Made by a program: the position numbers and the translations under genes
In this document: in pieces, positions 1 to 49,087 of the stretch
How positions within the stretch are numbered: the first letter of the stretch is position 1
Layout: each line of letters opens with the position of its first letter
IMG/VR virus record: IMGVR_UViG_3300010885_045978
Coordinates: 1-49,087 of that record
DNA length: 49,087 nucleotides
Direction: 5' to 3' (one strand)
Origin: a virus
The notes under the pieces: generated by a model
Told to the model about the DNA's origin: nothing
The model's input: only the letters and a program-made list of their open reading frames with translations
The model's database searches: none

Positions 1-7
1 ATGAATT

Positions 8-247
8 ATGGAAATGAAACAGGAAACACAAAAGATGAAGTCCGCTCACCCAGCTGCTGCTCGGTTCCCAATCATGTTTTCTATCGTGTCTTTGGTCTCT
101 ATGGAACGCAAAGAGAAGTTTGATTCTTACATGTTTGCTAAGTATCTATCGAAGCATCGTTCTTCAGACGTCAAGATCGCAGAATCTATGCTGGCAGAAA
201 TGACACGAGACCAGCGTATCTCTCTTGTTCGTAAGATGGGGTTTTGA
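8..247 (+). CDS. Hypothetical small protein (79 aa)
   Basis: I do not recognise this protein. It is 79 residues, basic, with a short hydrophobic stretch near residues 21-31 and a C-terminal half of charged helices (KIAESMLAEMTRDQRISLV) that looks like a normal soluble fold. The gene lies at the window edge, so its upstream signals cannot be read; ATG at 8 or at 14 are both possible. An overlapping 40-codon frame from base 1 to 120 is less convincing. It is followed after 2 bases by a tiny membrane peptide on the same strand, suggesting co-transcription. Function unknown. Confidence 0.55.
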   Translation: MEMKQETQKMKSAHPAAARFPIMFSIVSLVSMERKEKFDSYMFAKYLSKHRSSDVKIAESMLAEMTRDQRISLVRKMGF

Positions 248-249
248 TC

Positions 250-339
250 ATGGATAGAATCGCTCACGCTGCTATGAGTGCTGCTGCACTTCTCGCGTTC
301 TTCGGTATGGTTCTTGTAGCTATCGCTTTGAGTATGTAA
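250..339 (+). CDS. Single-pass membrane micropeptide (29 aa)
   Basis: A 29-codon ORF starts 2 bases after the previous stop. The product begins MDRIAHAAMS and continues with a hydrophobic run of about 18 residues ending at the stop, so it would be a single membrane span with a tiny N-terminal tail. There is no strong ribosome binding site of its own; the close spacing suggests translational coupling to the upstream gene. Such micropeptides are common in T4-like early regions. No function can be named, and chance is not excluded. Confidence 0.4.
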   Translation: MDRIAHAAMSAAALLAFFGMVLVAIALSM

Positions 340-467
340 TTAATGGGTGAAACACGGCAGTCCCGAGTAGTCCGAGCTTTGAACTCGTGAGTACCTATGC
401 GACAGTGGTTTAAATGGTGTGATGATGACCATAAGCGCACCAGCCAAAGAATTATTATGAGGACAAA
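340..467 (+). other. Intergenic stretch, no gene recognised
   Basis: This 128-base gap holds no convincing ORF. It contains short inverted repeats (GGTGTG at about 414 with CGCACC at about 436, and CGAG/CTCG around a 7-base loop CTTTGAA), but no T-arm or acceptor stem that would make a tRNA. A Shine-Dalgarno-like GAGGA lies just before the next ATG at 468. Confidence 0.4.
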
Positions 468-674
468 ATGAGTCGCAAGTTTAATCGTAAACCTCTTAAA
501 CTACCTGGTCTTGACTATAAGAAGTCATTTTATATTGGCATGGCATGGCCAATGACCAGTCAAGAGTATCTGGTATCTTTGACACCCAAGGGTTGGACCT
601 GTGAATGCTCAGGTTTTGTCTATCATGGTAAGTGTAAACATATAACACAGTGCCACACTAAAATGTGCGCATAA
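468..674 (+). CDS. Small SWIM-type zinc-finger protein (68 aa)
   Basis: The 68-residue basic protein ends in a compact metal-binding motif: C46-E-C48, seven residues, then C-K-H (CxCx7CxH in the WTCECSGF...GKCKHI segment). This is the SWIM zinc-finger signature, which in other proteins binds DNA or mediates protein contacts. Here it is almost the entire protein, with only a basic N-terminal arm (RKFNRKPLKLP). The start at 468 is preceded by GAGGA at a good distance. It stands directly upstream of the RNA gene cluster. A role in DNA or RNA binding is inference from the motif only. Confidence 0.7.
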   Translation: MSRKFNRKPLKLPGLDYKKSFYIGMAWPMTSQEYLVSLTPKGWTCECSGFVYHGKCKHITQCHTKMCA

Positions 675-677
675 ATA
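670..677 (+). promoter_or_regulatory. T4-type late promoter -10 element (CATAAATA)
   Basis: CATAAATA is one base from the T4 late consensus TATAAATA and matches the variant used by T4-like marine phages. It overlaps the end of the SWIM gene and sits 5 bases before the closing helix of the structured RNA at 682, so transcription would start almost at that RNA's 5' end. Confidence 0.5.
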
Positions 678-681
678 TTCA

Positions 682-844
682 TGCTGGGTCCGAGGCGAAG
701 ACCGCAAGACCCTAACTACCGAGGGATATCAGCACCCTAGCAATAGTGCACCGCACTGATAAGGCGGGAGTGGCGCAACCACGAAGGCACAGTCTAGGGG
801 GACAGGTTTCGACTAGTCCTTAAACGCGATGGTAGTACCCAGCA
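682..844 (+). ncRNA. Structured non-coding RNA of unknown family
   Basis: No ORF is visible, but the sequence closes on itself. Bases 682-689 (TGCTGGGT) pair perfectly with 837-844 (ACCCAGCA), and 715-720 (ACTACC) pairs with 831-836 (GGTAGT). The two helices are contiguous on the 3' side, as expected for coaxial stacking. Inside are local hairpins: 727-732 with 756-761 (TATCAG/CTGATA) and 770-773 with 779-782 (GTGG/CCAC, loop CGCAA). A late promoter-like box precedes it and tRNA-Ser starts 4 bases after it. I tried RNase P RNA, tmRNA, 6S RNA, group I intron and hammerhead patterns and none fits. Function unknown; a covariance search is needed to name it. Confidence 0.6.
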
Positions 845-848
845 ACAT

Positions 849-939
849 AGCGAGATGGCAGAGTGGCTGAATGCGGCGGTCTTGAAAACCGTTCTGGGTG
901 ATGAGCCCAGCGGGGGTTCAAATCCCTCTCTCGCTGCCA
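849..939 (+). tRNA. tRNA-Ser (anticodon UGA), CCA encoded
   Basis: The acceptor stem AGCGAGA (849-855) pairs fully with TCTCGCT (929-935), followed by discriminator G936 and an encoded CCA (937-939). The anticodon loop CTTGAAA (881-887) gives TGA at 883-885. The long variable arm CTGGG/CCCAG is the class II form expected of serine tRNA, and the T-loop is TTCAAAT. An encoded CCA is usual in phage tRNAs. It would decode UCA/UCG-type serine codons, useful in an AT-rich phage in a host with different codon use. Confidence 0.95.
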
Positions 940-944
940 ATTAT

Positions 945-1025
945 CGGAGGCAGGCTGCGTGGAGCAGGAGGTAGGAGTCCATACCTACACATCTCAAGTC
1001 TGGTTCAAATCCAGGACCTCCGCCA
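945..1025 (+). tRNA. tRNA-like element, isotype not assignable
   Basis: Bases 945-950 (CGGAGG) pair with 1017-1022 (CCTCCG), followed by CCA at 1023-1025. The T-arm is good: a 5-bp stem 999-1003/1011-1015 around the canonical loop TTCAAAT. A possible D-stem CTGC/GCAG (955-958/964-967) has only a 5-base loop. The anticodon arm AGGTA/TACCT has an 8-base loop without a clear anticodon. Acceptor pair 951-1016 is a mismatch, and if G1022 is the discriminator the stem is short. This is either a degenerate or unusual tRNA, or a tRNA-like RNA. It follows tRNA-Ser by 5 bases. Confidence 0.5.
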
Positions 1026-1031
1026 ATTTAT

Positions 1032-1151
1032 GTCAGTGGAGCCCATGTAGTCATGGGATTGGATTTAAGGCTGCGTCAAAGTGTGTGAGTCGGGAGCCCT
1101 AGCATGTCACACCCCAAACTATCCGGGTCTACGTCCGGACCACTGGCGCCA
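1032..1151 (+). ncRNA. Third closed RNA element ending in GCCA
   Basis: Bases 1032-1039 (GTCAGTGG) pair with 1140-1147 (CCACTGGC, one G-U), followed by G and CCA like a tRNA 3' end. Inside are hairpins CCCATG/CATGGG near 1042-1057, GTGTG/CACAC, and TCCGG/CCGGA (1122-1126/1135-1139, 8-base loop) where a T-arm would be, but without the TTC loop. At about 120 nt it is too long for a plain tRNA. It could be a tRNA with an insertion, a decayed tRNA, or a separate RNA. The 3' end of the homing endonuclease gene on the other strand overlaps its last 23 bases. Confidence 0.4.
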
Positions 1152-1728
1152 TATAATAATCACCCATACATCTTTTATTACAAAAATGCATTTTATACTT
1201 TTTTAATACATTAGGTTCTTTTTTGATAAGATTCTTACACCATGCACAAGAAGCATTTGCTTCTTTTTTTCTTTTAGAATTGTGAAATTTAGCAGAACAA
1301 GACCTAGAACAAAATCTTCTATTTTCACTAGGTGTACATTTTATATTTGATTTACAAAACAAACAGTTTAATATAATTTCTTTACACACTTTTGTTCTTA
1401 GTGAGTTTAATCTGTGTTTAGTTGCTTTTTCATTTTTGTTTATATGATCAAAGCCACCTTCTAGTGCATCTTCAAATTTTAGATTTGCGTATTCATTAGA
1501 TTCAACTATATTGTGTTCTTCACTATATTTTAAGGCAAATATATTGGCATCTATTGTGTTCTCAAATGAATATAGTTCTAAATTTATAGGTGTTGCTTTG
1601 TGCTTTTTAATATGATTAAGCCAACGAATACCAGAACCTTTATACGTTTCAGGATTTTTTTGAATAGTTTTACCGAAATACTTTAGATTGCAATGGGAAC
1701 ATTGCTTTACATACAAATAAATAAACAT
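1129..1728 (-). CDS. GIY-YIG homing endonuclease (Seg-like, free-standing)
   Basis: The N-terminus has the GIY-YIG nuclease layout: YLYVK at residues 4-8 in place of GIY, then YFGKT (the YIG element), then YKGSG followed by a helix WLNHIKKH, typical of phage Seg-type endonucleases. The C-terminal half has two small cysteine fingers (CLFC with CSRSC, and CAWC with CNKRC) likely to bind DNA. At 199 residues it has a usual length for a free-standing homing endonuclease. ATG at 1728 has AAGGAG six bases upstream, and a late promoter box on this strand lies at 1789-1796. It sits reversed inside the RNA cluster between a tRNA-like element and the tmRNA gene. Such genes spread into related phage genomes by cutting intron-less alleles; its target here is unknown. 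Confidence 0.85.
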   Translation of the reverse strand: MFIYLYVKQCSHCNLKYFGKTIQKNPETYKGSGIRWLNHIKKHKATPINLELYSFENTIDANIFALKYSEEHNIVESNEYANLKFEDALEGGFDHINKNEKATKHRLNSLRTKVCKEIILNCLFCKSNIKCTPSENRRFCSRSCSAKFHNSKRKKEANASCAWCKNLIKKEPNVLKKYKMHFCNKRCMGDYYMAPVVRT

Positions 1729-1788
1729 GCTGGGCTCCTTGTATGAGGACTAGAGTGGTTGGATGTTGATGCATCGTGAACCACATTC

Positions 1789-1802
1789 TATTTATATAAA
1801 TA
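1789..1802. promoter_or_regulatory. Overlapping divergent late promoters
   Basis: The 14-base string TATTTATATAAATA contains the exact T4 late box TATAAATA on the plus strand (1795-1802) and again on the minus strand (complement of 1789-1796). The plus copy points at the tmRNA gene starting about 1806; the minus copy points at the homing endonuclease starting at 1728. T4 late promoters need only this -10 box, recognised by gp55 with gp33 and the sliding clamp, so two can overlap. Confidence 0.7.
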
Positions 1803-1871
1803 AGTTTAATGGTCGTAAATTCGACTGTGAACCTGTCTGACACCCGGGAGGCATACCCGGCAGGTCCACCA

Positions 1872-1911
1872 GAAGATGCATAGAGATTTAGGTCTCTATG
1901 CATCTTCTTAT
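1872..1911 (+). other. Intervening hairpin removed from pre-tmRNA
   Basis: Between the acceptor CCA and the 5' G of the coding piece lies a perfect 16-bp hairpin: 1871-1886 pairs with 1893-1908 around loop TTTAGG. It joins the two tRNA-like halves, as in permuted tmRNA precursors, and would be cut out by 5' and 3' tRNA processing enzymes. It has no T-run, so it is not a terminator. Confidence 0.75.
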
Positions 1912-1994
1912 GGGCCTGAATGCATTCGACCAGCAGACTAGCAGAAAGATCGACTCGGTAAGACACGACCGCAAATCAGTCCAAAAATGTAAAT

Positions 1995-2030
1995 GTCAAC
2001 GACAATTACCCAATGGCAATGGCTGCGTAA
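1995..2030 (+). other. tmRNA tag-peptide reading frame
   Basis: The frame reads GTC AAC GAC AAT TAC CCA ATG GCA ATG GCT GCG TAA, giving VNDNYPMAMAA. With the tmRNA-borne alanine the tag would be AVNDNYPMAMAA. The NDNY core and the AA end match the tags of alphaproteobacteria, and the AA end is the ClpXP degron. The resume codon is taken as GTC by position; it could lie one codon away. Confidence 0.8.
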
Positions 2031-2142
2031 GCAACCCTAGTCGGAGTTTTCGTCAGGTTTTCTTGGCAACAGAATAAACCTGACACCTAAATACATCGTT
2101 CAGATATCTGAACATTCACACACATCACACACAGAGAAACCT

Positions 2143-2397
2143 ATGTCATTATCTCCATTTGAAATTCGTCTTGAACTGCTTAAGATTGCGAAAGAACTAG
2201 TTGTTGATGAGTATAACATTAAGAGAACTGCTCTAGAGCAGGAATGGTATGCTGCTATGGAAGTTGAAAAGAAACATTTCAATTCTTCAGATTCACTTAC
2301 TAAATATCCTACTCTACCAAAGTATCCTAGTGAGAAAGATATTATTAAAACAGCAAAACAACTTAATGATTTTATTTCTAAAGGAGATAAAAACTAG
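2143..2397 (+). CDS. Conserved small T4-like phage protein (84 aa)
   Basis: This 84-residue acidic helical protein begins MSLSPFEIRLELLKIAKEL, a start typical of a short protein family common in cyanophage-like T4 relatives, of unknown function. It is hydrophilic with no membrane segment or metal motif. The ATG at 2143 follows AGAGAAA. A weak late-type box CTAAATA at 2087-2093 lies just after the tmRNA 3' hairpin and could drive it, but readthrough from the tmRNA promoter is equally possible. Confidence 0.75.
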   Translation: MSLSPFEIRLELLKIAKELVVDEYNIKRTALEQEWYAAMEVEKKHFNSSDSLTKYPTLPKYPSEKDIIKTAKQLNDFISKGDKN

Positions 2398-2430
2398 GTA
2401 GGCACTGTGTTTATCTTACAGGAGATAAAC

Positions 2431-2496
2431 ATGTCACAACCTACATCTTTTCTACTCTTTGCGTTTACAGGTATCTTCACAAGACCTAAGAAGTAA
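2431..2496 (+). CDS. Hydrophobic micropeptide (21 aa)
   Basis: A 21-codon ORF (MSQPTSFLLFAFTGIFTRPKK) has a clear ribosome binding site, AGGAGATAAAC before ATG. The site lies partly in the loop of a 7-bp hairpin, GTTTATC/GATAAAC at about 2409-2430. The peptide has a short hydrophobic centre with a basic tail. It is too short to compare with any family; the ribosome site is the main argument for it. Confidence 0.4.
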   Translation: MSQPTSFLLFAFTGIFTRPKK

Positions 2497-2525
2497 AATG
2501 TAGGTGGGCAACCAGCCTTAAATGG

Positions 2526-2553
2526 TTGCAATTAATTCTCCTTATGTTATAAT
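2526..2553 (+). promoter_or_regulatory. Early promoter (TTGCAA, 16 bp, TATAAT)
   Basis: TTGCAA (2526-2531) and TATAAT (2548-2553) are 16 bp apart, with TG one base before the -10 (extended -10). The -35 is followed by TTAATTC, as in three other promoters of this window. The predicted start near 2560 argues that the downstream gene begins at ATG 2580, not 2559. Confidence 0.7.
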
Positions 2554-2579
2554 GAAATATGTTTGAAACGGAGAACAAC

Positions 2580-2783
2580 ATGCAATCAATCCCAAAGAAT
2601 CTTATTGAGACCCTCTATGAAGAGGCTCGTGTCAATGGCATTGCAGAAGAAAACTGTAATAGGTTTGTTCTAGGGTACCTCAAAGGTTACCTTGAGACTC
2701 TTGCCATAGTATGTCCAGAAACTCAAGATTATATGAAAAGAACAACAGAGTTTCTTCAAGCTCAACAAAAGGAGCGTGTCTGA
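2580..2783 (+). CDS. Hypothetical small helical protein (67 aa)
   Basis: I chose ATG 2580 because GGAG lies seven bases before it; the earlier ATG at 2559 would be at or before the transcription start of the promoter at 2526-2553. The product (MQSIPKNLIETLYEEARVN...) is a 67-residue acidic helical protein with no recognised motif. Its stop overlaps the start of the next gene (TGATG), so the two are translationally coupled. This is the first gene of a run leading to gp33, gp59 and gp32. Confidence 0.65.
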   Translation: MQSIPKNLIETLYEEARVNGIAEENCNRFVLGYLKGYLETLAIVCPETQDYMKRTTEFLQAQQKERV

Positions 2784-3235
2784 TGCATATTACTATTGGT
2801 AAGCATGGATATCATTTCAATACAAACGCTATTAAGATCATTGAAGAAAAGTATAATGCCAAGTACATGGGTTACTGGTGCACTAAGCGTAATGGTGGTG
2901 AGTCGTGGAATGAGGTTCCAGTAGATGTTTTCTACGTAGAGAACCCTGACACCTCTAAGGGTCACACAAACTACTTTGGCATGTTCCGCAAGGGTGAGAA
3001 TGTTCTTATCACAGATGCATCTTCATGCTTTAATGATACCATTACAGGTGTGCTTTGCCCTGATGGTGAAGTTGCTGTATCTCGTTACCGCCATGATTGT
3101 CGTGCTGCTGGCTCTGGTGCAATTGATGGTGGGCGTGATTATATGAAGCTCATCGGCGAAGCATGTCGCTACCCAAAGGTTCATGTTACTGTTGAAGGCG
3201 GTGAGTTTACCTTCAAGGAGCTAACGAATGCTTGA
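2783..3235 (+). CDS. Hypothetical protein (150 aa)
   Basis: The start at 2783 overlaps the previous stop and has AAAGGAG nine bases upstream; a longer frame from 2711 would run through the previous gene and is not needed. The 150-residue protein is mixed alpha/beta with four cysteines and an RYRHDCRAAGSG segment followed by a glycine-rich DGGRDY stretch. I do not recognise the family. It sits directly before gp33 and overlaps it by 8 bases, so it is probably expressed with the replication genes. Confidence 0.65.
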   Translation: MHITIGKHGYHFNTNAIKIIEEKYNAKYMGYWCTKRNGGESWNEVPVDVFYVENPDTSKGHTNYFGMFRKGENVLITDASSCFNDTITGVLCPDGEVAVSRYRHDCRAAGSGAIDGGRDYMKLIGEACRYPKVHVTVEGGEFTFKELTNA

Positions 3236-3461
3236 ACCTAAGATCAGAACACCTACAGAGTTTGCTGCTGCTATTGAAGAGCTAGTATGGCAACATGATA
3301 TTGAATATCTAGATGCTGTGATTCTTTATTGTGAGCAAAATAATATTGAAGTTGAAACTGCTGCATCTCTTATTAAGATGAATGCAAACATGAAAGGTAA
3401 GCTTCAATCTGAAGCAGAAGTCCTTAACTTCCTTCCTAAAATCTCAAGGTTGCCTATCTAA
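3228..3461 (+). CDS. gp33: Late transcription co-activator gp33
   Basis: The 77-residue acidic protein matches the gp33 pattern: a TPTEFAAAIEELV helix, then YLDAVILYCEQNNIEVETAASLI, then a lysine-rich helix and a hydrophobic C-terminal end (LNFLPKI). In T4, gp33 binds the host RNA polymerase beta flap and, through its C-terminus, the sliding clamp gp45, activating transcription from gp55-dependent late promoters. T4 gp33 is about 112 residues; cyanophage-type versions are shorter like this one. AAGGAG precedes the ATG. The order gp33-gp59-gp32 is the same as in T4. Late promoters are present in this window. Confidence 0.85.
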   Translation: MLEPKIRTPTEFAAAIEELVWQHDIEYLDAVILYCEQNNIEVETAASLIKMNANMKGKLQSEAEVLNFLPKISRLPI

Positions 3462-4045
3462 TGACACCATTTGAAGCATACGTATTGTATTGCGCTTTGA
3501 AGCAACACTTTACTAGTGCATCTTATGACTTTAATAAGTATCACGGTAAGGTAAAATTGTCTATAGAGAGTTTTGAAAAGCGTGGTGATAGGTTCTTTTA
3601 TGCTAAATTAGCTAAAAGAAAAGATCTAAAAGAGTATTTAATTGCTAATTTTATTGCCACAGGTCCTAAAATATGGGTTGGTGATCTAGTTAATAGTGTT
3701 GATGCAGAAACAATATTCATGAATTGGAAGAAAAGAACCCAATCATTGAGTTATTATTTTGAAGAAGACCTAAAAAACTGCTTGACAAACTTAGATGAAA
3801 ACCTTATTATTAGGGATAATCAGCATCCTCATCTATTAAAGTTGTTTCTTAGAAAGAAAATATCACTTGAGACTCTAATTATTCTGAATGAATTACTTGG
3901 ATTTTTCAAGCATTGGAATAAAAAACTCTCTGATGATATTATCTGGAAGGATGTCTATATAATTTGTGAGAAATATCGTCCATTCATGATGTATGATATC
4001 AATAAGATGAAAAAAATAGCTTTGAATATATTTGAACCAGCATAA
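3461..4045 (+). CDS. gp59: Helicase loader gp59
   Basis: The 194-residue basic, helical protein matches the T4 helicase-loading protein gp59 (217 residues). It shows the early Y-ALKQHF...YDFNKYHGK block, then FEKRGDRFFYAKLAKR, then ANFIATGPKIWVGDL, in the same order as T4. gp59 binds fork DNA and gp32 and loads the gp41 replicative helicase. The ATG overlaps the gp33 stop (TAATG), so translation is coupled. Its place between gp33 and gp32 is the T4 order, apart from the methyltransferase that follows. Confidence 0.88.
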   Translation: MTPFEAYVLYCALKQHFTSASYDFNKYHGKVKLSIESFEKRGDRFFYAKLAKRKDLKEYLIANFIATGPKIWVGDLVNSVDAETIFMNWKKRTQSLSYYFEEDLKNCLTNLDENLIIRDNQHPHLLKLFLRKKISLETLIILNELLGFFKHWNKKLSDDIIWKDVYIICEKYRPFMMYDINKMKKIALNIFEPA

Positions 4046-4053
4046 GGATTATC

Positions 4054-4947
4054 ATGTCAGAATACTTTACATTTAGTACAAATCCTACATCATCTATTCC
4101 TGAACCTCAGGCACCTATTTGGTCAGATTTCAATAATGAATCTGAAATGTCTAAGATGATGCTTCTTACAAAAGAATCTAATGACGCTAACTACTGGACA
4201 AACATGCGTCAGGTTCTAAATCATGATTTTAATACCTTGCCTAAGCATCGTTTCAAGGCATGGGCTTCTATCATGTCTATTCCTTTTATGTCCAGGACAA
4301 AGTTTTCAGAATGGATTAGGTTCGCACTTAATGCTTCTGCTAAAGATCCTTTGTATAGAGAGGCTCTACAAGAAACCTTTGTAGGATTATCAAAGGATGA
4401 CTTCCTTAATATCTATTCATTGGTTGATGATTTTCCAACAACGATGAATAGAGCTCAACATCTTGCACATCTTGTAATCTGTGGATATACTCCAGAGGTG
4501 CTATCTAAGATGGATACGATTGTTGAACTAGGTGCGGGTATCGGTGAGATGACTGATATCATCTATAAGCTAGGCTTCAAGGGTAAGTATATCATCTATG
4601 ACTTCCCAGAAGTCGGACAACTTCAGGCGTGGCATCATAAGCAACTAGGTTATGATAATGTGGTGTATACGTCTGATGTGAATGATCTGGTCAATGCTGA
4701 TCTATGTATTGCAACTTGGTCATTGACTGAAATGCCACTTGATCTTCGTGATGAGATTTTGGCAAAGATAGGTGAAACAAAGAATTGGTTGGTTGCTTAT
4801 TCCAACGAAATCTTTGGAATTGATAATGCTAAATACATTACTGAAGATTTTATTACTCGGTTCACAAATCATGATATGGAAATTATTCCTATTCCATTCA
4901 TTCCTTGGGACAAGGGAACACAATATCTTACAGTAAAATCACGATAA
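4054..4947 (+). CDS. SAM-dependent methyltransferase (putative sugar/small-molecule type)
   Basis: The C-terminal half is a class I methyltransferase fold: motif I VELGAGIGEM at residues 157-166, an acidic end of strand 2 in IIYDFPE (about 180-186), and a motif IV-like CIATWSLTEMP (218-228). The N-terminal 140 residues are helical. The layout, with FPE after strand 2 and TEMP, is like bacterial putative sugar O-methyltransferases rather than DNA methylases (no DPPY-type motif). AAGGA precedes ATG 4054. It interrupts the T4 gene order between gp59 and gp32, so it is probably an acquired gene. Substrate unknown. Confidence 0.75.
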   Translation: MSEYFTFSTNPTSSIPEPQAPIWSDFNNESEMSKMMLLTKESNDANYWTNMRQVLNHDFNTLPKHRFKAWASIMSIPFMSRTKFSEWIRFALNASAKDPLYREALQETFVGLSKDDFLNIYSLVDDFPTTMNRAQHLAHLVICGYTPEVLSKMDTIVELGAGIGEMTDIIYKLGFKGKYIIYDFPEVGQLQAWHHKQLGYDNVVYTSDVNDLVNADLCIATWSLTEMPLDLRDEILAKIGETKNWLVAYSNEIFGIDNAKYITEDFITRFTNHDMEIIPIPFIPWDKGTQYLTVKSR

Positions 4948-4990
4948 AAACATACAATCATACAAACATCAAAACATACGGAGAACTAAT
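4948..4990 (+). promoter_or_regulatory. Unstructured A/C-rich gp32 leader, possible autoregulatory operator
   Basis: The 43 bases before gp32 are almost free of G until the ribosome site CGGAG and repeat the word ACATAC/ACATC several times. In T4, gp32 represses its own translation by cooperative binding to an unstructured leader next to the ribosome site; this leader has the right character. No pseudoknot was found by eye. Confidence 0.4.
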
Positions 4991-5917
4991 ATGGATTTTG
5001 CTTCACTCAAGAAGTCACGTGCTAACGAGCTTAACAAGCTCTCAGAGCAACTAAAGAAGATCAACACTAACGAGAATCAAGCACAAGGTGATGATCGTTT
5101 CTGGTATCCAGATGTTGACAAGACAGGCAATGGATATGCTGTTATTCGTTTCTTACCTGCACCAGGTGCTGAAGATGTTCCATTCATTCGTGTTTGGGAA
5201 CATGGATTCAAGGGTCAGACAACAGGCCTTTGGTATATTGAAAAGTCTCTAACGACTATCAATAAGCCTGATCCAGTATCAGAGTACAACACCACTCTAT
5301 GGAATAGCACCTCAGACGACAACTCACCTGCACGTAAGCAGGCACGAGATCAAAAGCGTAAGCTAACATACATCTCTAATGTGTATGTGGTCAGCGATCC
5401 TGCTAATCCTCGTAACGAAGGCAAGGTCTTCCTATTCAAGTATGGCAAGAAGATCTTTGATAAGCTCAATGAAGCAATGAACCCACAGTTCGCTGATGAG
5501 AAGGCTCTTAACCCATTTGATATGTGGGACGGTGCTAACTTCAAGATCAAGATTCGTCAGGTTGATGGATACCGCAACTATGATAAGTCCGAGTTTGATT
5601 CTCGTAGGCCTCTGCATGAGGATGATGACACTCTAGAGCAAATCTGGAAGTCAGAAAATTCCCTACAGGACTTCCTTGATCCAAAGAACTTCAAGGATTA
5701 TGATACGCTGAAGAAGAAGCTACATGCTGTTCTAGGCCTAGCAGTCAAGTCACATGAGGACAGCGCTGACGAAATGCCTACAGCACCTGCAAGGGTACAG
5801 CGTGAAAGCGCTGCCCCTGTAGCGCCTTCTAAGCCAGCAAAGATTGAAGAGGCAGCACCTTGGGGTGATGAGGACGATGATGACCTTAGCTACTTCAAAA
5901 AGCTCGCTAGCGAGTAG
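4991..5917 (+). CDS. gp32: Single-stranded DNA-binding protein gp32
   Basis: The 308-residue protein matches gp32 along its core: basic N-terminal cooperativity segment (LKKSRANELNKLSEQLKK), then the OB-fold region with RFWYPDVDKTGNGYAVIRFLP, HGFK near residue 71, SNVYVVSDPANPRNEGKVF, and GANFKIKIRQVDGYRNYDKSEF. It ends in an acidic tail (GDEDDDDLSYFKKLASE) that recruits replication partners. T4 gp32 binds zinc through one His and three Cys; here the His is kept but all three Cys positions are replaced, as in cyanophage homologues. It coats single-stranded DNA at forks and in recombination and works with gp59. It is followed by a strong intrinsic terminator. Confidence 0.95.
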   Translation: MDFASLKKSRANELNKLSEQLKKINTNENQAQGDDRFWYPDVDKTGNGYAVIRFLPAPGAEDVPFIRVWEHGFKGQTTGLWYIEKSLTTINKPDPVSEYNTTLWNSTSDDNSPARKQARDQKRKLTYISNVYVVSDPANPRNEGKVFLFKYGKKIFDKLNEAMNPQFADEKALNPFDMWDGANFKIKIRQVDGYRNYDKSEFDSRRPLHEDDDTLEQIWKSENSLQDFLDPKNFKDYDTLKKKLHAVLGLAVKSHEDSADEMPTAPARVQRESAAPVAPSKPAKIEEAAPWGDEDDDDLSYFKKLASE

Positions 5918-6203
5918 CATTTGAGGAGGGGGGTAATTCCCCCTCCTTTTTTGTTTCAGGTGGTATATGTCTATTAGAAAACTTTTCAATACCTGTAAAG
6001 CCTAAACCTGCAATGATGATATCTCTAAATGCATCCAATACAAATGCATCAATATGAGTTTTTCCAAATATAGAAATAAAACTCAATATCATTAAAAATA
6101 TTAATGAAACAAATATAACTAATCGCTTTGAAGACGGAACACCATCTACATCTTGAAATGTCTTACCAAGCCAATGTAATGCTGGAATAAAAGCGATTAA
6201 CAT
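5907..6203 (-). CDS. Small membrane protein, putative holin
   Basis: The 98-residue protein has a hydrophobic N-terminal segment with a single central transmembrane span (LVIFVSLIFLMILSFISIF) and a second weaker hydrophobic segment (DIIIAGLGFTG), then a charged tail. The DVDGVPSSKRL lead-in before the first span is typical of small phage holin-like or tail-region membrane proteins. AAGGAC precedes ATG 6203, eight bases after the tape-measure stop, so it is the last gene of the minus-strand late operon. Its end overlaps the last 11 bases of gp32 on the other strand and covers the gp32 terminator. Holin function is inferred from topology and late-operon position only. Confidence 0.6.
   Translation of the reverse strand: MLIAFIPALHWLGKTFQDVDGVPSSKRLVIFVSLIFLMILSFISIFGKTHIDAFVLDAFRDIIIAGLGFTGIEKFSNRHIPPETKKEGELPPSSNATR
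5925..5952 (+). terminator. Intrinsic terminator after gp32
   Basis: GGAGGGGG (5925-5932) pairs perfectly with CCCCCTCC (5939-5946) around a 6-base loop, followed by six T (5947-5952). It ends the plus-strand replication run 8 bases after the gp32 stop. The convergent minus-strand ORF reads through this hairpin. Confidence 0.9.
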
Positions 6204-6211
6204 ATGAGTCC

Positions 6212-8419
6212 TTATAGGTTTGCTACGCCAAAGGCGGGTTCGTTGACATTAAAGCATACTGCAAGAGAATCTTCAGCTATATATGGATGAGATGGTGAAG
6301 GTACGTTGAACTGTGGTGACTTTTGCATAGGTCTTGGGGGTCCTTTTGCAGCAGCGATTGCTCTAGCAGAAGGTGTACCTGGACCTTGTGAACTAGGAGG
6401 TGCTAGTGATGGAGATGAAGCGGATGTTGCACAATGACAACCTTCACCTCCTCTAGCACCTGATGATTCTGATTTAGATGGTGTACTTGATCTAGGAGAT
6501 GGTGAAGAGCTAGATGTAGGTAGTTGACTTTGTGCTTGAACAGAGGTTCCATCAGCCTTTGTAATTTTACCTGGCTTATATCCTTCCCAATGTGCTTGTT
6601 TTGCTACCATTGCTTTTAATTGAGCATCGCTTAAGGATGATACCAGAGTATCTGGTGTAGCACCTGCAGCTTGTGCTAATGATGTAGCATAAGGAGAATT
6701 TGTTGGCTGATTTCCTCCTGTCCACATATGCACACCCTGTCCAATAGAAACATTATTATATTTTGGACGGCGCCATTGTGCCATCTGCATGTTTAGACCT
6801 TGATCTAAAGTAGGAAATATTGCTACAGGTTCGCCATCTTTTGCTAAAACAGATCCTATTGCACCATATTTTTTTGCAAGAGGTCCATAAACGTTATTTC
6901 CTGGGTTATTTGTTCTCCATGAAATAGTTCCGCCTGTTCTTTTTTCTCCATTTATAACTACTTCTTGACTATTTTGAGAACCTGCACTACTTGCATATCT
7001 AGATGATGCTGTTGCTTCTACTCCAGGCTTTGCATGATCTGATGCAGGGCTAGATGAACCACCTCCTGAGCCAGAACTTGATCCTGACCCAGATGCACTA
7101 GGTTTATTTTGTGCTGATGTACCTTTTCCTTTTTCATCTTTTTTATCGCCGCCAAATCCAAAGAATGTAGCAACACCTGATGCCTTTTCACCTAATGATT
7201 TCTTTCCATCAAATAGACCTGTAACAGCAGCAAGACCTTCTTTGACTTTCTTGACTAATAATTGTGCAATTTCTTGCATAACTTTGTCAATTGTCTTGCC
7301 TTCAAATATCATTTCCCATAATTGTGTTGCAACCCATTCACCGAGGGCTGCACCAGCAAATGCACCTGCTACACCACCAATGATCGTACCAAAGCCTGGG
7401 AAAATAGCTGTACCAATCAATGCACCCAGAGCAGCGCCGCCTTCACCGCCAAACAACGCGCCAAATGCCTTGACGAAACTTTTTCCAACGTCCGCTAATG
7501 ATCCTTCACCCATACCAAATTCAAATAATGCTATTAGTGGATCCAAGAACATTAAAATCTTAGCAAACTTAGCGATACCTTTTAATAATTTTTGTAAAGG
7601 TTTCAAATATCCCAGAGCTTTTGATACTTTACCTGATACCTTTACTGCCTTACCTGCACCTTTAGCAGTATTTGCCATCTTTTCTGTTTTTGCTGCTTCT
7701 TCAGCGATAACTTGGCCAGATGGGGCTTCAACAGGCTTGGATGTCATACTCATTCCACCCTTGGGACCTGTAGCACGGATATTAGGTGTTTCAATTTTCT
7801 TTCCAAAGAATTTTTCCATAAATCCTTTGACACCAGAGGATATTTGTTTGAACATAGTTTCAAACCCTTTTATGAATACTTCACCTCTGGTGACAATAGC
7901 ATTAATTGCTGCACCAAATCTACCTTTCATATCACCTAACCACTTTGCAAACCCAGCAAACAAAGGTAATATTAGCATCCACATATCATTTTTAGGTTTC
8001 TTAAAGATATCACTTCCACCTAACATGAAGTTAGATTTCTTTTTCTTCTTTAAAGAATCTTCTTCTTTGCTTAATTCATCCGCTTCTGCTTGTTTACGTT
8101 GAATATCAATCAATGCCATAAAACTTTTATTAATATTTTCTAAGGCTGTTTCAATTCCTGATAATCTATTCTCTACCTTTTCAACACGAGTTACTAATGC
8201 AGATAAAGATTTATCATTACTAGCAGGTGTTGAATTAGGTTTCTTAAAAAAAGACATTGATTTTGCTAATGCATCAAGCATACCAGGTGTATTTGACTTA
8301 CGTGAACCTGTATCCTCAACATCATCTTCTTGTGCTGCGGGTTTTTGTTGAGGTGAAGGTTTTTCTTCATCACCTTTACCTGTTAACTTGTCTATAATAC
8401 CGCTAAGCATATCGGCCAT
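6212..8419 (-). CDS. Tape-measure-like hub protein with cell-wall hydrolase-like domain (gp29 position)
   Basis: This 735-residue protein lies directly after the gp26/gp51 chaperone pair, where the tape measure sits in long-tailed phages. The N-terminal 130 residues are charged with a coiled coil (about 75-127). Residues 145-400 are amphipathic with a glycine-zipper membrane-like region (about 320-365), as expected for a protein ejected into the cell. A Ser/Gly linker (440-460) leads to residues 497-617, which carry SWRTNNPGN, then GAIGS, an IFPT-x-x-GLNMQ segment and WEGY; this resembles the (R)xNNPGN domain of phage transglycosylase-like virion proteins. The tail end (620-700) is Ser/Pro rich. 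T4 gp29 is 590 residues and lacks such a domain. The ATG overlaps the gp51-like frame by 17 bases. Enzyme activity is an inference. Confidence 0.7.
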   Translation of the reverse strand: MADMLSGIIDKLTGKGDEEKPSPQQKPAAQEDDVEDTGSRKSNTPGMLDALAKSMSFFKKPNSTPASNDKSLSALVTRVEKVENRLSGIETALENINKSFMALIDIQRKQAEADELSKEEDSLKKKKKSNFMLGGSDIFKKPKNDMWMLILPLFAGFAKWLGDMKGRFGAAINAIVTRGEVFIKGFETMFKQISSGVKGFMEKFFGKKIETPNIRATGPKGGMSMTSKPVEAPSGQVIAEEAAKTEKMANTAKGAGKAVKVSGKVSKALGYLKPLQKLLKGIAKFAKILMFLDPLIALFEFGMGEGSLADVGKSFVKAFGALFGGEGGAALGALIGTAIFPGFGTIIGGVAGAFAGAALGEWVATQLWEMIFEGKTIDKVMQEIAQLLVKKVKEGLAAVTGLFDGKKSLGEKASGVATFFGFGGDKKDEKGKGTSAQNKPSASGSGSSSGSGGGSSSPASDHAKPGVEATASSRYASSAGSQNSQEVVINGEKRTGGTISWRTNNPGNNVYGPLAKKYGAIGSVLAKDGEPVAIFPTLDQGLNMQMAQWRRPKYNNVSIGQGVHMWTGGNQPTNSPYATSLAQAAGATPDTLVSSLSDAQLKAMVAKQAHWEGYKPGKITKADGTSVQAQSQLPTSSSSPSPRSSTPSKSESSGARGGEGCHCATSASSPSLAPPSSQGPGTPSARAIAAAKGPPRPMQKSPQFNVPSPSHPYIAEDSLAVCFNVNEPAFGVANL

Positions 8420-8582
8420 TTTCTTTTTGACTTTCTATATGGGCTTTAATCATTGATACATAGATGTCACGTTCAAATGGTAAAAGGTTTTCAACGTCTT
8501 CTATAGAATAATGATGATGAAAAGTCAAAGCAAAGATAGTTGAATAATAATTATTTAAATCATTATGTGTTAATCCAATGTA
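8403..8582 (-). CDS. gp51: gp51-like hub assembly chaperone, reached by -1 frameshift from gp26
   Basis: This 59-codon frame overlaps the end of gp26 in the -1 frame and ends inside the tape-measure start. It reads YIGLTHNDLNNYYSTIFALT, then HHHYSIEDVENLLPFERDIYVSMIKAHIE, which matches the short gp51-type hub assembly proteins of cyanophage-like T4 phages (NLLPFERDIYVS core). It has no ATG, GTG or TTG start near its beginning and no ribosome site; the first in-frame ATG is after the conserved core. A run of seven T on the coding strand (8582-8588), phased T TTT TTT in gp26, is an ideal -1 slip site. The likely product is a gp26-gp51 fusion spanning 8403-9289, parallel to lambda G and G-T. Confidence 0.7.
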   Translation of the reverse strand, partial: YIGLTHNDLNNYYSTIFALTFHHHYSIEDVENLLPFERDIYVSMIKAHIESQKENGRYA

Positions 8583-9289
8583 AAAAAATCATCTAACGTA
8601 GACAGTTCAATTGTTCTTTCTGTTCCCAATGTGTTTGTATACTCTAACTTATGATACAATCTAGGCATTGTCTCAAAAAACTTTTGAATGTCTGTGAATG
8701 CCTTTACGGATAATGAGTCGACAAACTCATCAATTTCTTCAGGTGTACATTCATTGGTCAAGTAAACATTGTCAGCATCATATATCTTTTCAATACAATT
8801 ACGGATCATGTTAATAGAAAATTGATCAGTTGTTAAATTTTCATCAACGTCATTGATCTCAATTGCCTTAGGATACTTCATGATCACACCAATATCATCG
8901 TCAACCTTGATCTTATTTGTGTGTTCTTCATTGTATTGAACTGTGATTTCATCTAAAGGCACTTCAAAACTATATGTTTTTTCGTCTTCATGATCCACAT
9001 ATTGTAATTTTATAATATTATCAATTGATTTAGCGCGTAATTTGAGGAATAGATACTCAAGATCAAATGTAGTTAGTTCATCAACATTTAATGGTTTACC
9101 ATCAAGGTATGTCATGCAGTTGTTAATGACTTGTGTTAATGCATTGATGACCTCTTTACGAGACCCACCTGATTGTGCCATAAGAAGAATCTTTTCTTCT
9201 TTGACTAAAAATGGACGGAATTTTGCTTGCTTCTTACTAGATGGTATAGTCACATCAAATAAAGGTATTTTAATTCGTGGTAACGCCAT
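8570..9289 (-). CDS. gp26: Baseplate hub assembly protein gp26
   Basis: The 239-residue acidic protein belongs to the T4 baseplate gp26 family (T4 gp26 is 208 residues). It shows the family start ALPRIKIPLFDVTIPSSKKQAKFRPFLVKEEKILLMA and the later TFDLEYLFLKLRAKS element. It helps build the hub rather than being a major structural part, and its position before gp51 and the tape measure mirrors the tail chaperone G gene of lambda. AGGAG precedes ATG 9289. The last codons, GAT TTT TTT ACA, contain the slip site that connects to the gp51-like frame. Confidence 0.85.
   Translation of the reverse strand: MALPRIKIPLFDVTIPSSKKQAKFRPFLVKEEKILLMAQSGGSRKEVINALTQVINNCMTYLDGKPLNVDELTTFDLEYLFLKLRAKSIDNIIKLQYVDHEDEKTYSFEVPLDEITVQYNEEHTNKIKVDDDIGVIMKYPKAIEINDVDENLTTDQFSINMIRNCIEKIYDADNVYLTNECTPEEIDEFVDSLSVKAFTDIQKFFETMPRLYHKLEYTNTLGTERTIELSTLDDFFTLD
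8582..8588 (-). promoter_or_regulatory. Probable -1 ribosomal frameshift site (T TTT TTT)
   Basis: In the gp26 reading frame the coding strand reads GAT TTT TTT ACA TTG GAT TAA. The seven T fit X-XXY-YYZ exactly, three codons before the stop. Slipping back one base enters the open gp51-like frame with TAC ATT GGA. No downstream stimulatory structure was examined in detail. Confidence 0.6.
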
Positions 9290-9300
9290 AATAACTCCTA

Positions 9301-10191
9301 TTAGATGAAAAATGATAACGCAGAATCTATCAAATCACTTCCTGGGAAGGCATTGCCCCCAGATGATGATCCACCTAATAGACTTGATGCATTGTTTATA
9401 TTAATAGCATTCAACACATTTAATGGGTTCTTGATTGAATTAAATGTATCCGACAATGATGATTGCCCTAAAATCTTTTGCAAATTATTAATAGATTCTG
9501 TTGTATCGCCATTACCTGATGATGATATGATGGAATCTGCTGCTAAGATGCTATAATCTGTATATGAGAATGTAATGTCTGCTCTGATCAATTGATTCTC
9601 ACTGCCCCAACCCAATTGAATACCACTAACTGTACGAGCAAAGCAATCACGGAATGAATAGATAAGAATCTTATCTTGTTGTTCATTATAGACATATACT
9701 TCAAGATTGAATGTATAATCTGATTTATATGCGACTTCGTATGGTGTTCCAGATGTTATTGTACCTGAAACAGATACAGGTGATGACATAGTAGTATAAT
9801 TCATGAATGGTGATATAGCAGATATATTATTGATCATCGCTGCTAATATATTCTTTTGTGTTGCTTCAACATAAAATGACATAGTCATAGGTGTGAATAC
9901 AGGTCTGAATGCTACTTGTTCAATAGGTCCATAACCATAACGACGAATTTGCTGAGAATCCATGTCAATAGCAGGTATATTGACGCTTTCTGTAAAGAAA
10001 AATAAACCTGATGGGAAAGGTGATTGCTGAAAATTGACTAGATACAGATTGTTCTTCAGCAATCCATTCTTTAGAACAACTGACTTGAACTCATTGATGT
10101 TAAACCCATCCATTGCATTGGGTTTGTTTACTTGCTGAGTTGAGTAATTCTTTGCTCCAATAGCATTGAATATATCGTTAGATATTGCCAT
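9301..10191 (-). CDS. gp54: Baseplate tail-tube initiator gp54
   Basis: The 296-residue protein has the tail-tube (gp19/gp54-like) fold signature: LYLVNFQQSPFPSGLFFFTESVNIPAIDMDS, then RRYGYGPIEQVAFRPVFTPMTMSFYV, and the later YTFNLEVYVYNEQQ and LIRADITFSYTDYS strands. T4 gp54 is 320 residues. gp54 sits on the hub with gp48 and starts tube polymerisation by gp19. The C-terminal 60 residues are Ser/Gly/Asn rich. The ATG overlaps the upstream stop (TAATG), so it is translated with the preceding gene. Main alternative: a tube protein gp19 paralogue, but the operon context favours gp54. Confidence 0.82.
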   Translation of the reverse strand: MAISNDIFNAIGAKNYSTQQVNKPNAMDGFNINEFKSVVLKNGLLKNNLYLVNFQQSPFPSGLFFFTESVNIPAIDMDSQQIRRYGYGPIEQVAFRPVFTPMTMSFYVEATQKNILAAMINNISAISPFMNYTTMSSPVSVSGTITSGTPYEVAYKSDYTFNLEVYVYNEQQDKILIYSFRDCFARTVSGIQLGWGSENQLIRADITFSYTDYSILAADSIISSSGNGDTTESINNLQKILGQSSLSDTFNSIKNPLNVLNAININNASSLLGGSSSGGNAFPGSDLIDSALSFFI

Positions 10192-10784
10192 TACTTACCT
10201 ATCATCTTTCTACTATCGTTCCATACAGTTGTTCTTGATGCTTTAGCAAATTGTTCAACAGGAAGAAACAATGCTATATCCCATTCAACAGGTGCGACAA
10301 ATATAAACTTTGAACGAACATGATTAGTGAGATATCTCTTTATGCATGGTTGAATATATTTATGGGTTGATGCTTTATTCAATGACTCATATGATATGCG
10401 TAACTTTGTATTGGCATCTAATTTAGGATCCATTACATAATTGTACAGCATATCCATCAACTTAGCACGTAACATATATGGCAAATAGTGTAGATTAATA
10501 CCAATGAACCCATCAGACAATATCTTGATAGGGAATACTAATGGGAATCTATCATAATATGGTAGGTCATCCTTTGTCTTAGGATCATATGAGAACATAT
10601 ACATACGACCAATCTCAACACGATTGGTTTGTGCTGTGGTTTCACCCAATATCTTTGTACGTGTAATGTCTTTTGCTTTTTGTGCTGTGTCACGAAACCA
10701 ATCACGTGCTTGGCGTGTTCTGCCTGCAATTTGTCCTTGCTTGACACCTTGTAGTAGTATCTGATCGAATGAACGTATTGACAT
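10191..10784 (-). CDS. Conserved T4-like virion-associated protein of unknown function
   Basis: The 197-residue basic protein has a helical N-terminus rich in Lys and Arg, then IGRMYMFSYDPKTKDDLPYYDRFPLVFPI, GFIGINLHYLPYMLRAKLMD and VEWDIALFLP. I recognise this as a conserved protein of cyanophage-like T4 relatives but cannot name its role. It lies between gp4 (head completion) and gp54, with start and stop overlapping both neighbours (the repeated junction GGTAAGTAATG). A head-tail or DNA-end role would fit the place, but the sequence does not show it. Confidence 0.7.
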   Translation of the reverse strand: MSIRSFDQILLQGVKQGQIAGRTRQARDWFRDTAQKAKDITRTKILGETTAQTNRVEIGRMYMFSYDPKTKDDLPYYDRFPLVFPIKILSDGFIGINLHYLPYMLRAKLMDMLYNYVMDPKLDANTKLRISYESLNKASTHKYIQPCIKRYLTNHVRSKFIFVAPVEWDIALFLPVEQFAKASRTTVWNDSRKMIGK

Positions 10785-11203
10785 TACTTACCGTATATTT
10801 CTTTTTCTGTGAGGATTTGAAACTTCCACCCGCGAGCATTACAATATGCTTCAGCAGCATCCCATTTTGCTTTGTTAACTACATAGGTCGTGACTTCATG
10901 AATGTATTGCTTGTTCTGTGTCTTGGGACGTTTAGGTTCTTGTGTCTGAGAAAATGGTTTGACTTCAATAATAATAGTTTCGCCATCTCGTTTCTTGACT
11001 ACCATATCGGTGAAGTACCTATGATTACGACCATCTAATGGTGAACGATATGGTATTACCACTTCTTCTGATCCCCAACCTACCACATCATTATTCGTAT
11101 CCAAGAGTCTCATTACATCGAGTTCCCATTTGCTACGATATATGATATTAGTTGGATTGCCTAGATATTTATGTGGATTCTTAGGTTGAAACTTGCCTTG
11201 CAT
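10784..11203 (-). CDS. gp4: Head completion protein gp4
   Basis: The 139-residue protein matches T4 gp4 (150 residues): GKFQPKNPHKYLGN, ITYRS-type IIYRSKWELDVMRLLD, WGSEEVVIPYRSPLDG, HRYFTDMVV, then IIIEVKP. The E...D...ExK arrangement is that of TnsA-like endonuclease folds. In T4, gp4 is needed to complete heads after DNA packaging; a nuclease role is proposed from the fold. It is the first gene of the minus-strand late operon, behind a late box at 11234-11241. There is no good ribosome binding site before the ATG. Confidence 0.88.
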   Translation of the reverse strand: MQGKFQPKNPHKYLGNPTNIIYRSKWELDVMRLLDTNNDVVGWGSEEVVIPYRSPLDGRNHRYFTDMVVKKRDGETIIIEVKPFSQTQEPKRPKTQNKQYIHEVTTYVVNKAKWDAAEAYCNARGWKFQILTEKEIYGK

Positions 11204-11211
11204 ATTTTCAC

Positions 11212-11219
11212 TATAAATA
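11212..11219 (+). promoter_or_regulatory. Late promoter for gp48 operon (TATAAATA)
   Basis: Exact T4 late box on the plus strand, 31 bases before the gp48 ATG at 11251. It faces away from, and lies inside, the leader of the minus-strand gp4 transcript. Confidence 0.8.
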
Positions 11220-11233
11220 AGTTGATGCCGTTT

Positions 11234-11241
11234 TATTTATA
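11234..11241 (-). promoter_or_regulatory. Late promoter for gp4 operon (TATAAATA on minus strand)
   Basis: The plus strand reads TATTTATA, the complement of the T4 late box. It lies 30 bases upstream of the gp4 ATG at 11203. The two late boxes at 11212 and 11234 point in opposite directions, and each transcript starts within the other's promoter region. Confidence 0.8.
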
Positions 11242-11250
11242 GGAAAAGCA

Positions 11251-12507
11251 ATGGGCTTGATTCCATCTAATATTACAAATAATCCTTATGTTCAATCTGT
11301 CAATCAAACAGTTGTGAGTAATATCACATCGGGTGCAACAGGTGCTGTCAATGGTGTATTGAACAATGTTCAAGGTGCATTGGGAGGCATAGGTAGTATT
11401 GCATCAAGTTTAGCAGGTGGGTTAGCATCTGCAGGAGCATCACTAGCAGGTGTTGCTGATGTGATGACAGGTCAATTGGATCTATTGTTATCAGGATCAA
11501 CAGACATAGGATTCTTCACTGAAGGATCACCTGAACGTATTGCTCAGAACGCTTTGATCAATCGTAACTTTGCGGATACAGGATCAAATCCTGAAACATG
11601 TATTCTAGATAATCAAGCATCAATAACAGGCGGCGCAAATTATCAATATCCATCAGATCTTGCACCGTATTATATGACATTGAACTTTTATGATTATCAA
11701 AGACCTAATCCTTTTGGTGATGTAACATTAAACTCCATTGGATCAGTTGTATTGCCCTTGCCTAATGGTAGCGGATTCGTAGATAATACAACGGCAAATT
11801 GGACAGAGCAATCAATGGGCAATGCAGGTAATGCCTATGATAATCTACAAAAATTAGATGAGATCATGAACCCTGCGCTTAGTGGAGATCTAAAAAGTAC
11901 AATATCTAATGGATCAGATGTTGCATTGTTTGCAGCAAGTAAACTATTATCAGGCATGAATTCTGAAGCAGGTGCTGTTGTACAAACAGCAACAGGATTA
12001 GCACCCAACCCATCATTAGGTATGTTGTTCAATGGTGTTGGGTTTCGTTCATTCTCGTTCTCATGGATGTTTGCTCCTCAAACAGCAGATGAGTCAAATA
12101 CTATACGAGACATCATTAATTTTCTAAAACAAAAACAGTTACCTACATTCTCTGGCGCAGGTTCTGCATCTTCAGCATCAAGTTTGTTCTTCAACTATCC
12201 TGCATTATGCAAACCAAAATTTTCTTTAGGTCAAGAATTTATGACCCAATTCAAATATTGTGTGATCAAAAGTATCAATGTAAGTTATGCACCACAAGGT
12301 GAAGCACCCTCTTTTTATGCATCAACCAAAGCACCTGTGTTCGTTGCATTAGCAATTGAGTTAGAAGAAATCTCATATGTATTATCTTCTGATTATGGTG
12401 GACCTAGCACAGGCCCATCTGCAGGATCACAAGTAGCTAAAAACTTAGCAGCTCCATTGGTTGATTATCTATCTTCAAAATCTAGTTCATCACAACCTGG
12501 TGGTTAA
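11251..12507 (+). CDS. gp48: Baseplate tail-tube cap gp48
   Basis: The 418-residue protein matches gp48 (T4 364 residues). The marker is PNPSLGMLFNGVGFRSFSF, then WMFAPQTADESNTIRDIINFLKQ, near residues 250-300, a region shared with tail-tube-like gp54 and phage tube proteins. The N-terminal 80 residues are Ser/Gly/Ala rich. gp48 caps the hub and, with gp54, starts tube and sheath assembly. The start has AGGAAAAG upstream. It heads the plus-strand late operon gp48-gp53-gp27. Confidence 0.87.
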   Translation: MGLIPSNITNNPYVQSVNQTVVSNITSGATGAVNGVLNNVQGALGGIGSIASSLAGGLASAGASLAGVADVMTGQLDLLLSGSTDIGFFTEGSPERIAQNALINRNFADTGSNPETCILDNQASITGGANYQYPSDLAPYYMTLNFYDYQRPNPFGDVTLNSIGSVVLPLPNGSGFVDNTTANWTEQSMGNAGNAYDNLQKLDEIMNPALSGDLKSTISNGSDVALFAASKLLSGMNSEAGAVVQTATGLAPNPSLGMLFNGVGFRSFSFSWMFAPQTADESNTIRDIINFLKQKQLPTFSGAGSASSASSLFFNYPALCKPKFSLGQEFMTQFKYCVIKSINVSYAPQGEAPSFYASTKAPVFVALAIELEEISYVLSSDYGGPSTGPSAGSQVAKNLAAPLVDYLSSKSSSSQPGG

Positions 12508-12516
12508 AATAATTAA

Positions 12517-13434
12517 ATGACTCATTTCTTTAATAAATTCCCAACATTGACATATGCCAACACAACTGCCATTAATTTATTGGCACGTGTGAATATGAAC
12601 AAGATTTCCATGCAAAACAAGGCAGCATATTATGCCTATTCTGTACCAGATGGAACACGTCCAGATAATTTATCATACAATTATTACGATAATCCTGATT
12701 ATGTGTGGTTAATTAATCTAACCAATCAAATAATTGATCCATATTATGATTTCCCATTGTCTTATGATGATGTAAACTCATTGATTATTAATCAGTATGG
12801 CAGCATATCTACTGCACAAAAGACTATTTTATTCTTTCGCACGAATTATTCCTCAGATGATTCTATTATTTCTCCTGGTGCATATAATAATTTAACAACA
12901 GGCGAAAAGAAATATTGGGAACCACAGATCAATCAACAGAATCAGGCTGTGGCATATATTCGTAAACCCGAGAATTTAATGCAGGTGACTAATCAATGCA
13001 TTCAGTTGAACATATCATATAGTAATCAATTGCTCACTCAAAGCAATTACGATATCACCACACAAGATGGATATGATATAACATTACCTGAACAAGCACC
13101 TGTCATTCAATTTGCTATAGGTGATTTGTGTGTGCAGAACAACGTACCTATTGCTACAGTAACCGCCAGCAATAGCACAGCGCTGATCGTACAACACATT
13201 GCAGGAACACCCACTATAGATACAGTATCTGGGTATTTTAGCGGTGCATCTGCCTTCGTGTCCTCATTTACCACTCTACAAACCAATATTCCATCGGTAG
13301 AAGCAAAGTATTGGAGTCCTGTATCCGCATACGACTACATGCATGAACAGAATGCTCAAAAGCGTAATATCAAACTACTAGATAACAAGTACGCAGCACA
13401 AGCGACTAAAGAACTCAAGAACCTGTTACAATAA
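12517..13434 (+). CDS. gp53: Baseplate wedge subunit gp53
   Basis: The 305-residue protein shows the gp53 pattern in its first 90 residues: FFNKFPTLTYANTTA, YAYSVPDGTRPDNLSYNYYDNPDYVWLI, and NQIIDPYYDFPLSYDD, close to T4's YYIKGS...LANAIYGNPQLYWVL. T4 gp53 is 196 residues; the extra C-terminal part here (about 180-275) is Ser/Thr rich and beta-like. gp53 joins neighbouring wedges around the hub. The ribosome site is weak; translation may be coupled to gp48, whose stop is 9 bases upstream. Confidence 0.85.
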   Translation: MTHFFNKFPTLTYANTTAINLLARVNMNKISMQNKAAYYAYSVPDGTRPDNLSYNYYDNPDYVWLINLTNQIIDPYYDFPLSYDDVNSLIINQYGSISTAQKTILFFRTNYSSDDSIISPGAYNNLTTGEKKYWEPQINQQNQAVAYIRKPENLMQVTNQCIQLNISYSNQLLTQSNYDITTQDGYDITLPEQAPVIQFAIGDLCVQNNVPIATVTASNSTALIVQHIAGTPTIDTVSGYFSGASAFVSSFTTLQTNIPSVEAKYWSPVSAYDYMHEQNAQKRNIKLLDNKYAAQATKELKNLLQ

Positions 13435-14696
13435 TGGCTCAAACATATACACGTTCAGATGCTGTAGACGTCAAATCATTAAAGATCGTATCTATAGCTA
13501 ATCCCAAAAAGAATTATGATATGTCATTACAGTGTGTAGGATTCTCAATATATGAGGATGTAACATTTCCTGTAATAAGAGCAGAGTTTACGATGATGGA
13601 TGGTTTGGATGTTCTAACATCTTTTCCAATCATAGGCGAAGAGTATATAGATGTAGAGTTTGGTAACCCAGGTATTGATCTGACAGCATCATATAGATTT
13701 CATGTGAAGAGCGTTGAGAATGTTATTAATAATAGTCAGGCAAAAAATAAGACATATGTCATCAGAGCAGCATCAGAAGAGTTCTTTCAAAACAACGTAC
13801 AATATATCTCAAAGCGTTATAATGGTGATGTAGGTGGTATTATTCAGAGTATCATGAACACCCAGTTAAATACAAAAAAACAGGTGGCCATTGGTGATAA
13901 GGTTAAAGGCGTGCATGAGATTCTGATAAGCCGTCAGAGACCGTTACAAGCGATTGATATGGTGCGTAAACGTGCTGTGAGCGAGAAATACCATAGTTCA
14001 TCGTATGTGTTCTTTGAGAATCGTCGTGGATTCAATTTCACATCATTAGAGTTCTTGATGGATCATATGAAGGATACAACGAAGGATAAAGTGTTCTTCT
14101 ACGATACAGCAGCGCAAACAGATCCCAGAAACATGAATACCCGCAACATCCTCACGTTGAAGAATGTATCGCAGGTAAACAACACTAAGAAGATGACACA
14201 GGGCGGCTTGAATAATATCGTGAAGCGCTTTGACATTCTGACGGGTAAGACAACGAGCACGCAGTATAAGAACAGTGAGCAACAGAGTAAGTTCAAATAC
14301 GCAGCAAAGAAACCTATAGGGCTCAACACAACTTACTTTGAGCAGAAGTTCGGCAACACAGCATCATCTAGCATGCTATTGCCACACTCTAGTCATCTAC
14401 CCGAGAACTTCATTGCTGATCAGATGGGTGCTAAGCATGCTTTCATCACAAAGGTATCGCAGAACATATACCAAGCACATATCAATGGTGACGTAGCATT
14501 GACGGTGGGAGATGTCATCACCATCAACATTCCAAGTGCCAAAGGATCCACAGGTCCAGAGGGTGATAACAGATTACTGGCGGGTAACTATCTAGTGATA
14601 AAGCTACGTCATATCGTCATGAACTTCTCTAGTGCACAGAAGTCTTATACATGCTCTCTTGAATTGGTCAAGGGCTTCAATGAGGATTTTAGCTGA
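13434..14696 (+). CDS. gp27: Baseplate hub subunit gp27
   Basis: The 420-residue protein has the size and pattern of gp27 (T4 391 residues), the trimeric tube-like hub that is the first half of VgrG-type spikes. Visible features are paired beta domains (DMSLQCVGFSIYEDVTFPVIRAEFTMMDG), FPIIGEEYIDVEFG, and RPLQAIDMVRKRAVSEKY in the helical part. Its partner gp5 is encoded 5.8 kb downstream, past the early gene island. The ATG overlaps the gp53 stop. Confidence comes from pattern and context rather than residue-level alignment. Confidence 0.82.
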   Translation: MAQTYTRSDAVDVKSLKIVSIANPKKNYDMSLQCVGFSIYEDVTFPVIRAEFTMMDGLDVLTSFPIIGEEYIDVEFGNPGIDLTASYRFHVKSVENVINNSQAKNKTYVIRAASEEFFQNNVQYISKRYNGDVGGIIQSIMNTQLNTKKQVAIGDKVKGVHEILISRQRPLQAIDMVRKRAVSEKYHSSSYVFFENRRGFNFTSLEFLMDHMKDTTKDKVFFYDTAAQTDPRNMNTRNILTLKNVSQVNNTKKMTQGGLNNIVKRFDILTGKTTSTQYKNSEQQSKFKYAAKKPIGLNTTYFEQKFGNTASSSMLLPHSSHLPENFIADQMGAKHAFITKVSQNIYQAHINGDVALTVGDVITINIPSAKGSTGPEGDNRLLAGNYLVIKLRHIVMNFSSAQKSYTCSLELVKGFNEDFS

Positions 14697-14851
14697 TGTC
14701 TAGTGTACAGAAACCCATACGTCCAATACTACCAGAGTTTGATGTAGAGATCAGAGAGAAAGCACAGTATCTAATAAGCAACGGCTATGTACACGACACT
14801 CTAGAGAATGTCATGCGCCGCCTTAAAAATGCAATCAAAAATGTTAAATAG
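14696..14851 (+). CDS. Small hypothetical protein after gp27 (51 aa)
   Basis: A 51-codon ORF starts on the gp27 stop (TGATG) with AGGA nine to ten bases upstream. The product (MSSVQKPIRPILPEFDVEIRE...) is a helical, basic-ended peptide without a recognised motif. The coupling to gp27 and its clean helix (LENVMRRLKNAIKNVK) argue that it is real. It ends convergent with the minus-strand gene at 14844, overlapping it by 8 bases. Confidence 0.55.
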   Translation: MSSVQKPIRPILPEFDVEIREKAQYLISNGYVHDTLENVMRRLKNAIKNVK

Positions 14852-15104
14852 GTTCTTTATCAGGTAGTGGTGGATAGTAATACTTAGGAACAAATTGCCG
14901 ACGAGCTTTTTCTATTTGTTCTTTAGCAATCAGATTTTCGATATAGTTCTTAGCATCTGTATAGGTATCCAGTACAACCTCTCGCATGTAACCTGTGCAA
15001 TAGATTGGCACACAGTAGAACTTAACGGGTACCCAATACCACAGCTTTTTCTTTTCGATGTGGTACTGGCCATCAAAGTTCTTTTTGATACGATATTGTT
15101 TCAT
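14844..15104 (-). CDS. Hypothetical basic protein (86 aa)
   Basis: This 86-residue, very basic and aromatic protein (KKNFDGQYHIEKKKLWYWVP, YYYPPLP near the end) is not recognised. GAGGG lies before ATG 15104 and a consensus sigma70-type promoter is at 15132-15160, so it is an early gene. It is the last gene of the minus-strand island, converging on the gp27 operon. A DnaJ-like or membrane role is not supported by anything visible. Confidence 0.6.
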   Translation of the reverse strand: MKQYRIKKNFDGQYHIEKKKLWYWVPVKFYCVPIYCTGYMREVVLDTYTDAKNYIENLIAKEQIEKARRQFVPKYYYPPLPDKEPI

Positions 15105-15131
15105 CAGACCCTCTGCATTTTTCTATAATTC

Positions 15132-15160
15132 ATAATAGCATATCATGGAATTAATGTCAA
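15132..15160 (-). promoter_or_regulatory. Early promoter TTGACA-17-TATTAT
   Basis: On the minus strand TTGACA (15155-15160) and TATTAT (15132-15137) are 17 bp apart, with TTAATTC directly after the -35 and TATGC directly before the -10. This is near the bacterial sigma70 consensus and matches two other promoters here. It drives the 86-residue gene. Confidence 0.85.
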
Positions 15161-15163
15161 CTG

Positions 15164-15331
15164 CTAATGCACTATAGTGATTTTCTCACAGCGATATCCA
15201 GCGACTTCATTGTGGCTCTTTTGAATATCAGAACCTACAGCAGCACACTCTTGATATAGGGCAAATGAATGGTGCATCTCAATCACCCATGGACGATCTT
15301 TCATCAGTAGGATCAGAATGAACTCTATCAT
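15164..15331 (-). CDS. Hypothetical small protein (55 aa)
   Basis: I set the start at 15331, where ATGA overlaps the stop of the upstream gene; a longer frame from 15385 would cut into that gene. The product MIEFILILLMKDRPWVIEMH... is 55 residues with a hydrophobic start and later Cys, His and Tyr residues. It resembles short phage accessory proteins that begin with a beta strand, but I cannot name a family. Probably translated by coupling to the gene before it. Confidence 0.5.
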   Translation of the reverse strand: MIEFILILLMKDRPWVIEMHHSFALYQECAAVGSDIQKSHNEVAGYRCEKITIVH

Positions 15332-15666
15332 GGGATCCTCATAATATCTGAAAGAGAAAGCGCACTTTCTTCTCCATTTTCCCACTGTACAACGCCGTAG
15401 GTTTTCCCTACACCTACTAGTACGCCAGCATCGAAAATAAGAGTAGAGCCTTTTCGTTTGTATTTCACTCTATCACCAACCTTCAGTGGACGTTCTAGCA
15501 ATTCAATAGAAGAGATAGTAGGATCATGTGGTGAAACCCAGTTACCTCTATTGCGCCTAACTTGTACAGCACCACTGTTCGTATCAAACCCAGTGATTTC
15601 ATCTGTAAATGGTACACGAATATAGTCACCAATCTTAAGCTTACTGATATTTGATAATGGATTCAT
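15328..15666 (-). CDS. Small beta-barrel-like protein, tandem paralogue 3 (112 aa)
   Basis: The 112-residue protein has two similar halves, each starting with KIGDYIRVPF or KVGDRVKYKRKG, followed by strands, like an SH3/KOW-type barrel. ISSIELLERPLKVGDRV parallels ITSIEVIEHPLQLGEEV of the protein at 16252 and VKAVEVLPKPLAVWDPV of the one at 15905, so the three are paralogues. The ribosome site is the AGAGGATC sequence that recurs before its neighbours. Function unknown; nucleic acid or protein binding is a guess from the fold. Confidence 0.6.
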   Translation of the reverse strand: MNPLSNISKLKIGDYIRVPFTDEITGFDTNSGAVQVRRNRGNWVSPHDPTISSIELLERPLKVGDRVKYKRKGSTLIFDAGVLVGVGKTYGVVQWENGEESALSLSDIMRIP

Positions 15667-15668
15667 AG

Positions 15669-15905
15669 CTAGATCCTCTGCATTTTTCCATATGCTAAAC
15701 AGACACGTTTACCCGTTACAGGATCTGGTCCATCTAGTTGCCGATATTTGATAGGCAAGCGTCTATACTGAGCTAGAGCGTGACGCAGATCAGTAGTGGA
15801 CACAAAGGTCTTGAATCCACGAGCATTACCGAAGCCATATGGACCAAACCACGGATGGAAGCCACAACACATACTTCCGCCACCTACTGAATAGTGTTTC
15901 TTCAC
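15669..15905 (-). CDS. Hypothetical small protein (78 aa)
   Basis: A 78-residue protein starting at GTG 15905, with AGAGGG four bases before it. The N-terminus is glycine/aromatic rich with two Cys (GGGSMCCGFHPWFGPYGFGN), followed by a basic helix (LRHALAQYRRLP) and a short tail. I do not recognise it. It sits between two members of the barrel-like paralogue family, and its own stop runs into the ribosome site of the next gene. Confidence 0.55.
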   Translation of the reverse strand: MKKHYSVGGGSMCCGFHPWFGPYGFGNARGFKTFVSTTDLRHALAQYRRLPIKYRQLDGPDPVTGKRVCLAYGKMQRI

Positions 15906-16255
15906 TAGACCCTCTTTAGGTTTTTGAGAGGAGCACTAGTGATACTACCATCCTCAAGCTTGATCAATGCATGATCTTCAGCAATGGCACGGATCACTGC
16001 ACGATAGTTTTCTGCACCTACAAGAACTACTGGATCCCAAACAGCAAGAGGTTTCGGAAGTACTTCAACAGCTTTGACAGCCAGTGAGGTAGAATGAAAT
16101 TCTAAATTACACTCACCCTGCTGCAGCATGACTACACCACTAGAAACATGCACCACAGGCATCTCTAGTGTGATACGAACCAGATCACCTTTTTCTAGGC
16201 TCTTGATGCTGCTCTCAACATTTCTCATACTTTCAACCTTTTCTTTATACATCAT
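15905..16255 (-). CDS. Small beta-barrel-like protein, tandem paralogue 2 (116 aa)
   Basis: This paralogue has SIKSLEKGDLVRITLEMP near its start and ends AIAEDHALIKLEDGSITSAPLKNLKRV; the 102-residue neighbour reads AIAEDHAMLKFRDKSIGISNFKNLKRV at the same place. ATG 16255 overlaps the upstream stop (ATGA), but by comparison with the neighbour the true start may be ATG 16228, which has AAGG upstream. Tandem duplication followed by divergence is the simplest history. Function unknown. Confidence 0.6.
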   Translation of the reverse strand: MMYKEKVESMRNVESSIKSLEKGDLVRITLEMPVVHVSSGVVMLQQGECNLEFHSTSLAVKAVEVLPKPLAVWDPVVLVGAENYRAVIRAIAEDHALIKLEDGSITSAPLKNLKRV

Positions 16256-16554
16256 ACCCTCTTCAGGTTTTTGAAATTAGAAATACCAATACTCTTATCT
16301 CTAAACTTTAGCATTGCATGATCTTCAGCAATAGCCAGGATAGTAGCTTGGTGACCGTTAATTGTATAAACTTCTTCACCGAGCTGTAGTGGATGTTCAA
16401 TCACTTCAATGGACGTGATCATGGCTGGGGCTACTTCGGCACCGAGAAACATCAGAATCTCTGCTTCATAACAGCTTCCAATGTATTCACCCACAAACGT
16501 TACCCTCACCCGATCACCAGGCTTAAGGCTCTTGATAGTATCTGCGATAGTCAT
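16252..16554 (-). CDS. Small beta-barrel-like protein, tandem paralogue 1 (100 aa)
   Basis: I set the start at ATG 16554, with AAGGA six bases before it, rather than the TTG two codons upstream. The product MTIADTIKSLKPGDRVRVTF... is an all-beta small protein with KPGDRVRV and LGEEVYTINGHQATILAIAEDHA blocks, like SH3 or KOW barrels. It is the first of three related genes at 16252, 15905 and 15328. No known partner. Confidence 0.6.
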   Translation of the reverse strand: MTIADTIKSLKPGDRVRVTFVGEYIGSCYEAEILMFLGAEVAPAMITSIEVIEHPLQLGEEVYTINGHQATILAIAEDHAMLKFRDKSIGISNFKNLKRV

Positions 16555-16556
16555 AG

Positions 16557-16622
16557 TCAATCCTTTGCCATCTTATAGAGAAAATAAAAGAAAACTACCA
16601 TGATGAGAAATAGAAAGATCAC
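16557..16622 (-). CDS. Membrane micropeptide (21 aa, GTG start)
   Basis: A 21-codon frame starts at GTG 16622, overlapping the stop of the upstream gene (GTGA) and preceded by AAGGAAG. It encodes MIFLFLIMVVFFYFLYKMAKD, one membrane span with a charged end. The ribosome site and tight packing make it plausible, but its length makes chance hard to exclude. Confidence 0.35.
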   Translation of the reverse strand: MIFLFLIMVVFFYFLYKMAKD

Positions 16623-16840
16623 TGAACTTCTTCCTTCTGCCATTCAATGGTGTAGCCCTTAGCGGCAAGTCGCTTAGCGTCTTCTTGCATGATCGCCAGA
16701 GCCTCTTCCTCACTCTCTGCAGCATCCATAGAGAACAGTGCATGGTTGGAGGTGAAGTAGAAGTTATTAGTATCCTTGACACAGGACAAGCCCAGGTAAG
16801 GAGTTTCTTGCAGTAGCATCTCAATTTGTTCAAAGGTCAT
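16619..16840 (-). CDS. Hypothetical acidic protein (73 aa)
   Basis: The 73-residue acidic protein begins MTFEQIEMLLQETPYLGLSCV and ends in a long helix (SEEEALAIMQEDAKRLAAKGYTIEW) like small phage alpha/beta accessory proteins. Its ATG overlaps the stop of the upstream gene (TGATG). A different frame in the same place (16573-16833) is Cys/Ser/Arg-rich and is rejected. Unknown function. Confidence 0.6.
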   Translation of the reverse strand: MTFEQIEMLLQETPYLGLSCVKDTNNFYFTSNHALFSMDAAESEEEALAIMQEDAKRLAAKGYTIEWQKEEVQ

Positions 16841-17049
16841 CAGACTTCATCCTCTGGCATAGTGACGAAAGCAAAGTGTGTCGGCGGAAACTGGTGATGC
16901 CACCGAGCGTATATAATCAAAGACGTATTCTCACGCCAAGCATACACAGGATCACTCCAGATGTTAGAGTCTGGATACTTAGCGATCAGAAGTACGGGCA
17001 CTCGAGGAGGCATAGGCTTATCAGCGTCAATCTTAAACCACTGGGTCAT
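16840..17049 (-). CDS. DUF551-like small protein (69 aa)
   Basis: I start this gene at ATG 17049 (MTQWFKIDADKPMPPRVPV...), because the longer frame from 17133 would begin inside the promoter at 17106-17133. The 69-residue product has a W near the N-terminus, P-P-x-VPVLLIAKYPDS, and THFAFVTMPEDE at the end, like the phage DUF551 pattern (W...P....V.V......THW..LP). That family is common in phages and of unknown function. It is the first gene of the 16252-17049 group. Confidence 0.6.
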   Translation of the reverse strand: MTQWFKIDADKPMPPRVPVLLIAKYPDSNIWSDPVYAWRENTSLIIYARWHHQFPPTHFAFVTMPEDEV

Positions 17050-17105
17050 GTGTGTCTCTTGTTTCGTTAAAAAGAACCTGGAAGGTTCTTCTCTTTCCAT
17101 AATGT

Positions 17106-17133
17106 ATAATAGCATAGCTAGAATTAATGTCAA
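17106..17133 (-). promoter_or_regulatory. Early promoter TTGACA-16-TATTAT
   Basis: On the minus strand TTGACA (17128-17133) and TATTAT (17106-17111) are 16 bp apart, with the same TTAATTC and TATGC flanks as the promoter at 15132-15160. It serves the group starting at 17049. Confidence 0.85.
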
Positions 17134-17276
17134 CCGATATCTTTTTCTCCCAACAATTTCAGTCCCACAATAAGCAGCTCAATACCAATACGCTCCTTGA
17201 TGACCGATCCCAACTCTCTCAAAGAGGCTATCAGTTGTGCCCAGGAGGCTTTCGTCTCTGGCCAGTAGTCATTCAT
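17130..17276 (-). CDS. Hypothetical small protein (48 aa)
   Basis: The start was moved to ATG 17276, which follows AGGGAAA and lies just after the upstream stop; the longer frame from 17327 overlaps that gene. The product MNDYWPETKASWAQLIASL... is a 48-residue helical peptide with a hydrophobic second helix (IGIELLIVGLKLLG). Its last codons overlap the -35 of the promoter at 17106-17133. Not recognised. Confidence 0.45.
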   Translation of the reverse strand: MNDYWPETKASWAQLIASLRELGSVIKERIGIELLIVGLKLLGEKDIG

Positions 17277-17277
17277 A

Positions 17278-17472
17278 TCACTTTTCCCTAGAGTTAATCG
17301 TATCATATAAGACACAAGCAAAAACATATAAAAAAATCAAATACGGAGGAATAATATAGAAAAATGCCAACGCAGATACCCCAATGAATATGGCATAAAA
17401 AGCTATGGCTAATGTCAAAATATAAGTTAATATTGACAAGGCGATAATAAACGCTATTTTTTTCCTATACAT
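17278..17472 (-). CDS. Small membrane protein, two spans (64 aa)
   Basis: ATG 17472 is chosen because AGGGG lies just before it; an upstream GTG at 17511 is in frame but poorly spaced. The 64-residue protein is nearly all hydrophobic: spans at about residues 5-27 (FIIALSILTYILTLAIAFYA) and 32-53, with a basic N-terminus and charged end. It lies directly after the larger membrane protein at 17508, so they may work together. Function unknown. Confidence 0.6.
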   Translation of the reverse strand: MYRKKIAFIIALSILTYILTLAIAFYAIFIGVSALAFFYIIPPYLIFLYVFACVLYDTINSREK

Positions 17473-17507
17473 CTTACCCCTACTTTCTGACTGACTTCTT
17501 AAACTAT

Positions 17508-18170
17508 TCACTTACCCTTAGAGTTAGCGTGGTCTACAGCTTTCCTACTATAGTGAACCACCATGTTATGGAATAGTTGGGCAGCGGCAAGAGCAGCCAC
17601 CAAAGTGCCAAAGTAGTACACTGAGATCAGTGCCCAGTCCATAGTCTTGTTCCAAGCTCTTGCAACTCCTAAGAAGCAAGCCCAGACCCAGCTGGTTGAA
17701 CTGATAGCGCCAAAGTAGCAGAGCTTCTTGGATAGGCTACCTGGAATGTAGGCAATGATCATGTTCTCATTGAGCTTGTCGCTATAGTGGTGCACAAAGA
17801 ACCCATTGAGAGTCAGGATACCCACCACCATGAACTTGGCGTAGAGCTTTGGGTTGAGCATGAATGCAGGATCACGCACCATACCATATATCACGATCAT
17901 GGTTCCTGTTAGTATAAGACCGAACAGTGACCATAGTGTTGTGTCCTTGATACTCTCGAGATGGTGCATACTCTCTTTGGTCAAGGGAACATTGTAGTTC
18001 TTTAGAAAGATATAATCAGAGGTTAGAATGCTGATCAATGCAAAGGCTGACAGCAAGAAGTGTGAGAACACTAGAATAGTCTTGAAGTACTGGTCAATGA
18101 TCAACCACATATCAGGTGTGAAGATATGACCGAAAGATGCTACGTAGGTGATGATACTATTGAAATCCAT
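17508..18170 (-). CDS. Multi-pass membrane protein, host-like (220 aa)
   Basis: I start at ATG 18170 (MDFNSIITYVASFGHIF); the upstream frame from 18188 adds six residues. The protein has about five to six predicted spans (for example VFSHFLLSAFALISILTSDYI, LWSLFGLILTGTMIVIYGMV, FMVVGILTLNGFFVHHYSD) and histidines placed at membrane edges, in the style of bacterial DUF2214/CopD-like integral membrane proteins. I cannot confirm the family. Such proteins are rare in phages, so this looks like a gene taken from a bacterium. A leader inverted repeat is described separately. Confidence 0.6.
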   Translation of the reverse strand: MDFNSIITYVASFGHIFTPDMWLIIDQYFKTILVFSHFLLSAFALISILTSDYIFLKNYNVPLTKESMHHLESIKDTTLWSLFGLILTGTMIVIYGMVRDPAFMLNPKLYAKFMVVGILTLNGFFVHHYSDKLNENMIIAYIPGSLSKKLCYFGAISSTSWVWACFLGVARAWNKTMDWALISVYYFGTLVAALAAAQLFHNMVVHYSRKAVDHANSKGK

Positions 18171-18181
18171 TTTACTAATCC

Positions 18182-18222
18182 TTAACAAACAACCTGAGTT
18201 ATTTATTAACGATGTTTGTTAA
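18182..18222 (-). promoter_or_regulatory. Inverted repeat in the leader of the membrane protein gene
   Basis: TTAACAAAC (18182-18190) and GTTTGTTAA (18214-18222) are perfect inverted 9-base arms with 23 bases between them. The spacer holds AATAAATA on the minus strand, one base from the late box. It could be an operator or mRNA hairpin controlling the gene at 18170; without a T-run it is not a normal terminator. Confidence 0.4.
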
Positions 18223-18226
18223 CACT

Positions 18227-18409
18227 TTATTCATTGATAAACTTCATGACCTCTTCTACAGTCTCATGCACTACTAGAGTCGTATTGATATGGGCAAGAG
18301 AGATGTGTGTCTCATGGTCATCGTAATAGACAGTGATGATGTGGTCTACATTGATCCACGGATGAGCCTTCGGTGAGTCTTTAGGTGTTACAGTGATAAA
18401 CTTAGTCAT
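18227..18409 (-). CDS. Small FlbD-like beta protein (60 aa)
   Basis: The 60-residue protein (MTKFITVTPKDS...HPWINVDHIITVYYDD...TTLVVHETVEEVMKFINE) has the alternating-strand layout and C-terminal V-ETVEEV helix of small FlbD-type proteins found near flagellar genes and widely in phages. Only the shape, not the function, can be claimed. AAAGGAGA gives a strong ribosome site before ATG 18409. It belongs to the minus-strand early island. Confidence 0.6.
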   Translation of the reverse strand: MTKFITVTPKDSPKAHPWINVDHIITVYYDDHETHISLAHINTTLVVHETVEEVMKFINE

Positions 18410-18427
18410 TGTTAGTCTCCTTTGTTA

Positions 18428-18616
18428 TTAGTATTTGTTTCCATTACTGCTTATTCTTGAGAAGCCTAACGTCTTAGCAATATCTTTACGATCTTCACTC
18501 GTCAAGTGCTCCTTGATAGTGGCGAGGACTTTATCTGCTAATTCATATGGATCAATTCCATCAGATGGATAAATCTCTTCTTCTATCCTGAGTGCGATCT
18601 TCTCTCTAAGCGTCAT
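18428..18616 (-). CDS. Hypothetical small protein with MTLREKI start (62 aa)
   Basis: The 62-residue acidic helical protein begins MTLREKIALRIEEEI and contains ATIKEHLTSEDRKD. The gene at 20021 begins MTLREKIDRI and contains TAIREHMTSPEAVE, so the two share a module at start and middle and are diverged paralogues. GGAG lies eight bases before ATG 18616. Unknown function. Confidence 0.6.
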   Translation of the reverse strand: MTLREKIALRIEEEIYPSDGIDPYELADKVLATIKEHLTSEDRKDIAKTLGFSRISSNGNKY

Positions 18617-18638
18617 TCATCAACTCCGAAATATTCTT

Positions 18639-18956
18639 TCAATTTTCTTTTGTTGCTACTGATATCATAGTATTCCAAATATCAGCGGCGTCTGATAAGT
18701 GAATTGGTATGCGTCGTGCTTGTTCTTCGTTTATTTTGATACAAGCAGCCAATAGCATTTCTCTAGTTGGCTTTATAGGTACTAACACATGACCTGATCG
18801 TTTGATTAACCCTGCACCCTCTACAGCTTTCCAAAAAGCTTGTGCAGCTTCGTCTAGTGTCAAATCCTCTGGAATCACTACTCGACCATCTGGATAGATA
18901 GTAATGCCAGGACTGAACGTCACACAAGCACTATAGGAAGATTTCACTGTTGTCAT
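18639..18956 (-). CDS. Hypothetical protein (105 aa)
   Basis: The 105-residue protein has an N-terminal Ser/Thr strand region, DGRVVIPEDLTLDEAAQAFWKAVEG in the middle and PTREMLLAACIKINEEQARRIP near the end. This two-block layout is common in hypothetical proteins of alphaproteobacterial phages, where PTxEM is followed by a helix with a domain boundary. Its ATG overlaps the upstream stop (ATGA) and the ribosome site is AAAGGTGA. Confidence 0.6.
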   Translation of the reverse strand: MTTVKSSYSACVTFSPGITIYPDGRVVIPEDLTLDEAAQAFWKAVEGAGLIKRSGHVLVPIKPTREMLLAACIKINEEQARRIPIHLSDAADIWNTMISVATKEN

Positions 18957-19657
18957 TGGTCACCTTTATTCATCAAATCAATCAGGGCTTGTGTAGGCGG
19001 AGCAGGATCATTCATCATCTTCTCATAAAGCTCTCTAGAGATCACAGGACCACGAGCCTTCTTATACTGTTCTAGTTCTCGTCTAAGAGCTTCACACTCA
19101 TCAGACTTCATCTGCCAACTCTCTTGTGCTTTGCGCTTGTGCTCATCAAACACTTGAGAATTTTCTTCTTGCAGTCGCAGCAGTCGATTGATGGTATCTT
19201 GTAGATCAGTTACCTTCTGCATCCACTCTTGCTGTGACGTCCATTCTTCTTCAAGCCAATTGCCAGGACTCTCGCTGATAAGTTCATCAACCAGTTCCTT
19301 CTCTGCTTGTAGTAGAGCTTGGCGACCTTCATAGTCTCTTACATCTTGATGCCAGTTTGAAACAGCCGTTTGAATACAGGACACAGCGTTTTGCCAGCCT
19401 TTTACTTCGGCGTGTTCAGCTTTTGCTTCTAGTTCAGCGATCTTACCTTCTGCATCGAGCCATGCCTGATCTAGTTCTTTAATTTGGTTACGCAATGATG
19501 CCTCGGCGATCTTGTAGCTTTCTACAGCATCACGTAGTTCAAAGTTCTCCTGAAAAAGAGACTCAAGGTCTTGACTGGCTTGCCGTTCAATTTCATAATA
19601 CCAGCGACCTGAAGGACTAGTTGCTCTCCATAGCTCTCGTGTTCTATTCAGTTTCAT
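18953..19657 (-). CDS. Coiled-coil protein with MKLNRTRE start (234 aa)
   Basis: ATG 19657 is preferred (GGAG nine bases upstream, and the start matches the neighbour at 20024); a longer frame from 19753 would overlap that gene by more. The 234-residue acidic protein begins MKLNRTRELWRATSPSGR and is a long coiled coil for most of its length (about residues 20-200; ESYKIAEASLRNQIKELDQ and later heptads). The end is VISRELYEKMMNDPAPPTQ. No enzymatic motif is seen. Its N-terminus duplicates that of the gene upstream. Confidence 0.65.
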   Translation of the reverse strand: MKLNRTRELWRATSPSGRWYYEIERQASQDLESLFQENFELRDAVESYKIAEASLRNQIKELDQAWLDAEGKIAELEAKAEHAEVKGWQNAVSCIQTAVSNWHQDVRDYEGRQALLQAEKELVDELISESPGNWLEEEWTSQQEWMQKVTDLQDTINRLLRLQEENSQVFDEHKRKAQESWQMKSDECEALRRELEQYKKARGPVISRELYEKMMNDPAPPTQALIDLMNKGDQ

Positions 19658-20024
19658 TGCTATCTCCAAATAGTTTGGATAGCCAGCTGACCTTGCGGGG
19701 TTGCTTGGGTATCCCCACAAACACAAACTCACCAGTTTCAGTATTAAGTTCATACCCGTCGGTCGGAAGATACATATTTTTAACCTTGATTACACCCTTT
19801 AACCGTATTTCAGTGTCGTCATTATAGAGGATTTTGTTCAATCTATCTTCTAATACTGCAACACGATCCTCAAGCTCCCGCATCTTCTCATTTTCTTTCT
19901 TCAATTTACTAACCTCATCATAAAGCCGTATCACATCCCAAACACAGTCATAGAAGTCATCTCGTCCTGTTTGGTTGCCATTTCTATGTTCTAGCCATTG
20001 CTCTCGTGTTCTATTCAGTTTCAT
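19644..20024 (-). CDS. Coiled-coil protein with MKLNRTRE start (126 aa)
   Basis: The 126-residue protein starts MKLNRTREQWLEHRNGNQ, sharing the first eight residues and the W that follows with its downstream neighbour. It then has a coiled coil (YDEVSKLKKENEKMRELEDR), followed by a short beta segment (KVKNMYLPTDGYELNTETGEF). The ATG overlaps the stop of the preceding gene, whose GGAGGTGA gives the ribosome site. Function unknown. Confidence 0.65.
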   Translation of the reverse strand: MKLNRTREQWLEHRNGNQTGRDDFYDCVWDVIRLYDEVSKLKKENEKMRELEDRVAVLEDRLNKILYNDDTEIRLKGVIKVKNMYLPTDGYELNTETGEFVFVGIPKQPRKVSWLSKLFGDSNETE

Positions 20025-20233
20025 GGCTCACCTCCTAGGGCGGCGAGGATTGCGGCGCTGACATGCGACCCATAACCGTTATTGTTCCAAGCAACTGTTG
20101 CCCGCTCCACCGCCTCGGGGCTGGTCATGTGCTCACGGATCGCGGTGAAAATGGCGTCGGTTGCCTGACCGCTCAGTTCGTTGTCTTCGCATATACTGTA
20201 AACTATGCGGTCAATCTTCTCTCTAAGCGTCAT
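20021..20233 (-). CDS. Hypothetical small protein with MTLREKI start, GC-rich (70 aa)
   Basis: The 70-residue protein MTLREKIDRIVYSICEDNELS... ends AAILAALGGEP. The codons of its GGEP end, GGA GGT GAG CCA TGA, are also the ribosome site of the next gene. This gene and the one at 20230 are visibly richer in G and C than the rest of the window, close to what a GC-rich alphaproteobacterium would show. Paralogue of the protein at 18428. Confidence 0.6.
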   Translation of the reverse strand: MTLREKIDRIVYSICEDNELSGQATDAIFTAIREHMTSPEAVERATVAWNNNGYGSHVSAAILAALGGEP

Positions 20234-20436
20234 GGCTCACCTCCAAGGGCGCGGCGGGCGCACTGGGCTGCCAGAAAGGCATCCACCGGCCACTCGCATG
20301 GCCCGTTTGCAATCACGGTCAGCGCCTCCCGCAGCCTCGCGTTCTCGGCTTTGAGTGCTTCAACTTCTTTTCCAGCACGGATCAATGCCTCGGTCAATTG
20401 CACTTCGGTCACTATCGGTGTATGCATTTTAGTCAT
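20230..20436 (-). CDS. Hypothetical small coiled-coil protein, GC-rich (68 aa)
   Basis: ATG 20436 (MTKMHTPIVTEVQ...) follows GAGAGGAAG and is preferred over an in-frame ATG at 20457. The 68-residue protein has a helical ALIRAGKEVEALKAENARLREAL segment and a C-terminal ARRALGGEP. Like its neighbour it is GC-rich and ends in GGEP, encoding the next ribosome site. The pattern E-N-A-R-L-R-E-A-L is frequent in phage proteins of alphaproteobacteria. First gene of the island. Confidence 0.6.
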   Translation of the reverse strand: MTKMHTPIVTEVQLTEALIRAGKEVEALKAENARLREALTVIANGPCEWPVDAFLAAQCARRALGGEP

Positions 20437-20463
20437 CGTCTTCCTCTCTGTGATCATAATTAC

Positions 20464-20491
20464 ATACTAACACATCTACAATTAAAATCAA
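20464..20491 (-). promoter_or_regulatory. Early promoter, weaker member of the TTGACA-TTAATT set
   Basis: On the minus strand TTGATT (20486-20491) is followed by TTAATT and, 16 bp after the -35, by TAGTAT (20464-20469). It is divergent from gp5, whose ribosome site lies 3 bases away, and would start the 18.2-20.4 kb group. Confidence 0.65.
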
Positions 20492-20500
20492 CCAGGAGAT

Positions 20501-21346
20501 TTGATCATTACAACAAAGCGTATGGGTGAAGAAGGCTTGAGATGGTTCGTGGCCACAGTGGAGGATGTCAATGACCCACTGAAGATTGGCCGTGTTCGTG
20601 TGCGAGTCGTCAACGAGCATGATGATCCATCTATCACCACAAATGATCTGCTCTGGGCAACTCCTATCATTCCTATCACTAGTGCATCTGCTAATGGTGT
20701 CGGAAGATCTCCAACAGGTCTCTTACCAGGCTCTCATGTCTTTGGCTTTTACCTAGACGGACATGAAAAGCAACTACCTATGCTCTGGGGTTCCTATGCC
20801 AAGCTTCCTGATGGTACTCAGGCAACCAATGACATTCCGACCCTTGCTCGTGAGATCAACAACCTAGTGAAGAACCCAGTAGGTCCAGAGCCTGCAACTC
20901 CCTATGCGGCCAAGTATCCTTTCAATCATACATGGAAGACACAATCTGGTCATGCATTTGAGGCAGATGATACACCAGCCAATGAACGTATTCAAGTCTA
21001 TCACAAGTCAGGGACCTATGTAGAGATCAACAAAGACGGTCAGATGGTCACTAAGGTCGTAGACAAAGAATTTGAGATTACTGTAAAGGACAAGACAGTC
21101 TATGTCGGAGGCAACTGCAATATACAAGTGGTTGGCTCTGCGACTATCAATGTAGGTGGATCTCTCAATGCAACGATTGGTGGATCTGCTACAATGAAAG
21201 CTGATAGTTGGAATGTCACTGGCAACATGACACTGAATGGATCTCTGACCAGTACAGGTGATGTTGTCGCTGCAGGTATCTCTCTTGACAAGCACACTCA
21301 TGGTGGCGTACAATCTGGAAGTAGTAGAACAACACCTCCTTCGTGA
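20501..21346 (+). CDS. gp5: Baseplate hub needle gp5, without lysozyme domain
   Basis: The first 100 residues are the gp5 OB-fold (LRWFVATVEDVNDPLKIGRVRVRVV, PITSASANGVG, SPTGLLPGSHVFGFYLDGHEKQLPMLWGSY), followed by a linker and a repeated-strand needle (KDKTVYVGGNCNIQVVGSAT...). The C-terminal tip has HTHGG at about residues 265-269, the HxH type of iron-binding tip known from P2 gpV-like spikes. T4 gp5 is 575 residues with a lysozyme domain in the middle; here it is 281 and that domain is missing. Start is uncertain: TTG 20501 is only 2 bases after AGGAG, while ATC 20504 and ATT 20507 are better spaced; ATG 20522 is too far. Confidence 0.9.
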   Translation: MIITTKRMGEEGLRWFVATVEDVNDPLKIGRVRVRVVNEHDDPSITTNDLLWATPIIPITSASANGVGRSPTGLLPGSHVFGFYLDGHEKQLPMLWGSYAKLPDGTQATNDIPTLAREINNLVKNPVGPEPATPYAAKYPFNHTWKTQSGHAFEADDTPANERIQVYHKSGTYVEINKDGQMVTKVVDKEFEITVKDKTVYVGGNCNIQVVGSATINVGGSLNATIGGSATMKADSWNVTGNMTLNGSLTSTGDVVAAGISLDKHTHGGVQSGSSRTTPPS

Positions 21347-21413
21347 TGTATATGCTCTTCACATAGTGATTATATCAACTATTCAAAACATGTCAACCAT
21401 AAAGGTAACATAA

Positions 21414-21842
21414 ATGGCACAAGTATTCAATGCGGATCTATTCACTCCACATGCCGCACAGTCTTCCTACTATAGTGACTTCTTCACTAACTTCACAGCA
21501 CATCCTGATCTCAGTGACTTAGTTATCAAAAAGAACGAAGATGCTGTAAAGCAAGCTATTCGCAATCTTTTGATGACCAACAAGTACGAAAGGCCTTTCC
21601 AGCCTTCATTCGGTGGGAATATTCGTAACTACTTGTTTGAACCCATGAGTGCCGTGACACAAAGTGGATTGCAAGAGGAGATCACTAGTGTCATCACCAA
21701 CTATGAGCCTCGTGTTCGTTTGATCTCAGTTGTCGTCACTCCCTATGTTGAACAGAATGCTTATGCCATAACCATTACATTCTACATACTAAATATAACA
21801 ACTCCCGTCACACTGCAGACAATTCTTTATAGGGTTCGTTGA
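21414..21842 (+). CDS. gp25: Baseplate wedge subunit gp25
   Basis: The 142-residue protein matches gp25 (T4 132 residues), the small lysozyme-like-named but non-enzymatic wedge protein of all contractile tails. It has the family core NEDAVKQAIRNLLMTNKYERPFQPSFG and the conserved EPR motif in NYEPRVRLISV. gp25 links sheath, gp6 and gp53 at the baseplate core. AAGG lies before ATG 21414. It is followed directly by gp6, the same order as in contractile tails generally. Confidence 0.93.
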   Translation: MAQVFNADLFTPHAAQSSYYSDFFTNFTAHPDLSDLVIKKNEDAVKQAIRNLLMTNKYERPFQPSFGGNIRNYLFEPMSAVTQSGLQEEITSVITNYEPRVRLISVVVTPYVEQNAYAITITFYILNITTPVTLQTILYRVR

Positions 21843-21844
21843 TA

Positions 21845-23659
21845 ATGGCCAATACTAGCATTACACTAACTAGTCTAGATTTCAATGACTACAAAAACTC
21901 TTTGAAGACGTTTCTCAAGAGTCAACCTCAGTTCATTGACTACAACTTTGATGCTAGTAACCTCTCAGTTATTCTAGATCTACTCTCATACAATACCTAT
22001 CTCAATGCGTTCTACATGAACATGATAGGCTCAGAGATGTTCTTAGATACAGCACAACTTCGTGACAGTGTGGTGTTGAGAGCAAAGGAACTCAACTATA
22101 CTCCTCGTTCCTTTCGTTCTGCATATGCCAATGTCAATCTGACGATCACACCTCCTGCAGCTTGTACAAACCCAGGAGTCATTCTCACTATTCCTGCAGG
22201 TACATCCTTCACAGGCAAATCAGGTTCAAACAACTACACTTTCACAACTAGTCAGAACTATGTCGTTCCTATCAGTAACGGCGTGTTCTATGCTAACTCT
22301 ATTCCTATCTATGAAGGTTCTATTGTCACAGATACTTTTGTCGTACAGCCTTCTTCAAATATAACATTCCAACAATTCAATCTATCTAATCCTACGATTG
22401 ATACGACAAGCCTTTCTGTTGTCAGTATTGAGAATGGTGGAGCTAATGTCATTCCATACTTCGTCTCTACATCATTACTTGACTTGTCATCAAACTCAGC
22501 TGTGTTCTTCTTGCAAGGTGCTGACAATAGTCTCTACCAAATCATCTTCGGTGACAATGTTGTGGGCCGCAAACCCCTAGACAACGCTGTTATCGTAGCA
22601 TCTTATCGTGTGACAAATGGGCAGCTACCTAATGGCATCGGATCATTTGCTCCTAATGGAACTGTTGGAGGATTCTCAAATGTTGCTGTCACTACTTTGG
22701 CTGCCGCTACAGGCGGAAATATTTCAGAAGATATCAACAGCATTCGTTACAATGCCCCTAGATATTATGCAACGCAACAGAGAGCTGTTACGGTCAATGA
22801 TTACAAGACATTACTGACCGTAACTTATCCTGAGATTCAAGCCATCTCAGTATACGGCGGTGATACAGTGACACCTCCACAATATGGTAAGGTATTCATC
22901 TCTATGAAACTTTATAACTTTGACGCGGTGCCTGCTAGTAAGATCTCGGCCTATACACAGTTCCTTTCAACAAGAGCTCCTGTGACTATTCAGCCTGTGT
23001 TCGTAGAACCTAACTACACATATGCTTCTGTGACAACAACTGTCAAGTACAATGTAAACCAAACAACACTACAGCCTGCTGATATCATGGCATATGCTAC
23101 TTCAGCCATACAGACATATTCTAAGACATCTTTAGAAAATTTCCAGACGACTCTACTCTACTCTAAGTTAGTAGCGGCTTTAGATGCATCTCATCCTTCT
23201 GTGGTGTCTAACCAAACAGATTACAGGTTGATGAAGAAGCTTGTTCCTTCTGCAACAACAACAAAGAACTATGTGATTGCTTTCAACATGCCATTGAATA
23301 GTAGTCTTCCTCCTCAACCTCTAGTCCATCCTTCTTCAGAAACTCATGTGGTATCATCATCATCATTCATTTACAATGGAATTGTGGTTCATATGGAAGA
23401 TGATGGACTAGGTAACATGCGTATTGTTCAATCACAGTCAGATAACAATGATCATACACTGATCTCTCAGGGATTAGGAACAGTTGACTATGTAAATGGT
23501 ATCATCTACTTGAACAACTTCTTTACTTCAAGCTACTTCGGTGACTCTATTCGTTTCTATGCTCTTCCTGCTAACAAGGATAATACAACAGCACAGAATA
23601 CTATCTTCCAAATTCCCAATGATGAAATTAACGTAACTGTACAGATCGTCAGACAATAA
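21845..23659 (+). CDS. gp6: Baseplate wedge subunit gp6
   Basis: I place the start at ATG 21845 (MANTSITLTSLDFNDYK); the in-frame TTG two codons earlier is less likely. The 604-residue protein has the gp6/J-type N-terminus FLKSQPQFIDYNFDASNLSVILDLLSYNTYLNAFYMNM, then RAKELNYTPRSFRSAYANV and ITVPAGTSF-like strands (TIPAGTSFTGKSG). T4 gp6 is 660 residues. It forms the ring-shaped iris of the baseplate by dimer contacts with gp7 and gp53. It overlaps the end of gp25. Confidence 0.93.
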   Translation: MANTSITLTSLDFNDYKNSLKTFLKSQPQFIDYNFDASNLSVILDLLSYNTYLNAFYMNMIGSEMFLDTAQLRDSVVLRAKELNYTPRSFRSAYANVNLTITPPAACTNPGVILTIPAGTSFTGKSGSNNYTFTTSQNYVVPISNGVFYANSIPIYEGSIVTDTFVVQPSSNITFQQFNLSNPTIDTTSLSVVSIENGGANVIPYFVSTSLLDLSSNSAVFFLQGADNSLYQIIFGDNVVGRKPLDNAVIVASYRVTNGQLPNGIGSFAPNGTVGGFSNVAVTTLAAATGGNISEDINSIRYNAPRYYATQQRAVTVNDYKTLLTVTYPEIQAISVYGGDTVTPPQYGKVFISMKLYNFDAVPASKISAYTQFLSTRAPVTIQPVFVEPNYTYASVTTTVKYNVNQTTLQPADIMAYATSAIQTYSKTSLENFQTTLLYSKLVAALDASHPSVVSNQTDYRLMKKLVPSATTTKNYVIAFNMPLNSSLPPQPLVHPSSETHVVSSSSFIYNGIVVHMEDDGLGNMRIVQSQSDNNDHTLISQGLGTVDYVNGIIYLNNFFTSSYFGDSIRFYALPANKDNTTAQNTIFQIPNDEINVTVQIVRQ

Positions 23660-26600
23660 TGCAAACACAACAAACTATATCTAATCTGATCAAGTCTCAG
23701 TTTCCTGCATTCTATAATGATGAGGGACCTGTATTAATTGCATTCATGAACGCTTACTATGAGTGGATGGAGCAAACAGGTAATCCTGTCAACCAATCTC
23801 GTAACCTCTTTGCATACTCAGATATTGATCAGACGTTAGATCAGTTTGTAGTATACTTCTCTAATACCTATCTCAAAGGTATTCAGTTTGACACATTATC
23901 CAACAAGAGACTTACAGTTAAGCGTATTCTTGATCTATACAAGGCCAAAGGCAATATTCGTGCTTTGAAGTTACTCTTTCAATTAGTTTTCAAAGAAGAT
24001 ATTGAAGTATACTTACCTGCAGGTGATATTCTCAAACCATCTGACGGTGTATGGACAGTTCCTCAGTATCTAGAGGTTTCACACAGTTCTCGTAATATGG
24101 ATTTCGTAGGCAAGCAATTCAAAGGTGTTGCTTCTGGTGCAACAGCGTTCTGTGACCGTATTGTTCGCCGTGCTGTCAAAGGTAAGTATGTAGATGTTTT
24201 CTTTATCACAAATGTTTCTGACAAAAAGTTTCAAACAGGTGAACTACTCAATGTAGACAATAACTTGACAGGAGTGCCTACAGTTGTGGGTTCTTTATCA
24301 TCTCTGATCGTTGATAACGGCGGTTATGGGTTTGCTGTTGGTGACTTAGTGACTTTGACAAGCAACTATGGTCAAGAAGGCATTGGTCGTGTATCTGCGA
24401 TTTCAAACACTACAGGTATTGTGTCGTTTACTCTGAATGATGGAGGATGGGGCTTTACTAATTCTACAGGATCAACAGATGGCGGATCAACAATACTCAT
24501 ATCTAATACAGTGTTGTACCTCTCAGGAGTCACATCAACACTTCCTACATCACAAAGACCTGTACAGAAGTTTTCAAACGTAACTATCAATAACCCTGCA
24601 AATAACTCAGCTAATCTTTATGTAAATGCCTTTGCCTATGGAGCATCTATTAATCTGTATGCAACACCTATTTCAGGAACATTTTCTATTGGCGAAACTA
24701 TAAATTCAGGTGATGGCTATGCTAATGGTCGTGTGACTTCAATCAGCACAACTTCATATCCTCTATTGACACTTTCAAATTACACAGGAACTTTCCAGTA
24801 TAACGAAAGTGTATTTCAATCAACAACAGGAACCACAACTAAAACAGGGTCTACATTAACATCAGGATCTGCTAATGTCATCGTGACAACTAATTCAGGT
24901 ATCTATGCAAACCAAGTTGTGTTTTCACCCTCACTTGGTTTAGCAAATGGTGCCCTAGTCACAAATGTTGTAGGTACTAACGTTATTATATCTACAGCTT
25001 ATACAGGAACTACAAACAGTTCAGCAACTGTAAACTTCTCAAACGTATCTGCATTAGGTTTAATTCAAGCGTCAAATAGTTCAACTATTACTGTCAGTAA
25101 TTCATATGGCACATTCTCAAGCTTATACTTTGTAAAAGGCTTGACTTCTAGTGCAAATGCCAATGTTTCTGTTACATCTACATCTATTTCAACAATTGGT
25201 GTGGCTAACGTTTATGAGTCTTACTTTGGATCAGGTCAAATCATCACAGGTGCATCTTCAGGTGCTAATGCATCTGTTCTTAGTTATTCAACAGAAATAG
25301 GTATCACAGGTCTTTCAGGTTCCCTAACAAGCGTTTATAATAACATATCTGCTGTGTATCCTGGATATGTGACTATTACAGGTCAAAACGGAACTTTCTA
25401 TGCAGGTGAGTATGCATACCAGAGTAATGGCTCTGCAAATATTGCCACAGGATTGATCTCGGGTGTCAACTCAACCGCGTTGACCATATCACCGTTGACC
25501 GGTACGTTCTCACCTACCACAGGAACAAACACAGGTATTCAGATCAATACCACACAAGCCACTGTGACATCCAACGTCGGCGCTTTTCTCGTAGGTGAAA
25601 CAGTATATCAAAGCAATGGAACAGTTAACACTGCTTACGGGTTTCTGATATCCGCTTCTTCATCTGCTCTGGTATTCAACGTTACTAACGGAGCATTTGT
25701 CACGACTAATAATGTCATTGGTGGTATTTCTAGTGCTAACGCTGTGATCTCTGCACTTACAGTGACAACATCCGCAGCAAATGCTACGATATCAACTTGG
25801 ACTCCAGCTGGCCAGGTAAATGCAGTGCTTACAGGATTCTCAGCTGGCAACTATGCAAATATCGGAATTGGCTATGTCAACTCAACAGAAACGATATTTT
25901 ATTATTCAGATACAATCGGAGGTAATAACGTCTCTGGCGCTCCCTATCAGTTGTTACCTCTTACGGCACTCGCTTATGGATTCCCGAAAAATCCTTATGC
26001 AAATTTGACTATCGGATATCTCGTAGACATATTGAAGTATAGCTTACTAAATGTGGGAGAAATACAAAATATATATTTGACAAATCCAGGATCTGGTTAT
26101 AATCATGCACCTTATGTAGAATTAATTCAAACGGGTGTAGCTTCTAAGCAAAAGCGTGATTACATTCTTTCTATTGCAAATACTGCAGGTGCATTCCAAG
26201 TCAATGAAACACTTTCACAGAATGTTGCGCTTACAGGAGTATCACAAATACTACTTGGTGCAAACATTGCTTTGACCTATGCAGAAAATATCTATCAAAT
26301 TGCTAGTTCACCTACAACAACATTTGTGGCAAGTTCTGGGTCTTCAACCATGGCCGTTGCTGTAGGATCAACAGGTGCTTACTCTGCAGGACAACAGGTC
26401 CTGATTGGGGGCAAAGATATTCGTACAATCAGTTCTGTAGGGGGTTCTTCGATTACCCTTAACAATGCACCTTATTCAAGCAACTCAGCAGCGCTCGCAA
26501 TCATACTTGCTTCTACGGGGTATATAACCAACGTACCTGCTAATAACATTGTGTATTTTGCAAACACAGGAACCTCTGCGTGGACAACCTCATCTAACGT

Positions 26601-27252
26601 CTACGGCGTATCATCAGGTGCAACTGCTACAGTAACAACACTCAATCCTCAAGCCTATGCAACAGCACAAGGCCGTGTAAAATTTGCTAACAGTACTACA
26701 ATGATTGTCAGACGTTTATCATTGAATAGCGACTTTGCTAAAACAGGTGCATCATCGTCACAGTTGATTGTAGGCGGTTTAACTGCGGCTACAGCGAATG
26801 TTCTCAATGTAGCCCCTACAGGTGGGTTTGCGGGTGATAATGCCAATGTAACCGCTCTTGTGACTTCTTCTAACGGCACAGTTTCATCATTAGTGGTTCA
26901 AGCATCAGGTATTGGGTTTGTCAATGCAGAATCATTAGTATTTACATCACAAGACAATTCAGGTCGTTTTGGCATCGCTCGTACTGTACTAGGACAACAA
27001 GGTATCGGTCAAGGATACTATTCATCTACAAAAGGCTTTTTATCAGCAGATAAATATATTCAAGATGGGTATTTCTATCAAAATTATTCTTATCAAATAA
27101 AATCATCTTTAGATATTTCAAAATACTATCAAATGGTGACGGATGTAGTTCATACAGCAGGCACAGCATTATATGGAGCTGTTGTAAAGAAAGCTTTTGT
27201 AAACGCTGCCATAAGTATTAGTAATTCAAACACTGGACCAATTTTGGGATAA
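23659..27252 (+). CDS. gp7: Baseplate wedge subunit gp7 (large form)
   Basis: The 1197-residue protein starts with MQTQQTISNLIKSQFPAFYNDEGPVLIAFMNAYYEWMEQTGN and RILDLYKAKGNIRALKLLFQLVF, the gp7/wedge N-terminal domain. The middle, about residues 330-870, is made of repeated Ser/Thr/Asn-rich strand modules with the word GTF/GAF followed by GE-x-VYQS (for example GAFLVGETVYQS), and the C-terminus contains a helical DISKYYQMVTDVVHTAGTALYG closing segment. T4 gp7 is 1032 residues. gp7 makes the outer wedge arm with gp6, gp8 and gp10. ATG overlaps the gp6 stop. Confidence 0.85.
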   Translation: MQTQQTISNLIKSQFPAFYNDEGPVLIAFMNAYYEWMEQTGNPVNQSRNLFAYSDIDQTLDQFVVYFSNTYLKGIQFDTLSNKRLTVKRILDLYKAKGNIRALKLLFQLVFKEDIEVYLPAGDILKPSDGVWTVPQYLEVSHSSRNMDFVGKQFKGVASGATAFCDRIVRRAVKGKYVDVFFITNVSDKKFQTGELLNVDNNLTGVPTVVGSLSSLIVDNGGYGFAVGDLVTLTSNYGQEGIGRVSAISNTTGIVSFTLNDGGWGFTNSTGSTDGGSTILISNTVLYLSGVTSTLPTSQRPVQKFSNVTINNPANNSANLYVNAFAYGASINLYATPISGTFSIGETINSGDGYANGRVTSISTTSYPLLTLSNYTGTFQYNESVFQSTTGTTTKTGSTLTSGSANVIVTTNSGIYANQVVFSPSLGLANGALVTNVVGTNVIISTAYTGTTNSSATVNFSNVSALGLIQASNSSTITVSNSYGTFSSLYFVKGLTSSANANVSVTSTSISTIGVANVYESYFGSGQIITGASSGANASVLSYSTEIGITGLSGSLTSVYNNISAVYPGYVTITGQNGTFYAGEYAYQSNGSANIATGLISGVNSTALTISPLTGTFSPTTGTNTGIQINTTQATVTSNVGAFLVGETVYQSNGTVNTAYGFLISASSSALVFNVTNGAFVTTNNVIGGISSANAVISALTVTTSAANATISTWTPAGQVNAVLTGFSAGNYANIGIGYVNSTETIFYYSDTIGGNNVSGAPYQLLPLTALAYGFPKNPYANLTIGYLVDILKYSLLNVGEIQNIYLTNPGSGYNHAPYVELIQTGVASKQKRDYILSIANTAGAFQVNETLSQNVALTGVSQILLGANIALTYAENIYQIASSPTTTFVASSGSSTMAVAVGSTGAYSAGQQVLIGGKDIRTISSVGGSSITLNNAPYSSNSAALAIILASTGYITNVPANNIVYFANTGTSAWTTSSNVYGVSSGATATVTTLNPQAYATAQGRVKFANSTTMIVRRLSLNSDFAKTGASSSQLIVGGLTAATANVLNVAPTGGFAGDNANVTALVTSSNGTVSSLVVQASGIGFVNAESLVFTSQDNSGRFGIARTVLGQQGIGQGYYSSTKGFLSADKYIQDGYFYQNYSYQIKSSLDISKYYQMVTDVVHTAGTALYGAVVKKAFVNAAISISNSNTGPILG

Positions 27253-27255
27253 ACA

Positions 27256-29313
27256 ATGGCGACTACACAATTACTCACTAATAACTATAGATTACGAAAC
27301 GCTATTGCATTTGTCAATAGTTTTAGTTCTGCATATCAAGTCAATACAGTTTCTGCATCGTTTACAGGAACTTTGACTTCTCCAAGCAATAGTTGGATCA
27401 CATCTATCAGCAGCACTACAGGTATTGGCGTAGGTCAATTACTTACATCTTCATTGACAAGTGGTATTCCAACAGGTACAACCGTGTTATCTGTCAATGC
27501 TACAGTTGTTGTCATGTCACAACCAGCTGGCGCCTCAGGTACTACAACAGTTAATACATATACTAGTGCAGCTTCTTCTTACTATATGTTTGCAGGACAA
27601 AGCGGAAATTGGACAAGTGGTGTAGTACCTCAATACTATGATACTCCAAAAACAACACAATTTGTTTCATATAACAATATGCTTTTTGGAAAATCAATTA
27701 CACCTAGTGATGTATCATTAATGATTCCAGCATATCCTTGGATTTCTGGATATTATTATTCTATGTATGATGATATTGATCCATTATTATCCACTAAAAA
27801 CTTTTTTGTTTACGTATTTGATGGGTCTTATTATTATGTATTCAAGTGTCTTTATAATAATAATGGCGCTGCATCAATTTATCAACCTAATTTTGCTGAT
27901 GCCCCAACATATTTAACTAATTCTTCTACATATTATCAAACTGCTGACGGATATCAGTGGAAATACATGTATAAATTCCCTGCAGCGACTTATAATAAAT
28001 TCGCTACCACTGGATTTATTCCAGTTGTTCCAGATGCAAATGTGACTAGTACAGCAATTCCTGGTGCAGTTGATGTAATTGTGCCTGTAGATGCTAATGG
28101 AAATATCACTCAATACACAGGATCTGGATATAATAACTATTATTCATCTACATTTTATTCAGGAGCAGTAATTAATACTACGACTCCTCTTGCTACATTG
28201 AATTCTGACGCATCAAAAAGCAATAATTTCTATAATGGGTGTTATCTTTATATTACAAGCGGGACAGGTGCAGGAACATATAAGCAAGTAACTGGCCATG
28301 TTTCAAATAGTTCAGGAATATTCGTTACTTTAGATTCACAATTTCCTGCAACACCCGACAATACAACATCTTTCTTGATTGCACCTGCTGTTGTTATTCT
28401 TAATAGCAGCGATCAAGTAGTTAACGTTGCTGCAATTGCTTTAGTTTCTAACACAACAGGTAATAGTATCTATCAAGTGCAAGTATTGAATAGAGGTGCT
28501 AACGTGTTTGCTGCTGCAGCTTATATCAATGCATCACCTCAAGTAGGTATTACAAATACAGCGACCATTCGTGTTATTGCAGGTCCTAAGGGTGGGCATG
28601 GATCAAACGTTGCAGCTGAACTATATGCTTCAGCTGTTGGCATATCAACCACATTCTCCAACACTGAAAGTAATACTATTCCAACAGTAAACGATTATCA
28701 AACAGTTGGAATCATTGCAAATCCACTATTCGCAAATGTTATTTTTAGTACAAATAATTCTGTGGGTACATTCATTTCTGGCGAAACTGTAACCCAAACT
28801 CTTGCTAATGTCATTTCAACTGCTGTTGTTACTGTGACAAGCCCACTTCAAGTAACTAATGCGTCAGGTACGTTTGCTACATCAACAAATGTATCATCTG
28901 GATTGATTGTAGGATCTATATCAGGTGCTACTGCACAAATTACAGGTATTCAAATTAGTGGTCAGGCAAAAGGGTTCAGGACATTTAGTCAACTCTATGC
29001 TTATAATGGATATTACAACGGTACGCCATTTACAACTAATGAAATTGTGTATCAAGCTAATATTGCTGTATCTAATGCCATTTTTTATGCAAATAATACT
29101 ACGGGAACTATTGCTTATGTTTCACAGAAATTAGGTCCCATTTATACAGGTAACACCTTAACTAATAATAGTGGCTACACATTCACTATAAATACAAAAA
29201 CGATGCCGGACCTAGTGCCTGAAAGTGGTGATTTAATCTTTATTGAGAACTTCAGCGCAGTGAATAGATCCAATACCCAATCTGAAACGATTAAACTAAT
29301 AATGCAATTCTAG
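27256..29313 (+). CDS. gp8: Baseplate wedge subunit gp8 (large form)
   Basis: The 685-residue protein follows gp7 and has the gp8 N-terminus of marine T4-like phages: LLTNNYRLRNAIAFVNSF, SYYMFAGQSGNWTSG..PQYYDTPKTTQF, NNMLFGKSITPSDVSLMIP, and YQWKYMYKFPAATYNKF. T4 gp8 is only 334 residues; the extra length here is in Ser/Thr-rich beta modules (about 250-560), including VGTFISGETVTQT, which parallels gp7. gp8 dimers join gp7 and gp10 in the wedge. It starts 3 bases after the gp7 stop. Confidence 0.85.
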   Translation: MATTQLLTNNYRLRNAIAFVNSFSSAYQVNTVSASFTGTLTSPSNSWITSISSTTGIGVGQLLTSSLTSGIPTGTTVLSVNATVVVMSQPAGASGTTTVNTYTSAASSYYMFAGQSGNWTSGVVPQYYDTPKTTQFVSYNNMLFGKSITPSDVSLMIPAYPWISGYYYSMYDDIDPLLSTKNFFVYVFDGSYYYVFKCLYNNNGAASIYQPNFADAPTYLTNSSTYYQTADGYQWKYMYKFPAATYNKFATTGFIPVVPDANVTSTAIPGAVDVIVPVDANGNITQYTGSGYNNYYSSTFYSGAVINTTTPLATLNSDASKSNNFYNGCYLYITSGTGAGTYKQVTGHVSNSSGIFVTLDSQFPATPDNTTSFLIAPAVVILNSSDQVVNVAAIALVSNTTGNSIYQVQVLNRGANVFAAAAYINASPQVGITNTATIRVIAGPKGGHGSNVAAELYASAVGISTTFSNTESNTIPTVNDYQTVGIIANPLFANVIFSTNNSVGTFISGETVTQTLANVISTAVVTVTSPLQVTNASGTFATSTNVSSGLIVGSISGATAQITGIQISGQAKGFRTFSQLYAYNGYYNGTPFTTNEIVYQANIAVSNAIFYANNTTGTIAYVSQKLGPIYTGNTLTNNSGYTFTINTKTMPDLVPESGDLIFIENFSAVNRSNTQSETIKLIMQF
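29187..29194 (+). promoter_or_regulatory. Possible internal late promoter (TATAAATA)
   Basis: An exact late box followed by C (TATAAATAC) lies inside gp8, about 130 bases before the next gene. It could give extra transcript for the large tail protein at 29324. Being inside a coding sequence it may be chance. Confidence 0.35.
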
Positions 29314-29323
29314 AGGATTACGA

Positions 29324-32300
29324 ATGCCAATTCAAACTAATCTTTCAGTATCTCCTTACTTTGACGATTTTAATGAACAGAAGCAGTATTATCAAGTACT
29401 ATTCAAGCCAGGTGTGGCTCTTCAGACTCGTGAATTAAACGTACTTCAAAGTATTTTTCAAAATCAGATTGAAAGATTCGGTGATAATATTTTCACTAAG
29501 GGTTCTATTATTTCTGGATGTAATTTCCAGTACTATTCAAACTATCCTTATGTAAAAATTCTTGATACACAGGTTGACGGTGCACCCGTTTCACCTACAA
29601 GTTACGTGGGATTATATGCAACAAGTGCATCTAAAAATCTTGTTTCTACAATTGTCGCTGCAAATACAGGCTATGTATCACAAGCACCTTATTTGAATAC
29701 TATGTTTGTTCGTTATACTAATTCAGGTAATACAGGTCTTGAAACTGTTTATCAACAAAATGATGTTCTAACAATTTATGATGCAAATAATAGTATCTTC
29801 CAAGTCAATGTTCCTGTAGGCGGAACAGGTGGTGGATTTGCTAATACAGATTCAATGGTATTCTTATCTGCATTGAATATCACTAATACTTCTGCAAACA
29901 TTACAACTATTGCTGCAGCGATTGCTAATGGATATACTATTACAGATCCTGTATCAAGCGCTCGTGCTATTATTACAGATGTAAACACAATTGCTATTGC
30001 AAATACACTAGTTATCAAGATTAAGCCATACCAAGCAGATTTGACTACAAGTTCAACAACAGCCAATGCATGGACATTCAATACAGGTAATACAATTCAA
30101 ATTTATAATGGTGCATCACTCGCATCAACTGTTACGGTCAATACTATTATTGGATTTTCTGCAAATGCCGTTCCTGTTACAGATGGTACAGGAAAGCTAA
30201 TTTCTGCTATTATGATAGCACAAGGAAATGGTTATGTTGTCGCACCATACACGACAGTTAAAACTGCAAATGCTTCTGCAAATATCGGATCATTAACTTC
30301 TAATGTTTCGGCAATTACAGCTCAAAACTACAAGTGTCAAGTAACTGTTGCTAACAATGCTGCTGCAGGATCGTCTACTCCTGCAGGTATGGGATATGCA
30401 TTTGGTGTTACAGAAGGTATTATCTATCAAAAAGGATATTTCCTTAAGGTAAATCCACAAACTGTAATTGTAAGCAGCTATTCAAGTGCACCAGATCAAG
30501 TTGTAGTAGGGTTCAATACATCAGAATCTATCATCAATAGCAATATTGATACATCACTACTAGATAATGCAACAGGAACTCTTAATACGTTAGCTCCAGG
30601 TGCAGATCGTCTACAATTAACACCTACGCTAACTGTTCTTTCTGCTACAACAGCAGCTGCAAATACAACATTCTTCCCAATTACGGCTTTCTCAAAAGGA
30701 ATGCCTTATCTGCAGAATCAACAAACACAATATAGTGTTATTGGTGATTCTATAGCACAAAGAACTTATGCTGCTGCAGGAAATTTCGTACTTGACCCGT
30801 TCTTACTTTCTACAAAAACGGCAAACCTTGATAGTACAACAAGTTCTGCATCACAAGCAAACTCATTCATTGTAGCTATTGATCCTGGTGAAGCATATAT
30901 TTCTGGGTATCGTATTAAAACAAATGCAAATTATTATTTGAAGGTTGATCAAGGTATTGACACATCAAATGCTGCAACAAGCTTAAATTTAAATTATGGA
31001 AATTTCATTACAGTTAATGAAATGGGCGGCGTGTTCAATTATACTACAGGTGATTTTGTTACATTTTATGATACTGCAAAGCAATTCCTTACAAATTCAA
31101 CCCACTATTCAACAGGTAATACAACACCTGCAGGCACACCTTTAGGTACTGCACGTATTCGCTCAATGGTTCCACTTACAGGCAGCCCAGGTACTCCAAC
31201 ATATCAATCTAGATTATATCTATTTGATATCAACATGTTCCCTGGAAAAAATATTCAAAATGCCAAAAGTGTTGCGTACAGCAATAACTTCAATGGTATC
31301 GCTGATATTGTTCTTACAAACTTCCCATCATTGAATGCAAACCTAGCAGCTGTACAAAACGCTGCAACATCTACAATGATCTTCCCGCATGGTGTTAGAT
31401 CTACGAATGCTACGAGTAATATTAATTTTACTTACAAAGGCTTATTCACAGGCGGAACTGGTGCACAAGGTAACGTTACTATCAATTCAGGCACCGGTAT
31501 TGTCAGTATGCAGTTGGGGTCTCATATCTTCCCATATGGTAACGGTGTTACATTATCAGATGCTCAGTTAACTTTACTAGATTTAGTTTTCCATGCGTCA
31601 AATGCACAAGCAACTACAAATACAGCTGGTCTTGGGTTTATAACAACTTCTGGGTCAAATACACTAACTGTTAATGGAACCTCTATTTCAGGCGGATATT
31701 ATGCAAGCTTAGTTAACGCAGGTGATTATCTTAAGATTTTCACATCAGCAGGTGGTGAAATTAAGCGTGTAACTTCTGTTGTGAATGCTACTGCAATTCA
31801 AGTTGATACTAATATTACAACATCAAACAGCACAGCTAATGTTGTAACATTCTTCCCACAAAATGTTCCTATTCAGTTAAATGGTCGTCTTTCAGGAGAT
31901 CGTACAGCCAACATATCTTCAAATGGATCTTTACTTACAATTTCATTAGGTAAGCCTATTACGTTTGCTACTACAGCAAATGCTACATTGATGACTTCTG
32001 TTACAGCTATAAATCAGTCAGTAACGAATAAAACAGCTAATAGAGATACAACAGTTATCCTCAATATTTCAAATTCTACGTTTGGAAATACTGGACCTTG
32101 GGCACTAGGTGTACCTGACATCTTCCGCTTAAAGAAAGTGTATAAAGATGTAAATACAAACATTATTGCTTCTGGTACTATAGTTGGAGCAAATGTTGCA
32201 AGTTCTGTGCCATCAACATGGGTAGATGTTACAAATCAATTTTATATTGATCATAAGCAAAACCTAGATTATTATGACTTAGGTTATTTGACATTAAAGC

Positions 32301-34027
32301 CACTATCAACTTTAGCAATCAATAATGGCGATGCTTTAGTAGTACAGTTTGATAACTTTACTGTATCAGGTTCTGCTGGCATCTTTACTAAATCATCTTA
32401 TGCTGCCAATGATCAATTAACAACCTCTAATTTGACTTCAACAGTATCCACAAACATTCATACACATGAAATTCCTGAGTTAACAGATTCTAAAGGTAGA
32501 AACTACGATCTAATTGATCATGTTGATTTTAGAACAATCATTTCAAATACTGCAACTGCAAACACTAAGGGTAATACATCGCTATCAACTGTCAATCCAA
32601 TTGACTATGGTACTTTAACCTCTTATCTAGAAAGCAATGCAACCTATACCTCTACTAACACATATGTTATGCAAATCACAAATACTGCATCTATCAAGGT
32701 TGGTATGGGTGTAAATACTCCACAAGCAGGTGCATGGCCCGCAGGAACTAAAGTTAACGGAATTATCAATTCATCTGCTGTTAATACAACATCTGCTGCT
32801 ACTGCAAGTAATACACAAGTTCCTGTATACTTTACAGGTGATACTGTAAAATACTCATCACTTACTGCAACAACTTTCCCCATTGATGGTCAGCTTTATA
32901 ATTCAACAGTTCAATACTATCAAGGTCGTGTTGACAGAATCGTAATTGATAAATCAGGTAAGATCAAAGCTCTTCGTGGTACACCTGGAAATGATAATCT
33001 ATCACCACCACCTGAACCAAAAGATAACTTAACTATCAATCTATTGTATGTTCCTCCCTATCCTTCTGTTCCTCAGAAGAAAGATTCTAACTATATCAAC
33101 ATTATTGATAGAGGTATGGGTAGTCAAGTATATCAAATTCAAAGAGCAATTTCACACACTATTGCAGTTCCTGTGGTTCCTGATAGTCAAATTACAGTAT
33201 TCCAGCCTGCAGCTTATACAATGAAGGATATTGCAACCCTTGAAAGAAGAATTGCTGCACTAGAATACAATGTTACACTTTCTAAGCTTGAAAAGTCTAT
33301 TAGTAACTTAGCAATACCTTCATCTATAAATGGTGCAATCAATAGATTCAAATATGGATTCTTCTCTGATAACTTTACATCATCATCACAATCTGATTTA
33401 CAGAATCCAGAATATAAAGCATCATTAATCAATAATGAAATTACTGCAAAACAAATTTTAAATAACTTAGAATTTTCATATAATGTGGCAAATTCTACAA
33501 CAAATAGTTCTGTAACAGGATTATTCTTAACTTTACCATATACACAAACAATTTTAGTAACTCAAAACAATGCAACTAATGGTGCAATTTATATTCCTCC
33601 CACAGTGAACAATACTCCTACTGTTACTAGCACATCTGTTCCTGCGGGCACATTATTATCAACTTATTGTGGCGGAACAACAGGATTTGATCAATATGGA
33701 ACTTATTCTGATGGAAAAGGTGGTTCATATACGCAGCTTATCAAAGCTAATAGTGTATCATGCGGATATACTCCACCACCTGCACCACCCAGTGTATATC
33801 ATGGAACTCTTGTAAGTACACCTACATCATTCACACTAATTACAAAGAGTGACGTAGGAACAGGTGGATCAACAACTGCTAGTACAGGAACAAACTCAAC
33901 AACAGGAACAGCAGCGCTTCCTGCAGCGCTACAGACTCAAGGATTTAATGTTGCCAGCGGATATGGTGGTGGAACATCATTAGCATATGACCGACTTGGT
34001 ATCTTAAGCTTCACAAAATTCGTATAG
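29324..34027 (+). CDS. Large tail structural protein, DUF4815 type
   Basis: The 1567-residue protein starts with the DUF4815 pattern: SPYFDDFNEQKQYYQVLFKPG, then TRELNVLQSIFQNQIERFGDNIFTKGS. Further markers are DPGEAYISGYRIKT and a coiled or helical part near residue 1280-1320 (TMKDIATLERRIAALEYNVTL), followed by a Pro/Gly-rich end. In cyanophage-like T4 relatives this protein follows gp8 and is thought to stand in for gp9/gp10-type outer wedge or short-fibre parts; that role is inference. GAGGA precedes ATG 29324. It has no obvious enzymatic domain. Confidence 0.8.
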   Translation: MPIQTNLSVSPYFDDFNEQKQYYQVLFKPGVALQTRELNVLQSIFQNQIERFGDNIFTKGSIISGCNFQYYSNYPYVKILDTQVDGAPVSPTSYVGLYATSASKNLVSTIVAANTGYVSQAPYLNTMFVRYTNSGNTGLETVYQQNDVLTIYDANNSIFQVNVPVGGTGGGFANTDSMVFLSALNITNTSANITTIAAAIANGYTITDPVSSARAIITDVNTIAIANTLVIKIKPYQADLTTSSTTANAWTFNTGNTIQIYNGASLASTVTVNTIIGFSANAVPVTDGTGKLISAIMIAQGNGYVVAPYTTVKTANASANIGSLTSNVSAITAQNYKCQVTVANNAAAGSSTPAGMGYAFGVTEGIIYQKGYFLKVNPQTVIVSSYSSAPDQVVVGFNTSESIINSNIDTSLLDNATGTLNTLAPGADRLQLTPTLTVLSATTAAANTTFFPITAFSKGMPYLQNQQTQYSVIGDSIAQRTYAAAGNFVLDPFLLSTKTANLDSTTSSASQANSFIVAIDPGEAYISGYRIKTNANYYLKVDQGIDTSNAATSLNLNYGNFITVNEMGGVFNYTTGDFVTFYDTAKQFLTNSTHYSTGNTTPAGTPLGTARIRSMVPLTGSPGTPTYQSRLYLFDINMFPGKNIQNAKSVAYSNNFNGIADIVLTNFPSLNANLAAVQNAATSTMIFPHGVRSTNATSNINFTYKGLFTGGTGAQGNVTINSGTGIVSMQLGSHIFPYGNGVTLSDAQLTLLDLVFHASNAQATTNTAGLGFITTSGSNTLTVNGTSISGGYYASLVNAGDYLKIFTSAGGEIKRVTSVVNATAIQVDTNITTSNSTANVVTFFPQNVPIQLNGRLSGDRTANISSNGSLLTISLGKPITFATTANATLMTSVTAINQSVTNKTANRDTTVILNISNSTFGNTGPWALGVPDIFRLKKVYKDVNTNIIASGTIVGANVASSVPSTWVDVTNQFYIDHKQNLDYYDLGYLTLKPLSTLAINNGDALVVQFDNFTVSGSAGIFTKSSYAANDQLTTSNLTSTVSTNIHTHEIPELTDSKGRNYDLIDHVDFRTIISNTATANTKGNTSLSTVNPIDYGTLTSYLESNATYTSTNTYVMQITNTASIKVGMGVNTPQAGAWPAGTKVNGIINSSAVNTTSAATASNTQVPVYFTGDTVKYSSLTATTFPIDGQLYNSTVQYYQGRVDRIVIDKSGKIKALRGTPGNDNLSPPPEPKDNLTINLLYVPPYPSVPQKKDSNYINIIDRGMGSQVYQIQRAISHTIAVPVVPDSQITVFQPAAYTMKDIATLERRIAALEYNVTLSKLEKSISNLAIPSSINGAINRFKYGFFSDNFTSSSQSDLQNPEYKASLINNEITAKQILNNLEFSYNVANSTTNSSVTGLFLTLPYTQTILVTQNNATNGAIYIPPTVNNTPTVTSTSVPAGTLLSTYCGGTTGFDQYGTYSDGKGGSYTQLIKANSVSCGYTPPPAPPSVYHGTLVSTPTSFTLITKSDVGTGGSTTASTGTNSTTGTAALPAALQTQGFNVASGYGGGTSLAYDRLGILSFTKFV

Positions 34028-34036
34028 GGACATATA

Positions 34037-34726
34037 ATGCCTTTAACAACACCTAATATTCCACGTTTAACTAATTTATCTATACCTCGCTTGATGGACG
34101 GGGGATCTATAGGTACAGCTATTATTACTACACCTTCTGGCGTAGGCGGGTTACCCTCGGCTCCAACATCACCTAGCACAATTCAAACAACACTAGGTCA
34201 GGTAATCAATACATCATCTTCTACTATCAATACTCCTCAAATTACAACTTATTTTTCATCGTCACAGGCATTTGCATTATCAGCTTCTGGATTGAAACCA
34301 TCAACTGTACACACATTTGCATTTGATGGTATTGATGTTACTACACAATGCCAACAAACGGGAACCCTAAAAAGCGGCGGATTGACAACTGATGCAACAG
34401 GTTCTATCAACTTTACGTTTTTCTATTCATCAGGATTGCCTACATCTTCAACAGATATTACAGCTTCGCAGGATTTGGTAAATAGACTTGCAGGGAAAAA
34501 GATTGGTGTAATATCAAATTCTGATGGATCATCTTCTGCAGCTGTTACAATAAATATTATTTCAGGAACTGTTGCAACATACACTCCGCCTGCAGCTGCT
34601 CCTGTAACGGTTGATTTGACTGGATTGACAACTACAACAAATAGCTCAGTAGGTGCTATTAACATAGGCGGCCTTGGTCTTGGCGGACTTAATTTAAATC
34701 TTGGCAATTTCGTCATTGGGATATAG
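34037..34726 (+). CDS. Tail structural protein with Ig-like domain
   Basis: The 229-residue protein begins with a Pro/Ser/Thr-rich region and has one beta-sandwich domain around residues 85-185 (ALSASGLKPSTVHTFAFDGIDVTTQCQ, then GLTTDATGSINFTFFY). This ASGLKP...FDG pattern is common in phage tail proteins next to DUF4815 proteins. The end is glycine rich (IGGLGLGGLNLNLG). AGGGA precedes the ATG. It may be a piece split from the larger outer-wedge protein seen in related phages. Confidence 0.7.
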   Translation: MPLTTPNIPRLTNLSIPRLMDGGSIGTAIITTPSGVGGLPSAPTSPSTIQTTLGQVINTSSSTINTPQITTYFSSSQAFALSASGLKPSTVHTFAFDGIDVTTQCQQTGTLKSGGLTTDATGSINFTFFYSSGLPTSSTDITASQDLVNRLAGKKIGVISNSDGSSSAAVTINIISGTVATYTPPAAAPVTVDLTGLTTTTNSSVGAINIGGLGLGGLNLNLGNFVIGI

Positions 34727-34732
34727 GTAACA

Positions 34733-37057
34733 ATGTATATTAAATCACAAACATTCTATATTGATCCTAATTCTGTTAATAATGCTGCTTCGGTATTTTT
34801 AACAAGTGTGGATATCTATGTAAACACAAAACCATCAGCAACAAACAATGCATCAGGATTATCTAATCCTGGTATTCGTGTTACAATCAGTGATACAGAT
34901 TCAGTTGGTGCTCCTATATTTGGTAGCACATATCCTCAATCTAATGTGTTTTTACCATATGCTAACATTACGGCTGATCCAACAGGTGCTACATCAGCAA
35001 CAACTTTTACATTTTCACAACCTATTCCTGTAACTACAGGTAAGCGATATTCTATCAATGTTCAAGCAGATGATGATGCATACACATTATGGTATGCAAA
35101 AAAGGATGATGCCGTTCTAGGCACATCTAGTAGTCCTTTCCCTGGATTCAGTGGAGGATATCAAGGTCAACTATTTGATTATGGAAATTCTGGAAATATC
35201 ACTCCTATTCAAAACACACAACTAAAATATACAGTTAGAATTGCACAATTCACTGCAAATACTGCAACTTATGAAATTGTCAATAATGGGTTTGAATTTT
35301 TCTTTACAACAGGACAAAAGGGAACATTTTTAGGTGGAGAAATCGTATATCCTCTAACAGCTAATCTTTCAGGAACTGTTGCTTTTACAACAGGTAGTAC
35401 AGTTATTACAGGTACAGGAACCTCTTTCTTAAGCACATTTGTCAATAATGCCTATATTGTTGTATACTCAAATACTTCAGTTACATTTGCTCGTAAGATC
35501 TCAAATATTGCTAATAACACTTCATTGACTGTAAGTGAAGCTATTCCTTATACTTCAAATGCTTCTACTACATTCTTTAAAGCACCTACAGGAAATGTGT
35601 ACAATTTTGATCAGTCATCAAATACACTTATTTTGACAAACTCAAACGCAAATTCTTCTACATATTTTGCTAACTCATCATTATTTACAGCTACATTGAC
35701 AAATGGTAGTAATCAATATACTTCTGTATCATCAACTACTAATTTGTTTGTTGGTCAGCCTGTATGGGCAAACGTTAGTGGAGTGCAGCCAGGTACAACA
35801 ATCACAGCTATTGGTACAACTACTGTAAATGTTTCTACCAATTGGTCAAATGCAGGTGTTACAGGTTCATCAGTAGCAGCAACAAACGTTTATGCATCTA
35901 CACCAATTGTCGGCGGCGTATCTGGGGCTAACGCATACATTGGATCTATCTTCGTTTGGCCAATCAATCAGTTTGAACCTGAAATTGGTATTAACGTACC
36001 TCCTGGCGGAAATGCATCATTAACTTATTCATTTGCATCCGCTAATTCATCAGTAGGATTTTATATGCCTGCATTCCTTGGAGTGACAAATAACACAAAG
36101 AAAGCAATTACTGAATATAACGCCTATATTCTTTCAAGGTCAATTGAACAAAACCAAGCTACATCATATTTGTATGGCTCTGCATATGGATTAAACAAGT
36201 CTGGTGTTATCAAAACTACACTAACACAAGATTCAAATACAGGTAATATCTATACTAGCCCATACATATTTGCTGAAAAGCTTGATATTTTTGCGGGTAT
36301 TACTACTATCAATAATGATGCTACTAATGAAAATACAAACTATGGAAATGCTGCAGCTAAGCATATTACACAAAAAATATCATTTGATCCCACGTATTCA
36401 GCTCAAGATCTACTAGTTCAAGCAATCGCTTATGTTCCTGCAGGTACACAACTACTAGCATACGCCAAGCTTTACAACTCAAAAGATTCTGACATATTCA
36501 CAACAAAGCAATGGACTGCATTAATACCTGCAGTAGGTAATACAGTTAGTAATACTACTGCTGTTAGTACTGCACAATCTAATACATACGTTCAATTGAG
36601 TTGGGGAATCCCAAATCAGCCATTAGTTTCATATACAGCAAATGGCACAGTGTCTGTTGCATCATCTTCAACATCAGGCTCAGTTGTTACAGGTTCAAAT
36701 ACAAATTTTGGTACAGAAATTCTTGTTAATGATGTTGTAAGAATATGGAATCCTCTTTCACCTGCAGTATATGCTGTTGCAGTAGTAAACTCTATTGCAA
36801 GTAACGTATCACTCACATTGAATACACCCATTTCAAATACAAGCATTACACAACCAGGATTCCAAATTGATAAGGTTTCAAATCCATATCAAGCATTCAC
36901 AAATCCACAAAATTACAATGTTGTTCGTTATTACAATTCAACTCTAACTGAGTTTGATACTTATGATACTATGCAAGTGAAGATGGTCATGCTTTCTAAT
37001 AGTAGTAGCACGACTCCTCGTATTGCTAGTTTAACTGCTGTTGGGTTAAGCTCATAA
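34733..37057 (+). CDS. Tail structural protein (774 aa)
   Basis: The 774-residue protein is beta rich, starting MYIKSQTFYIDPNSVNNAASVFLTSVDIYV, with YSINVQADDDAYTLWYAKKDD near residue 110 and a GTFLGGEIVYPLTANL module near 205 like the GTF..GE modules of gp7 and gp8. The second half includes GINVPPGGNASLTYSF and ILSRSIEQNQATSYLYG. It follows the Ig-like protein and belongs to the same outer-wedge group. Function is structural by context; no catalytic motif. It ends in TAATGG, overlapping the next ATG. Confidence 0.7.
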   Translation: MYIKSQTFYIDPNSVNNAASVFLTSVDIYVNTKPSATNNASGLSNPGIRVTISDTDSVGAPIFGSTYPQSNVFLPYANITADPTGATSATTFTFSQPIPVTTGKRYSINVQADDDAYTLWYAKKDDAVLGTSSSPFPGFSGGYQGQLFDYGNSGNITPIQNTQLKYTVRIAQFTANTATYEIVNNGFEFFFTTGQKGTFLGGEIVYPLTANLSGTVAFTTGSTVITGTGTSFLSTFVNNAYIVVYSNTSVTFARKISNIANNTSLTVSEAIPYTSNASTTFFKAPTGNVYNFDQSSNTLILTNSNANSSTYFANSSLFTATLTNGSNQYTSVSSTTNLFVGQPVWANVSGVQPGTTITAIGTTTVNVSTNWSNAGVTGSSVAATNVYASTPIVGGVSGANAYIGSIFVWPINQFEPEIGINVPPGGNASLTYSFASANSSVGFYMPAFLGVTNNTKKAITEYNAYILSRSIEQNQATSYLYGSAYGLNKSGVIKTTLTQDSNTGNIYTSPYIFAEKLDIFAGITTINNDATNENTNYGNAAAKHITQKISFDPTYSAQDLLVQAIAYVPAGTQLLAYAKLYNSKDSDIFTTKQWTALIPAVGNTVSNTTAVSTAQSNTYVQLSWGIPNQPLVSYTANGTVSVASSSTSGSVVTGSNTNFGTEILVNDVVRIWNPLSPAVYAVAVVNSIASNVSLTLNTPISNTSITQPGFQIDKVSNPYQAFTNPQNYNVVRYYNSTLTEFDTYDTMQVKMVMLSNSSSTTPRIASLTAVGLSS

Positions 37058-37284
37058 TGGAACAAGAATTAGTACCTACAGATATCCCTGGATTATACAA
37101 AGATGTCAATACAGGTGTTGTTTTGAATAAGAATTATACCGAACTTCAACAATATATGGCTGAACGTGAAAAGTTTGTCAAACAAGAAGAACTAAATAAA
37201 AAGGTAGAGGATTTATCTTCTGCTGTTTCTGAAATAAAAGAAATGTTACTATTAATGGTAAAGAGCAACAATGGCCAATCCTAG
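37057..37284 (+). CDS. Small coiled-coil tail protein (75 aa)
   Basis: The 75-residue protein begins MEQELVPTDIPGLYKDVNTG and has a coiled coil from about residue 35 (REKFVKQEELNKKVEDLSSAVSEIKEML). The IPGLYKD..TG..LN start is seen in small proteins of T4-like structural clusters. Start and stop overlap both neighbours, so translation is coupled. A role as connector or assembly factor for fibres is possible but not shown. Confidence 0.65.
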   Translation: MEQELVPTDIPGLYKDVNTGVVLNKNYTELQQYMAEREKFVKQEELNKKVEDLSSAVSEIKEMLLLMVKSNNGQS

Positions 37285-37858
37285 TCAAGCTAACGTAACA
37301 ATATCTACAATGACTTTCAATGATTGGGTTTCTATAACCAATCAGTTAGCCACTCAAATGGCTAATACAGTTGTTACGGCAAATACCACTTTGGGTATCA
37401 CTGCAGGTAATGCTTATGTGAATGGAATTTTTTCTGCTAATACTTTAGCGGTTATACAAGGTCTTCGTGGAGGTAATAATAGCGCTTCAAATACTCTTCC
37501 AATATCTTCAGATTTTCTTGTAAATGCTGTTGCAAACTTTACAGGTATCAAAGTTTCTCTTGCAACATCTGCTGCAGGTCAGACCTTGGATTCATTCACT
37601 ACAACTACACTTCGCACTGCAAAATATATTATTCAGATTTCAAACAATTCAACTGGATACCAATCGTCTGAAATTTTACTCTTACAAGATGGGACAAATG
37701 CATATATCACTGAATATGCTCAATTGAACAATGGATCACAATTGGGTGTGTTTTCAGCAACAGTATCAGCAGGTACTGTAAGTCTTCTTGTGTCTCCTAA
37801 TACATCTACAGCATCTGCATCCGTGGTAAATATACAGCGTACAGCATTAACTGTCTAA
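37271..37858 (+). CDS. Tail fibre structural protein (195 aa)
   Basis: The 195-residue Asn/Thr/Ser-rich protein starts MANPSQANVTISTMTFNDWVSITNQLATQMANTVV, which fits a helical oligomerisation stalk, and continues as beta strands (AKYIIQISNNSTGYQSSEILLLQDGTNAYITEYAQL). This head of helix then beta domain is seen in cyanophage-like fibre components. Overlaps the previous gene by 14 bases. Structural role by context. Confidence 0.65.
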   Translation: MANPSQANVTISTMTFNDWVSITNQLATQMANTVVTANTTLGITAGNAYVNGIFSANTLAVIQGLRGGNNSASNTLPISSDFLVNAVANFTGIKVSLATSAAGQTLDSFTTTTLRTAKYIIQISNNSTGYQSSEILLLQDGTNAYITEYAQLNNGSQLGVFSATVSAGTVSLLVSPNTSTASASVVNIQRTALTV

Positions 37859-37869
37859 GGTAGAATAAC

Positions 37870-38211
37870 ATGGCAGCAAAAGCAAACATTGTTATTGATC
37901 AAGGGACAACATTCAATACCCAGTTGAATCTGACCAATAATAATGGACAACCTTTAGATCTAACAGGGTCTAAAGCAGAAGCACAAATTCGTAAATGGTA
38001 TACTTCATCTAATGTTGTTAGCTTTTCTGCATCTATTCCTCAACCTAACAATGGTGTTATTTTATTATCTTTAGATGCAAATACTTCAGCAAATCTAGCT
38101 TACGGTCGTTATGTATATGATGTAATTACAGTAACTACAACAGGTGTTGTTACTCGTATAGTTGAAGGAATCCTAACGGTAACCCCAGAAGTAACTACGG
38201 TCGTATACTAA
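37870..38211 (+). CDS. Small beta-sandwich fibre protein, BppU-like (113 aa)
   Basis: The 113-residue protein matches a widespread phage fibre component: ANIVIDQGTTFNTQLNLTNNNGQPLDLTGSKAEAQIRKWYTSS, then AYGRYVYDVITVT..G.VTRIVEGILTVTPE. The fold expected is an Ig-like sandwich as in the N-terminal domain of BppU-type baseplate proteins. It is likely a connector at the fibre base. It has its own weak ribosome site (AAGG) and its stop overlaps the next start. Confidence 0.75.
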   Translation: MAAKANIVIDQGTTFNTQLNLTNNNGQPLDLTGSKAEAQIRKWYTSSNVVSFSASIPQPNNGVILLSLDANTSANLAYGRYVYDVITVTTTGVVTRIVEGILTVTPEVTTVVY

Positions 38212-38462
38212 TGTCAAACACAGGCTTTAATGTTGTTGTAACAGGTCCATATAACACTACAGCTCCTAATATTACAATTAAAAATGATGCATTGCTTGCA
38301 GGTCAACTATCTGGACCTACTCAATTGAAACAGTTGACTGATGTTGTAATAGCTGATACGACTAGTGGTGACACACTAGTTTATAATAGTACAAATCAAA
38401 CCTTCGTTTTGCAATCTGCGAATAACCTAAATATAACCAATATTGACGGCGGAGGATTCTAA
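38211..38462 (+). CDS. Small fibre connector protein (83 aa)
   Basis: The 83-residue protein has the short phage motif LKQLTDVVIADTTSGDTLVYNSTNQTFVLQ, which many phage fibre and neck proteins carry as a repeated or terminal unit, and ends NITNIDGGGF. The large fibre at 38462 also ends in a DGGTF sequence, so the two may share an interaction end. The start overlaps the previous stop (TAATG). Confidence 0.7.
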   Translation: MSNTGFNVVVTGPYNTTAPNITIKNDALLAGQLSGPTQLKQLTDVVIADTTSGDTLVYNSTNQTFVLQSANNLNITNIDGGGF

Positions 38463-41011
38463 TGGCCAATACGATTCTACAGATTCGCAGAAGTACAACA
38501 GCAGCTAACCCAGGTACTACATTAGCCAACGGCGAACTTGCATATTCATACAATTCAAACTCATTATATATTGGTGCACAAGCCGGTGTTGGGACTGCAG
38601 GATTTGCTATTGGTGGAGTCAAGTATGGGTACCTAAACAACCTTTCTACACCTGGTATTCTAGCAGCAAACGCAACAATTGTTACAGATGCAAACTCATT
38701 CGTAAACAATGTGTATACAACAGGCTTACTTGTTTATGTACAGTCTAATACAACATTAACAAATTCTATTTTCCTTGCAAATTCTACTGCAGTATCAATC
38801 AATAACGTTCCATTATTTGCTAATGGTGGTGCAGGCTCTAGCGCTCAAGTTCTTACATCAAATGGAGCCACAGGTTCACCGTATTGGTCAACGGTTACTT
38901 CTGGAACATCAGGTGTAGGTTCAGCAGGTTCTGGACAAGTGATTTTCGCCGATGGTACTGCTCCAAATGGTACTGCAGGATTTACCTTCACAAAAACAAC
39001 AAATAACGTCACTATCGGAAATACATTAACTATTGGTACTTCTGTTACTAATTCAACAAGCTTTGCTGTTGGCACTATTGGTGCAGCCTCCAATGGTACA
39101 TTAATTACACAAAACTTAATTCAGGTAGGTAATACATCAGTATATTCTAACGTAGCACCAGGTGCGGTCTTCACCACTGCAAACGTTGTTACACCTATAC
39201 TTTATGGTAACGTAGTTGCTACTGTTGTAAATGCTTCAGCAAATATGGGTGTTGGCACGATTGGTGCAGCATCTAACGGTACATTAATTACAACCAACTT
39301 AATTCAGGTAGGTAACACCACAGTTTATTCTAACGTTATTCCTGGTGCAGTATATACTACAGCAAACGTTGTTACACCTACACTTTATGGTAACGTAGTT
39401 GCCACTGTTGTAAATGCTTCAGCAAACGTTGGTGTTGGTACGATTGGGGTAGCATCAAATGGTACATTAATTACACAAAACTTAATCCAAGTGGGTAATA
39501 CTACAGTTTACTCTAATGTCACTCCTGGTGCGGTTTATGCAACAGCAAATGTCACAGCACCATTACATTATGGTAACGTAGTTGCCACTGTTGTAAATGC
39601 TTCAGCAAACGTAGGTGTTGGCACTATTGGTGCAGCATCTAACGGTACATTAATTACAACCAACTTAATTCAGGTAGGTAATACTACTGTTTACTCTAAT
39701 GTCACTCCTGGTGCGGTTTATTCTACTTCAAACGTTGTTACTGTTAACGTATATGCTACAACAGTTAATGCTACAGCAAACGTGCAAACAGCTACACTAT
39801 TCGGTAACGTTGTTGCAACAGTCGTCAATGCTTCAGCAAACGTAGGTGTTGGCACTATTGGTGCAGCATCTAACGGTACATTAATCACTAACAATTTAAT
39901 CCAAATAGGTAATACTACTGTTTACTCTAACGTTATTCCTGGTGCAGTATATACTACAGCAAATGTTACATCACCCACGTTTTATGGTAACGTAGTTGCT
40001 ACTGTTGTAAATGCTTCAGCAAATATGGGTGTTGGCACGATTGGTGCAGCATCTAACGGTACATTAATCACTAACAATTTAATCCAAATAGGTAATACTA
40101 CTGTTTACTCTAATGTCACTCCTGGTGCGGTTTATTCTACTTCAAACGTTGTTACTGTTAACGTATATGCTACAACAATCACTGCAACAAACGCTGTTAT
40201 TACAGGTAACCTAACAGTAACAGGCACTCTATCAACTATTGATACAGTAAGCTTAGTCATTAAGGATAACCTCATTGGTCTTGCTGATCAAAATAGTCCA
40301 AACTATGTTTCAGCAAACGGGTACGCTCCTCAGGTAATAGCAGATTCTGTTGACTTTGGATTAATCGGTAGTGCACCTGTTCAGACACAAACAAACTATT
40401 CGACTAGTGTTAATTTTAACGGGACAACAACAGTCGCTATCGGATCAAATACTAACTTCTATCCTGGTCAGCTAGTAACAGGAACATTTATTCCTGCAAA
40501 TACTTATATCACGGCAACAACATCTACTACTTTAACAATTTCTAATCCTGCTTCAGGATCAGGTGCTGGTACTATCAATGCATACTATACAGCATTCTAT
40601 GGTATGGCACGTATTCAATCAACAAATAATTTTACTTTCTTTGTATCAAATACCCAAATTTCTTCACCATCTACACCTGCAAACAACTTCCCCTTCCAAA
40701 CAACAGTCGGTGCAGCATCACAAACCTTGATGCCATTATCATTCCTTGGTGTTAACTCAACATCAACGGGTGTAACGATTGCAGCCAATTCTACAGTCAA
40801 TGTAAATATCACTGCAAACACATTAACTCTTGCATCCGCTCTTGGAGCAGGTTCAGGTGGTACAGGATTAAATACACTTACAGCTGGTGCAGTTCTTTAT
40901 GGTAACGGTACGAGTGCTGTTGGATTAGCAGCAGTTGGTGCTAACGGAACTGTTCTTCAAATCTTGAACAACATACCTGCCTTCGGCGGAGTCGATGGCG
41001 GAACATTCTAA
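38462..41011 (+). CDS. Tail fibre with 61-residue tandem repeats
   Basis: The 849-residue protein starts with MANTILQIRRSTTAANPGTTLANGELAYSYNSNSLYIG, the usual N-terminal attachment domain of these fibres. Residues from about 200 to 580 consist of six copies of a 61-residue unit (GVGTIGAASNGTLITTNLIQ... QVGNTTVYSNVTPGAVY...). The DNA copies start near 39068, 39251, 39434, 39617, 39848 and 40031: the period is 183 bases with one extra 48-base insertion. Such repeats build a trimeric shaft. The end is DGGTF. There is no S74 chaperone here; the protein probably needs another gene for folding. Confidence 0.8.
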   Translation: MANTILQIRRSTTAANPGTTLANGELAYSYNSNSLYIGAQAGVGTAGFAIGGVKYGYLNNLSTPGILAANATIVTDANSFVNNVYTTGLLVYVQSNTTLTNSIFLANSTAVSINNVPLFANGGAGSSAQVLTSNGATGSPYWSTVTSGTSGVGSAGSGQVIFADGTAPNGTAGFTFTKTTNNVTIGNTLTIGTSVTNSTSFAVGTIGAASNGTLITQNLIQVGNTSVYSNVAPGAVFTTANVVTPILYGNVVATVVNASANMGVGTIGAASNGTLITTNLIQVGNTTVYSNVIPGAVYTTANVVTPTLYGNVVATVVNASANVGVGTIGVASNGTLITQNLIQVGNTTVYSNVTPGAVYATANVTAPLHYGNVVATVVNASANVGVGTIGAASNGTLITTNLIQVGNTTVYSNVTPGAVYSTSNVVTVNVYATTVNATANVQTATLFGNVVATVVNASANVGVGTIGAASNGTLITNNLIQIGNTTVYSNVIPGAVYTTANVTSPTFYGNVVATVVNASANMGVGTIGAASNGTLITNNLIQIGNTTVYSNVTPGAVYSTSNVVTVNVYATTITATNAVITGNLTVTGTLSTIDTVSLVIKDNLIGLADQNSPNYVSANGYAPQVIADSVDFGLIGSAPVQTQTNYSTSVNFNGTTTVAIGSNTNFYPGQLVTGTFIPANTYITATTSTTLTISNPASGSGAGTINAYYTAFYGMARIQSTNNFTFFVSNTQISSPSTPANNFPFQTTVGAASQTLMPLSFLGVNSTSTGVTIAANSTVNVNITANTLTLASALGAGSGGTGLNTLTAGAVLYGNGTSAVGLAAVGANGTVLQILNNIPAFGGVDGGTF
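39068..40213 (+). repeat. 183-bp tandem repeats in fibre gene (6 copies)
   Basis: Repeat copies starting near 39068, 39251, 39434, 39617, 39848 and 40031 keep long identical stretches such as ATTGGTGCAGCATCTAACGG. The fourth unit carries a 48-base extra segment (NVYATTVNATANVQTATL in protein), also seen as a similar sequence in the fibre at 45347. Near-identity at DNA level implies recent duplication and easy recombination. Confidence 0.9.
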
Positions 41012-41022
41012 TTGAGGTAATC

Positions 41023-41373
41023 ATGGAAACTGAATTTATTAATGTTTATATTGAAAGACAAAAAAACGTCATTACAGATTTTCAAAGTAAAGTGATTTTA
41101 CTTGAAACGAATATGCAGTTCAAAGAACAAGCTATTGAAGTGTTAAATAATAAAACTGCAGAGCTTACAGCAGAAGTTGAAAACCTTCAATCTTCTTTAA
41201 CTGAAGCATCTAATTCTGCTGAGTTTTTTCAAAAGACCCTAGCTGATTTTGAACATAAATATAAAGACAACGAGATTTCATATAAATCTCGTATCAACGA
41301 TCTTCTAGAAGAAATTGAAAGTTTAAATGGTGTTATTACATCATTGAAAGCAACTCCTTCCAGAAGACGCTAA
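41023..41373 (+). CDS. Coiled-coil protein between fibre genes (116 aa)
   Basis: The 116-residue protein is one long helix with heptads (VIEVLNNKT-like AIEVLNNKTAELTAEVENLQ, LLEEIESLNGVITSL) and a basic end PSRRR. It starts METEFINVYIERQKNVITDFQSKV, a start seen in small proteins lying among cyanophage-like fibre genes. GAGGT precedes ATG 41023. It may be a fibre assembly chaperone or shaft piece; this is inference from place and coiled coil only. Confidence 0.65.
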   Translation: METEFINVYIERQKNVITDFQSKVILLETNMQFKEQAIEVLNNKTAELTAEVENLQSSLTEASNSAEFFQKTLADFEHKYKDNEISYKSRINDLLEEIESLNGVITSLKATPSRRR

Positions 41374-41417
41374 TACTTTAACCCTCCGTATATACGGATT
41401 GATAAAGGGAGCCAACA

Positions 41418-42644
41418 TTGGCTAATACGATCATACAGGTGTTCCGCACCTCGACTGCGGGTAGACAGCCTAACACTACATCATCAGGTAATAGCCAGTA
41501 TATTCCTGCTGGCGGATTTGCCTTGAATATGGCTGATCAGATTTTGTATACCAGTGATGGTACAAATTTGATCATAGTGGGCTCAAATGGTACATCTAAA
41601 CAGGTCGCTTCTGGTGGTGCAAATTCCTTTGTCGCTAACTCAACAGGTGTATATCTCAGCCAGGCAAGTGGCGCAGTTCCTCTTTTTGCTAACGGTTCAG
41701 CAGGTACCAACGGGTATGTACTAACCGCAAACAGCGGGGGATCACCTTATTGGGCTGTATCATCATCTGGACTTACAGGAGCACAGATCGCAGCTAACAA
41801 CTGGACCTTCACCAATAACATTTCTTTTGCCAATACAATTACAGCAAATGGCGGTGTCGGCACAGCAACATATGTATTAACATCAGGCGGTGCAGGTCAA
41901 AACGTATATTGGGCAGTTGCAGGTGGTGGCGGCGGAGGTTCTGTCAATACAGCCAACCAATATATCTTTACAAACACTATTACATTCCAAGCCAATGTTC
42001 TTGTCGGCGGAAATTCAACATCACAGATAATAGTTGGAAATTCTACACAAAACAGTGTCATAGGTTACAATTCTACAGATTTTTCACCAGCAGAGTTTGC
42101 AGCAAATGCTAATAACTTCATTGCCGTTTATGTAAGAAATGCTAACACAGGTAACAATGCCTCAGCTGACTTCTCAGTATATAATGATTCTTTTAGCGGA
42201 ACTGCAGATAAATGGATTGATATTGGGATTAATGGATCAGGATTTAATCAGTCTACCTGGACTATCAATGGTGCAAATGATACCTATGTATTTGCAGGCA
42301 ATAGCAATCTAGCCGTAGGTGCTAATGGTACAAACTATGTAAATTTCTTTACAGGCGGTACGTTATTAGTCAATGAAAGAATGCGTATTGATGCTGGCGG
42401 TAACGTTAACATCGGCAATACTTCAACCACGGGCACCCAATCATTAACTATTGGTAACTCATCAGTTGCGATAGTTGCTAATTCAACTACAATCAAAGGT
42501 GTCGGACAACAGAACACTACAATCACATCAAATGGTTATGTTACTACATTTGATTACAATGGTAACATACTAGCACAAAGTTTAATTCAAAACAGATATT
42601 CCGGACAAATGTACGCATTACAGTCTGGATTCGGATTATTATAA
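41418..42644 (+). CDS. Tail fibre protein, TTG start (408 aa)
   Basis: The 408-residue protein begins (with TTG) MANTIIQVFRTSTAGRQPNT, closely parallel to MANTILQIRRSTTAANPGT of the fibre at 38462. The TTG at 41418 has AAAGGGAG seven bases upstream, and the match fixes the start. The middle is Gly/Asn/Ser rich (shaft), the C-terminal third carries VNERMRIDAGGNVNIGNTSTTG, a unit typical of fibres ahead of an S74 chaperone, but no S74 domain follows. It ends FGLL shortly before the next gene. Confidence 0.75.
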   Translation: MANTIIQVFRTSTAGRQPNTTSSGNSQYIPAGGFALNMADQILYTSDGTNLIIVGSNGTSKQVASGGANSFVANSTGVYLSQASGAVPLFANGSAGTNGYVLTANSGGSPYWAVSSSGLTGAQIAANNWTFTNNISFANTITANGGVGTATYVLTSGGAGQNVYWAVAGGGGGGSVNTANQYIFTNTITFQANVLVGGNSTSQIIVGNSTQNSVIGYNSTDFSPAEFAANANNFIAVYVRNANTGNNASADFSVYNDSFSGTADKWIDIGINGSGFNQSTWTINGANDTYVFAGNSNLAVGANGTNYVNFFTGGTLLVNERMRIDAGGNVNIGNTSTTGTQSLTIGNSSVAIVANSTTIKGVGQQNTTITSNGYVTTFDYNGNILAQSLIQNRYSGQMYALQSGFGLL

Positions 42645-42655
42645 GGAAATAAATT

Positions 42656-43471
42656 ATGGCAGGAAATCAGTCACCCATTTTCTCTCGTGTTGGAGACGTT
42701 CAAGGCTCTGTACTAATGTTAAACCCTGTGGGCACCACCGGTGCGGGTTATACAGGTTTAGATGCTAACACATATAGCATTTATTCAGCGGATCCTACTA
42801 ACGGCGGGTTTGTTCAAAGGATACGTCTTAAATCAAACAACACTAATCCTGCAAACGTCGTTCGTTTTTGGATGTGTAATGCTAACGGAGACTATGCAAC
42901 AACTACTACAGCCCCACAAACTCCTACAGCAACTATTTCAGCTACATCTGGTACAATGACTCCAGGCACATATTACATGAAGGTTCAAGCTCTTGATGCT
43001 TATGGCCAGCCAGGATCATTTTCATCAGAAATTTCAAACACTGTACCTTCAACAGGTAACAATATTGTTTGGGGCTGGTCTGCTCCTGCTACAGTAACTC
43101 AGGGTGTTTCAGGATACCGTTTGGCTATCGGTGTTGCTGCCAACCAGGAGCAATTTGTTATTGCTAACGTAACAGGCACGTCTTATACTCAAAACACAAC
43201 TTTCTTTACAGGTCAGTTAGGCAACCAAGTTGGCCAGTTTACTGGATATATAGGAAACTCTTCAGCAACCTTCACTACATCATTATTACTTAATACTACA
43301 CTCATTGGTGAAGTTTCTATTCCTGCATTTACAGCATCAGCAACTGCTGCTACTGCTGATGTTGATTATCCACTTAACATTGCTGTACCTCCTGGTTATA
43401 GAATTATAGCAGGTCTTGGTACTACTACGGCTAACGGTATTTTTGCTACGGCTATTGCAGGTAAGTACTAA
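42656..43471 (+). CDS. Fibre-associated structural protein with FN3-like insert (271 aa)
   Basis: The 271-residue protein starts MAGNQSPIFSRVGDVQGSVLM, followed by VQRIRLKSNNTNPANVVRFWMCN, a known pattern of phage tail-fibre-region proteins. Residues about 85-175 are a fibronectin-III-like segment (TATISATSGTMTPGTYYMKVQALDAYGQPG, VSGYRLAIGV), inserted into the conserved protein. The end FTAS..ATADVDYPLNIAVPPGYRIIAG closes the core. AAGGA precedes ATG. Possibly a tip or collar on a fibre. Confidence 0.7.
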   Translation: MAGNQSPIFSRVGDVQGSVLMLNPVGTTGAGYTGLDANTYSIYSADPTNGGFVQRIRLKSNNTNPANVVRFWMCNANGDYATTTTAPQTPTATISATSGTMTPGTYYMKVQALDAYGQPGSFSSEISNTVPSTGNNIVWGWSAPATVTQGVSGYRLAIGVAANQEQFVIANVTGTSYTQNTTFFTGQLGNQVGQFTGYIGNSSATFTTSLLLNTTLIGEVSIPAFTASATAATADVDYPLNIAVPPGYRIIAGLGTTTANGIFATAIAGKY

Positions 43472-44457
43472 TGCTTGATTTTTTTCATATTGCCCAAAAC
43501 CAAAAGGGTGTGGATCAACAATTTTTTTACGGCAATTCTCCAGTAGCTGGTGCTAACTGGGTAGCTTGGGTAAAACCAAGGGGTGTTAACTACGTACACT
43601 TCTTTATGTTAGGTGGTGGAGCAGGCGGCGGATCTGGAGTTTGTGGTGCTGCATCAACAGCAGCTGGCGGCTCTGGTGGAGGATCTTCAGCTCAGTATTC
43701 AATGATTTTTCCTGCTTGGGCACTTCCTGATATTCTTTTTATGTCAGTAGGTACAGGTGGTGCGGGTGGTATTGGTACTGCATCAACAGCAGCTGCTGGT
43801 GCATCAGGAATTGCTTCTTATATTTCTATTGCTCAAAATAATACTGCTGCAAACCTTTTTGGAATTTGTAATGGTGGGTCAGCAGGTACAGCTGCATCAG
43901 GTGCAACAGCTGGTGGTACAGGAGCTGGCGGCACGGCTTCAGCAGCAACTGCAGCTCCACTATCAGGTATGGGATCTGTTGCAGCTGCAGTAACTTCAGG
44001 TAATATTACATTAGTTGGTCAAACATCTTCTATAGGTGGTACTACTGCTGCAGCAGCTGCTCTTGCTATTCCAGCAACAGGATTACTTGTTACGGGAGGC
44101 CCTGGTGGAGGCGGATTACCTGCAGCAGCTTCAGTCGGTACGGCTGGGGGTAACATCACAGGAGCTGGAGTAATTCCAACAAATCTTGGTGGACCTGCCA
44201 CAGCATCTGCTACAGTTTCTGGAAATGCTGGATCAGGCGGAGGACAATTTGTTCCTAAGCTATTATTCTTTTTAGGCGGTGCAGGTGGTGGATCTACTGG
44301 CACAACTACAACTACTGGTCTATTAGGTGGTTATGGAGGAAATGGCTGGTTTGGCTGCGGTGGAGGTGGCGGCGGGGGCGCTTTGACAGGCACTAGCTGT
44401 CTTGGTGGAAATGGCGGCAGAGGCGGTGATGGTATTATTATAGCGACAGCATGGTAA
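43471..44457 (+). CDS. Glycine-rich tail tip/adhesin protein 1 (328 aa)
   Basis: The 328-residue protein has an N-terminal domain (about 1-50: NWVAWVKPRGVNYVHFFMLGGG) followed by long Gly/Ala/Thr runs: LGGGAGGGSG, GGSGGG, and a C-terminal FLGGAGGGSTG, GGYGGNGW, GCGGGGGGG. Glycine-rich motifs separated by variable loops are the layout of T4-like gp38 adhesins (polyglycine sandwich). The start overlaps the previous stop. Likely receptor binding; the variable stretches between glycine runs would set specificity. Confidence 0.65.
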   Translation: MLDFFHIAQNQKGVDQQFFYGNSPVAGANWVAWVKPRGVNYVHFFMLGGGAGGGSGVCGAASTAAGGSGGGSSAQYSMIFPAWALPDILFMSVGTGGAGGIGTASTAAAGASGIASYISIAQNNTAANLFGICNGGSAGTAASGATAGGTGAGGTASAATAAPLSGMGSVAAAVTSGNITLVGQTSSIGGTTAAAAALAIPATGLLVTGGPGGGGLPAAASVGTAGGNITGAGVIPTNLGGPATASATVSGNAGSGGGQFVPKLLFFLGGAGGGSTGTTTTTGLLGGYGGNGWFGCGGGGGGGALTGTSCLGGNGGRGGDGIIIATAW

Positions 44458-44458
44458 A

Positions 44459-45307
44459 ATGAATATATCAGGCACTTTACTCAGTAGCGTTAATTTAAGT
44501 TCTATCGTAATTTTATCTGCTAATTTAAATTTCGCTACAACAACATATACCGTTAGCGGTACAACATACGGATCATTATCAGCTGTTCCTGGGTGGTCGT
44601 TTTCCAATTTTACAGGTGGTTATAGTTTAGATGGCACGCAAGCTTTTGCAGCGGGGGCACCTCGTATAAATTCATCTGGTCTACTGGTTGAAGCAGCGAG
44701 CACAAACCTTTGTTTCCCGTCACCCAACATGAACACAGGGTGGTCGCTCTTTAATGCGACCATCAACGGCACAGCAACTGCTCCCGATGGAACAAATACA
44801 GCTACTTCTTTAACAATGTTAGCTAATGGTGCAATATATCTTGGAGGATTTCCTCTTACCAATGGAACTACCTATACAATGTCTTGTTGGGTTAAGTGGT
44901 TGGGTACTGGCTCATCTACTGGATGTTTAGTTGCTAATCCTGATGCAGGAACTGGAACTACTTTTACTACAACAACATCTTGGGTTCGCTATACAAGAAC
45001 ATTTACTGCAACAGGTAATAATAACATTGGATTTAATGCCAATCCTTCTGCAGCTGGTGATTTTATTGTTTGGGGTTTCCAAATTGAAGTTGGCACTATT
45101 GCAACTTCTTTAGTTTCTACTAAGACCGCAGCTGCTACTCGTGCCTCTGATGTAGCATCTTTAACTTATAGTGGCACTCCAACTTCTATTACAGTAAATT
45201 ATACTGGAGGATCTGCTAGTGTTACATTAGGATCTCCAATAAATCTGGGTGCATCGTCTGGTGGAGCTTGGCTTAATCAAAACATCACATCTGTGGTAGT
45301 TCAGTAA
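44459..45307 (+). CDS. Fibre protein with carbohydrate-binding-like domain (282 aa)
   Basis: The 282-residue protein has SGLLVEAASTNLCFPSPNMNTGW in the middle, the typical lead-in of phage proteins that carry a concanavalin-like or CBM-like beta domain (WVRYTRTFTATGNNNIGFN, GDFIVWGFQIEVG). The N-terminus is a short Ser/Thr strand region. It probably adds a sugar-binding face to the tail tip. Starts 1 base after the previous stop. No catalytic motif seen. Confidence 0.7.
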   Translation: MNISGTLLSSVNLSSIVILSANLNFATTTYTVSGTTYGSLSAVPGWSFSNFTGGYSLDGTQAFAAGAPRINSSGLLVEAASTNLCFPSPNMNTGWSLFNATINGTATAPDGTNTATSLTMLANGAIYLGGFPLTNGTTYTMSCWVKWLGTGSSTGCLVANPDAGTGTTFTTTTSWVRYTRTFTATGNNNIGFNANPSAAGDFIVWGFQIEVGTIATSLVSTKTAAATRASDVASLTYSGTPTSITVNYTGGSASVTLGSPINLGASSGGAWLNQNITSVVVQ

Positions 45308-45309
45308 TA

Positions 45310-45317
45310 TATAAATA
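45310..45317 (+). promoter_or_regulatory. Late promoter (TATAAATA) before S74 fibre
   Basis: Exact T4 late box 30 bases before ATG 45347, right after the stop of the preceding gene. It gives the last two fibre genes their own transcript. Confidence 0.8.
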
Positions 45318-45346
45318 AAAAGATATTACTGGGGAAAGGGAACCAG

Positions 45347-47767
45347 ATGGCTACTACAAATAATGCTTTTGTTGTCAAAAATGGTCTTGTTGTTAATGGA
45401 AACCTAATCACTGCCAATAATGGGCAGGTAGGTATTAATAACGCTTCTCCTGATGCTAACGTTACTATTACAGGCACAGCAAATGTGCAGGGTAACGCAG
45501 TCATTACAGGTACAGCAGCAACAGGTAATTTAACTGTAACAGGCTTTGTTAATGCTACTACAGTTAACGCTTCTGCTAATGTTATTACAGTAAATGTTTA
45601 CGCTACAACAATTAATGCAACCGCTAACGTACAAACTAATAGCGTATTTGCTACTAACGTATCTGCAACAACAGTTACTGCAAATCTTGTAGCTACTCAA
45701 ATCAACTCAGTCTCAATTAGTGTAACAGGTGGCGCTAACGTCGGCGGCATCATGAATGTTGTAGGTAATGCTTACTTTGGTGGAGCAAACGTTTATATTG
45801 CAGGAAATCTAGTTGTCAGTGGAACCACAACTTCAGTAGGTACCTCAGTATCAACAGGTAGCTTTATTCCTGGAACAAATGCAACATACACTCTTGGAAC
45901 CTCTGCAAATACTTGGTTAGGTATATACGGTGTAACAACATATTCTAACGTATTCTCTGGTAACGTTGCAAACCTAGGTGCAAATTTAACAGTAGGTACA
46001 ATTGGTGCAACTAATGGAGCACTAATTACAAATACATCTATTGTAATCGGCAATGGCTCTGTTAACGCAGCAATCAATTCTACTTCTTATACTGGATTTG
46101 CAAACCTACAGGCTTATGTGGTAAACACATCTGCTGCATTCACTTTAGCAGGTATTCAAACATATAGTGCTCAAACAAACTTCAATGCTAACGTAGCATT
46201 TGGTACATCAACATTTTTATATGCCAATGGTGTATTAGGTGCTAGCCAGGTATTGACTTCAAATGCAACAGGTGGTGTATACTGGTCAACTGTTGTTTCA
46301 TCAGGTGGATCCGTAACATCAATTACGGCAGGTAATGGATTAACAGCGACTGCAGCTAATCCTATTGTAAGTTCAGGAACTATTACAGCAGTTGCAGCAA
46401 ACGGCATTACAGTCACAGCTGCTGGTATCAACGTTAATGGAAGTGCTAGTATCGTTTCAAATACTACAGGAACTTGGGCTAATCTCAATTATATTGCAGC
46501 ACAGAATATTGGTGCAGCAGCTAATGCAACAAATGGATTAGGTATTAGCGGCATTGCTTCTAATGCAAACACTCTTCTAACATATACTTGGAATGCTCCT
46601 GGAGCTATTGGTGCTACAACAGCAAATACGGGTGCTTTCACTCAATTAACCTCAGCCAATTTGACTACATCAACAAACGTAGTTACTATTGGAACTGGAA
46701 CATATTTTGTTTCAAATGGAAACATAGGTGTAAATTCGTCTACACCATCTAATACTCTTTATGTTGTAGGTACAGGATATATTAGCGGAAACACTATAGT
46801 TGGTGGAAATTTCTCATCAGCTAACGTAACAGCATCAGGTCAGTTTATTGGACCAGCTACGGGATTGACGGGTACTGCTTCTTCTTTAAGTGTGAACAAT
46901 GCGGCATATCTCGGCGGCACCATTGCATCTTCATATTTAACAACAAGTTCAACATATTCAGGTACATTAACATCATCTCAAGTGACAACTGCACTTACAT
47001 ATACGCCATATAATTCAACTAATCCTGCTGGTTATGTAAACTCAACATCTGGAACAGCTGGTACTGCAAACAATGCATTATATCTTGGCGGAACAATTGC
47101 ATCTTCATATTATACTACATCAAATCCCAGTAGCTTTGCTAATTCAACAAATGGGTTTGGTATAAACGGAAATGCAACAAACATTACAGGAACATATGCT
47201 GGAACTATAACATCATCTCAAGTAACAACAGGTCTAGGATTTACACCATATAATGCAACCAATCCGGCCGCATTTGCCAATGCAACCAATGGTTCTGCTA
47301 TTAATGGAGCAGCAGGTTCGGTATCTGGCGTTACATTGCAAGCAAGCCTAGGTACAGCAGGAAATCCACAATTCAATTCAATTGGTGTAGGCACCGCAGC
47401 AACGTCCGCTGCCGGTGAAATCCGTGCAACTAATAATGTCACAGGTTACTATTCATCAGATATACGTCTAAAAACTAACATAACAAATATAGCCAATGCT
47501 ATGTTCAAAGTTAGCACTATTTCAGGTGTCGAGTTTGATTGGACTGATGAATATATTGAAGCTTCTGGTGGTGAAGATGGGTATTTTGTTCGCAAACATG
47601 ATGTTGGTGTAATTGCTCAAGAAATTCAAAAAGTATTACCTGAGGTAGTCGGCGAAAGAGATAATGGCATACTTGCAGTTAAGTATGAAAGAATTGTACC
47701 CTTACTAATTGAAGCTATCAAAGAACTCAAAGCAGAAATTGACGAATTAAAAGCTAAGGTGAAGTAA
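45347..47767 (+). CDS. Tail fibre with C-terminal S74 intramolecular chaperone
   Basis: The 806-residue protein has an N-terminal attachment region (NNAFVVKNGLVVNGNLI), a Ser/Thr/Asn/Gly shaft with NATANV repeats like the fibre at 38462, and a C-terminal S74 peptidase/chaperone domain from about residue 700. The cleavage dyad is visible: SDIRLK with Ser704 and Lys709, as Ser-x4-Lys in endosialidase-type chaperones, followed by GVEFDW, HDVGVIAQEIQKVLPE and YERIVPLLIEAIKEL. The domain trimerises the fibre and then cuts itself off. GGGGAAAGGGA is a strong ribosome site. Confidence 0.9.
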   Translation: MATTNNAFVVKNGLVVNGNLITANNGQVGINNASPDANVTITGTANVQGNAVITGTAATGNLTVTGFVNATTVNASANVITVNVYATTINATANVQTNSVFATNVSATTVTANLVATQINSVSISVTGGANVGGIMNVVGNAYFGGANVYIAGNLVVSGTTTSVGTSVSTGSFIPGTNATYTLGTSANTWLGIYGVTTYSNVFSGNVANLGANLTVGTIGATNGALITNTSIVIGNGSVNAAINSTSYTGFANLQAYVVNTSAAFTLAGIQTYSAQTNFNANVAFGTSTFLYANGVLGASQVLTSNATGGVYWSTVVSSGGSVTSITAGNGLTATAANPIVSSGTITAVAANGITVTAAGINVNGSASIVSNTTGTWANLNYIAAQNIGAAANATNGLGISGIASNANTLLTYTWNAPGAIGATTANTGAFTQLTSANLTTSTNVVTIGTGTYFVSNGNIGVNSSTPSNTLYVVGTGYISGNTIVGGNFSSANVTASGQFIGPATGLTGTASSLSVNNAAYLGGTIASSYLTTSSTYSGTLTSSQVTTALTYTPYNSTNPAGYVNSTSGTAGTANNALYLGGTIASSYYTTSNPSSFANSTNGFGINGNATNITGTYAGTITSSQVTTGLGFTPYNATNPAAFANATNGSAINGAAGSVSGVTLQASLGTAGNPQFNSIGVGTAATSAAGEIRATNNVTGYYSSDIRLKTNITNIANAMFKVSTISGVEFDWTDEYIEASGGEDGYFVRKHDVGVIAQEIQKVLPEVVGERDNGILAVKYERIVPLLIEAIKELKAEIDELKAKVK

Positions 47768-48546
47768 TGACACTCAATGCTTCAGGTCAGATAAGTCTTG
47801 CTGGAACAACTGCTGGTCAGTCTATTGAATTAGAACTTGGTGGAACGGGTACTACTCAGATTTCATTAAATGATACCAATGTTAGAACTTTATCTGGAAC
47901 AGCTGCTGGCACCCAAGTTTCGTTTTCTACATTTTATGGTAAAAGCAATTTTACTGCATTTACTGAATATGTTACTGGGTCAAGTAATAAAGTTGCGCCA
48001 TCCGGCGCAACTAATGTAACTATATATTTGTGGGGTGGAGGAGGAGGTGGTTTTGATGCTGCTACCGGATCTGGCGCCGGCGGCGGCGGAGGAGCTTTTG
48101 TAAGACATACTATGGCTGTAACAGGCGGAACTACTACATTTGCATATGTTGTTGGTGCAGCAGGAACTGCTAGTGCTTCAGGATTAGGAATTGCTGGAGG
48201 ACCTGGTGGAGATACAACCATAAGAACAGCAGCAACATTAACTGCAGCCGGCGGCGGTGGAGGAATTTCTACAACTGTATTTGGTTCAGGAGGTGTTGCT
48301 ACAGGCGGAAATGTAAGCAATACTAATGGTTCTAACGGTTCACTTGGTCCTACGAGAACTGGCGGCGCGGCAGGCGGTACTGCAGTTTCAGTCACAGCTA
48401 CTGTTCCTACAACATTAACATTTCAAGGCGGGGCAGCAGATACAGGCGGTGGTCCGTTTTTATATGGTGGCGGCGGCAAGGGCGGTGCGGGCGGTGCTGG
48501 TGCCACCGGTGGCGGCCAAGGTGCCATCGTTTTCGCTTGGACATAA
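47767..48546 (+). CDS. Glycine-rich receptor-binding adhesin 2 (259 aa)
   Basis: The 259-residue protein starts MTLNASGQISLAGTTAGQSIELELGGTGTTQISLND, then VRTLSG..AGTQVSFSTFYGKSNF, an N-terminal cap seen on phage tail-tip proteins. After residue 75 it is a polyglycine-type adhesin: LWGGGGGGF, GAGGGGGAF, AGGPGGD, AAGGGGGIS, YGGGGKGGAGGAGATGGG. In T4-like phages of the T2/S16 type, a gp38 adhesin of this kind sits on the fibre tip and chooses the receptor. It directly follows the S74 fibre and overlaps its stop. Confidence 0.75.
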   Translation: MTLNASGQISLAGTTAGQSIELELGGTGTTQISLNDTNVRTLSGTAAGTQVSFSTFYGKSNFTAFTEYVTGSSNKVAPSGATNVTIYLWGGGGGGFDAATGSGAGGGGGAFVRHTMAVTGGTTTFAYVVGAAGTASASGLGIAGGPGGDTTIRTAATLTAAGGGGGISTTVFGSGGVATGGNVSNTNGSNGSLGPTRTGGAAGGTAVSVTATVPTTLTFQGGAADTGGGPFLYGGGGKGGAGGAGATGGGQGAIVFAWT

Positions 48547-48549
48547 ATA
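48542..48549 (+). promoter_or_regulatory. Late promoter (CATAAATA) before gp13
   Basis: CATAAATATACT overlaps the stop of the adhesin gene and lies 24 bases before the gp13 ATG. The extension matches the T4 late consensus TATAAATACT closely except for one inserted base. Confidence 0.7.
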
Positions 48550-48573
48550 TACTGAATACCTAGGGAGAGTTAA

Positions 48574-49087
48574 ATGGCAATTCCAGCTACTAGAGCAGAT
48601 TTCAAGAAGTATTGCCTAAGACGTATTGGTGCACCTGTCATTGATATCAACGTAGATGATGATCAGGTAGAAGATCGTATTGACGAAGCCCTAACCTTTT
48701 TCTGGGATTATCACTTTGAAGGTGCTGAAAAGACTTACTACAAGTATCAAATCCAAGCTGCTGATATTACAAACAAGTATATCACACTACCTTCTAATAT
48801 CATCGGTGCTGTAAATATCTTCCCAGTAGGTGAGTCTTTATCATCTAATAACCTATTCAATATTCGTTATCAGATTACATTAAATGATCTGTATGACCTG
48901 ACTGCAACTACAATGGTTCCATATTATCTAGCTATGCAACACATTCAGTTTCTAGAGCAACTTCTTGTTGGTCAGCAGCCTCTACGCTTCAATCGTTACA
49001 CAAACATTCTTCACCTAGATATGGCTTGGGATATTACATACCCAGGACAGTTTTTGATCGTAGAAGCATATCAAGTTATTGATCCTA
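48574..49087 (+). CDS. gp13: Neck protein gp13 (3' end outside window)
   Basis: The visible 171 codons begin MAIPATRADFKKYCLRRIGAPVI, then INVDDDQVEDRIDEALTFFWDYHFEGAEKTYYK and TNKYITLPSNIIGAVNIFP. This is the N-terminus of T4-like gp13, the neck ring protein that closes the filled head for tail joining (T4 309 residues). GGGAGAG precedes the ATG. It begins the neck and head completion block expected to follow with gp14 and others. Confidence 0.9.
   Translation, partial: MAIPATRADFKKYCLRRIGAPVIDINVDDDQVEDRIDEALTFFWDYHFEGAEKTYYKYQIQAADITNKYITLPSNIIGAVNIFPVGESLSSNNLFNIRYQITLNDLYDLTATTMVPYYLAMQHIQFLEQLLVGQQPLRFNRYTNILHLDMAWDITYPGQFLIVEAYQVIDP

Follow-up and report, generated by a model that had tools for sequence, protein, structure and literature searches.

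The tmRNA locus and its genomic setting

The window (the whole stretch of DNA that was analysed, 49,087 nucleotides) is a virus record of 49 kb and probably represents a fragment; it carries a two-piece tmRNA gene on its plus strand. Downstream of the tmRNA are gp33, gp59, and gp32 and, further on, T4-type head, tail, and baseplate genes. An earlier note, made from the sequence, had described such a gene in a T4-like phage. The carrier was confirmed as T4-like by gp33, gp59, gp32, and the baseplate genes in the surroundings, and the two-piece tmRNA was borne out by full-length matches to two Rfam models. The features of the locus are as follows:

1795–1802, plus strand: T4-type late promoter box TATAAATA (sequence match)
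1811–1871, plus strand: acceptor (tRNA-like 3′) piece with encoded CCA at its end (RF04321 match, parse, co-fold)
1844–1860, plus strand: T arm, CCGGG-AGGCATA-CCCGG (parse, co-fold)
1861–1867, plus strand: acceptor strand CAGGTCC, with discriminator A1868 (parse)
1872–1911, plus strand: inter-piece segment, a 16-bp hairpin (−25.1 kcal/mol) and TTAT before the coding piece (folding)
1912–2088, plus strand: coding (mRNA-like) piece (alpha_tmRNA match to 2085; exact 3′ end inferred)
1912–1918, plus strand: acceptor strand GGGCCTG, at the start of the coding piece
1924–1930, plus strand: ATTCGAC motif, in the coding piece
within 1912–2088, plus strand: 3′ stem GTCAGGTTT/AAACCTGAC of the coding piece, its loop with TGGCAACAGAA
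1995–2030, plus strand: tag frame VNDNYPMAMAA-stop (translation, parse)
3228–3461, plus strand: gp33, late-transcription coactivator (phrog_254, Pfam PF16805; conserved neighbourhood by synteny)

In the Rfam scan, RF04321 (tmRNA_permuted) matched positions 1811–2030 (+) with 88.4 bits (gathering score 47, E 9.6e-16, model positions 1–213 of 213), and RF01849 (alpha_tmRNA) matched positions 1755–2085 (+) with 86.0 bits (gathering score 50, E 5.4e-22, model positions 1–355 of 355). The latter match includes the 3′ end of the coding piece, in agreement with the alphaproteobacterial type proposed earlier. Of the two kinds of search that the earlier note had named, the covariance models both scored above their gathering scores, while ARAGORN made no tmRNA call at the locus; most of the tested relatives were called by it. 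With RF04321, the majority of phage relatives and of bacterial genes scored higher than the window tmRNA (88 bits).

In every related phage record with gp33 in reach, the tmRNA is upstream of it on the same strand, 0.4–3.3 kb apart, and this placement is kept across divergent phages, including Melnitz and HTVC008M. SmpB was not found in the window or in Melnitz, HTVC008M, DLP_6, or RHph_I1_18. For the window phage, the host must consequently supply SmpB, unless the protein is encoded in the unseen part of the genome. The window also contains, at 2408–2496, a hairpin pairing over a ribosome-binding site and then a 21-aa ORF (MSQPTSFLLFAFTGIFTRPKK), both nearly unchanged in L002. This is the nearest contig (gp59 94% identical), and it is uninformative on the presence of the tmRNA, as it begins just past that position.

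Structure of the tmRNA and comparison with other copies

The gene order is that of a permuted tmRNA, the acceptor half with CCA being followed by the coding half. The CCA at 1869–1871 and the third acceptor pair G1914–U1865 (G3–U70) were confirmed at base level, the acceptor stem (1912–1918 with 1861–1867) forms 7 of 7 pairs, and the ATTCGAC motif and the tag frame are present as described before. The 7-bp acceptor stem with G3–U70, the 5-bp T arm, the 7-nt loop, and a short tag frame with a stop and an AA C-terminus are all structural marks of two-piece tmRNAs. When the two pieces were co-folded without constraints, the acceptor stem, T arm, and 3′ stem were recovered, at an energy modestly below that of mononucleotide shuffles (z −2.1). 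The inter-piece segment is presumably removed on processing. Judged by its sequence, the window gene is a genuine two-piece tmRNA of a phage, probably functional, and belongs to a kind that has been reported before.

The acceptor stems of the copies compared are of several types with paired changes, GGGCCTG/CAGGTCC in the window versus GGGGGCG/CGCCTCC and GGGGGTG/CACCTCC in relatives, and the T stem also differs from that of the relatives by paired changes. The T-loop is GGCRGTA, as is usual for alpha_tmRNA, in nearly all parsed bacterial copies, and variable in the phage copies; the window does not have this loop, and its AGGCATA was found in no other copy parsed. Because the T-loops of accepted relatives include TGCGATA, TTCAATT, and others, GGCRGTA reflects a tendency rather than a strict rule. 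The T-loop had earlier been called non-canonical, which is correct in that AGGCATA itself is unusual, but alphaproteobacterial tmRNAs generally lack the canonical loop (mostly having GGCRGTA). Since the bacterial copies are non-canonical too, the loop is a weak sign of the specialised use suggested at that time.

Most tags among the copies have the form ANDN...AA, and the relatives retain full tags with an AA end. From the tag frame, we infer that the resume codon of the window is GTC (Val), a position occupied by Ala in nearly all relatives; apart from the window, a Val-start tag occurs at most in L098, a phage copy, as read by ARAGORN. The earlier note had suggested that the phage tag could take the place of the host tag and be degraded differently; its end, MAA, is also present in bacterial tags (L137, L150). 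Because its T-loop is unique among the copies parsed and its Val resume codon recurs at most once, partial decay of the window tmRNA is possible.

Occurrence and evolutionary history

Two-piece tmRNAs are more common in phages than the earlier note, which had called a phage-borne copy unusual, supposed. In the T4-like Methylophilales phage Melnitz (MZ577097), reported in 2022, a two-piece ssrA is annotated immediately upstream of gp33, and 53 two-piece tmRNAs were counted among the tmRNA structures in phage genomes (PMC9004378). RF04321 matched 16 of the 35 records related to the window via gp59, gp32, or a neighbouring ORF, many of the rest being short fragments, and a pattern for the acceptor region found 24 further viral contigs, all model-confirmed. 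Among alphaproteobacterial genomes, 131 of 142 had matches over the cut-off. A nucleotide search with the window tmRNA in phage and plasmid collections gave no match, nor did a megablast search of phages with 20 kb of the window as query, and RF04321 did not match the isolates closest by gp6, namely Caulobacter phage Cr30 and Sinorhizobium phages phiM12 and phiN3.

Two unannotated copies were seen in isolates. Pelagibacter phage HTVC008M (KC465899.1, 145161–145370; L038, L077) has a two-piece tmRNA upstream of gp33, with the tag ANFNEYALAA (ARAGORN). In Stenotrophomonas phage DLP_6 (KU682439.2, 102838–103059; L105, L140), which infects a gammaproteobacterium, a two-piece tmRNA of 136.8 bits heads a tRNA array.

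In a tree of 73 joined sequences and 187 columns, a short alignment with some long branches, 25 distinct phage copies formed one group (bootstrap 92), together with a single copy from a bacterial genome, apart from the sampled bacterial genes. The bacterial copy adjoins genes for a terminase and a major head protein, and is therefore itself phage-borne; this copy (L161 8001–8259, minus strand; G151, C5:288554–288812) is a second permuted tmRNA in an alphaproteobacterial genome. In a second tree run, whose supports are unsettled, the window was nearest to other phage copies and the grouping of phage copies was not rejected (p-AU 0.42). The HTVC008M and RHph_I1_18 copies had long branches and fell outside the main phage group. 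The data neither favoured a single clade of all 27 phage copies nor rejected it (p-AU 0.10), which leaves room for several captures. Taken as a whole, the trees are no more than suggestive of a separate phage group.

Promoter and timing of expression

The box of the late promoter proposed ahead of the tmRNA was found, TATAAATA being just upstream of the gene in a phage that also encodes gp33, as in a T4-like late gene. By T4 late promoter geometry, the predicted start of transcription is at about 1808, near the beginning of the acceptor piece. Four of the six exact TATAAATA boxes in the window are within 60 nt upstream of a gene and in the right sense (p 2e-5), with a fifth at 61 nt. In the stretch at 1789–1802, TATTTATATAAATA, each strand has a late-promoter box; one faces the tmRNA and the other the ORF at 1129–1728.

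Across the copies compared, the window included, 9 of 18 distinct phage upstream regions had TATAAATA at −20 to −10 of the gene-model start, where 0.05 would be expected, and none of the 31 bacterial ones did. In seven of these nine, a sigma-70 −35 box (TTGACA or TTGACT) is placed exactly 17 nt upstream of TATAAATA, although these seven promoters may share ancestry and are not seven independent events. The −35 box is absent in the other two, L078 and the window; at the window promoter, none was found at a spacing of 15–19 nt from TATAAATA. Lacking this box, the window copy looks late-only. The pattern suggests an early-plus-late promoter in the Melnitz-type group and a late-only promoter in the window.

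Proposed function

The window tmRNA is most likely a functional, late-expressed ribosome-rescue RNA. Building on the gene and its structure, together with the promoter box, the position conserved among phages, and the lack of SmpB in the window, we propose how transcription, processing, charging, tagging, and a benefit to the phage might follow. Transcription would occur late, from a T4-type promoter dependent on gp55/gp33, and start where the acceptor half begins. The inter-piece hairpin would be cut out by tRNA-processing enzymes of the host (RNase P at 1911/1912, with 3′ processing at the encoded CCA), which would leave two RNAs joined through the acceptor stem and helix 2. The molecule would be charged by the host AlaRS via G3–U70 and delivered by host SmpB to ribosomes stalled on broken messages; the unfinished product would be tagged with (A)VNDNYPMAMAA and then degraded by host proteases. 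The phage would gain free ribosomes late in infection, as cut or decaying mRNAs build up. We consider it likely that the window holds a complete permuted ssrA acting in this way.

The Val at the start of the window tag would fit a decoy or modulator role, in which the phage RNA and the host tmRNA compete for SmpB, AlaRS, or ribosomes, with less host tagging and phage proteins spared. For mycobacteriophage DS6A, a tmRNA-like RNA without a tag frame has been reported as an inhibitor of endogenous tmRNA (PMC11915505). A pure decoy, however, would need neither the intact frame with its stop and AA end nor the full AA-ending tags of the relatives, and such a role is unlikely. For Melnitz, whose ssrA was placed behind an inferred early promoter, early tagging and recycling of host proteins has been proposed (PMC9004378). 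The TTGACA or TTGACT found 17 nt upstream of seven of the nine TATAAATA boxes agrees with such a role, but the window and L078 have the late box alone, and in the other copies the −10 region is the exact late octamer; early action is, in our view, very unlikely. It is still harder to see the gene as a functionless passenger, either a captured host gene or the remnant of an integration site. tmRNA genes are common integration sites, and the window copy was unrecognised by ARAGORN, but the gene is complete and permuted with compensated stems, has a late promoter box, occupies the same location in divergent T4-like phages, and groups with phage copies.

Late ribosome rescue is thus the reading we prefer for the window. 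If the tmRNA is expressed, the phage would not depend solely on the host ssrA to rescue ribosomes during the peak of virion-protein production. More broadly, and with somewhat less than even confidence, we suggest that T4-like phages hold a long-standing ssrA lineage of their own as a dedicated late gene under the phage late-transcription machinery, so that the phage would control rescue and tagging at the late stage; an early sigma-70 −35 box would be joined to the late −10 box in some lineages, while the lineage of the window would be late-only. What is newer in the finding is that a phage late promoter stands immediately before the gene. This promoter pattern deserves to be followed up, and its comparison among copies sets against the published proposal of early-acting phage tmRNAs an alternative that can be tested directly.

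Comparison with known systems

The ssrA of Caulobacter was reportedly recognised as a two-piece tmRNA by Keiler and colleagues in 2000. With the alphaproteobacterial two-piece tmRNAs (RF01849), the window copy shares the gene order, G3–U70, the CCA, a non-canonical T-loop, the TCGAC motif, an NDN tag ending in AA, and the 3′ stem with TGGCAACAGAA. Unlike them, it is phage-borne and has a late phage promoter box, a strong 16-bp inter-piece hairpin, and a Val-start tag. The window differs from Melnitz and HTVC008M in its acceptor stem, T-loop AGGCATA, and Val-initial tag, in lacking an Rfam-detected riboswitch and a sigma-70 −35 box, and in having at least three ORFs between the tmRNA and gp33. 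As in Melnitz (MZ577097, PMC9004378) and HTVC008M, in which no SmpB was found either, it is a permuted tmRNA of alphaproteobacterial type, encoded by a T4-like phage upstream of gp33, and it shares the TATAAATA box with Melnitz.
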